Assembly: GCA_021801825.1 (NCBI GenBank)
Contig: JAJYXK010000014.1
Span: forward strand, 1-43,490
DNA length: 43,490 nucleotides
Origin: a bacterium
Lineage (GTDB): Bacteria > Patescibacteriota > Minisyncoccia > UBA6257 > JAGOQP01
Direction: 5' to 3'
In this document: in pieces, positions 1-43,490 of the stretch
How the letters are laid out: every line of letters begins with the position of its first letter
Position numbering within the stretch: the stretch's first letter is position 1
Notes under the pieces: model-generated
Seen by the model: only the letters and a program-made list of their open reading frames with translations
Told to the model about the DNA's origin: nothing
Database searches by the model: none
Program-made: the position numbers and the translations under genes

Positions 1-242
1 AGCATCCTCGTATTGAGCCCAGCTTTGAGGGATATGGATGGTTTACCTATCGGGAAGCTCTCCAGATTTTTATGGGGCCAAAGAATAATGAGAATAGAAA
101 AGTATTAAAACAAGCACACGACTTTTTAGGGGCTAAAAACAAATCAGCTGCCAGAACACAGCCCATGAGACCTCCTCGCTTACACAGTTCTCGGCCGTCA
201 CCTCACGCGCACAAATATCCAGAGACATCTCAGGAAAAATAA
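1..242 (+). CDS. C-terminal fragment of a protein truncated by the window edge, possibly NUDIX-like
   Basis: Open frame from nt 3 (HPRIEPSFEGYGWFTYREALQIFMGPKNNENRKVLKQAHDFLG...SQEK*), stop at 240-242; the SFEGYGWFTYREAL stretch resembles NUDIX C-termini. Confidence 0.45.
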   Translation, partial: HPRIEPSFEGYGWFTYREALQIFMGPKNNENRKVLKQAHDFLGAKNKSAARTQPMRPPRLHSSRPSPHAHKYPETSQEK

Positions 243-256
243 TATCTTATACAATA

Positions 257-294
257 TAATAAAACACTCTCCGAGAAAGGAGAGTGTTTTATTA
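257..294. terminator. Bidirectional hairpin terminator
   Basis: TAATAAAACACTCTCC-gagaaa-GGAGAGTGTTTTATTA, 16-bp perfect stem between convergent genes. Confidence 0.85.
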
Positions 295-308
295 TGCAGG
301 AGACAAAT

Positions 309-659
309 TTATTTTCCCATTGCCATTACATATATAGTCTGGAATGCCTCAGGGTGTTTTTGAGCTAATTCTGCAAGAATTTTTCTATCAATGATAATAT
401 TCTTTGCTTTCAAAGCGGCGATGAATTTGCTGTACGTGCCACCTTGAGCTCTGACTGCGGCGTTAATGCGTACTTGCCACACCGCGCGATAATTTCGTTT
501 CTTTTCTTTGCGTCCGCGAAGCATGCGAGATTGCGCATGCAATAGCGCCTCTTTTGCTGCCTTCTCTTTTGATTTGCGACCCCAACGGAATCCTTTTGTT
601 TTTTTCAGAACTTTCTCTCGTTTCTTATGAGCGATCGTTCCTCGTTTTACTCTAGTCAT
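309..659 (-). CDS. rplT: 50S ribosomal protein L20
   Basis: MTRVKRGTIAHKKREKVLKKTKGFRWGRKSKEKAAKEALLHA...; infC-rpmI-rplT order. Confidence 0.97.
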   Translation of the reverse strand: MTRVKRGTIAHKKREKVLKKTKGFRWGRKSKEKAAKEALLHAQSRMLRGRKEKKRNYRAVWQVRINAAVRAQGGTYSKFIAALKAKNIIIDRKILAELAQKHPEAFQTIYVMAMGK

Positions 660-693
660 AATAAATTAATAATTAGTGAATAGTGATTAGTGT

Positions 694-876
694 TTAGAGC
701 GTTCCCGGCTTTGACTTTATGCGTTTTATGACGGTTTTGTCGGCTATATAGTTTCCATCTTTGCGGCGTTGTTGTGTTGCGGTCTTTTTTGCGCGGAAAT
801 GACACTGTGCCATTTTACGGCGAACTGCCTTTCCTGTTCTTGTTACCGTAAATCGTGTGGTGATTGATTTTTTCAT
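694..876 (-). CDS. rpmI: 50S ribosomal protein L35
   Basis: MKKSITTRFTVTRTGKAVRRKMAQCHFRAKKTATQQRRK; synteny. Confidence 0.92.
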   Translation of the reverse strand: MKKSITTRFTVTRTGKAVRRKMAQCHFRAKKTATQQRRKDGNYIADKTVIKRIKSKPGTL

Positions 877-888
877 TTTTCTAAATAG

Positions 889-1398
889 TTATTTGTTTTT
901 GATAATTTGCATAGCGATACCGCGTCCTCCTTTTTTAGGAGCAACGGTCACCTTGTGTTCGGGGGTAATCATACCGACAAACACCCGTAATCGTTCAAAT
1001 GCCCATGCTTCATTTGCTTTTTCTCGTCCGCGTAACGCGAGCATGATTTCAACTTTGTGTCCTTTTTCAAGAAATTCATCAACTTTTTTTGCTTTGATAC
1101 GCAAATCGTTTTCTGCGGCGCGTCCGGTGATGCGAACTTGTTTGAGATCGGTTTGTTTTTGACTGGCGTGTTGTTTTTTATATTCCTTCTCTTGCTGATA
1201 ACGGAATTTATCGTAGCTAATAATCTTTGCAATCGGGGGATTGGTGGTCGTGGTGACTTCAATTAAATCAAGACCTCTCTCGCGCGCCATGGTAAGCGCC
1301 TCTTCGCGTGAAACTACGCCGATATTTTGTCCTTGATCATCAATAACTCGCAACTGTGGCGACCGTATTTGATCGTTGATGTGTATCTGTTTTGTAAT
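889..1398 (-). CDS. infC: Translation initiation factor IF-3, probable ATT start at 1398
   Basis: Tracked ORF starts at an internal TTG; the frame extends to ITKQIHINDQIRSPQLRVIDDQGQNIGVV..., restoring the conserved IF3 N-terminus, with no ATG/GTG/TTG between the upstream TAA and this segment. Confidence 0.9.
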   Translation of the reverse strand: MTKQIHINDQIRSPQLRVIDDQGQNIGVVSREEALTMARERGLDLIEVTTTTNPPIAKIISYDKFRYQQEKEYKKQHASQKQTDLKQVRITGRAAENDLRIKAKKVDEFLEKGHKVEIMLALRGREKANEAWAFERLRVFVGMITPEHKVTVAPKKGGRGIAMQIIKNK

Positions 1399-1467
1399 TA
1401 TATGTTTTGAACGTTACTTACCACGAAATAGTATCATTTTATGCGGATAACTGTCAAATAAAACAAT

Positions 1468-1496
1468 CAAGGCCCCTTTGATAAACAGGGGCCTTG
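1468..1496. terminator. Hairpin terminator
   Basis: CAAGGCCCCT-ttgataaac-AGGGGCCTTG. Confidence 0.8.
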
Positions 1497-1502
1497 GTGA
1501 GG

Positions 1503-2024
1503 TTAAAAATTTGCTATAGGAAGTGCTGCCGATGAAACCTTTTCCATTCTTTTAAAGAACTGAAGAAGCTTTTTTTCTTCATCTGCGTTTGATGTATAGG
1601 GAAAATCTTTCATTACTTCTAATAATTTCCCTAAGCTTTCTCTGTGTTCATGGTGGTTGTTTATTTCAACCTTTTCTCTTCTTATGGAGCATCGCACTTC
1701 TCCTTCCTGGATCTGAGAGAATAGACAAAATGCATTAAATTCCCTTATCTGTCCCGCAAAATCTTCTGAGTGAGGAGGGAGTCCCAATAGAGGCATTGAT
1801 CCGAACCATGCATCTTCCAAGAATTTTTTTGCTACTTCAATCGCTTCTCCGTATGTCTTGTCCTGGTTTATGATAAGTTTTCTTGTTTCACCTCCATATA
1901 TAGATAGAAGTGCAAAAACTTTTGTTGCTATCTGATGCGCTGCTAACATAGCGGGTTTTTTCTCTGGGATGTTTAAATCACCCTCTTTTTTGAAATATGA
2001 AAAATCACTTTCGCTAAATTCCAT
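1503..2024 (-). CDS. Hypothetical protein
   Basis: MEFSESDFSYFKKEGDLNIPEKKPAMLAAHQ...; SD-like GAGG upstream of ATG at 2024. Confidence 0.7.
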   Translation of the reverse strand: MEFSESDFSYFKKEGDLNIPEKKPAMLAAHQIATKVFALLSIYGGETRKLIINQDKTYGEAIEVAKKFLEDAWFGSMPLLGLPPHSEDFAGQIREFNAFCLFSQIQEGEVRCSIRREKVEINNHHEHRESLGKLLEVMKDFPYTSNADEEKKLLQFFKRMEKVSSAALPIANF

Positions 2025-2129
2025 TGTATTTCCTCGCAAATTGTTTTTAGATTACTATTTTTGGTATATCACATTCTTGTATTATTGCAACACTGGTGTA
2101 ATTCACATATTCTGGGATATACTTCTTTT

Positions 2130-2573
2130 ATGGAATCAATACAAAACAGAAAGGCGCGCATGGAATATGAAATTCTTGATACTCGTCAGGCGGGATTAGT
2201 ATTGTCGGGTGGGGAAGTAAAGGCAATTCGTTCAGGTAAGGCGTCTTTGTTGGGGTCATATATAAAAATCTATGGGGGAGAGGCCTGGCTTGTGAATGCG
2301 CACATCGCTCCGTATCAAGAAAAGAACCTGCTTTCAGAATATGACCCCTTACGTGCGCGGAAATTATTATTACAACGCAAAGAGCTTGCGGAGCTTGCTG
2401 ATTCCATTAAGGAAAAGGGACTTTCTCTGGTGCCCTTGCAGATATTTGATAAAGGTGGTATAATAAAGATTGAGGTGGCACGTGTGAGAGGAAAGAAACA
2501 GCGAGATAAGCGCGACACGATAAAAAAACGAGAAACAAAAAGAGATTTAGATCGTTTCCTCAAAAGGAGATAA
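2130..2573 (+). CDS. smpB: SsrA-binding protein SmpB
   Basis: MESIQNRKARMEYEILDTRQAGLVLSGGEVKAIRSGKASLLGSYIKI...KKRETKRDLDRFLKRR; next to tmRNA. Confidence 0.95.
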   Translation: MESIQNRKARMEYEILDTRQAGLVLSGGEVKAIRSGKASLLGSYIKIYGGEAWLVNAHIAPYQEKNLLSEYDPLRARKLLLQRKELAELADSIKEKGLSLVPLQIFDKGGIIKIEVARVRGKKQRDKRDTIKKRETKRDLDRFLKRR

Positions 2574-2596
2574 GGTTGAACTTTACAACTAATTAT

Positions 2597-2923
2597 GGGG
2601 GCGCACGCTTTGACAGGGGTGCTTCTTATAAATTTGCATACCAAGCTGATTGTCTTGTAAACCAATCAAAACAATAATTGCCAAACCTATGGCTTTCGCG
2701 TTTGCCTAAGAACAAACACGAACTTCCCTCCGTAATTTAACGAAGGGCATCGGTTCCGAATGTCTCATACGGAATATACCGGTGTTATATATGAGGCTCG
2801 CCACGGTTGATTGGTTCGTAGATCATGGTTAAACGTAGAACCAAATCATTGTTGTTTATCAACTAAGTATGTAGACGGTTTGTGAGAACATTCTTGGACG
2901 GGAGTTCAATCTCCCCGCCTCCA
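2597..2923 (+). ncRNA. ssrA: tmRNA; predicted tag AKPMAFAFA* (2680-2709)
   Basis: 5' GGGGGCG pairs with 3' CGCCTCC; tRNA-like 3' end GGACGGGAGTTCAATCTCCCCGCCTCCA; tag ORF GCC AAA CCT ATG GCT TTC GCG TTT GCC TAA; directly downstream of smpB. Confidence 0.93.
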
Positions 2924-3125
2924 CTGCCAAACAAAAACACCAACTTGTCGGGTGTTTTTGTTTGGCAATAAAGTGGATGGTGTTGGGGGGATTGAATCGG
3001 AGGGGATCGGGGAACAGATGGTTCCCCGTGTTGGAAAACAATCCCGACAATATGTCGGGATGTTAGAAACCGTGGGTTTCTAAAGAGCGAATGAAATGAG
3101 CGACGTGAAATCTCCCCGCCTCCAC
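2908..3125. repeat. 17-bp direct repeat of the tmRNA 3' end bounding ~200 bp
   Basis: AATCTCCCCGCCTCCAC at 2908-2924 and identical at 3109-3125; hairpins between them. Confidence 0.75.
2925..2967 (+). terminator. Long hairpin terminator after tmRNA
   Basis: TGCCAAACAAAAACACC-aacttgtcg-GGTGTTTTTGTTTGGCA, 17-bp perfect stem. Confidence 0.75.
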
Positions 3126-3182
3126 AAATATAAATCCCCGAAAGGGGAATTTATAGTTGAGTCTTTGTGATATACTAATCTC

Positions 3183-3632
3183 ATGTTTAGAGACACAGAA
3201 AAAATATCATCAAAGGAACGCACAGAGGATGATCGCAGATTTGTCCGTGCTGCGCTTGAGGCAATGAAGGGTAATGACGAGGGAGAAAAAGTAAACGCAT
3301 GGAAGAATGCGGCAGCGGCTCGGCTACGAGAAAGATATGGTATTGATGATTTGAATAATATTGAAAAGGTACATTTGTCCAAACTCACTGAGCGGATTTT
3401 AGAAGAACAACGAGCACAAATGGAACGATGTGATATGTTATGGGAGCAGGGAGATGAAATTGGTTATCAAATTGCTGCGATGGCACTGTTTAGTGAAATA
3501 GAAACAGAAATAGCTGATAGGTGGCTTTGGGAAACTTTGGGAATAGATAGAGATAAAATTCCTGGGGGAATAGTTGATGATGTGTTTAAGGAATATTTGA
3601 AGCGTGTAAGAAACAGGGGGTATCTTTTGTAG
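3183..3632 (+). CDS. Hypothetical protein
   Basis: 149-aa ORF MFRDTEKISSKERTEDDRRFVRAALEAMKGN...; TATACT 6 nt before ATG. Confidence 0.65.
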   Translation: MFRDTEKISSKERTEDDRRFVRAALEAMKGNDEGEKVNAWKNAAAARLRERYGIDDLNNIEKVHLSKLTERILEEQRAQMERCDMLWEQGDEIGYQIAAMALFSEIETEIADRWLWETLGIDRDKIPGGIVDDVFKEYLKRVRNRGYLL

Positions 3633-3784
3633 TTTTTTAAAAGTGTTGTGTCTAGGATTAGGCTTTTTGCCATTCTCTTATATGGTTTAGGGTCTTTTTT
3701 GTATACTTGCAAATAGAGTTGATTTGTTTCATAGTATAGGCAGTAATATTTAAAATAATTTAATCAAAACATAAAGGGATTGAT

Positions 3785-4906
3785 ATGAGACAGAAGAAAC
3801 CATATCTTATCCGAGATGGGTATATTCCCCTTGATAAGATTAATGTCCTTCCTCAAATGAGACAAACATTTGATGGAATTGAGGGTCTCGCGGACGACAT
3901 CCTTGAAAAGGGATTAATCCACGCGATTACCATCGCTTCTTTAAAAGAAGAGAAAATGAGGATTTATGTAAAATATGTTGAACAAGTCTTTAAAAAGAAA
4001 ATAGACATAAACTCTCTCATTTCATATACGGGTTCTTATTTTATTCTTATTGCGGGGGAAAGAAGATTGCGCGCATGTAAGACATTAGACGAACGGAGGT
4101 TATATCATCAGCGATTTGGAAACCATAAAATCAAATCAACTATTTGTGTTGATATATCTCCCGAAGAGGCTATTAAACTTCAGGGTTCGGAAAATATGCG
4201 TGATCCGATTCCACCACACGAAGAAGCAGAATTTCTTGATAAATACTATCGGTTTCTGGAAAAAATAGAACCAGTAACACATGCTTCGTTTGCGCGTTCT
4301 GTTGGCAGATCTTCCGAGGTTATTCGTTCGGCGTTACGTTTCTCAAAACTTCCTCAATTTATTCACCGCGCGGTGCGAGACCATGTTTTGGCGTATGGAT
4401 GTGCGTGTGAATTGGGTCGTCTGTATGAGCGCGGAATACGTGGAAAAGAATTAAGAGACTGGTTTATTTCGGTAATAGTAAAAGATTATAAAGTTGATGA
4501 GTTTCAACGTATTGTTCGTAAGCATCTTATTGAAAAAGACTCTATCCAGACATCTTTACTAGACAGCTTTTTTTCTCTTGAATCGGAGAAAGAGGCTAAA
4601 CAAGAGGCTAGAAGACGCAGTATTGATCAAAAAGTAAGCGATGCCTTTCATTATCAAAGCAGATATTTTCTTAAGGTTCTTTATCTTTTTGAGCATGGGT
4701 TTCTTGGATTAGAGGATTCTCCCTTTTCTCTCTTGGGACCGTTGCGTGCTTTTGAGTCTCTTATTCGTCTTGTTGATGAGAAAGTAATTCCTCATTTAGA
4801 AAAGGTTGTTATTCTTCAAAAAGACAAAAACCTCCTAAAGAAAGGGAAACCTGTTTTTTCGCGGGCACTTTCTCTTACGACGGAGGCTCGTCCCTTTGCG
4901 ATGTAA
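3785..4906 (+). CDS. Divergent ParB/Spo0J-like protein
   Basis: GYIPLDKINVLPQMRQTF..., FILIAGERRLRACKTL, SENMRDPIPPHEEAEF motifs, then HTH-like segment; distinct from parB at 37323. Confidence 0.8.
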   Translation: MRQKKPYLIRDGYIPLDKINVLPQMRQTFDGIEGLADDILEKGLIHAITIASLKEEKMRIYVKYVEQVFKKKIDINSLISYTGSYFILIAGERRLRACKTLDERRLYHQRFGNHKIKSTICVDISPEEAIKLQGSENMRDPIPPHEEAEFLDKYYRFLEKIEPVTHASFARSVGRSSEVIRSALRFSKLPQFIHRAVRDHVLAYGCACELGRLYERGIRGKELRDWFISVIVKDYKVDEFQRIVRKHLIEKDSIQTSLLDSFFSLESEKEAKQEARRRSIDQKVSDAFHYQSRYFLKVLYLFEHGFLGLEDSPFSLLGPLRAFESLIRLVDEKVIPHLEKVVILQKDKNLLKKGKPVFSRALSLTTEARPFAM

Positions 4907-4923
4907 TTTTTGTTAATATAAAA

Positions 4924-4956
4924 GACCCGTTCGCAGTGTTTCGCGAACGGGCTTTA
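4924..4956. terminator. Hairpin terminator between convergent genes
   Basis: CCCGTTCGC-agtgtttc-GCGAACGGG followed by T-rich run. Confidence 0.8.
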
Positions 4957-4959
4957 TTT

Positions 4960-5973
4960 TCAAATAAAAAGGTTCATTTGAGGAGGTTCTTTTCGCTCTC
5001 CTCTGATTTCTATTCTTCCCTGGCGATAGTATGGACCAGAAGGGATCAGAAATTTACAGGTTTCTTTTATTGGGCACATACCACATGTTTTTTCATATGT
5101 GGCCGTATTCTTTTCTGTCCAACTAGATTTTTTAGAAACTCCCACGTGAGTTTTTCTCCCGTGGTAAATTCCCACTTCGCTTGAATTTCCTGGGTGTAAT
5201 CTACACCAACCCCTAGACATGAGCCAAAGTGCGTTACATAGATCTAGGGGATTTGTTCTTGTTTCCCTACAGAATTCAAGAGAAATTTCTCGTGCTGCTG
5301 CAAGATATTCTTGTGTGAGTAAATTCCCACACCCGCTGTCTGTTGTTAATATCTCGTGCGCAGTTATGATTCTGAGCGCGTGGAAATCAATAGGTACAGG
5401 AAAATGGAATGAGTCTGCGAAGCCTCCTTCTACTAGAAAGTAGATGAGCATACTAACCATCTTCTCCCTGAACCCAAAAAATCCATGAGGGTGAAGCGGG
5501 TTTATTTTTCCACTATTAAGAATCCTCTCCTTAATCTCTGAATACTCAACCCCTTGTAATAATAAGGCCGGATTCCCGTCCCAGAACGTATACATCTTTT
5601 GGAAATTTTTCATCCAGAATTTTGGGACGATGGTTGCATTATATTTTAGTCCGACTTCTCTCAAACGTTTTGAGAATTGTTCTAAAAGTCCCTTCTCATC
5701 ATCCAAGAAGAATTCCGGATCAAAATAGTGAGGATATTTTTCATAAAAAGTGGTAAGCGCTTTTATTGCTGCGTCGCTCTTAATCCCTCCCCGCATATAA
5801 TAACAGGAGCAGAAAAGAAATCGTGCGTGTTCTACCGAACCTCTCGTAATAGAAGTTGGCAAGAAAATTTGTGGGAGCTCTCCGGTGTTATAAGGAGGCT
5901 CCTTTTTTAGAAACATTTCTACGAGTTTTTTAAAAACTTCGTAGGCGCGTTCTTTGTTCTTATAAATTTTCAA
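4960..5973 (-). CDS. Putative HhH-GPD/EndoIII-like protein with Fe-S cluster loop
   Basis: TTG start after AAAGGAGGTACC; VPIDFHALRI; ALWLMSRGWC...CGMCPIKETCKF (C-x2-C-x5-C). Confidence 0.5.
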   Translation of the reverse strand: MKIYKNKERAYEVFKKLVEMFLKKEPPYNTGELPQIFLPTSITRGSVEHARFLFCSCYYMRGGIKSDAAIKALTTFYEKYPHYFDPEFFLDDEKGLLEQFSKRLREVGLKYNATIVPKFWMKNFQKMYTFWDGNPALLLQGVEYSEIKERILNSGKINPLHPHGFFGFREKMVSMLIYFLVEGGFADSFHFPVPIDFHALRIITAHEILTTDSGCGNLLTQEYLAAAREISLEFCRETRTNPLDLCNALWLMSRGWCRLHPGNSSEVGIYHGRKTHVGVSKKSSWTEKNTATYEKTCGMCPIKETCKFLIPSGPYYRQGRIEIRGERKEPPQMNLFI

Positions 5974-6075
5974 GGTACCTCCTTTTGTGTGCGCTTAACA
6001 TATATCTTTTGTGTATATGTGTCAATGTTTTTGTTTTTCCTTCACATTCTTCTTATTTTCGGCTATCTTGTAAGA

Positions 6076-9000
6076 ATGCTTCGGAATATCAAATCCTTTA
6101 ATCTTCCTGAAATAGAAGAAAAAGTGCTTGCGCTATGGAAAGAGCGGGGTATTTTTAAAAAATCTATAACTCCCCAAAAAGGGAAAAAATCAAAACAATT
6201 TAATTTTTGGGAAGGTCCTCCGACGGCGAATGGTCGCCCGGGAATCCACCACGTCTTAGCGCGTGTATATAAAGATGTGTTTGTTCGTTATAAAACCATG
6301 CAGGGTTTTATTGTACCTCGTAAAGCGGGGTGGGACACGCATGGGCTTCCGGTTGAGCTGCAGGTTGAAAAGCAACTAGAACTTTCTTCTAAAAAAGATA
6401 TTGAGGCGTATGGTATCTCTGCCTTTAATCAGAAATGTAAGGAATCGGCGGGCGTGTATACATCAGAATTTGAAAAGCTAACTGAGCGTATTGGATTTTG
6501 GTTGGATATGGAGAATCCGTATGTGACCTATCATAACGACTATATAGAATCGTTGTGGTGGATTATTCAGCAAATTTATCGAAAGGGGTTGTTGTATGAA
6601 GGACATAAAATTGTTCCCTGGTGTCCCCGTTGTGGTACCGCGCTTTCTTCTCATGAAATTGCCCAAGGATATAAAACGGTAAAAGACACTTCGGTATATG
6701 TGAAGTTTCATCTTAGACCGAATCAGAAATTTGGAGCATATGCTACTAAAGACTCTGCATATATCATCTCGTGGACAACTACGCCTTGGACATTACCGGG
6801 GAATGTAGCTCTCGCAGTAGGGAAAAGTATTTCCTATGACGCTATTCGTGTTGATGGTGGCTCCGAGTTGTATATTCTCGCTTCTGATTTAGTACGTACC
6901 GTTTTTAAAGATGCTCAAATTGAAACGGTGCATAAGAATATAAAAGGAAAAGATTTAGTAGGGCTTTCGTATACACCACTATTTTCTGTTCCTGTTTTTG
7001 AGAAATCAGATACTGCATATAAAGTGTATGATGCTGATTTTGTAACCACAACCGATGGAACGGGTGTAGTGCATACCGCGGTTATGTATGGAGAGGATGA
7101 TTATGAATTGGGTAAACGAATAGGGCTTCCACAGCATCATACGGTTGATGAAGCGGGTCTTTTTACGCGTGACATCCCTGAGCTTGTGGGGAAGTTTGTG
7201 AAGGATGAGCAAACGGAAATAGAAATATTTAAGTTGCTGCATGCGCGAAATGCATTATTAAAAAAGGAAAAGTATGAACACGAATATCCATTTTGTTGGC
7301 GCTGTGGTACACCCCTGCTCTACTATGCGAGAACTTCGTGGTTTGTTGAAATGACAAGACTAAAGAAACAATTACTTACTTCAAATGAGACCGCGAATTG
7401 GATTCCAGGACATATTAAACAGGGGCGTTTTGGAGAGTGGTTAAAAGAAGTAAAGGATTGGAATTTTTCTCGTGAACGATATTGGGGCACTCCGCTTCCC
7501 GTGTGGCGTTGTACGCAGTGTTCGCATACACGCGTTATTGGGTCAAAAGAAGAATTGATTGCGACTCAACCAAAACATGACACGCGGTTTATTCTTATGC
7601 GCCATGGAGGATCTCTTCATAATGTGAAACGTGTTACGAGCGGAGATCTAAAAAAAAGCATTCAATATCCGCTGACTAAAAAAGGAGAATTGGAAGTCCG
7701 GCGCACGGCTAAAAAGTTAATCCCTAAAAAAATAGATATTATTATTTGCTCAGATATTCACCGCGCCCATCAAACCGCTCAAATCGTTTCAGATATTATT
7801 GGTGCGAAGGTCGTTGTTGATAAACGATTACGAGAAATTTCTTTTGGAGAATTTGAGGGACAATCCGTTGATAAATATAATGCATTGTTTGCAGATTATG
7901 AGTCTAAATTTACCAAAGCTCCCGAGGGAGGGGAGACACTTTTTGATGTGGCAAACCGGGTCAATGAATTTACGCAAGATGCTCTTAATGTGCACAAAGG
8001 TAAAACGGTACTTGTCGTTAGTCACGAAGATACTTTATGGATGCTTGATGCGGTACTCTCTGGACGAAGCCAAGAGGAAAGTATTGCTTTAAAGAAAAAT
8101 GCGGATGGTGGTTTTATAAAGACGGCTCACACTATGTCTCGGGAGTATATTTCATTTCCACGTAATGAACATGGATTGGGAGATTTGCATCGTCCGTATA
8201 TTGACGACATACGAATAGATTGTGCCTCGTGTCATACTCCTATGAAACGGGTAAAAGAAGTGGTGGATGTGTGGTTTGATTCTGGCGCTATGCCATATGC
8301 ACAGGCGCATTTTCCATTTGCGCAAACTCTAGGTTCTGCAGATAACTTTACTAAGGCTATCAAAAAAATAAATTTTCCTGCTGATTATATTTCTGAAGCA
8401 GTAGATCAGACACGTGGATGGTTCTATACGCTTTTAGCTATTGCCACGGTGCTGGGCCTTCCTACACCATATAAGAATGTACTTTGTTTAGGACTTATCC
8501 ATGATAAGAATGGGCAAAAAATGTCTAAATCAAAAGGCAACATTGTTGATCCGTGGATGTTAATACAAAAGTATGGAGTAGATTCTATCCGATGGTATTT
8601 TTATACTGTGAATGCTCCTGGAGATGCAAAGAATTTTGATGAAGAGGATGTGGGGAAAGCATTCCGTCGCACGCTGATGGTTATGTATAACTCATTTGCA
8701 TTTTTGCAAATGTATGGAGTCACCAAGCGAAATATTTCTCAAACACCGGTTGCGACCAATATATTGGATCGCTGGATTCTTGCGCGGCTTGCTTTGTTAA
8801 CTCGCGAAATGACATCGGTTATGGATATGTATGATATTACTAAGGCAACCGCAGCGGTAGAATTGTTCATAGATGATTTGTCTCGTTGGTATATTCGTCG
8901 TTCTCGTCGTCGATTCCAAAAACCAGAACAACGAAAAGATGTGGAGGTTGCATCACAAGTGCTTGCTTACGTGTTGTTGCAGTTTTCTAAGTTACTCGCT

Positions 9001-9636
9001 CCGTTCACTCCGTTTTTTGCTGAGAGTATGTATCAATCTTTGCGAAAGGATTATGTGTTTGCTCAAAAAGATTCGGTGCATCTAGAATCCTATCCTATTT
9101 TTAAGAGCAAGGCTTCTGATGAGGGGATTGTGTCGGTCATGGCGTGGGCGCGTGATATTGCGAGTGAAGTTCTTGCAAAACGAGCCGAATTACAAATTAA
9201 AGTTCGTCAACCACTCGCGCAGCTCACACTTTCGGGCAAAAAGCCAAAGGGATCTTTTGTCTCAGATATTCTTGAAATTATTCGTGATGAGGTGAATGTA
9301 AAGGAGATTATTTTTTCTTCAGAGATTGCAGGTGGAGAAAAATTTGTACTTGATACTACTATTACACCAGAATTAAAAACCGAAGGGTTGTTACGGGAAC
9401 TTACTCGTGCGGTTCAAGAATTACGACAAGACGCACGTTATGTGCCCAAAGACAGTATTATCCTTGCAATCTCAAGTACTTCTGATATTGAAGCGTTAGT
9501 ACGAACCCATGAAGCATTTATTAAAAAAGAAGTAGGCGCGCGTGTTTTGACTATTGGGAAAATGGAAAAATTTGACGTAGAGATAGATACCAAGCTGGAT
9601 GGCAAGCGATTATGGATGGGAGCGAGAAAGAAATAA
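6076..9636 (+). CDS. ileS: Isoleucyl-tRNA synthetase with embedded histidine-phosphatase domain
   Basis: GPPTANGRPGIHHVLARVYKD (HIGH), KMSKSKGN; insert with FILMRHGG...SDIHRAHQTA...VVSHEDT; start placed at MLRNIKSFNLPEIEEKV. Confidence 0.95.
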   Translation: MLRNIKSFNLPEIEEKVLALWKERGIFKKSITPQKGKKSKQFNFWEGPPTANGRPGIHHVLARVYKDVFVRYKTMQGFIVPRKAGWDTHGLPVELQVEKQLELSSKKDIEAYGISAFNQKCKESAGVYTSEFEKLTERIGFWLDMENPYVTYHNDYIESLWWIIQQIYRKGLLYEGHKIVPWCPRCGTALSSHEIAQGYKTVKDTSVYVKFHLRPNQKFGAYATKDSAYIISWTTTPWTLPGNVALAVGKSISYDAIRVDGGSELYILASDLVRTVFKDAQIETVHKNIKGKDLVGLSYTPLFSVPVFEKSDTAYKVYDADFVTTTDGTGVVHTAVMYGEDDYELGKRIGLPQHHTVDEAGLFTRDIPELVGKFVKDEQTEIEIFKLLHARNALLKKEKYEHEYPFCWRCGTPLLYYARTSWFVEMTRLKKQLLTSNETANWIPGHIKQGRFGEWLKEVKDWNFSRERYWGTPLPVWRCTQCSHTRVIGSKEELIATQPKHDTRFILMRHGGSLHNVKRVTSGDLKKSIQYPLTKKGELEVRRTAKKLIPKKIDIIICSDIHRAHQTAQIVSDIIGAKVVVDKRLREISFGEFEGQSVDKYNALFADYESKFTKAPEGGETLFDVANRVNEFTQDALNVHKGKTVLVVSHEDTLWMLDAVLSGRSQEESIALKKNADGGFIKTAHTMSREYISFPRNEHGLGDLHRPYIDDIRIDCASCHTPMKRVKEVVDVWFDSGAMPYAQAHFPFAQTLGSADNFTKAIKKINFPADYISEAVDQTRGWFYTLLAIATVLGLPTPYKNVLCLGLIHDKNGQKMSKSKGNIVDPWMLIQKYGVDSIRWYFYTVNAPGDAKNFDEEDVGKAFRRTLMVMYNSFAFLQMYGVTKRNISQTPVATNILDRWILARLALLTREMTSVMDMYDITKATAAVELFIDDLSRWYIRRSRRRFQKPEQRKDVEVASQVLAYVLLQFSKLLAPFTPFFAESMYQSLRKDYVFAQKDSVHLESYPIFKSKASDEGIVSVMAWARDIASEVLAKRAELQIKVRQPLAQLTLSGKKPKGSFVSDILEIIRDEVNVKEIIFSSEIAGGEKFVLDTTITPELKTEGLLRELTRAVQELRQDARYVPKDSIILAISSTSDIEALVRTHEAFIKKEVGARVLTIGKMEKFDVEIDTKLDGKRLWMGARKK

Positions 9637-9670
9637 TTATTTGGGAGAAAGTTAAATTATTTTGATTTAC

Positions 9671-9712
9671 AAAAGCCAAAGTTTCTGACGATCGTCAGAA
9701 ACTTTGGCTTTT
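9671..9712. terminator. Perfect 42-bp palindrome, probable ileS terminator
   Basis: AAAAGCCAAAGTTTCTGACGA|TCGTCAGAAACTTTGGCTTTT. Confidence 0.7.
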
Positions 9713-9852
9713 AGATCTAGGTTCTGGCTGGGGGGATAGAGATTAAAAACGACTTTTATGTGTTTGGTGATATGTGTCTGTTGCATAAATTTTTATTATG
9801 CGTCATACTGTATGCACTGCTCTTGTGTTGTGAGGACATAAGAGTCTTATAA

Positions 9853-9890
9853 GAAAAAAGAGTGCACAACGCTCTTTTTTCTTTTTTATT
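9853..9890 (+). terminator. Hairpin terminator
   Basis: GAAAAAAGAG-tgcacaacg-CTCTTTTTTC followed by TTTTTT. Confidence 0.75.
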
Positions 9891-9967
9891 ATTTTTCGCG
9901 TCTCTTTTCCGGTTTTATTTTTTATTACGGTTGATTTTGCTCATTTTTGTGGTAAAATCTTTTCCAT

Positions 9968-11239
9968 ATGATGAATAAAAGAAATGCAACTTTATTGCTT
10001 GCGATTGTTGGCATTATAACGATTGTTGGTGTTTTTTTTGTATATCCCGCATCGTGGTCGCAGTCTGTTAGCTCATGGTCTCCATGGAAACTAGGATTAG
10101 ATTTGGTAGGTGGATCTCACTTAACGTATAAAATAGATACGTCTGCCATAGAAGCTTCTCAAATCTCTGATACACTCGCGGGGCTTCGCGATGTTATAGA
10201 GAAACGTGTGAATACTTTTGGTGTGAAAGAACCGCAGGTAGCTATTTCACAATCGGGGGGAGAGCAATTCTTAGTTATTGATTTAGCAGGTATATCTGAT
10301 GTGAATGAAGCAATAAAACAAATTGGGCAAACTCCGTTTTTGGATTTTCGTACCGTAGGAAACGTGAATGCTTCAGGAACTTCGGAGTGGGTACCTACTG
10401 AATTGAAGGGACAGTATGTGAAGTCAGCATCTCTCTCTTTTGGTCAGCAAACATCTCAGCCGCAAGTACAACTTCAATTTACCAGCGAGGGATCTGATAT
10501 ATTTGCGAAGTTGACCGAGCAGAACGTTGGGAAACAAATTGGAATCTTTGTTGATAACAATTTAATCAGCGCACCAGTGGTGAATGAAAAAATTCCCTCG
10601 GGAAATGCGGTAATTAATGGAAGATTTACTGTTGATGAAGCAAAGTCACTTGCTCAAAACATAAATGCGGGAGCGTTGCCAGCGCCCATTACGCTTATTA
10701 ATCAGCAAACGGTAGGAGCGAGTCTTGGAACGAATTCATTAAACGCGTCTTTGTTTGCGGGACTTATCGGAACTATCCTCGTAATGTTATTCATGGTTTT
10801 GTATTATCACTGGCGTGGACTTTTGGCTTGTATTGCTTTGATAGTCTATATTGTGCTTTCTCTTACTATATTTAAATTGTTTGTGACTATGTCTCTTGCG
10901 GGTATTGCCGGATTCTTGTTGTCTATCGGTATGGCAGTTGATGCAAACATTCTTATTTTTGAACGTACGAAGGAGGAGTTACGCAAGGGATTAGATAAGG
11001 CCGCTGCTATGCGTGAAGGATTTCGTCGCGCGTGGTCTGCTATTCGCGATTCAAATGTCAGTACTATTATAACCACCTTAATTCTTTTCAATCTAACGTC
11101 AGGATTTGTGAAGGGGCTGGCGCTTACCTTGCTCTTGGGAGTCTTGGTGAGTATGTTTACCGCCATCACGGTAACACGAGGACTTATGATTGTGTTTTCA
11201 AGAAATACGTCGGAAACGTCTAAAGTAACTAAAGTATAA
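9968..11239 (+). CDS. secD: Protein translocase subunit SecD
   Basis: GLDLVGGSHLTYKID, DFRTVG, AVDANILIFERTKEELRKG; followed by secF. Confidence 0.96.
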   Translation: MMNKRNATLLLAIVGIITIVGVFFVYPASWSQSVSSWSPWKLGLDLVGGSHLTYKIDTSAIEASQISDTLAGLRDVIEKRVNTFGVKEPQVAISQSGGEQFLVIDLAGISDVNEAIKQIGQTPFLDFRTVGNVNASGTSEWVPTELKGQYVKSASLSFGQQTSQPQVQLQFTSEGSDIFAKLTEQNVGKQIGIFVDNNLISAPVVNEKIPSGNAVINGRFTVDEAKSLAQNINAGALPAPITLINQQTVGASLGTNSLNASLFAGLIGTILVMLFMVLYYHWRGLLACIALIVYIVLSLTIFKLFVTMSLAGIAGFLLSIGMAVDANILIFERTKEELRKGLDKAAAMREGFRRAWSAIRDSNVSTIITTLILFNLTSGFVKGLALTLLLGVLVSMFTAITVTRGLMIVFSRNTSETSKVTKV

Positions 11240-11243
11240 TACT

Positions 11244-12149
11244 ATGAACATTATTCGTTATAGAGGAATCTTTTTATCAATATCTGCGGTGTTGGTGCTT
11301 GCGAGTATCGCCGCGCTTCTTATTTTTGGATTTCGTCCCGCGATTGATTTTACGGGAGGAACTTTGTGGCAAGTTCGCGTGAGTGATGCATCTCCCGTGA
11401 CCGAGCAGCGCATTAGTGAAACCCTTGCAACTACGGGGGGAGTGGAAAGTCCGGTAGTATATAAAGAACTCACCTCAGACTCATTTCTTATAAAAACGCA
11501 ACCGTTAAGTGAAATGGATCATCAGCGACTTTCGGGAGTTTTGAAAAACGCATTTTCATCTGTTGAAGAAATGCAGTTTCAATCAATTGGACCAACTATT
11601 GGAGACCAATTACGCTCTCGCGCTATCTGGGCTGGAATCTTAGTGTTGGTGGGTATCTCGTTATATATTGCATTCGCATTTCGTAAAGTTTCGTATCCTG
11701 TGTCATCGTTGAAATATGGTCTCGTAACTCTTGTTGCGCTCTTTCATGACGCGATTATTCCGATGGGGATTTTAGCGGTATTAGGAAAAACACACGGTAT
11801 AGAAATTGATACCAACTTTGTGGTTGCTATTTTGGTTATTATTGGATTTTCAGTCCACGATACTATTGTGGTGTTTGATCGTATCAGAGAAAATTTGCTT
11901 TTGCACAGAGCAGGGAAGCAATCTTTTGATGTGACAGTGAATGAAAGTATTGTGCAAACGATGGCTCGTTCCATAAATACTTCTCTTACGCTTGTTTTAA
12001 TGTTGATTGCATTGGTTATCTTTGGACCCGCGAATTTGCGCGTATTTACTGGCGTTTTACTCGTAGGAACTATCTTCGGGACCTACTCATCAATCTTTAT
12101 CGCTAGCCCCCTCTTGACTCTTTGGCATAAGTTTGATATAAAGAAATAG
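11244..12149 (+). CDS. secF: Protein translocase subunit SecF
   Basis: IDFTGGTLWQVRV, SVHDTIVVFDRIRENL; follows secD. Confidence 0.96.
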   Translation: MNIIRYRGIFLSISAVLVLASIAALLIFGFRPAIDFTGGTLWQVRVSDASPVTEQRISETLATTGGVESPVVYKELTSDSFLIKTQPLSEMDHQRLSGVLKNAFSSVEEMQFQSIGPTIGDQLRSRAIWAGILVLVGISLYIAFAFRKVSYPVSSLKYGLVTLVALFHDAIIPMGILAVLGKTHGIEIDTNFVVAILVIIGFSVHDTIVVFDRIRENLLLHRAGKQSFDVTVNESIVQTMARSINTSLTLVLMLIALVIFGPANLRVFTGVLLVGTIFGTYSSIFIASPLLTLWHKFDIKK

Positions 12150-12159
12150 TCAATAAACC

Positions 12160-12189
12160 TTGCAGAATACCCCGATAATGTGGTATACT
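12160..12189 (+). promoter_or_regulatory. Sigma70-like promoter
   Basis: TTGCAG-18-TATACT upstream of the 12238 CDS. Confidence 0.5.
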
Positions 12190-12237
12190 ATATGAAAGGG
12201 TTGGTGACCAACATAACTTTATAACAGTATTTTATTT

Positions 12238-13266
12238 ATGACACTTAAAGTTTTATTAGATACAATCGTCGCTACGCTTCCGAAGCGCCAAAAAGATATA
12301 ATCTCTCAGAGATTTGGTTTGGGGTCTAGTCAGATAAGAACCTTGGCGTATTTAGGGGAGAAGTATGGCATAACTCGTGAACGTGTTCGTCAGATTGAGG
12401 CCGCGTCACTTCGCATGCTTCTTAAGGCGGCTCAAGAACAGAAAGAGCTTCATGAAATTCTCAAAAAATCATTACAGCACATTTCCTCATTAGGTGGAGC
12501 TCGTCGCGCTGATTTTTTGGTTGATGATCTTAAATTGGTTCTAGATGATAAGACGGTAAGTGGACCATATTTAACCCTGTTATTCTCTTTGTTTAAAGAA
12601 CCTTTGTATGCGCCTGAAACTGATGAGTTGTTTGCGTTTTGGTACACCGATGCTACTACGCTCAAGGAAGTGAAATCGTTTATACAAAAAGTTGCCGCAT
12701 TTCTTAAAAATAAAAAAGAAGCCCTTATTGAGAGAAACGAATTTGATGTTTTGTTTGCACAGGTGACCAAGCAACACAATGTAAAAGAATTTATCGCTTT
12801 GAATTTCTTGTTAAATTCAAAAGAATTTAGAGTAAATCCGTATGGTAATTTTGGTTTGGCAAAGTGGCCCGAGATCACTCCGAGCACCATTCGCGATAAA
12901 GCATACTTGGTTCTCAAGAAGCGAAAAGTTCCCATGCATTTCCGTGAGATTGCTCAGGAAATTAACCGCGTGAAATTTGATACTAAAAAAGCTCATCCAC
13001 AAACTGTTCATAATGAATTAATAAAGGCGAGTGATCGTTTTGTGCTTGTGGGGCGAGGATTATATTCGTTGCGAGAATTTGGTATTGAACCTGGAAATAC
13101 CCGCGATGTCTTGCTGCGTTTATTAAAGAAGCACGGCCCTATGGAACTTACTAAGTTAGTAGAATTAGTTTCTCGCGAACGTATTTTGAAACACAACACC
13201 ATCTTTCTAAATCTTCAGAACAAAAAGTTTTTCAAAAAAACCAACGGTAATTATCACCTTGCATAA
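12238..13266 (+). CDS. Sigma-70 region 4-like HTH with C-terminal HARE-HTH-like domain
   Basis: LPKRQKDIISQRFGL...YGITRERVRQIEAASLRML; C-terminal VPMHFREIAQEIN...HNELIKASDRFVLVGRGLYSL. Confidence 0.8.
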   Translation: MTLKVLLDTIVATLPKRQKDIISQRFGLGSSQIRTLAYLGEKYGITRERVRQIEAASLRMLLKAAQEQKELHEILKKSLQHISSLGGARRADFLVDDLKLVLDDKTVSGPYLTLLFSLFKEPLYAPETDELFAFWYTDATTLKEVKSFIQKVAAFLKNKKEALIERNEFDVLFAQVTKQHNVKEFIALNFLLNSKEFRVNPYGNFGLAKWPEITPSTIRDKAYLVLKKRKVPMHFREIAQEINRVKFDTKKAHPQTVHNELIKASDRFVLVGRGLYSLREFGIEPGNTRDVLLRLLKKHGPMELTKLVELVSRERILKHNTIFLNLQNKKFFKKTNGNYHLA

Positions 13267-13271
13267 TGTTT

Positions 13272-13316
13272 CACCCCCTAGATGCGTCACGGTCTCGCAT
13301 CTAGGGGGTGTTTTTT
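13272..13316 (+). terminator. Hairpin terminator
   Basis: CACCCCCTAGATGCG-tcacggtct-CGCATCTAGGGGGTG-TTTTTT. Confidence 0.9.
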
Positions 13317-13364
13317 GTTATAAAAAATGGTGCTATACTCTTAGATATTGAGTGGTTCACTGAT

Positions 13365-14585
13365 ATGAGCGATTTTTTCATCATTGCGTTTGCAAGTTTT
13401 TATCAAACTCTTTCCACGGTTGCGTGGTTTATTGTGCCGATATTTTTTATAGCGCTTTTTTGGCGGGTGCGACTATTTTATATTCGTAACGAGTTTCTCA
13501 AAAATGTGAAATGGGAAATGCTTGAAGTCAGGTTCCCCGCTGATAATGTACGCACGCCCAAATCAATGGAGCACGTATTCACGACGTTATATGGTATTTA
13601 TTCATTTGGTATAAAATCGTTTGATAAATATTTGGATGGAAAGGTGGAGTTGTGGATTTCTTTTGAAATTGTGGGTCGTGCTGATGGCATCCACTTCTTT
13701 ATTCGACTTCCTGCGCAACGAAGAAATATGGTTGAAGCGGCGTTATATGCTCAGTACCCCGAGGCCGAAGTTATTCAAACGCACGACTATACTTCTGAAC
13801 TCCCTTCATTATTACCCAATGATGCGTATGATATATTTGGCGCAGCGTTTGAGTTGGTAAAAAAGAACCCTTATCCTATTCGCACGTATGATTTCTTTGA
13901 AGAACGAAACGACATCAAGAATGAAAAGGGGGTTGATCCGCTGTCTCCGTTGTTTGAAATTATGTCTAAGTTAAAAGGAGAAGAACAGATTTGGATTCAG
14001 CTGTTGGTGAGCCCTACCGGAAAGCCAACGGGTGTTGATATTGCGAAAGACGCGGAGAAAGAAGTAAAGGAATTACTTGAAAAGAAAGGTATAAAACCAA
14101 ACGAGGCGGGAGCACTTAATTTATCGGGAGCCACTGCTAATACGAAAGATATTATCAAGGCAATTGAAAACAAAATATCAAAACATATTTTTGAATTTAC
14201 TTTACGATTTATCTATATAGATAAAAAAGATACTTTTGATGGACAAAATTGGGGGACGGTCATGGCGGCATTCCAACAATTTAATACTCAAACCATGAAT
14301 GCGCTCAAGCCAACCGCCATGCCATTTTATGCAAGCGTGTGGGGAAAGATTTTCCCGTGGTATAAAAAATCTGTGGTTCTTTCAAAGAAACGAATGATTT
14401 ATGATTCATATATTGCTCGTTATTTTGGAATGTCTAATCGTATGGCGGAAGAAGAACTTCCTGTAGTGAATACTGAGGAATTAGCAACTCTATTTCACGC
14501 TCCGGCAAATGTAACCCGTGCGCCCCGACTGCAAAAAATTGACTCTCGCAAGGGGAGCCCTCCACCGAATCTTCCTCTTGAATAA
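13365..14585 (+). CDS. Conserved membrane-anchored protein paired with the downstream ATPase
   Basis: N-terminal TM (FIIAFASFYQTLSTVAWFIVPIFFIALFW) and large soluble part; 14 nt upstream of the ATPase gene. Confidence 0.65.
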   Translation: MSDFFIIAFASFYQTLSTVAWFIVPIFFIALFWRVRLFYIRNEFLKNVKWEMLEVRFPADNVRTPKSMEHVFTTLYGIYSFGIKSFDKYLDGKVELWISFEIVGRADGIHFFIRLPAQRRNMVEAALYAQYPEAEVIQTHDYTSELPSLLPNDAYDIFGAAFELVKKNPYPIRTYDFFEERNDIKNEKGVDPLSPLFEIMSKLKGEEQIWIQLLVSPTGKPTGVDIAKDAEKEVKELLEKKGIKPNEAGALNLSGATANTKDIIKAIENKISKHIFEFTLRFIYIDKKDTFDGQNWGTVMAAFQQFNTQTMNALKPTAMPFYASVWGKIFPWYKKSVVLSKKRMIYDSYIARYFGMSNRMAEEELPVVNTEELATLFHAPANVTRAPRLQKIDSRKGSPPPNLPLE

Positions 14586-14599
14586 TCTAAATCCATTGT

Positions 14600-16141
14600 A
14601 TGAATGATAATATTTTATATTTAGGAAAAACTAATTTTCGTAATCAAGAACGTACCTTTGGTATTAAGCTTGCGGATCGTCGCCAGCACACGTATATTAT
14701 TGGTAAGTCAGGAACGGGGAAGAGTACTCTCCTTTTGAACATGGTTATTTCCGATGTGAAAGCGGGACATGGGGTGTGCTTTGTGGATCCGCACGGAGAA
14801 ACTGCGGAAGAAATTTTACATTTTATTCCCGAAGAAAGAGTTGAGGATGTTATTTACATAAATCCAGCAGATATTAATTTCCCTATTGCGTTTAATCCAT
14901 TGGAGCGAGTTGATTTTGAGATGCGTCACTTGGTCGCGTCAGGTCTTATGTCGGTGTTTAAAAAAATATGGCCCGATGCGTGGTCTGCGCGTATGGAATA
15001 TATTTTAAACAATACATTATTGGCGTTATTAGAATATCCAGGATCTACACTCTTAGGAATTATGAAAATGTACTCTGATAAAGAGTTTCGCCGTAAGATC
15101 GTTAGTGATCTACAAGATCCGAGTGTCCGCTCGTTTTGGGTTGATGAATTTGCTAAATACACACAGAAATTAGAGACCGAAGGAGTTGCTGCAATTCAAA
15201 ATAAAATTGGGCAGTTTGTGACCAACCCATTGATTCGCAGTATTATTGGACAAGTAAAATCATCTTTTGATTTTCGTCAAGCAATGGACGAGGGAAAAAT
15301 TATTATTGTGAACCTTTCTAAGGGAAAAATTGGAGAAGATAATTCCAACCTGTTGGGGGCTATGCTCATTACTAAATTACAGTTAGCGGCGATGTCTCGG
15401 GTTGATATTCCTATGAGCGAACGCAAAGATTTCTTCTTATACGTTGATGAGTTCCAAAACTTTGCCACCGAATCTTTTGCGACTATTTTGTCTGAGGCAA
15501 GAAAATATAGACTATCTCTTATCGTTGCCCATCAATATATTGCTCAGCTGGAACAAGAGAAAAACACAAAAGTACGAGATGCTATTTTTGGTAACGTAGG
15601 AACCATGATTGTATTTCGCGTGGGAGCTGATGATGCGGAGTTTTTGGAGAAAGAATTCTTTGAAGAGTTTTTAGCAAGTGACTTTGTTAATTTGCCCAAT
15701 GCGCATATTTATGCGCGTATTATGGTTGATGGAATATCCTCCCGTCCGTTTTCTGCAAAAACACTTCCACCACCACCCTTGCCTGTGCCTTCTCTTTTTG
15801 ATACTATCCTCCAGTCATCGCGGGCGAAGTATTCTATTTCAAAAGAGAAAGTTGATGAGAAAATCCGCGCCGATTATTATGGATCTGCTGATGCAAAGGC
15901 AGATGATATGGTGGCGCGTCGTAATGAGCGATCGCTTCATGAAGTGTTAAAGAAAGAACTCCCAACTGATTCTCATAAGAAAAAGGAGCATGAACATCCG
16001 TCGCGAGAAAAAAAACCACTTGAAGAACGTCTGAATGTGGATGTATTAAAAAACCTTATTCGTAGTTCGCTTAGTAATCCTCAAGACAATCAAAATGTTT
16101 CCGAAAAGGATGCGTCTGATGGTGCTACTGAAAACGAATAG
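14600..16141 (+). CDS. HerA/VirD4-TraD-like DNA-pumping ATPase
   Basis: YIIGKSGTGKSTLLLNM (Walker A), GVCFVDPHGETAEEIL, DFFLYVDEFQNFATESF (Walker B). Confidence 0.85.
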   Translation: MNDNILYLGKTNFRNQERTFGIKLADRRQHTYIIGKSGTGKSTLLLNMVISDVKAGHGVCFVDPHGETAEEILHFIPEERVEDVIYINPADINFPIAFNPLERVDFEMRHLVASGLMSVFKKIWPDAWSARMEYILNNTLLALLEYPGSTLLGIMKMYSDKEFRRKIVSDLQDPSVRSFWVDEFAKYTQKLETEGVAAIQNKIGQFVTNPLIRSIIGQVKSSFDFRQAMDEGKIIIVNLSKGKIGEDNSNLLGAMLITKLQLAAMSRVDIPMSERKDFFLYVDEFQNFATESFATILSEARKYRLSLIVAHQYIAQLEQEKNTKVRDAIFGNVGTMIVFRVGADDAEFLEKEFFEEFLASDFVNLPNAHIYARIMVDGISSRPFSAKTLPPPPLPVPSLFDTILQSSRAKYSISKEKVDEKIRADYYGSADAKADDMVARRNERSLHEVLKKELPTDSHKKKEHEHPSREKKPLEERLNVDVLKNLIRSSLSNPQDNQNVSEKDASDGATENE

Positions 16142-16179
16142 AAATTTAATCAAAATTAGTAATTATAAATTTTATAGAT

Positions 16180-16746
16180 ATGCTTGCATATAATGAAGTG
16201 AGAAAGGGACATGTTATTGTCTATGAAGGATCCGCATATGAAATTTTGTCGGCTGATTTTTTGCGTATGCAACAACGCAAGCCGGTTATGAAAGTAAAGA
16301 TGCGTGAATTGGCGAGTGGAAAAGTGAAAGAAACTTCGTTTCAATCTAGTGATGAGTTTGAGGAGGCGGAGCTAGATCGCATGCCCTCAGTATTTTTATA
16401 TAAAGGGAAGGGAGAGTTTTGGTTTTGTGAAAAAGGGAATCCAAAAAATAGGTTTATGCTACCCGAAGTAGATCTTGGAATTTCTGCTCAATTTCTTAAA
16501 CCAAACAGTGAAGTTACTACTGTTAAGTTTGGTGATAAAATTATTACCGTGCAGCTTCCTATTAAGATGGAATTTTTAGTAACCGAAGCGCCGCCCGCAA
16601 TCAAAGGAAACACTGCGCAAGGAGGAAATAAACAGGTAACTTTGGAAACAGGAGCGACTGTAAGCACTCCCATGTTTGTGAATGAAGGGGATATGATTCG
16701 TGTGAATACCGAAACAGGAGAGTATGTGGAACGGGTGCAGAAATAG
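16180..16746 (+). CDS. efp: Elongation factor P
   Basis: MLAYNEVRKGHVIVYEGSAYEILSADFLRMQQRKPVMKVKMRELASGKV...; C-terminal MIRVNTETGEYVERVQK. Confidence 0.93.
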   Translation: MLAYNEVRKGHVIVYEGSAYEILSADFLRMQQRKPVMKVKMRELASGKVKETSFQSSDEFEEAELDRMPSVFLYKGKGEFWFCEKGNPKNRFMLPEVDLGISAQFLKPNSEVTTVKFGDKIITVQLPIKMEFLVTEAPPAIKGNTAQGGNKQVTLETGATVSTPMFVNEGDMIRVNTETGEYVERVQK

Positions 16747-16815
16747 CAATTAGCTCGCCTCGCTGAAGCTATGGCGAAGCGGGTGGTTAGAGGGTGTATT
16801 TAGAGAAGAGTTTTA

Positions 16816-16843
16816 AAAACAACCCACAGGGGCTGTTTTTGTA
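16816..16843 (+). terminator. Hairpin terminator
   Basis: AAAAACAacccacagggGCTGTTTTTGT. Confidence 0.6.
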
Positions 16844-16845
16844 TA

Positions 16846-16875
16846 TTGACTTTATTATATCTTGTGTGTTATAAT
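16846..16875 (+). promoter_or_regulatory. Sigma70-like promoter
   Basis: TTGACT-18-TATAAT upstream of the 16998 CDS. Confidence 0.65.
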
Positions 16876-16997
16876 ATATCCAGCAAACTACAAGTAAATA
16901 CTTGAGAATGCAGTGGTTTTTGAGCAAACGTTCAAACACACCGTATTGGTGGCCACAACTCCATGCCTATGAAATGGCTGAAAAAAAGGAGAAAAAA

Positions 16998-17522
16998 ATG
17001 GAAACCTCAGAAAAGATTTTGAAATTAAAAGATTTATTACTGAACTGTTTTGCTAACCCGCATCTTTCTAATGATTTGTCTTCCGGTGTTAAGCGGGTGA
17101 TGGATAATTTCTACAATACAGCGAGTGAAGCAAAATATGACTTCGAAAAATATTGTGATCTACAGTATATTGTTGATTATACGCTTCAATTAATAGCGAG
17201 AGCTCTTCATGGATCTTTTGATGAACAGAAAAGATCTAAGGAATTTCTCTCTACCGCTCTTGGGACAAAAGCGTGTTATGGCGGGATGACCAGAGAATCG
17301 CTTGTCACCGAGGTAGTAAAGAAAAATAACGTTTCTGCAAAAATTGAAACTCTAAAGAGTTTGTTTAATGAGTTGCTTTCTGCTGCCAAGGACCTTGGAC
17401 TTCAGGTTTTTGACGAGGAAGAATTCAGATACAGCTGGTACTACTCTCTTCATATTTCAAAGATTGAGATATACAGGTATTTTCAAAGAGAGGGGGTCCC
17501 AGAGGCTTTCTTAAAATCATAA
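16998..17522 (+). CDS. Hypothetical protein
   Basis: ATG with AAAGGAGAAAAAA upstream; METSEKILKLKDLLLNCFANPHLS... Confidence 0.7.
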   Translation: METSEKILKLKDLLLNCFANPHLSNDLSSGVKRVMDNFYNTASEAKYDFEKYCDLQYIVDYTLQLIARALHGSFDEQKRSKEFLSTALGTKACYGGMTRESLVTEVVKKNNVSAKIETLKSLFNELLSAAKDLGLQVFDEEEFRYSWYYSLHISKIEIYRYFQREGVPEAFLKS

Positions 17523-17544
17523 ATTGTCCTTTTTATTGTTTATG

Positions 17545-17573
17545 AAGTCGCCCCGTTGGGGCGACTTTTTTTA
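17545..17573 (+). terminator. Hairpin terminator
   Basis: AAGTCGCCCC-gtt-GGGGCGACTT-TTTTT. Confidence 0.9.
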
Positions 17574-17599
17574 TATAATAAATTTGCTATAGTGCCACT

Positions 17600-18901
17600 A
17601 TGGAGAAGGATATTTTATTAAACGCAAAACATATTCATTTTATTGGAATTGGGGGAATTGGAGTTTCGGCAATCGCGCGTAAATTTTTATTAGAAAAGAA
17701 AACGGTGACGGGATCTGATATGGTTATATCTCCATTAGTTAAAGATCTTCAGAAATTAGGGGCGCAGGTGTGGAAAGGACACTCCGCCAGTCATATTTCA
17801 AAAGACATTGAGGTGGTTATTTATACCAAAGCCGCAAGTAATGATAACCCTGAATTAGTACGGGCTCATGAACTCGCTATTCCTACGCTTACGTATTCGC
17901 AAGCGCTCGGTATTATTTCTGCGCATATGTACACTATTGCGGTCGCGGGATCGCATGGAAAAACAACCACTACCGGTATGATTGCGTGGGGACTTTTGCA
18001 AGCAAAAAAAGATCCGACCGTAATTGTGGGGAGTTTATTAAAGGATATTCCCACTAATTTTATTGCAGGAAAAGGAAAACACTTTGTAGTGGAGGCGTGT
18101 GAATATGGAAAATCGTTTCTAGATTTAAATCCTCATATTGCGGTTATTACCAACATTGATAATGATCACTTGGATTACTATAAAACAAAGGCAAATCTTA
18201 TTAGGGCATTTATTGCGTTTGCGCAAAAAATTCCCCGCGATGGATATCTTATCACCAATCTTAAGGATCCAGCGTGCGCTCGCGTTGCTGATGCGGTCTC
18301 GTGTCATGTTATTGATTATAGTTTTGTTGTTCCTCCCGCTGATGCGAAGCTTATCGGAGAACACAATAAAATGAATATGCGCGCCGCGTTTTCGGTTCTT
18401 AAAACGCTACATATTCCCAAGGGAACTATTTATAGAGCGCTTACTTCTTTTTCTGGAACCGCGCGACGGTTGGAATATAAGGGGGTTACTAAAAAAGGAA
18501 TGGTGGTGTATGAAGATTACGCGCATCACCCAACAGAAATCGCGGCAACGCTACGCGCGATTCACGAACATTTTATTGATAAAAAAATTATATGTGTGTT
18601 TCAACCGCATCTTTACTCTCGCACCAAACTTTTGTTTAAAGATTTTGTGAAACAACTTGTTTCTCCTGATGTGTTATTTATACTTCCTATCTATGCGGCA
18701 CGAGAGAAAAAAGATATAACTGTTTCATCTCAAAAATTAGTGAAAGAACTTTCAATAAAACGGAAAGGAAAGAAAACGGTATACGTTCCATCGCATGAAA
18801 AAGCAGTTTCTTTAGCGCGATTATATGATGATCCTAACACACTTTTATTAACCATGGGGGCGGGGGAGGCATATAAGATCGGTGATGAATTATTAAAATG
18901 A
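17600..18901 (+). CDS. murC: UDP-N-acetylmuramate--L-alanine ligase
   Basis: HFIGIGGIGVSAIARKFL, AGSHGKTTTTGMIAW, TNIDNDHLDYY, VYEDYAHHPTEIAATLRA. Confidence 0.92.
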   Translation: MEKDILLNAKHIHFIGIGGIGVSAIARKFLLEKKTVTGSDMVISPLVKDLQKLGAQVWKGHSASHISKDIEVVIYTKAASNDNPELVRAHELAIPTLTYSQALGIISAHMYTIAVAGSHGKTTTTGMIAWGLLQAKKDPTVIVGSLLKDIPTNFIAGKGKHFVVEACEYGKSFLDLNPHIAVITNIDNDHLDYYKTKANLIRAFIAFAQKIPRDGYLITNLKDPACARVADAVSCHVIDYSFVVPPADAKLIGEHNKMNMRAAFSVLKTLHIPKGTIYRALTSFSGTARRLEYKGVTKKGMVVYEDYAHHPTEIAATLRAIHEHFIDKKIICVFQPHLYSRTKLLFKDFVKQLVSPDVLFILPIYAAREKKDITVSSQKLVKELSIKRKGKKTVYVPSHEKAVSLARLYDDPNTLLLTMGAGEAYKIGDELLK

Positions 18902-18916
18902 TTATTTGTTTTCCTT

Positions 18917-18984
18917 CCATTCGCCAATTCCCCAGTACTACAACGGGGTTGAGTACGGGGCGCAGCGTGCGAATCGGCGGATGG
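18917..18984. repeat. Degenerate, loop-expanded copy of the CCATTCGCCAATTC palindromic repeat
   Basis: CCATTCGCCAATTC...GAATCGGCGGATGG arms around a 40-nt GC-rich loop; compare 36803 and 37208. Confidence 0.65.
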
Positions 18985-19010
18985 GATGTTTTTATTTTTT
19001 AGTCATAGAC

Positions 19011-20114
19011 ATGTTTTTCTTAAAACAAAAAAAACTTAAAATTTGCGTGGCATTATCTGGTGGTGTGGATTCATCGGTTGCGGCGTATTTACTTAAAAAA
19101 CAGGGGCATGATGTCTTTGGGGTTTTTGTTCGTGGATATAACGTAGATGGATGTCAGGATCGTGAAGCTCATGACGCGCGCCGCGTAGCCGAGACGCTTC
19201 AAATCCCTTTCTATGTGTTTGATTTTGAAAAAGAATACTACAACCAAGTGGTGAAATATATGCTGGACGGCTACGCGCAGGGGATCACCCCGAATCCCGA
19301 TGTGGTGTGCAACTCTGAGATAAAATTTGGATTGTTGTATGAAGCGGCGATGAAATTAGGGGCTGATGCGGTGGCGAGTGGACACTATGCGCGAACGAAA
19401 TCAAAAACTAAAAACAGAAAACTTATAATAGGGAATAACTATGCGCTGAGGGCGGGGAAGGATAATAACAAGGACCAATCGTATTTCTTGTGGCAAATTC
19501 CACGCGAGCGGTTCTCAAGAATACTATTTCCTATCGGCGATTTAAAAAAGAAAAAAGTAAGAAAGTTTGCGCAACAAGCCGGACTTTTTACCGCGACAAA
19601 AAAAGACTCACAAGGAGTTTGTTTTCTGGGAAAATTTTCATTTGTTGATTTCTTGAAACAACACATCCCGTATGGTCCGGGGGATGTGGTGGATATTTCG
19701 GGTAAAAAAGTGGGAACGCACGATGGTGTGCTTTTATATACTCTTGGGCAACGACATGGATTTATAAATACTGCAGGACATGAAATGTTCGTGGTAAAAC
19801 GTGACATTGCCTCTAATACATTAGTAGTTGTTCCCGAAGGACATGAATTGCTTTCTTGTGCGCAATTTCATGCTACCAACGCAAACTTCTTGGATGAAAA
19901 ATTTGAAGAAAAAATAAAACAAGGACACGTTGTTTCGGTATTAGCGCGCGTGCGATATCGCCAGCCATTATTTAAAGCACGTGTTTCTTTTTCCAATGGT
20001 GTGTTTACGGTGCATCCCTCTCGTGCTTATAAACTGTTTCCAACCGAAGGACAATCGGTAGTGTTTTATGATAAAAGGGAAACTGTTTTTGGGGGAGGAG
20101 TAATTTCTGGATAG
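19011..20114 (+). CDS. mnmA: tRNA-specific 2-thiouridylase MnmA
   Basis: KICVALSGGVDSSVAAYLL, ITPNPDVVCNSEIKFGLL, ASGHYART, NKDQSYFLWQIP, DSQGVCFLGKFSF. Confidence 0.92.
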   Translation: MFFLKQKKLKICVALSGGVDSSVAAYLLKKQGHDVFGVFVRGYNVDGCQDREAHDARRVAETLQIPFYVFDFEKEYYNQVVKYMLDGYAQGITPNPDVVCNSEIKFGLLYEAAMKLGADAVASGHYARTKSKTKNRKLIIGNNYALRAGKDNNKDQSYFLWQIPRERFSRILFPIGDLKKKKVRKFAQQAGLFTATKKDSQGVCFLGKFSFVDFLKQHIPYGPGDVVDISGKKVGTHDGVLLYTLGQRHGFINTAGHEMFVVKRDIASNTLVVVPEGHELLSCAQFHATNANFLDEKFEEKIKQGHVVSVLARVRYRQPLFKARVSFSNGVFTVHPSRAYKLFPTEGQSVVFYDKRETVFGGGVISG

Positions 20115-20174
20115 AATAGGTAAAAAATAAGTTACTATGAAATACAACTCCTTTATTGGTGGTTTTTGTATGAA

Positions 20175-20203
20175 TTGACATCTTGTATATTTGGTGATAT
20201 AAT
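20175..20203 (+). promoter_or_regulatory. Consensus sigma70 promoter
   Basis: TTGACA-17-TATAAT upstream of the 20284 CDS. Confidence 0.85.
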
Positions 20204-20283
20204 TATAGCGCACCTTTAAATTATTATATAGAAAAATAAAGGTTTTAATTATAAATTAAATTAACTAATTAGAGGAGTGGTCC

Positions 20284-21468
20284 GTGAAAAAAATAACATT
20301 TTTCGTGAGATTGCTTGTATTTACAATATTTTTTGTGAATACGGGTATTGTCTCTGAGCTGTCTTCTCGGATTACCTCTGATAAAAAGGTTAATTTGAGA
20401 AACATTCCTATTGCACAGAAATTGTGTGTAGAGATTACCATGCGTGCACGTGAACAGGTAAAGAGTGGCACCGCATACTCTCCAAAAGACTACTTCAGAG
20501 ACATGAGTCAAATTTTTCGTCTTGAAGATAGTCTTTCTGTATATACTTCATCACCTTCAATAATTGCGGAATTACAGGAAATGTTGATGATTTCTGTGAG
20601 AAAGGGTATATATACCTATAAAGAGATAACCCTTGCTCGCGAAAGCTTAAAAATGAAAGGCGATTATTTTCGAGATGCACTTATTTCGAATGTAGAACAT
20701 GTTTCATTTTCGGAGATAATATCCTCTGTTTCCCTGTGGTTTCTAAGACAGTATATATTGGATCTTATTCCTGCCTTATTGCTTATATTGCTTTGGGCGT
20801 ATGAAAAGGAGCGAACGAGTATTCTCAAAAATCCCCTCAGTATCTGTTTATCTCTAATTTCTTTTCCTGTATTTTTTTCCATCATATTTTTTCAATGGAT
20901 GAGAGAAAAAGGAAGAGAGATATATGCAGAAACTCAATTAAGAAGAACGAAGGATAGATTTTTATCTATTCTGTCTGAAAATGAGATGGGGGCCATCAAG
21001 ACATTTGCTCGAAGTAATTTATCTTTAAGGGTATGGAACACATCACTCTCCGATTCTTTTAAAAGATCATTTGCTTTGTCTCTCGTTGCTTTTTTCCTCT
21101 GTTCTTTATCTACTATGCAGGTTACTTCTTCAGAAATACAACATCACGCAGTTGCCTTGTATGAAATCGTTGCTGATTCTGGGGGATTTCATTCTGTAGA
21201 TTATGACATTGGAATAACTGCGTCTGTGCCTGGCAATGAATTCAAAATAAGATTTAGCTCTCCAACTACTATCTCTTTTGATAGAGCTCCCATTCTTTTA
21301 CAGGGATTCTTCAATCGGATTGAACATATTCCTCTCTCTGGATTATTGTTTTTGTTTTTTAATTTAAACAATTCAATAATCAATAATAAGGAGAAAGGAA
21401 ATGAAAGCTGTTTATATAGCAATCGTAATTATGTTCTTGTCGGGCATCACCGTTGCTCAATCTTTTGA
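20284..21468 (+). CDS. Hypothetical multi-pass membrane protein
   Basis: GTG start after GAGGAG; several hydrophobic helices (FFVRLLVFTIFFVNTG, LIPALLLILLWAY, ISFPVFFSIIFFQW). Confidence 0.65.
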   Translation: MKKITFFVRLLVFTIFFVNTGIVSELSSRITSDKKVNLRNIPIAQKLCVEITMRAREQVKSGTAYSPKDYFRDMSQIFRLEDSLSVYTSSPSIIAELQEMLMISVRKGIYTYKEITLARESLKMKGDYFRDALISNVEHVSFSEIISSVSLWFLRQYILDLIPALLLILLWAYEKERTSILKNPLSICLSLISFPVFFSIIFFQWMREKGREIYAETQLRRTKDRFLSILSENEMGAIKTFARSNLSLRVWNTSLSDSFKRSFALSLVAFFLCSLSTMQVTSSEIQHHAVALYEIVADSGGFHSVDYDIGITASVPGNEFKIRFSSPTTISFDRAPILLQGFFNRIEHIPLSGLLFLFFNLNNSIINNKEKGNESCLYSNRNYVLVGHHRCSIF

Positions 21469-21982
21469 ATTAAAATCCCTCTCAGTTTCTACTGGGAAGA
21501 GTGCAACCTCAAGCGGATATGACATCAATATAGGATTTTCTAACGGAATCAATAATTTCAATGTTATTGGAAACCATCAACGGGTATATGGAACTTTTTC
21601 TATACCAGTTGGGATTCCGTGGCTAGCTGTTTCTGTTAGTGGAGGATTCTATAAAAATTGTCCATGGATTGGTCCGCTGGTTGTCTTTAAGCCCACTACA
21701 TTTCTTTCCACTACTCACTGGTATGGACTTTCTGCCGGACATCCTGATGTTCCAGCATTGGAAGTAAATGCTCTTATTAAGTTTAACTCTATGACATTAA
21801 CCTTCGGGAATCTCTCTGCCTCCTGCGCAATTCTTACTTTTGATTGTGCTGAGACTGACTATATTCCTGGGTTGAAGTATTCTGGCGCAATAAATGGTTC
21901 GTGGACGTTTTTTCTTTCTACGGACTATTCCACAAAAAATAAAGAACCTTTATTTATGTTTGGTTTGAAGCACGCGTTTTAG
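21401..21982 (+). CDS. Secreted beta-strand-rich hypothetical protein
   Basis: Signal peptide MKAVYIAIVIMFLSGITVAQS; SD AAGGAGAAAGGAA; C-terminal MFGLKHAF. Confidence 0.65.
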   Translation: MKAVYIAIVIMFLSGITVAQSFELKSLSVSTGKSATSSGYDINIGFSNGINNFNVIGNHQRVYGTFSIPVGIPWLAVSVSGGFYKNCPWIGPLVVFKPTTFLSTTHWYGLSAGHPDVPALEVNALIKFNSMTLTFGNLSASCAILTFDCAETDYIPGLKYSGAINGSWTFFLSTDYSTKNKEPLFMFGLKHAF

Positions 21983-21997
21983 TTGGCTTCAACCAAG

Positions 21998-22026
21998 AAT
22001 CCCGGCGGTAGCCGGGATTTTTATTT
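21998..22026 (+). terminator. Hairpin terminator
   Basis: AATCCCGGC-ggta-GCCGGGATT-TTTATTTT. Confidence 0.85.
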
Positions 22027-22059
22027 TGAGTTTCTTGTTTTACGTTGTATCTTGTACTT

Positions 22060-23139
22060 ATGCGTATTTTGGCGATTGAAACGAGCTGTGACGAGACTTC
22101 TTTTGCGGTAGTGTCTATTGATGAAGCTAATGGATTATTAATAACTATTGAAGAAAACCTTGTTGCGTCACAAGTAAAATTGCACGCTTCATTTGGAGGC
22201 GTGGTTCCCGCGCTTGCCAAGCGAGAGCATATAAAAAATCTTCCTATTTTATGGGAGAAAATTAAAAAACTAAAAGCAGTACAAGAAAAAAAGATTGATT
22301 TGTTGGCGGTGACCGTTGGTCCTGGACTTGAACCAGCGCTATGGACGGGCATTCAGTTCGCACAAGAGATGCATAAAACATATTTTGAAGAAAAAATTCC
22401 TTTGGTAGGCGCCAATCATCTTGAGGGGCATTTGTACAGCTTCCTTCTTACAACCAACGACTCACAACCAACGACTCACAATATTTTTCCTATTATCTCT
22501 CTCATTGTAAGTGGGGGACATACTATCGTGGGAGTTTTGAAGTCGCTTACTGAATATAAAAAACTAGGAGAAACACTTGATGATGCGGTGGGAGAATCTT
22601 TTGATAAAGTGGCGCGATTGCTTGATCTGCCATACCCAGGGGGCGCTCTTATTGAGCAACTTGCAAGGGAGGGTGATTCACACGCAATTGAACTTCCGCA
22701 CCCTATGATTCATCAAAAAAATTATAATTTTAGTTATGCGGGTTTAAAGACGGCGGTGTTATATTATCTTCGCTCGCAAGGAATTGTGTCAGAGAATTTT
22801 TCTCCCCGTGCGGTGGCAAAGAAAGCAAAGATTCCAGAACAATTACAAAGAGACCTCTCCGCGTCATTTCAAGATGCAGCATTTGCTCCTGTCGTCGCAA
22901 AAGTTTCTCGCGCCGTGTCTGAATATAACGCTCATGCTGTGTGTATTGGAGGCGGCGTTGCGGCTAATAAAAAACTTCTCGAATTACTTGCTGAGAAACT
23001 TGGAAAAGTCCCTGTTGTTGCTCCTCCATTTGCATATTGTCAGGATAATGCGGCCATGATTGCGCTAGCGGGGTATATGCGATATATATCAGGAAAGAAG
23101 TCGTATCCACTAAAAGCCGATGGAACGATGAGTGTATGA
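22060..23139 (+). CDS. tsaD: tRNA N6-adenosine threonylcarbamoyltransferase TsaD
   Basis: MRILAIETSCDETSFAVV, ANHLEGHLYSFL, SLIVSGGHT, IGGGVAANKKL. Confidence 0.95.
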   Translation: MRILAIETSCDETSFAVVSIDEANGLLITIEENLVASQVKLHASFGGVVPALAKREHIKNLPILWEKIKKLKAVQEKKIDLLAVTVGPGLEPALWTGIQFAQEMHKTYFEEKIPLVGANHLEGHLYSFLLTTNDSQPTTHNIFPIISLIVSGGHTIVGVLKSLTEYKKLGETLDDAVGESFDKVARLLDLPYPGGALIEQLAREGDSHAIELPHPMIHQKNYNFSYAGLKTAVLYYLRSQGIVSENFSPRAVAKKAKIPEQLQRDLSASFQDAAFAPVVAKVSRAVSEYNAHAVCIGGGVAANKKLLELLAEKLGKVPVVAPPFAYCQDNAAMIALAGYMRYISGKKSYPLKADGTMSV

Positions 23140-23229
23140 GTTATCAAGTAGAAAGGATAAAGTAGAAAGGGAAAACATAATAATACTATTACCTGATAAC
23201 TTGAAAACTTTATAACTTAAAACTAAAAC

Positions 23230-24309
23230 ATGTCTCTTTTTAGAACACTTACTAAAAACATTGATTGGAAATTATGGATTGCTCTCGGGCTACTATTGTT
23301 TGCGGGACTGTTATCTCTTGCAAGTTCTCGTCCGGAGCTTTTTTACAAACAGTTGTTATGGATTGCTATAGGATTGTTGTTTATTGTCTTTTTTACATTT
23401 CTAGATCTTCGTTCTTTCTTTAGTCATAGTAGCGTTAGTAATATTTTCTATGCGCTAACCATTGTTTTGCTTCTGGTTACCTTTTTTCTTGCCCCGAGTA
23501 TTAATGGAAATCGCGCGTGGTTGCTTATTGGGCCATTCCAATTTCAACCCGCGGAGCTTGCGAAGCTGGCGCTTATTGGTGTTTTGGCGGTGTTTTTTGC
23601 TAAGAGACATGTCGGTATTGCACGATGGAAAATTATTATTGGATCTTTTCTCTATGCATTAATCCCGACACTTATTATTGCCGCGCAACCGGATATGGGG
23701 TCTGCGCTTATGGTTCTTGGTATCTGGTTTGGTTTTCTACTCGTTTCGGGGATTCCTATTCGACGTTTGGTAGTTGCGGGAGTTTTCTTTATGCTTGCGT
23801 TTATACTCCTGTGGACGTCGGTTTTTAAGGACTATCAAAAGAACCGCATTATAGGACTATTTCAACCACAACAAGATCCTCTGGGGGCAAATTATAATGT
23901 TATTCAATCAAAAATTGCTCTTGGTTCTGGTGGGTTGTTTGGTAAAGGATTTGGTCAAGGGACACAAACACAACTTGGATTCTTACCAGAGGCACAAACC
24001 GATTTTATTTTCCCCGCGATTGCTGAAGAGGGTGGATTAGTGGCGGCAGGAATTGTACTTGCGGCGTTTCTATGGCTTATGTTTCGTTTACTTCGTATGG
24101 GAATGTTGGTTGAAGGGAATGTGGCCAAATTTATTTGTCTGGGAACTGCGGTGTTGTTTTTTATACAGTTTATCGGTAATGTGGGTTCGGTGACTGGAAT
24201 TATTCCGGTTATTGGAGTCACATTTCCTTTTGTAAGCTATGGAGGATCTAGTATGTTGGTTAATCTTATGCTTATTGGAATCGTGCAATCATTTTATGTA
24301 AAAAAGTAA
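23230..24309 (+). CDS. rodA: RodA/FtsW-family SEDS protein
   Basis: SEDS topology; NGNRAWLLIGPFQFQPAELAKLALI, QPDMGSALMV, TFPFVSYGGSSMLVNLM. Confidence 0.9.
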   Translation: MSLFRTLTKNIDWKLWIALGLLLFAGLLSLASSRPELFYKQLLWIAIGLLFIVFFTFLDLRSFFSHSSVSNIFYALTIVLLLVTFFLAPSINGNRAWLLIGPFQFQPAELAKLALIGVLAVFFAKRHVGIARWKIIIGSFLYALIPTLIIAAQPDMGSALMVLGIWFGFLLVSGIPIRRLVVAGVFFMLAFILLWTSVFKDYQKNRIIGLFQPQQDPLGANYNVIQSKIALGSGGLFGKGFGQGTQTQLGFLPEAQTDFIFPAIAEEGGLVAAGIVLAAFLWLMFRLLRMGMLVEGNVAKFICLGTAVLFFIQFIGNVGSVTGIIPVIGVTFPFVSYGGSSMLVNLMLIGIVQSFYVKK

Positions 24310-24386
24310 TAAGGGGTTAGGGGATAGTGATTAGTATCCTCATACTTGATATTTGCTTACTACTTAATACTAAACACTCATTTTTT

Positions 24387-25382
24387 ATGTTTTCCCGTCG
24401 TTTTTTTATTTTTTCTATCATTTTTGTTTTGTTAGTTGGAGGAACCGTGGCGGCGCTCGCGCATTTTACCACCCCCGTTATTCTTTCTCATTCGGTTGTT
24501 TTTGAAGTTGCGCCAGGAGATAGTGTGTGGAAAATTGCACAAGCGCTTTTTGAACGAAAGATCATTCGCTCTCCGCTGTGGTTTGTTCTCCAAGCCTCTT
24601 TTTCAGGAAATTTTGGGAGTCTAAAACCGGGTGTGTACGAAATATCCTCAATGTCTCTTCGTGAGTTAATCCACACGCTTTCCTTGGGTCCGCAAGAAGT
24701 TCGGGTGACCATTGTTCCCGGTATGACCTTGCGAGAAATAGATACATTATTAACGGAGCGAGGAATACTCTCAGCTGGTTCACTACGCACCGTATATCCG
24801 AGTATTTTTCGTGAAGTATGTTCTGTGTGTTCGTATGCGCAGAGTTTAGAGGGATTATTAGATCCCGATACCTATCAATTCTATAGAGGAAGCACCGCGC
24901 AGACGGTAGTAAAAACTATTTTAGAAAACTCTGAAAAAAAACTCTCTGTAGCGCGCGGAGATAAAAAATATACTGATCGTGAGCTTTACGAAAAAATAAT
25001 TATTGCTTCACTGCTTGAAAAAGAAGTCCCAAGATATTCTGATAAACAATTAGTTGCGGGTATTATTTATAAACGCCTTGCTCTATCTATGCCATTACAG
25101 ATTGATGCATCTGTTCTGTATGGTGCTTGTGTTACTGCCGGGGAGAACTGCACAGCTCCCCGTGATGTATTCAAAATAGACAGCCCCTTTAATACCTATC
25201 TCCGTAAAGGATTGCCGCCAACTCCTATTGCCGCTCCATCGTTAGATTCATTGCGCGCCGCATTTGCTCCTCATGCAAGTTCCTATTTATATTATTTAAC
25301 AGATCCTGCGACGGGCACCACACATTTCAGCAAAACATTTGATGAGCATGATGCTAAGAGGGGGGTTTATATTATGAGATAA
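24387..25382 (+). CDS. mltG: Endolytic transglycosylase MltG (YceG-like)
   Basis: VAPGDSVWKIAQALFERKIIRS, LLEKEVPRYSDKQLVAGIIYKRL, DSPFNTYLRKGLPPTPIAAPS. Confidence 0.9.
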   Translation: MFSRRFFIFSIIFVLLVGGTVAALAHFTTPVILSHSVVFEVAPGDSVWKIAQALFERKIIRSPLWFVLQASFSGNFGSLKPGVYEISSMSLRELIHTLSLGPQEVRVTIVPGMTLREIDTLLTERGILSAGSLRTVYPSIFREVCSVCSYAQSLEGLLDPDTYQFYRGSTAQTVVKTILENSEKKLSVARGDKKYTDRELYEKIIIASLLEKEVPRYSDKQLVAGIIYKRLALSMPLQIDASVLYGACVTAGENCTAPRDVFKIDSPFNTYLRKGLPPTPIAAPSLDSLRAAFAPHASSYLYYLTDPATGTTHFSKTFDEHDAKRGVYIMR

Positions 25383-25624
25383 ATATAATTGCCATATAAG
25401 ATTTTCGTTTTTAGTTAGTTGCTTTCTTCTGCCTGGCGAGAGTGCACAAGTTATCCCCATGTCAATATTGACTCGGTGTGTATGATATGTAATTATACAG
25501 GTGATGCAATTCTTTATCGTATTTCAATGCCTCGCGATAGGCAGGGAAATCCAGCTTAAATTGCGCCAGTTACATTATTAATATGAACAATATAGATGCC
25601 CTTTGAGGAAAAGGGAGTCTTTTA

Positions 25625-28600
25625 TTGTCGTTTCTAACCACCATAGATTCTATGCATACGCTACGCGTCAAATCTTTCTCAAAGCATTCTGGTGATTTCA
25701 CCAAACGCCCCTATTTGGCCGAAATTCAAAACAATTCATGGAAATGGTTCACTGATCATGGGATCAAAGAGCTTTTTGCCGAAGTGTCTCCTATTAAAGA
25801 CTACACCGGTAAGGAATACGAGCTGTATTTTGAGGGATATTCTTTTGATGAGCCAAAATTTTCCGAAGAAGAGTCGTGGCAACGAGGATCTACCTATGAA
25901 GCCGCGCTCCGCGCGAAGGTTCGTCTGGTGCACATTCCTTCAAAGCGCGAGATGACGCAAGATGTATATTTGGGTGATTATCCAGTGATGACTGATCGTG
26001 GGACGTTTGTGTTAAATGGAGTGGAGCGTGTGGTGGTTTCTCAGTTTATTCGTTCCGCAGGTGTGAATTTCACTGCGCGGGGAATTAAAGGAAAGAAATA
26101 TTTTGGAGCAAAAATTATTCCTGACCGTGGAAGCTGGATGGAGTTTGAGACCGATGCCAATGGATCTATTGAAGTAAAAATTGATAAACATCGTAAGGTG
26201 CCCTGCACTTCGTTATTACGCGTGTTTGGTTTGGCGACCGATGAGGAAATATTGAAAACCTTTGCGGGTGTTGATACGGGCGTTGTAAAGTATATTGAAT
26301 CTACTCTTAAGAAAGATGTAGCACATGATGTGGACGCTTCTTATATTGAAATTTATAAACGATTGCGACCGGGAGATTTGGCGAGCGTTGATAACGCAAA
26401 AGGACTTATAGATGGTATGTTTCAACGAACCGATCGTTTTAGCTTGTCAGAGGTAGGACGATATAAATTCAATCAACGATTACTAATCTCAGAAAAAGAA
26501 AAGGTAACTACTCAGTTGGTTCGGTTAGAAGATTTAATACTTATTGTAAAAGAAATTATCCGATTAAATAATGATCCAAAAGCGATGCCTGATGATATTG
26601 ATAGCTTATCAAATCGTCGTGTGCGTAGCGTTGGAGAGTTGTTGCAGGGTCGTATGCGCGTTGGATTCGCGCGTATGCGTCGTATTATTCAAGATCGTAT
26701 GTCTACTACCGAAGCGGCTATGCTTACCCCGATGCAACTTATCAACCCAAAGCCGCTTTCCTCAGTAGTGCGTGAATTTTTGGTTTCTTCTCAACTTTCT
26801 CAATTCATGGATCAAATCAATCCATTATCTGAATTGGAGCACAAGCGTCGTTTATCTGCGCTTGGACCTGGTGGTCTTACCCGTGAGCGCGCAGGATTTG
26901 AAGTGCGTGATGTACACACCTCTCACTATGGACGCGTATGTCCTATAGAAACCCCAGAAGGACAAAACATCGGATTGATTGTGCACTTATCTACCTTTGC
27001 TCGCGTTAATAAACTTGGATTTTTAGAAACCCCGTATGTACGCGTGAAAAATGGCGTGGTGACTGATGAGGTGGTGTATATGGATGCTGCCGAAGAAACA
27101 AAATATAAAATTGCAGAAGGAGGTACCGAAATAGACGCGCACCGAAAAATTAAACATGAAGATGTTGAAGCTCGTATCAATGGAGAACCGGGTATGTGTA
27201 CCAGAAGTGAAGTTGATTTTATGGATGTGTCTCCGACTCAGGTAGTAAGCTCTGCAACCAACATTATTCCGTTCTTGGAACATGATGACGCAAACCGCGC
27301 ACTCATGGGTTCAAACATGCAACGTCAAGCAGTGCCTTCCGTGCGACCACAAATGCCGTTAGTGGGTACTGGTTTTGAAGATGTGGTTGCGCATGATTCT
27401 GGACGCGTGGTTCTTGCGCCGGAAGATGGAGAAATAACTAAAGTTGATGGACAAACTATCACCATGAAAGGCAAGAGTGGATCTATGCATTCTTTTGAGA
27501 TGAAGAAATTCCGCCGCTCAAACCAATATACTACTATCAATCAGAAACCAATTTTGCTTCCTGGAGAGAAAGTAAAGAAGGGGGCGGTTATTGCAGATGG
27601 TCCCTCAACGGATCATGGAACATTAGCTCTTGGACAGAACTTACTTGTTGCATTTTTGCCGTTCTTTGGAGGAAATTTTGAAGACGCTATTGTACTTTCT
27701 GAGCGTGTGGTACAACAGGATCGTTTTACGTCTATTTATATTGAAGATTTTTCATGCGATGTTCGCGATACTAAATTAGGACCAGAAGTAACTACCTCTG
27801 ATATTCCAAACGTGTCTGAAGATAAATTGCGCAACCTTGATGAAGAGGGAATTATTCGTATTGGAGCAGAAGTGCGCGCCGGTGACATCTTGGTGGGTAA
27901 AATTTCTCCAAAAGGAGAAACAGAGCTCACTTCAGAAGAAAAATTATTGCGTTCAATCTTTGGAGAAAAAGCTCGCGATGTAAAAGATACTTCATTGTAT
28001 ATGCCACATGGAAAATCAGGTCGTGTGGTTGGTATTAAAATATTTTCTCGTGAACGAGGAGATAAGTTGGATCCGGGAGTTATTAAAAAAATTCAGGTTG
28101 AAGTTGCTCAATTACGTAAGGTTCGCGCGGGAGATAAACTCGCGGGACGCCACGGAAACAAAGGAGTTATTTCACGTATCCGCGCTGTTGAAGACATGCC
28201 ATATTTAGCTGATGGAACTCCCGTTGATATTGTGCTTAACCCGCTTGGAGTTGCGTCTCGTATGAACTTGGGACAAGTGTTGGAAACTCACTTGGGTCTT
28301 GCCGCGCATAAACTTGATTATCGCGTAGTCACCCCTGTGTTTACTGGAGCAACTGAAGATGATATCAAGCACGAGTTGAAAGAAGCGGGATATCCTGAGA
28401 ATGGAAAATTAGTTGTGTATGATGGACAAACCGGAAAGCGATTTGATCAAGATGTGACTGTTGGATACATCTACATGTTGAAGCTAAACCACTTAGTTGA
28501 GGATAAGATTCACATGCGTTCCATTGGACCATATTCATTGGTTACACAACAACCGTTGGGAGGAAAGGCTCAATTTGGAGGACAGCGATTCGGAGAAATG

Positions 28601-28825
28601 GAAGTGTGGGCGTTGGAAGGATACGGATCTGCGCATACTTTACAAGAAATGCTTACTATCAAATCTGACGACGTGCTCGGACGCGCCGCCGCATTTGAAT
28701 CAATCGTCAAGGGCGAACCAATTCGGGCATCAAACAATCCGTCTGCGTTTAATGTTCTCACGAACGAAATCAACGCGCTTGGATTTAAGATAGAACCCGT
28801 GAAAAAAGACGATATTAACGAATAA
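25625..28825 (+). CDS. rpoB: DNA-directed RNA polymerase subunit beta
   Basis: [57 protein letters not shown]. Confidence 0.98.
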
Positions 28826-28836
28826 TTTTTTCTCCT

Positions 28837-31800
28837 ATGTCTACATTTTTTGATTTTGATTACATTCGCTTAAAAGTTCCTTCTCCTGAAGAAGTTATTG
28901 CTTCCTCATTTGGAGAGGTGACAAAACCAGAAACAATTAATTACCGCACACAACGACCAGAAAAAGACGGATTGTTTTCTGAGCGTATTTTCGGTCCTAC
29001 AAAAGACTACAAATGTTACTGTGGTAAGTTCAAGGGACTTCGTTATAAGGGAACTACGTGTGATAAATGCGGAGTAGAAGTGACGCGTGCTATCGTTCGT
29101 CGTGAACGCATGGGACATATAAAGTTAGCGGCCCCCGTAGCGCATATCTGGTTTCTTAAGACCGGTAATTCAAAGATAGGAATTTTCTTTGATGCGCCGA
29201 TTAGCAAATTGGAGAAGGTGGTGTATTATGCGGCATATATTGTGACCTCAGTTCATGAAGATCGTCGCTTGGATGCTATTGAAAATTTAAAGACCGAATT
29301 TAAGAGCAAGAAAAAAGAATCTGATGCAGAAACCCTTGAACAGATTGAAAAATCATATGCGACCATTAGAGATTTTCTCATGGGTTTGAAAGTGGGAACG
29401 GTTATTAATGAATTGGAATATTTTGATTTTTCTCGCAAATTAGGAGATGTATTTGAGGCGGGAACGGGAGCTGAAGCTATTCGTAAGATTTTGGAGAAAG
29501 TAAATTTGAAAAAAGAAATCGCTGAGACCGAAAAGGCGGTAGAGCGACTTACGAAGAAATCAGATAATATTATTGAGAAAAAATTATTACACAAGTTGCG
29601 TGTGCTGCATTCATTCTATGAAAACGGCATTCGTCCCGAGTGGATGGTGATGACGGTGCTTCCCGTACTTCCTCCTGATTTGCGTCCAATGGTTGCGCTG
29701 GATGGAAATCGATTTGCGAGTTCTGACTTGAACGATTTGTATCGCCGTGTTATTAACCGCAACAACCGATTGGAAAAATTAGTTGAGTTGCGCGCGCCTG
29801 AAATTATTGTGACGAATGAAAAGCGTATGTTGCAAGAAGCGGTAGATGCGTTGATTGATAACACTACTCGATTTGGACGCCAGCAGATGTCTTCACAAAA
29901 TCGTCCATTAAAATCTCTTGCCGATATCTTAAAGGGAAAGCAGGGACGTTTCCGTCAAAACTTACTTGGAAAGCGTGTAGATTATTCGGGACGCTCTGTT
30001 ATTGTGGTGGGACAAGATTTAAAATTAAACGAATGTGGTCTTCCAAAGAAGATGGCGTTGGAGTTGTTTAAACCATTTATCATCAACCAATTATTGGATC
30101 GTGGTATGGCTCACAATATTAAGAACGCCAGCCGATTAATTGAACAAGGAATTCCTGAAGTATGGGAAATCTTAGAAGAGGTTATTCAAAACAAAGCAGT
30201 GCTTTTGAACCGTGCGCCAACACTGCACCGCTTGGGTATCCAAGCATTTAAACCGGTGCTTATTGAAGATTTGGCGATTCGTATTCCACCGATGGTATGT
30301 AGCGCGTTTAACGCGGACTTTGATGGAGACCAAATGGCAGTTCATGTGCCGCTTTCAAAAGAAGCGCAAGATGAAGCATGGGATAGAATGCTTTCCTCAA
30401 AGAATATTATTCGCCCCTCAAACGGAGAGCCAGTTGCAACTCCTTCTTTGGACATTGTGTTGGGATGTTATTATCTTACGAAGATTGTAGGAGAAGTTGA
30501 TAATGAGCACATACATCGTTTTTCAGAAAAATCAGAAGCTTTGATGGCGCTTGAATTTGGTGTGGTGCGTATCAATGAGCCGATTCTTATTCCTTCGTTG
30601 TGTAAGGATCAAACTTCAGTAGGGCGGCTTATTTTCAATGAAATCATCCCTCAAGAAATGGGCTATGTGAATGATTTAATGAACAAGAAAAATCTTCAGA
30701 AATTAGTTGCGCGTTATGTTGATGTATTGGGATTAGACACCGCGTGGGAATTTTTGGATGCTATCAAGGTGCTTGGTTTTAGATATGCCGCATTGTCGGG
30801 TACTACCTGGAGCACGTTTGACTTGCGTATTCCCAAAGAAAAAGAGGCTATCGTGGCAAAAGCGCGAGAACAGGTACGCGGTATTGAGCACCAATATGAA
30901 GAAGGATTCTTTGATTCCGATGAAAAGAAAGCGCGCGCGATCCAAGTTTGGAATGGCGCGAAAGAAGAGGTTGCCGCAACCGCTCCTCGCGCGTTAGTAG
31001 AACAAGGAGAAAACCCTATTTTCAATATTATTGATTCAGGATCTCGTGGTTCATGGGCTCAAACGAACCAAATGATTGGTATGAAGGGACTTCTCACAAA
31101 CCCACAAGGAGATACTATTGAACTTCCCGTTATTTCTTCATATAAAGAAGGACTTTCGGTGTTGGAGTTCTTTATTAACACACACGGGGCGCGTAAAGGA
31201 CTTACCGATACCGCACTTAAAACTGCGGAAGCAGGATATATGACTCGTAAAATGGTTGATGTTTGTCAGGACATCACCATTAACAAAGATGATTGTCATA
31301 CCAGCGATGGTATTGTAGTAGAGCGCGCGGTGGGGGCTGAATATGGATTTGCGTTTAATGTCCGTTTGTTTGGTCGTACTCTTGCGCATGATGTAAAAGA
31401 GGGAAATAAAATTATTGCTCGTGAAGGACAGATTGTGGATCGTGTTATTGGAGAAGCAATTCTTAATTCTTCAGTTCCTGAAGTAGTAGTTCGCTCTCCA
31501 ATTACCTGTCGATCTTTGTATGGGGTATGTTCAAAATGTTACGGACTTGATTTGGGACGATTACAGCCCATTACAACCGGAGAAGCTATTGGAATTGTTG
31601 CTGCCCAATCAATTGGAGAACCGGGAACGCAGCTTACCTTGCGTACCTTCCACTCAGGAGGAGTTGCGGAAAAAGATATCACTTCAGGACTTCCTCGTAT
31701 TCAAGAAATTCTTGAAGCGCGCGCGCCCAAAGGACGAGCTGCGCTTGCGAAGGAAGATAGTATTATTGAAGAAATAGAAGATCGTCATGCGGCTCGTATT

Positions 31801-32457
31801 ATTAAATTACGTAGTACCGCTCGCGCAAAAGGAAAGAAGGCACAAGAAAAAATTACTGAGTATCAAGTACCTTGGAACGCGACACTATTCTTTAATGTGG
31901 GTGATAAAGTAGAAAAAGGGGCACAGCTTCATGAAGGAAGTATTGATTTGAAAGAATTATTCCTTTTGAAAGGAAAAGAAGCTGTTGAGAAGTATGTTAT
32001 CAACGAAGTACAAAAGATCTACGTATCAAACGGAAGTATCATTAGTGATAAACATATTGAGATCATTGTAAAACAAATGTTCTCTCGTGTGCTTATTAAG
32101 GAAACGGGGGATAGTAACTTTGTTCGTGGACAGGTTGTTGAGAAAGCTCGATTCCTTGAGGTAAATCGTATGTTGCGCACCAAAGGAAAAATACCCGCAA
32201 AAGCTCGTCAGTTACTTTTGGGTATTACCCGTGCCGCATTAACTACCGAAAGCTTCTTATCTGCCGCCTCGTTCCAAGAGACCGCGCGTGTGTTGGTAAA
32301 TGCTGCTACTGAATGTAAGGTTGATAAGTTACGTGGATTGAAGGAAAACGTTATTATTGGTCGCTTTATTCCCGCGGGAACAGGGCTGAATTCCAGTAAT
32401 CAACGAGGCGTTGGAGAAAAAGAGTCGGCATCCGCTTCATCAGACGATGAGGAATAG
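28837..32457 (+). CDS. rpoC: DNA-directed RNA polymerase subunit beta'
   Basis: [64 protein letters not shown]. Confidence 0.98.
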
Positions 32458-32513
32458 AGATGCTCTAGACGACTTGAAATACTAACATTTTTATGATATT
32501 GTCTAAAACACTT

Positions 32514-32939
32514 ATGGATCAAAACGAAGAGAAAAAAGAATACGAATTATCCTTTTTGTTGAGAGATGAAGAGGGAATTGCTGCATTGCAAGGCATGCTC
32601 ACTAAGTTTGGCTGTGCCATTACTTCACAAAGCGAGATTAAGCGAATAGTGCTCGCGTATCCGATAAAGAAAGAAACAAGCGCATTATTTGGCTACGTAT
32701 ATTTCAATGCGGTTCCTGAACAAATGAAAGAGTTTACTCATGAACTTCGTTTGGAAGCTCCCGTTCTTCGCTTCTTGCTTATTAATAAGCCTATTAAGCG
32801 AGAGTTTGTTTCTGCAAATGAAGGATCTCCCCGCAGAACTTCTGATGTTTCCGATAAGGAAGTTGTTTCAGAAGAGAAGCCATCACACGCGGTGACTAAT
32901 GAAGACTTAGAGAAAAAACTGGAAGAGATATTGAATTAA
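32514..32939 (+). CDS. rpsF: 30S ribosomal protein S6
   Basis: KKEYELSFLLRDEEG...RIVLAYPIKKETSALFGYVYF; rpsF-ssb-rpsR order. Confidence 0.85.
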   Translation: MDQNEEKKEYELSFLLRDEEGIAALQGMLTKFGCAITSQSEIKRIVLAYPIKKETSALFGYVYFNAVPEQMKEFTHELRLEAPVLRFLLINKPIKREFVSANEGSPRRTSDVSDKEVVSEEKPSHAVTNEDLEKKLEEILN

Positions 32940-32984
32940 GAAATATACACTATTACTTTTAATATTTTTTAATTTTAAAAAATT

Positions 32985-33476
32985 ATGAATCTCAATAAAG
33001 TATTTATCATTGGTCGCGTTACTTCAGATGTCTCATTGAAGGCAACCGCAACCAATCAGCCAGTTTCTAATTTTTCTGTGGCAACTAATCGTGTCTGGAA
33101 AGATAAATCTGGTGCTAAACAGGAAAGTACTGAGTTTCATAATATTGTAGTGTGGGGGAGACAAGCGGAAATCGCCAGCCAGTTTCTTACAAAAGGCGCC
33201 ATGGTTATGATAGAAGGAAGACTTCAAACGCGAAGTTGGAAAGATACGAATGATCAAAACCATAAAATTACCGAAATTGTATGTGAAAATATTCAGTTAG
33301 GACCTCGTTCGGCGGGAGGAAATGCAGGTGGGGGATCTTATACTCCTCGTGCCGCGTCTCCGAAAGCAAAAGGAACAGCTATGGATGCGCTTGATACTAT
33401 GGGAGATTTGGAAGAAGCCATTCCAGAGATTTCATTGGATGAGGCGGAAATAAAACCAGAAGATTTACCATTTTAA
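32985..33476 (+). CDS. ssb: Single-stranded DNA-binding protein
   Basis: MNLNKVFIIGRVTSDVSLKAT...STEFHNIVVWGRQAEIASQFLTKGAMVMIEGRL; acidic tail EDLPF. Confidence 0.97.
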   Translation: MNLNKVFIIGRVTSDVSLKATATNQPVSNFSVATNRVWKDKSGAKQESTEFHNIVVWGRQAEIASQFLTKGAMVMIEGRLQTRSWKDTNDQNHKITEIVCENIQLGPRSAGGNAGGGSYTPRAASPKAKGTAMDALDTMGDLEEAIPEISLDEAEIKPEDLPF

Positions 33477-33576
33477 TTTGAGAATTTTCATGAAGTATTT
33501 TTATTAGAAATTATAAATTGAGATTTAAAAATTAAATGGAAATTAGAAATTAGAAATTAGAAATTTATTCGTATAT

Positions 33577-33807
33577 ATGGCATTCACAAATTCAAAAAAT
33601 AATTCAGCGAAGCAGTGCTTCTTCTGCTCTCAGAATCTCAAAGAGATTGATTATAAAGACACCCTTTTGCTTAAACGATTTATCTCAGGGCAGGGAAAAA
33701 TTGTTGACCCGCAACACACTGCAACGTGTTCAAAACATCAACGAAAATTAGCGCAAGCAATTAAACGTGCTCGCTATCTATCATTGTTGTCATTCGTGAA
33801 GAAATAG
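33577..33807 (+). CDS. rpsR: 30S ribosomal protein S18 (Cys-containing form)
   Basis: [60 protein letters not shown]. Confidence 0.95.
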
Positions 33808-33867
33808 CCCAGATAGTAGAACTTTTGTTCGCTTCGCGACTACTTGCATCAAAAGTTCACTACTGGG
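33808..33867 (+). other. Stem-loop abutting the rpsR stop codon
   Basis: CCCAGaTAGTaGAACTTTTG ... CAAAAGTTCACTACTGGG, ~18-bp imperfect stem. Confidence 0.6.
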
Positions 33868-33875
33868 TGCATTAT

Positions 33876-33905
33876 AAAAATATCCCGTGAGGGATATTTT
33901 TATAT
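33876..33905. terminator. Bidirectional terminator
   Basis: AAAAATATCCC-gtga-GGGATATTTTT. Confidence 0.85.
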
Positions 33906-34439
33906 TTGTATCTGTATAATTTTCTTTCTTGGTCTGTTTTTTAGTATGTATGCTATGCTTTTATTTTTTATAATCGCGATACACATCAATATAAATACAT
34001 CATGTGATACTACTAGTATATTTTTGTTTCTCTTATTTTTCTGTATTTGGCGAATGAATTTCTGCGCGCGCTTTTGTACTTGTAGAAAAGTCTCTCCTCC
34101 CTTATGCGCCCTTCTCTCAATTGGTTTTTGTTTGTATATTTTCCAGTCAATTTCCGATTCTTTTTTCCCCTCTGCAATACCCGCGTTTCTTTCTTGAATT
34201 AATGCATTTTCTAAAACACCTACGTTTAATTTTTTTGATAGAATGGTTGCCGTATCCAGAGCTCTCTTTAAGGGACTTGTGACAATAACATCTGGTAGTA
34301 TGTTGTTATTTTTTAGTTCTTGCGCAAGCTCTCTCGCTTCTTCTTTTCCCTCATTGGTCAAATGACCGTTGAGTGATCCAAGTATAATATCTCGTTTTCC
34401 TTCCCGAGTTTCTCCGTGCCGAACGAAAATTATTCGCAT
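33900..34439 (-). CDS. Histidine phosphatase family protein
   Basis: MRIIFVRHGETREGKRD, TSPLKRALDTATIL, ILVVSHDVFI. Confidence 0.9.
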   Translation of the reverse strand: MRIIFVRHGETREGKRDIILGSLNGHLTNEGKEEARELAQELKNNNILPDVIVTSPLKRALDTATILSKKLNVGVLENALIQERNAGIAEGKKESEIDWKIYKQKPIERRAHKGGETFLQVQKRAQKFIRQIQKNKRNKNILVVSHDVFILMCIAIIKNKSIAYILKNRPRKKIIQIQI

Positions 34440-34443
34440 ATAT

Positions 34444-35013
34444 TTATCCCTCTAAGCTTTTGATAATATCTAAGACAATAGGTAACTCTCTTACGTTATC
34501 TTCTCCACCAATGTGCCCGTAATTTTCTAGGAGGTGGGTGTGTGCACCGAGATTTTTTTCAAAAATTGTTTTGTTTTCTAGCGGTACATAAGGATCATTA
34601 TCAGAATATATATAATGAAAACTTTCTGCGTGTGTTTTTACTTTCTTAAAATCAATAGGATCTTCTAACCAAGGACGAGCAATTTCTTTTTCCTCTTCTG
34701 TTTCTAATTCGTTGAGCGTGAACCATCCCGCTACGCACACAACCGCGCGAATTTTTATATCGTGGGGGAGTGTTTCTAAATATCGTAAAATAGTTTGGCA
34801 TCCGATACTATGACCTACCAGAATCGTTTCTTGTGTTGGTGTGATATTTTTATCAAGAAATGGTACCCATTCTCGTATGGCTGGGGTATCTGGATTTGGC
34901 ATTTCTAAAATATGCACTTTATGTCCCTGTTTTTCTAATTTTTGTTTTAACCACGGAAACCACCCTTCTTCTGGTGATCCTCCCCATCCGTGGATGATGT
35001 AGATATGGCTCAT
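34444..35013 (-). CDS. RBBP9/YdeN-like alpha/beta hydrolase
   Basis: MSHIYIIHGWGGSPEEGWFPWLKQKLE, LVGHSIGCQTILRYLE. Confidence 0.88.
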   Translation of the reverse strand: MSHIYIIHGWGGSPEEGWFPWLKQKLEKQGHKVHILEMPNPDTPAIREWVPFLDKNITPTQETILVGHSIGCQTILRYLETLPHDIKIRAVVCVAGWFTLNELETEEEKEIARPWLEDPIDFKKVKTHAESFHYIYSDNDPYVPLENKTIFEKNLGAHTHLLENYGHIGGEDNVRELPIVLDIIKSLEG

Positions 35014-35027
35014 AAATTTGATTTTAT

Positions 35028-35729
35028 CTATTCAACAAATGTGTATTTCTTTCTTTTTTCCTTTTTCACGTGCTGTATTAATTCTTCTGCAAGTTTTCTC
35101 TTCCTTAATAAGGTTGGAAGATTCTTTCTATAATAAATCCACCTAAGAAGTTGGATTGATTCGTGTTTACCGAATTTAACTCCCCAGATAGGGACGCAGT
35201 TTTCATTTTTCGGTTTTGTGCAAACAGCAACCCCACTTACCGGTGATAATTCTTTTATTTTCTTATGTAGCCACAGAATGTGATTTTTACTCGCAGATAT
35301 AAATCTTACAAAAACACGATAGTTTGTATATACCCTCCCTTTATATGTTTCGCGTCTATCAATGTAAGTTTGAATGTTCCCATCACCGTCTAAGTGTCCG
35401 CGCAAGAAATCTTTGAAGAATTTGTTTGGAATTTCTATTGCTCCGATGGTGTATGTTTTTGCTGGAAACAATCCTATTTTTAGGAGCCAATTGTAGAACT
35501 GAATATTTCCAAACTGAACTCTGTATCCTCTATCATTTTCAGTTGAGCCTATTTTATTAGTCAGATTTAAACAGTGCTTAAAGGTTTCTAGGAGCTGGGT
35601 GTCAGATGACCTTATACTAATATGTCTTCCGTCTTTTGATAAATTTCCATCGGTTACCAAAAGACCAATAATATATGCAAGTTTTGAAGACCACACAAAA
35701 TTCTTTTTAGGTAATTTTGTTTTTGGCAT
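35028..35729 (-). CDS. LAGLIDADG-type homing endonuclease-like protein
   Basis: LAYIIGLLVTDGNLSKDG and FLRGHLDGDGNIQ motifs; start 4 nt after the tRNA-Leu 3' end. Confidence 0.85.
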   Translation of the reverse strand: MPKTKLPKKNFVWSSKLAYIIGLLVTDGNLSKDGRHISIRSSDTQLLETFKHCLNLTNKIGSTENDRGYRVQFGNIQFYNWLLKIGLFPAKTYTIGAIEIPNKFFKDFLRGHLDGDGNIQTYIDRRETYKGRVYTNYRVFVRFISASKNHILWLHKKIKELSPVSGVAVCTKPKNENCVPIWGVKFGKHESIQLLRWIYYRKNLPTLLRKRKLAEELIQHVKKEKRKKYTFVE

Positions 35730-35733
35730 ACTG

Positions 35734-35817
35734 TGCCCGAGGCCGGACTCGAACCGGCAAGGCCTTGCGACCATAACATTTTGAGTGTTACGTGGTTACC
35801 AATTTCACCACCCGGGC
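35734..35817 (-). tRNA. tRNA-Leu(CAA)
   Basis: GCCCGGG...TAACA-CTCAAAA-TGTTA...GGTTCGAGTCC...CTCGGGCA; class II variable arm; CCA not encoded. Confidence 0.95.
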
Positions 35818-35959
35818 AAATATCTATAATGAATAAATTGATACTAACAAGTTTTTACGCTAAAATCAACGTAGTTATAAAGTATAAAGTTTTAAAGTTA
35901 AAAAGAATATTTTTAAGATGACTTGATAATTTTATAACTTGATAACTTTCAACTGATTC

Positions 35960-36736
35960 ATGGCTCGCGTTATTGCAATTACTAATCAGAAAGGTGGAGT
36001 AGGAAAGACCACCACCTCTATTAATTTGGCGGCATATTTGGCGTCTATGGGGCGACGAGTTTTGCTTATAGATTTTGATCCACAAGCAAATGCCTCTTCG
36101 GGTCTTGGGGTTCCTTCACATTTAATTGCCGAAAGTATATATCATGTGCTCATGGGGCAGATGTCGTATGATCAGGTAGTTCGTCGCACCGCGCTTCATA
36201 ATTTGCATATTATTCCCGCAAACCAAGATTTATCGGGAGCAGCGGTTGAGCTCATGAATGTTTCTGATCGAGAGTCTATGTTAAAGAATGTAATAAACCG
36301 ATTGCGACATCATTATCACTATGTGTTAATTGATCTTCCGCCGAGTTTGAGCTTGCTTACCATTAATGGATTAGTTGCGGCTGACGAAGTTTTAATTCCT
36401 ATTCAGGCAGAATATTACAGCTTAGAGGGATTGGGGCAGTTATTGGGAACAATTGATTTAATTAATAAAAACTTAAACGCGCGTGTGAAAGTATGTGGCG
36501 CTCTCTTGACTATGTACAATAAGAGAGAGACCCTCAGTAGGGAAGTGGCAAAAGAAGTTCGCCGACATTTTCCGTATCATGTGTTTGAGGCGGAGATTCC
36601 ACGCGCGATTGCGCTTGCTGAAGCTCCTAGTTTTGCAAAGCCGGTGGTGTTATATGACCCTCATTCATCAGGCGCGCGCGCCTATGAACTGCTTGCGCGA
36701 GAAGTGATTGCTCAGGAACCACAGGCCACCATGTAA
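35960..36736 (+). CDS. parA: Chromosome partitioning protein ParA/Soj
   Basis: MARVIAITNQKGGVGKTTTSINLAAYLA, LLIDFDPQANASSGLG. Confidence 0.95.
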   Translation: MARVIAITNQKGGVGKTTTSINLAAYLASMGRRVLLIDFDPQANASSGLGVPSHLIAESIYHVLMGQMSYDQVVRRTALHNLHIIPANQDLSGAAVELMNVSDRESMLKNVINRLRHHYHYVLIDLPPSLSLLTINGLVAADEVLIPIQAEYYSLEGLGQLLGTIDLINKNLNARVKVCGALLTMYNKRETLSREVAKEVRRHFPYHVFEAEIPRAIALAEAPSFAKPVVLYDPHSSGARAYELLAREVIAQEPQATM

Positions 36737-36802
36737 AGTGGCAAATATCAAATTACAAATACCAAACTAAACGGATAGCAGACTATAAATAAGTTTCAGA
36801 AA

Positions 36803-36840
36803 TATCCATTCGCCAATTCGCGCGAATTGGCGAATGGATA
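36803..36840. repeat. 38-bp perfect palindrome
   Basis: TATCCATTCGCCAATTCGC|GCGAATTGGCGAATGGATA. Confidence 0.9.
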
Positions 36841-36868
36841 GAGGGGGTGATATATAATTTTATTTTGT

Positions 36869-37162
36869 ATGAAAAATATGATTATAAACACAAAACGGTG
36901 GGTTCAAATATTTAAACTATTTGCAAACATAAATCGCGTGAAGATAATTATGTTATTGCAACAAAAAGGACGACTAAACGTCACCGACATCTCTGATGAT
37001 ATTGGGATTTCTCTAAAATCCGCTTCTAAACATTTAGTTATGTTGGATCGGTTTGATGTTATTAATGGAGAGGGAAAATCTGGGCATGTATTTTATATTT
37101 TGAATTCAAATATGCCCGTTGATATTAAGCAAGTGATATCTTTGTTTATAAAACCAAAATAA
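36869..37162 (+). CDS. ArsR-family winged-helix regulator
   Basis: WVQIFKLFANINRVKIIMLLQQKGRLNVTDISDDIGISLKSASKHLVMLDRFDVI. Confidence 0.82.
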   Translation: MKNMIINTKRWVQIFKLFANINRVKIIMLLQQKGRLNVTDISDDIGISLKSASKHLVMLDRFDVINGEGKSGHVFYILNSNMPVDIKQVISLFIKPK

Positions 37163-37207
37163 TATCCACCATTTGTTGTTGATTTTCCGACGCTACGATT
37201 AAATTAT

Positions 37208-37237
37208 CATTCGCCAATTCGCGCGAATTGGCGAATG
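37208..37237. repeat. 30-bp perfect palindrome, second copy
   Basis: CATTCGCCAATTCGC|GCGAATTGGCGAATG. Confidence 0.9.
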
Positions 37238-37322
37238 GTTAAAGATAGCTGTATAATTAATTGCTGATATTTTGTATTCTTTCTGATTTGGCATTTGTGA
37301 TTTGGTGTTTTATACTATCCCC

Positions 37323-38669
37323 ATGGGTTTGGAATCTTTAATCCCCAACAAGAACGGAACTCAGCCGCAGCAAAATGGCGGTTTTGTTCGTGATGACCAA
37401 AATGAGATAGATGAGATTGATATTGAAGAAACTCGGTATACTGTTCGTAAAGAGCGCGATGATTTGGGAGTGTTGAGTTCTTTGCTTGCAGGAACTTCGC
37501 ATCCGCGTAGAGAACCATCTCCGTTTCAACAACCCGCATCTCCCTATGCGGCTCCACAGTATCCAACACACAACGAACGACATACCACATACAACACACC
37601 ACATACAACGCACAACGCATCGCATCAAACCTTTAATCCGCAATCTCTAGCGCAAGAACCACGGGTGCGTGATGAAATGTATCGTGAACCAGCACAATCT
37701 TTTTCCTCATCAATATATGAGCGTGAGGAATCATCAGAAGTTGAAGCTCCCTACATACCACCATCACACACAGCTCATCAATATCAGGCAACACATTCTA
37801 CGCATGAACCAATTAATAATTCTGTAAAATCAAAAGGGGAAAGAGATATTCCCGCTTTATCAGGCCCTATTTTTCAAGTAGAGGTGGGGAAGATTCAAGA
37901 CAATCCGTATCAACCACGCAAAGAATATGATCCAGTTGCACTTGATGAACTCGCGGCGTCTATTCGTGAATTTGGTGTTATGCAGCCATTGGTGGTAACT
38001 CGTATGAATGAGGAAACCGAAGATGGATTGCGTACGACCTATCAATTAATTGCGGGACACCGTCGTCTTATGGCGTCTAAGAAAATTGGACTTAAGACGG
38101 TACCCGTAGTTATTCGCACTGCCCTTAAACGCGCTGACGCGCTTGAAATGGCAGTGGTTGAGAATATCCAACGACAAGATCTAAATGTTATAGAAACTGC
38201 TCGTGCGTATGCGCGTTTGTCTGACGAATTTGGTTTAACACAACGAGAAATCGCAGCACGATTGGGAAAGAGCAGGGAGTCAATCGCAAACACGTTGCGA
38301 TTGCTATCGTTACCAACGCATATGCAGGACGCGGTTTCTAGGGGGCAGATTAATGAAAGTCATGCGCGTATTTTGATGCAAATTCAGGATCCCATGCAAC
38401 AACAAAGAATTTTTGATCAAATCGTAAATGAAAAATTAAGCGTGCGTGATGTAAAACGCACCTTATCTCGCGTCACTCCGCATCCGCATATTACACATCA
38501 CTCCGCGAATCCCGAAATGAAATCTTTAGAACAAGATATCTCTGATGTAGTTGGTGCCCCGGTACACATTGAATTGTCCGAGAAAGGCGGAAAGATCGTG
38601 ATTCATTTTTATTCACCCGAGGAGGTGCAGGGAATTGCACAAAGAATTAGGAAGGAACAGCAATACTAA
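37323..38669 (+). CDS. parB: Chromosome partitioning protein ParB with long N-terminal linker
   Basis: VGKIQDNPYQPRKEYD, YQLIAGHRRLMASKKIG, VENIQRQDLNVIETARAYARL; downstream of parA. Confidence 0.93.
   Translation: MGLESLIPNKNGTQPQQNGGFVRDDQNEIDEIDIEETRYTVRKERDDLGVLSSLLAGTSHPRREPSPFQQPASPYAAPQYPTHNERHTTYNTPHTTHNASHQTFNPQSLAQEPRVRDEMYREPAQSFSSSIYEREESSEVEAPYIPPSHTAHQYQATHSTHEPINNSVKSKGERDIPALSGPIFQVEVGKIQDNPYQPRKEYDPVALDELAASIREFGVMQPLVVTRMNEETEDGLRTTYQLIAGHRRLMASKKIGLKTVPVVIRTALKRADALEMAVVENIQRQDLNVIETARAYARLSDEFGLTQREIAARLGKSRESIANTLRLLSLPTHMQDAVSRGQINESHARILMQIQDPMQQQRIFDQIVNEKLSVRDVKRTLSRVTPHPHITHHSANPEMKSLEQDISDVVGAPVHIELSEKGGKIVIHFYSPEEVQGIAQRIRKEQQY
37565..37620. repeat. Eight-unit degenerate 7-bp tandem array inside parB
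   Basis: CAACACA CAACGAA CGACATA CCACATA CAACACA CCACATA CAACGCA CAACGCA. Confidence 0.85.
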
Positions 38670-38734
38670 AATAAGGGGCGGGGGGCAGTCGCCATGGAAT
38701 TAGTTGTTAGGGTTTAGAAATCGAAAAAAATATT

Positions 38735-39982
38735 CTACTCAAATGGATTTTTTTCTCCGAACGCGATGATTAATAAGTTTTCTGATGATAAAAACTTTTC
38801 TATTGTTTTTTGAATGTCATCATTTTTTACTGAATCTATTATTTCCATTATTTCCTGTGGTTGTATCATTTTTCCCGTGAGTTTTTTTAGTATCCATAAT
38901 AATTCCATTTCCTGTGATTGGTTGGTAAATTTTCTCAGCAGTACTTCTTTAAATTGTTCTTTAAAATCTATTAGTTTCTGTTCATCTTCATACAATGTTC
39001 CTATCTTTGAGAGAACATTTCCTATTCCTTCTAATACTTCTTTTGGTTTTGTAGTAGCCGTTGATATGTGAAGCAATGATGCGTCTCTAAATTTGGAAAT
39101 AGCTACGCCTATGGTATATATAAGTCCTTCTTTGTGTCGTAATTCTTCCTTGAGAATTGGTACCTTGCCATATCCTATAGAATTAGCTATTAATTCTAGT
39201 ATAACTAGTTCTTCTAACCCCACATTAGGACACAAAAAATTGAAAAATAATCGGGTTTGATTACCTGTCTCTTCAATAAAAATTTTTTCACTTCTTTTTT
39301 GTGGTGGAGGTGTTTCAAAATCATTCTTTACTCCATCGGCGGCATTGTTCCAATCCTCGGTGAAATTTTTTTGAGCAAAACGCACAACTTCTTCGTGTGT
39401 GATATTTCCACTAACAATAAAAACACTACGATTTGGTGTTATATAGGCGTTATAATATTTTTGTAATTGTGTTGCTGTGATGTTTTTTATGCATGTCTCC
39501 GTGCCTATGGGCGTTTGAGATAAGGGGTGTTTGTCAAATACCAACCTCATTAGTTCAGATCCAATACGTTTATTCTTACTATCTTTAAAGCTGGCTAATT
39601 CTTCCAGGATTATATTTTTTTCTTTTTCTATTGTTTGGGTGTTAAATAGTGGTTGAGTTATTATTTCTGCTAGTATATTTAACATCTCCTCACTATGATT
39701 TTTTGATGATTGCACGCGGACAGAGATACTCTCCACGCTGGTGTATGCATTTAAATAGGCCCCTTTTCTATCAACTAATGTTCCTATTTGATCCAGTGAA
39801 TGTTTTCGTGTTTCTTTTAGTAAGACGTGTTCAAGGACATGGGCAAGTCCATATTCGTTTGGATTTTCATACCTGGATCCTGCGCTTATCCACATTGTAG
39901 CAGCCACCGTCTCAGAATTTTTATCTTCTATGGTTATGACAGAAAGGTTATTTTTGAGAATTGATTCCTGGTATATTTTCAT
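38735..39982 (-). CDS. M16 family zinc metallopeptidase
   Basis: LAHVLEHVLLKET (HxxEH), KNIILEELASFKD. Confidence 0.92.
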   Translation of the reverse strand: MKIYQESILKNNLSVITIEDKNSETVAATMWISAGSRYENPNEYGLAHVLEHVLLKETRKHSLDQIGTLVDRKGAYLNAYTSVESISVRVQSSKNHSEEMLNILAEIITQPLFNTQTIEKEKNIILEELASFKDSKNKRIGSELMRLVFDKHPLSQTPIGTETCIKNITATQLQKYYNAYITPNRSVFIVSGNITHEEVVRFAQKNFTEDWNNAADGVKNDFETPPPQKRSEKIFIEETGNQTRLFFNFLCPNVGLEELVILELIANSIGYGKVPILKEELRHKEGLIYTIGVAISKFRDASLLHISTATTKPKEVLEGIGNVLSKIGTLYEDEQKLIDFKEQFKEVLLRKFTNQSQEMELLWILKKLTGKMIQPQEIMEIIDSVKNDDIQKTIEKFLSSENLLIIAFGEKNPFE

Positions 39983-40073
39983 TTGTTTCTTTTATTCTAT
40001 ATAAGAAGATAAAAAAGCACAATGATTTCTCATTGTGCTCAGGAAGCGCTTCCAAAGATGATGGTGTAGTATA

Positions 40074-40259
40074 TTATCCACCATTTGGATATGGATTGCT
40101 CTCCCCGGGTGATATTGGTTCTCCGTCTCCACCTACTTCTGTACCTTCGGGCGGGTTATCACTAGTGGAGCTGGAAGAGGAGTCATCTGATTCGTCATAA
40201 TCTGAATCACTGTCTCCGCCAAATCGTAATGGAATGGAATTCACATCGGTGATTTTCAT
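40074..40259 (-). CDS. Small acidic low-complexity protein
   Basis: SD GAGGTG before ATG; MKITDVNSIPLRFGGDSDSDYDESDDSSSSSTSDNPPEGTEVGG... Confidence 0.5.
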   Translation of the reverse strand: MKITDVNSIPLRFGGDSDSDYDESDDSSSSSTSDNPPEGTEVGGDGEPISPGESNPYPNGG

Positions 40260-40294
40260 ATCACACCTCAATTAATGTGTTGATGTTTGGTTTA

Positions 40295-40888
40295 TTAATC
40301 CACACAAGGTGGTTTTAATTTTTGACAAGCAGAAATTATTGATTGATAGATTTGCTCGCTATCTTTTCTGTAAATTGCGAATCTGTATAGATTGTGTCTC
40401 TGTCCATTATAAATATGGTGTTCTTTTAATACTCCTTCTATAACAGCACCTCTTTTTTCGAGGGTATGAAATGAAAGTTTATTAAACTCATAGACATCCA
40501 TGTATATTTTGTGGAGAGAGAAGTTTTTGAACAGAAATTCTATAAATGATATAGTTGCTTCTGGGGCATATCCCTTTTTTCTATAACTTTCTTCTAAGAA
40601 TATGGTGACAAAAGCGTATCCATCATATGAATTTAGTCCATAAGAAAATTCAGTACCGATTATTTTATTTTCATTTTTTAATTCTATCATCATCTGTAAA
40701 TGTCTACTCCGCGTGAATTCCCCGCGGTATTCTATGAGAAATTCATCAAATGATAAAACTTTCTTTTTGTTGGTACAGAGATTCATATAATCAGAATTAT
40801 TTCTGTATTGGTAAAGATGCAATATATCATCTTCGCTTTCTGCTGTCCTTATTAATAGGCGAGGAGAATTAATAACTACTCTTTTCAT
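40295..40888 (-). CDS. GNAT N-acetyltransferase (RimJ/RimL-like)
   Basis: SPRLLIRTAESEDDILHLYQYRN, YRKKGYAPEATISFIEFLF, LEKRGAVIEGVLKEH; SD AAAAGGAG. Confidence 0.85.
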   Translation of the reverse strand: MKRVVINSPRLLIRTAESEDDILHLYQYRNNSDYMNLCTNKKKVLSFDEFLIEYRGEFTRSRHLQMMIELKNENKIIGTEFSYGLNSYDGYAFVTIFLEESYRKKGYAPEATISFIEFLFKNFSLHKIYMDVYEFNKLSFHTLEKRGAVIEGVLKEHHIYNGQRHNLYRFAIYRKDSEQIYQSIISACQKLKPPCVD

Positions 40889-40988
40889 AATTAACTCCTT
40901 TTCAATTTTCTAATTTGATTTTATCACATAAGATAACGTTGTCAATACTAGATATGAGGGGTTGGTTACTAGGGGAGAGGGATGGCCG

Positions 40989-41043
40989 TCTGTGCATAAC
41001 TTTTTGTATACATACTAAAAACCAGCCAATAGGGCTGTTTTTT
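40989..41043. repeat. Dispersed repeat copy 1: TCTGTGCATAACTT + AACCAGCC..GGCTGTT hairpin
   Basis: Shares TCTGTGCATAACTT and the downstream CAGCCAAT(A/G)GGGCTGTTTTT hairpin with 43436-43490. Confidence 0.75.
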
Positions 41044-41067
41044 AATAAACGGGGGCAACTTGACAAC

Positions 41068-41096
41068 TTGCTAAATCTATAAATATGGGGTATACT
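41068..41096 (+). promoter_or_regulatory. Possible promoter for the T9SS-CTD gene
   Basis: TTGCTA-17-TATACT. Confidence 0.4.
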
Positions 41097-41199
41097 ATAA
41101 TCAGTTACTTTTACATGGGAAATTATAAATAAAAAATAGATTTGGATTTCTGAAACACAGAGACTCAAAAATTAAAAACAAAAAGCACGGAGGTGCACA

Positions 41200-42108
41200 A
41201 TGAAACGCAAAATCTTTTCTTTCGTTACCCTCCTGCTTGTTATGTGTATCATACCCGCAGGAGTGTTCTCACAAACCTCTCTTTCTGATGGAAGTGTATC
41301 AAATACATTAGGAGAGTGGATTACCACAGGATTGCCAAACGTAGCTGATCCTCCTCATGCTCCCGATGCTACTCGCAAAGCATTTTTGCAGTCAGATCCG
41401 CAAAAACCGTATTTGACGCTCGTGTTTGAACAGTCTGATAGTGCGGTGAACGGACAGGTATATTCATACCTATCATATTATAGAGTTTTTACTAGTATGA
41501 TGCGTATGGCGGCTAAGGCTGTTATAGAGGCAAAGAGTTTTTTTAGATCTCCTTCGGATATTGAGGTCCTTTTGTCCATGAGTTACATCAATAGTAAAAC
41601 AGGAGATGGTTCATTCTTGGGATCTAAGGTTGTTTCAAATCAGTGGGGTACGTATACTTGGGAATTTAATTCGCCCCTCAATGAATTTGATATATTCTCC
41701 ATTGACGTTGCCATGGGACCAAATTCAAAACGAATGATGTCTCAGTTGGGGATTTACACAATCCATCTGTATGATAAGAATGGTGCTCTGATTTGGAACT
41801 ATAATCTTATCACTGGTGTTCCAAATGAAAAACCCACCCTCCCCGTTGAGTTTAAGCTGGAACAGAACTATCCGAATCCATTTAATCCTTCTACCAAAAT
41901 AAGGTTTTCCATTCCTGAATCTGGAAATTATAGACTGATTGTATACAACGACATCGGTCAAGAAATTTCCATTCTTATGAATGGATTCTTATCACCCGGA
42001 GTTCATGAGGCAGCTTTCAATGCAACGGGTTTATCTTCCGGCGTATATTTTTATAGACTGATCGGGAAAAACACCGTTCTTTCTAAAAAAATGTTGCTGG
42101 TTAAATAA
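41200..42108 (+). CDS. Secreted protein with T9SS type A / FlgD-Ig-like C-terminal sorting domain
   Basis: Signal peptide MKRKIFSFVTLLLVMCIIPAGVFSQ; C-terminus LPVEFKLEQNYPNPFNPSTKIRFSIPESGNYRLIVYNDIGQEISILMNGFLSPGVHEAAFNATGLSSGVYFYRLIGKNTVLSKKMLLVK. Confidence 0.92.
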   Translation: MKRKIFSFVTLLLVMCIIPAGVFSQTSLSDGSVSNTLGEWITTGLPNVADPPHAPDATRKAFLQSDPQKPYLTLVFEQSDSAVNGQVYSYLSYYRVFTSMMRMAAKAVIEAKSFFRSPSDIEVLLSMSYINSKTGDGSFLGSKVVSNQWGTYTWEFNSPLNEFDIFSIDVAMGPNSKRMMSQLGIYTIHLYDKNGALIWNYNLITGVPNEKPTLPVEFKLEQNYPNPFNPSTKIRFSIPESGNYRLIVYNDIGQEISILMNGFLSPGVHEAAFNATGLSSGVYFYRLIGKNTVLSKKMLLVK

Positions 42109-42216
42109 ACTCCACCTTCGCCAAGGCTATGGCGGGCACGGTAATTTTATAATTTCTTTTTACCCCGTACTCAATTTGTAGAATTGTAGTATGTGGGTTA
42201 CTGTTCTTTTGCAGAC

Positions 42217-42246
42217 AAAAAGCCCCGCTCGTTCGGGGCTTTTTTG
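42217..42246 (+). terminator. Hairpin terminator
   Basis: AAAAGCCCCG-ctcgtt-CGGGGCTTTT-TT. Confidence 0.88.
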
Positions 42247-42328
42247 TTGTGTAATTATATGGGGAATACTTCGTTTGTATAAGTAAGCACATTTTAGTTA
42301 AAAAATCCCCCAAAAGGAGGTGAGAATA

Positions 42329-42577
42329 ATGGGATTCTTTAGCGATCTTTTTGGTGGGTCTAATTCATCATCAAGTAATAATTCTTATTCAAATGATGGG
42401 AAGAATTTCGCAAAGGTTAGTGAAAATTCTTCCAGTGGGAATAAGGTTGATGTATATCTCGGTGACCCGAATACTGGAAATCACTGCCACTATTTTGTTT
42501 CGGAAAATGGGCAGTCCGGTATGGTTCACAGAGGAGAATGTGATAATTGTTCACCATCTCCTTCTACAAAAAAATAG
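42329..42577 (+). CDS. Small Ser/Asn-rich protein with conserved-looking Cys/His
   Basis: AAAAGGAGGTGAGAATA-ATG; MGFFSDLFGGSNSSSSNNSYSNDGKNFAKV...GNHCHYF...HRGECDNCS. Confidence 0.65.
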   Translation: MGFFSDLFGGSNSSSSNNSYSNDGKNFAKVSENSSSGNKVDVYLGDPNTGNHCHYFVSENGQSGMVHRGECDNCSPSPSTKK

Positions 42578-42587
42578 GCCCATTTTT

Positions 42588-42622
42588 ACGGCGGACCTCT
42601 CATTTCTTGTTCCGCCGTTTTA
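42588..42622 (+). terminator. Hairpin terminator
   Basis: ACGGCGGA-loop-TCCGCCGT-TTTA. Confidence 0.75.
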
Positions 42623-42658
42623 TATCTGATACGATTTATATAATATAATAAAAACAAC

Positions 42659-43102
42659 ATGCTTTCATATTCTTTATTTAAGGTGCGTATGCAAGCCATA
42701 GAAAATAAGGCAAACTTTGATTATTTCAAAAAATCTGGGATGCAGGACGTGTATTCCTCAATACAACTCATATCTGAAATGTTGGCTCATAAAGTGAGTG
42801 GTGAAGTTATTGAATCACTCAATTTTATGTTTTTTGAATTTGTTCTTGATAATGACACTCTATTCCAAAATAAATCTGTTCTTTCTCAAGGTGGTTCAGA
42901 AATGAAGGAGGCTCTTATATTTACTATCTTAAAAAAGATAGAAGGAATTAATATAGAAACAGAAACAAAATGGGTCCACGGTCTTTTGGGATATATTCAA
43001 AAACTTTCTAATCTCACCGAGCATATCTCTATGAATTCTTCAGATGATATAAATAATATTCGTGTTTCTTTTGAGAATGAATATCATAAAAATAAGAGTT
43101 AG
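42659..43102 (+). CDS. Hypothetical protein
   Basis: 147-aa ORF; TATAAT boxes ~10-15 nt upstream. Confidence 0.55.
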   Translation: MLSYSLFKVRMQAIENKANFDYFKKSGMQDVYSSIQLISEMLAHKVSGEVIESLNFMFFEFVLDNDTLFQNKSVLSQGGSEMKEALIFTILKKIEGINIETETKWVHGLLGYIQKLSNLTEHISMNSSDDINNIRVSFENEYHKNKS

Positions 43103-43112
43103 ACTTGAATCC

Positions 43113-43394
43113 ATGTTTATACATAAAACAGCAGAACATATTTCGTCACCCGATTTGATTTGGACGAAAGATGAGCGAAATAAATTAGAAGAAGATATTT
43201 TGAGTCTTCGTGACGATCAGATAGGTGCGCTTGCAAAAATACTCGTTGGTTTCCGTGATGAAGATATTTTAGATATTGTGCGAGATATAAGAGAAAATGG
43301 AGTAGAATCGGGGCATCTATCTATTTTGCTTGAAGAGGCGGATTCTAAAGAGCGTGTGATTTGGTGGGTTGGTTATTTTAAATCGCCTTATTAG
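43113..43394 (+). CDS. Hypothetical protein
   Basis: MFIHKTAEHISSPDLIWTKDERNKLEEDILSLRDD... Confidence 0.55.
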   Translation: MFIHKTAEHISSPDLIWTKDERNKLEEDILSLRDDQIGALAKILVGFRDEDILDIVRDIRENGVESGHLSILLEEADSKERVIWWVGYFKSPY

Positions 43395-43435
43395 ACTTAG
43401 GTGGTTATTAATTAGAAAGATGTGACCCTCATATC

Positions 43436-43490
43436 TCTGTGCATAACTTATACAACATACCTTAAAAAACAGCCAATGGGGCTGTTTTTG
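43436..43490. repeat. Dispersed repeat copy 2 (reaches window end)
   Basis: TCTGTGCATAACTTATACAACATACCTTAAAAAACAGCCAATGGGGCTGTTTTTG. Confidence 0.75.

Follow-up and report, generated by a model that had tools for sequence, protein, structure and literature searches.

Why an isoleucyl-tRNA synthetase (IleRS) should carry a second enzyme within its own chain is the question raised by the ileS gene of a 43,490-nt contig from the Patescibacteria, a large assemblage of very small, uncultured bacteria; the whole contig is called the window below. An earlier note, made from the sequence, had proposed that this synthetase contains a full histidine phosphatase, and the present analysis addressed the domain itself, its distribution among relatives and what it may do there.

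The ileS gene and its inserted domain

The features of the gene to which the text refers are as follows.

6076–9636, + strand: ileS, IleRS with a histidine phosphatase insert, assigned to type 2 by its structural model (1186 aa from the ATG at 6076; open frame from 5911)
6241–6252, + strand: GIHH, swapped class-I signature (GXHH for HXGH), read from the sequence
7510–7521, + strand: CTQC, first cysteine pair of the second zinc ribbon, directly upstream of the insert (conserved alignment columns)
7561–8178, + strand: inserted segment, about residues 525–730 (alignment with the empty-site IleRS L093–L106)
7588–8088, + strand: histidine phosphatase branch 1 core, PF00300, about residues 534–700 (profile, fold and stand-alone model)
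7600–7605, + strand: R538-H539, the RH of RHG, with H539 as predicted phospho-acceptor (78/78 relatives; 205/205 aligned single inserts)
7762–7764, + strand: R592, predicted catalytic (78/78 relatives; 206/207 single inserts)
7834–7836, + strand: E616, predicted general acid (E in 77/78 relatives, D in one; in the wider set E in 195 and D in 12 of 207)
8023–8025, + strand: H679 (VSHED), predicted catalytic (78/78 relatives; 206/206 aligned)
8221–8232, + strand: CASC, second cysteine pair of the second zinc ribbon, directly downstream of the insert (conserved alignment columns)
8518–8532, + strand: KMSKS loop of IleRS

The ileS open reading frame (5989–9636, + strand, 1215 codons) runs uninterrupted through the insert, as the earlier note had described, and its start is probably the ATG at 6076. 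The TIGR00392 ileS model matched the protein with 874 bits (cut-off 621), the match being split into two stretches that flank the insert, and the Pfam matches were PF00133, PF08264 and PF00300. The best solved fold matches of a full-length AlphaFold2 model (50 homologues; mean pLDDT 91.8, pTM 0.85) were Priestia megaterium IleRS2 and yeast IleRS (8c8w/8c8v/8wnd) at 27–33% identity, with IleRS1 structures ranking below the IleRS2 and eukaryotic ones, and by this structural closeness of the model the window IleRS is placed in type 2. It shares with the known type-2 enzymes (P. megaterium IleRS2 8c8v and yeast 8wnd; PMC10485003) the IleRS core, the C-terminal DUF5915 region and the GXHH signature, whereas they lack the ~200-aa phosphatase that sits in its second zinc ribbon. 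The GXHH form has been described in a subset of type-2 IleRS and tied to mupirocin hyper-resistance, in a paper where Patescibacteria go unmentioned (PMC10485003); it was the majority form among the insert-bearing IleRS ORFs examined (129 of 213, duplicates included). The statement that both the HIGH and KMSKS motifs are intact thus held for KMSKS, but in place of HIGH the window has the swapped GIHH. The editing-site motifs of CP1 are intact as well (TTTPWTLP at residue 263 and GTG.VH...GEDD at residue 357) and conserved in the alignment of relatives, and on this ground the phosphatase was rejected as a replacement for lost editing. Divergently from ileS lies a 337-aa ORF (4960–5973, − strand) with a cysteine-rich C-terminus (CGMCPIKETCKF), for which a Pfam search gave no match.

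The PF00300 (His_Phos_1) profile matched residues 535–697 with 116.2 bits against a gathering score of 21.7 (E 1.9e-33). Modelled alone by AlphaFold2 (pLDDT 96.9), the insert is predicted to adopt the alpha/beta phosphoglycerate-mutase fold; a Foldseek search with this model gave TM values of about 0.75–0.79 to the PhoE (1h2e) and Rv2419c structures, and the closest solved chains by sequence were PhoE and phosphoserine phosphatase 1. The proposed full phosphatase domain, which a failure to match PF00300 was to have put in doubt, was therefore borne out by both profile and predicted structure. Its fold, its RHG...R...E...H set and its size are those of histidine phosphatase branch 1 (Bacillus stearothermophilus PhoE 1ebb/1h2e, phosphoserine phosphatase 1, CobC). 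Unlike the PhoE/CobC-type phosphatases, however, it is embedded in a synthetase, many members of its family bear an SHGDPLW motif, and it scored below the cut-off of every named NCBIfam equivalog considered (dPGM, CobC, PspA, GpmB, SixA), the best scores being 93.8 bits for dPGM_arch (cut-off 225) and 83.4 bits for CobC (cut-off 162.9).

The RHG, second Arg and second His listed in the earlier note are all present (R538, H539, R592, H679), and S588, E649 and R657 are also invariant across 78 inserts. Among 207 single inserts, one R592S was the sole departure beyond E-to-D replacement or truncation. This retention of the catalytic set over about 200 homologues rules out a dead passenger domain and means that the phosphatase, which the note had called possibly catalytic, is very probably active, as predicted from sequence; the chemistry is presumably hydrolysis of a phosphomonoester through a phospho-histidine, as in the rest of the family. 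Between the window and the locus L045, pN was 0.127 and pS 0.609 for the insert, similar to the remaining protein, a comparison that is only rough because dS is near saturation. Judged by such sequence comparisons, purifying selection acts on the insert, though its non-catalytic remainder varies freely.

Insertion site, distribution and gene pairs

In insert-less IleRS (L093–L106), the empty site reads CxxC...VIGSxxEL...DLHRPYID...CxxC, and alignment with it places the insert in the second zinc ribbon, within the loop that links its two cysteine pairs. The same region contained 230 of the 241 mapped IleRS insertions (some genomes being counted twice). A PF00300 search of 100 related genomes, mostly metagenome-assembled and tallied from frames plus retrieved loci, located the domain within IleRS in 80 of them, from 27 families of one order, and G001 and G002, two genomes of the same genus, have the homologous fusion. 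In a phylum sample, 27 genomes belonged to the same class: 21 were fused, in three a phosphatase gene preceded ileS, and three had neither form. Named records of the fusion came from Harrison-, Colwell-, Lipton-, Wolfe-, Azam-, Nealson-, Niyogi-, Ryan-, Vogel- and Uhrbacteria (Parcubacteria, many studies). An assembly artefact, the other objection that had been raised against the join, was rejected, since dozens of separately assembled genomes show the same join. One family (f26), part of another (f17) and the genomes G083, G091 and G019 have an insert-less IleRS and no close relative of the insert elsewhere in the genome; some lineages thus manage without the phosphatase, which is therefore not essential everywhere. 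Two further observations concern the synthetases themselves. The 1.2-Mb genome G016 encodes two different IleRS (L071 and L073), both with the insert, and in three genomes placed in the same order (G085, G071 and G055; L104–L106), TGA is a sense codon in ileS, with 12–19 in-frame TGA, and the IleRS is without the insert.

At nine loci (L149, L150, L224, L238, L244, L251, L254, L258 and L262), an insert-less ileS is directly preceded by a phosphatase gene on the same strand, with about −10 to +15 nt between the phosphatase stop and the ileS ATG, ATGA overlaps among them; L151 has such a pair with a wider gap. With the insert profile, the paired phosphatases scored 160–232 bits; ordinary stand-alone phosphatases reached at most 131 bits, three intermediates at 137–156 bits excepted. 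Nearly all of the paired proteins are nested among the inserts in the phosphatase tree, and the IleRS tree shows the paired state at five or more places (both are FastTree trees with moderate support, moderate to weak at deep nodes). The best 80 named public loci comprised 73 fusions and seven gene pairs, with none unlinked, a biased frequency because these loci were chosen by their similarity to the insert. The recurrent linkage of phosphatase and IleRS, fused or paired, constitutes a strong Rosetta-stone signal, and this link is clade-wide and repeatedly re-invented. Families f12 and f23 encode a close relative of the insert (176–218 bits) elsewhere in the genome; in two of the four f12 genomes inspected, it adjoins a sugar-nucleotide-type transferase (identified by eye), and so the insert family may serve other substrates as well. 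The contig of L262 is titled candidate division WOR-3, and its IleRS groups with L258 and with the patescibacterial L149; this label may reflect misbinning or transfer.

The window also has the separate phosphatase gene that had been reported at 33900–34439 (− strand; PF00300, E 8.6e-35). As a source of the insert it was rejected, since it scored 112 against 234 bits and the tree placed it apart from the insert family; by these sequence relationships it is a distant paralogue. It adjoins a serine hydrolase (PF06821) gene, the two spanning 33900–35013 (− strand), and an ORF with a LAGLIDADG_3 domain (35028–35774, − strand; E 2.6e-8) lies beside the pair. The same phosphatase and serine hydrolase families are inserted together in the valyl-tRNA synthetase (ValRS) of L292 and L293.

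Further insertion sites and comparable proteins

Histidine phosphatases occupy four sites in IleRS, namely the second-ribbon loop and three others. The IleRS of family f106 mostly has two, one in the ribbon loop and one just past the second cysteine pair; the 1572-aa IleRS of L145 (1667–6382) has three at three sites; and in L148 and L303 a single phosphatase lies close to where the anticodon domain joins. Eleven synthetases identified as ValRS by NCBIfam also carry a phosphatase (L004, L006, L010, L160, L163, L282–L285, L292 and L293), either in the ribbon region or in a loop matching IleRS position ~780, and several of these copies group in the tree with ordinary stand-alone phosphatases, outside the main insert family. 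Other enzyme domains accompany them: a HAD domain and a serine hydrolase in the ValRS of L293 (327–4157), a serine hydrolase in that of L292 (195–4037), the two proteins being 1277–1281 aa long, and a GNAT acetyltransferase, at a different site from the phosphatase, in the IleRS of L148 (2138–6490, − strand). All of the synthetase fusions seen were in IleRS or ValRS.

Synthetases usually acquire binding or editing domains. Both folds combined here, and the general habit of synthetases of gaining domains, are already known, but the literature searched had no description of an IleRS or ValRS with a built-in histidine phosphatase, nor of the linkage between the two genes, although automatic databases may list the architecture. 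In ileS_w_GNAT (NF040702), an enzyme domain likewise lies within IleRS, but there it is an acetyltransferase and here a phosphatase; the window protein scored 315 bits against the NF040702 cut-off of 1999, and Pfam and NCBIfam profiles found no GNAT domain in it. The bifunctional RNase H/acid phosphatase (PRK07238) similarly joins a CobC-like phosphatase to a nucleic-acid enzyme, but its partner differs and its fusion is C-terminal, whereas that of the window is a loop insertion. Domain gain by a patescibacterial synthetase has been reported for the CPR TyrRS with a PheRS B2 domain, in a paper in which IleRS is not discussed (PMC5370408); that domain is a terminal binding domain, unlike the loop enzyme of the window.

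Possible roles of the phosphatase

From the recurrent fusion and pairing, we infer an active, tethered phosphatase that is coupled to Ile/Val aminoacylation, and we lean towards a bifunctional enzyme in which a type-2 IleRS and a competent phosphatase in its second-ribbon loop act jointly on a diffusible phosphomonoester. A working type-2 IleRS would hold a PhoE/CobC-like histidine phosphatase in this loop, catalysis would proceed through a phospho-histidine intermediate on H539 with E616 as the general acid, and the phosphatase would have been retained for acting together with the synthetase. It would dephosphorylate a diffusible phosphomonoester, one either generated at Ile/Val aminoacylation or disturbing it, candidates being the AMP that activation and editing release or an inhibitor of IleRS/ValRS that is phosphorylated and mimics the adenylate; that the substrate is nucleotide-like is our best guess, though one rather unlikely to be right. 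Because there are four sites in IleRS, several in ValRS and neighbours translationally coupled to ileS, proximity and equal dose would matter more than one exact channel.

The coupling is not needed if a general housekeeping phosphatase has simply been packed, for co-expression, into a permissive loop or operon of a highly expressed essential gene in reduced genomes. The acceptance of GNAT, HAD and serine hydrolase domains by the same synthetases fits such packing, since their loops may be mere permissive hot spots; so do the several permissive sites and the fusions of histidine phosphatases in this phylum to other proteins (L286, L287 and L289), whose partners were judged by eye from sequence to be an MFS-like transporter, a membrane protein of VTT/DedA-like type and a kinase-like domain. 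However, the synthetase fusions are confined to IleRS and ValRS, the fused and paired forms have the same partner and recur in at least five lineages, and inserting a domain into an essential enzyme carries more risk than placing its gene in an operon, so we regard packing as fairly unlikely. Branch-1 histidine phosphatases include protein phosphatases, and HipA kinases are known synthetase-phosphorylating toxins. A phosphatase that undoes the phosphorylation of a macromolecule bound at the synthetase, whether a tRNA phosphate or an IleRS/ValRS site that a kinase or toxin had modified, would profit from tethering if its acceptor lies in that same complex. Nevertheless, four insertion sites make a single fixed acceptor geometry unlikely, the nearest solved relatives of the insert act on small molecules, and HipA had no match in any of the 31 genomes searched, which disfavours reversal of HipA action in particular and leaves a macromolecular substrate improbable.

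Hydrolysis of (p)ppGpp, by which Ile/Val supply would be coupled to the stringent response, can draw on the RelA/SpoT encoded by G000 and by 22 of the 30 genomes related to it, but seven near-complete genomes that carry the fusion (G005, G014, G015, G020, G022, G027 and G028) lack a RelA/SpoT match, and the alarmone that the earlier note had listed beside AMP, aminoacyl-AMP and tRNA as possible substrates is accordingly disfavoured, to the point of being scarcely credible. Hardly better is the prospect that the phosphatase stands in for a missing metabolic enzyme. Its best NCBIfam match is to the archaeal dPGM (~94 bits against 225) and soluble pyrophosphatases are rare among the relatives; yet a Metalloenzyme-superfamily match is present in 30 of the 31 genomes, with frames of iPGM size (~515–530 aa) in most relatives, the fusion is kept in all 12 of the 31 genomes without an enolase match, and a membrane pyrophosphatase was found in 23 of the 31, so that both a phosphoglycerate mutase substitute and a pyrophosphatase substitute were rejected as candidates and the stand-in is very improbable. 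These exclusions by gene distribution leave a nucleotide-like phosphomonoester or an inhibitor as the likelier substrate.

A wider form of the joint action favoured above, offered as speculation that is probably wrong in its full extent, is that patescibacterial IleRS and ValRS serve as platforms of built-in small-molecule enzymes, histidine phosphatase foremost but also GNAT, HAD and serine hydrolase, which would render harmless, at the synthetase, a by-product or inhibitor that is either phosphorylated or an aminoacyl-nucleotide. It would be a previously undescribed, cis-encoded housecleaning or self-protection of translation. The occasional GNAT and serine-hydrolase companions recall, by analogy only, microcin C immunity, in which a synthetase inhibitor of aminoacyl-nucleotide type is broken down by an acetyltransferase, peptidases and a phosphoramidase (PMC9239234).

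The retention of a phosphatase in an essential synthetase throughout a class, with repeated splitting and independent re-insertion in IleRS and ValRS, points to unrecognised phosphate chemistry at Ile/Val aminoacylation, and with the natural variants at hand (fused, paired, empty and multi-copy), purified proteins would allow a direct test.
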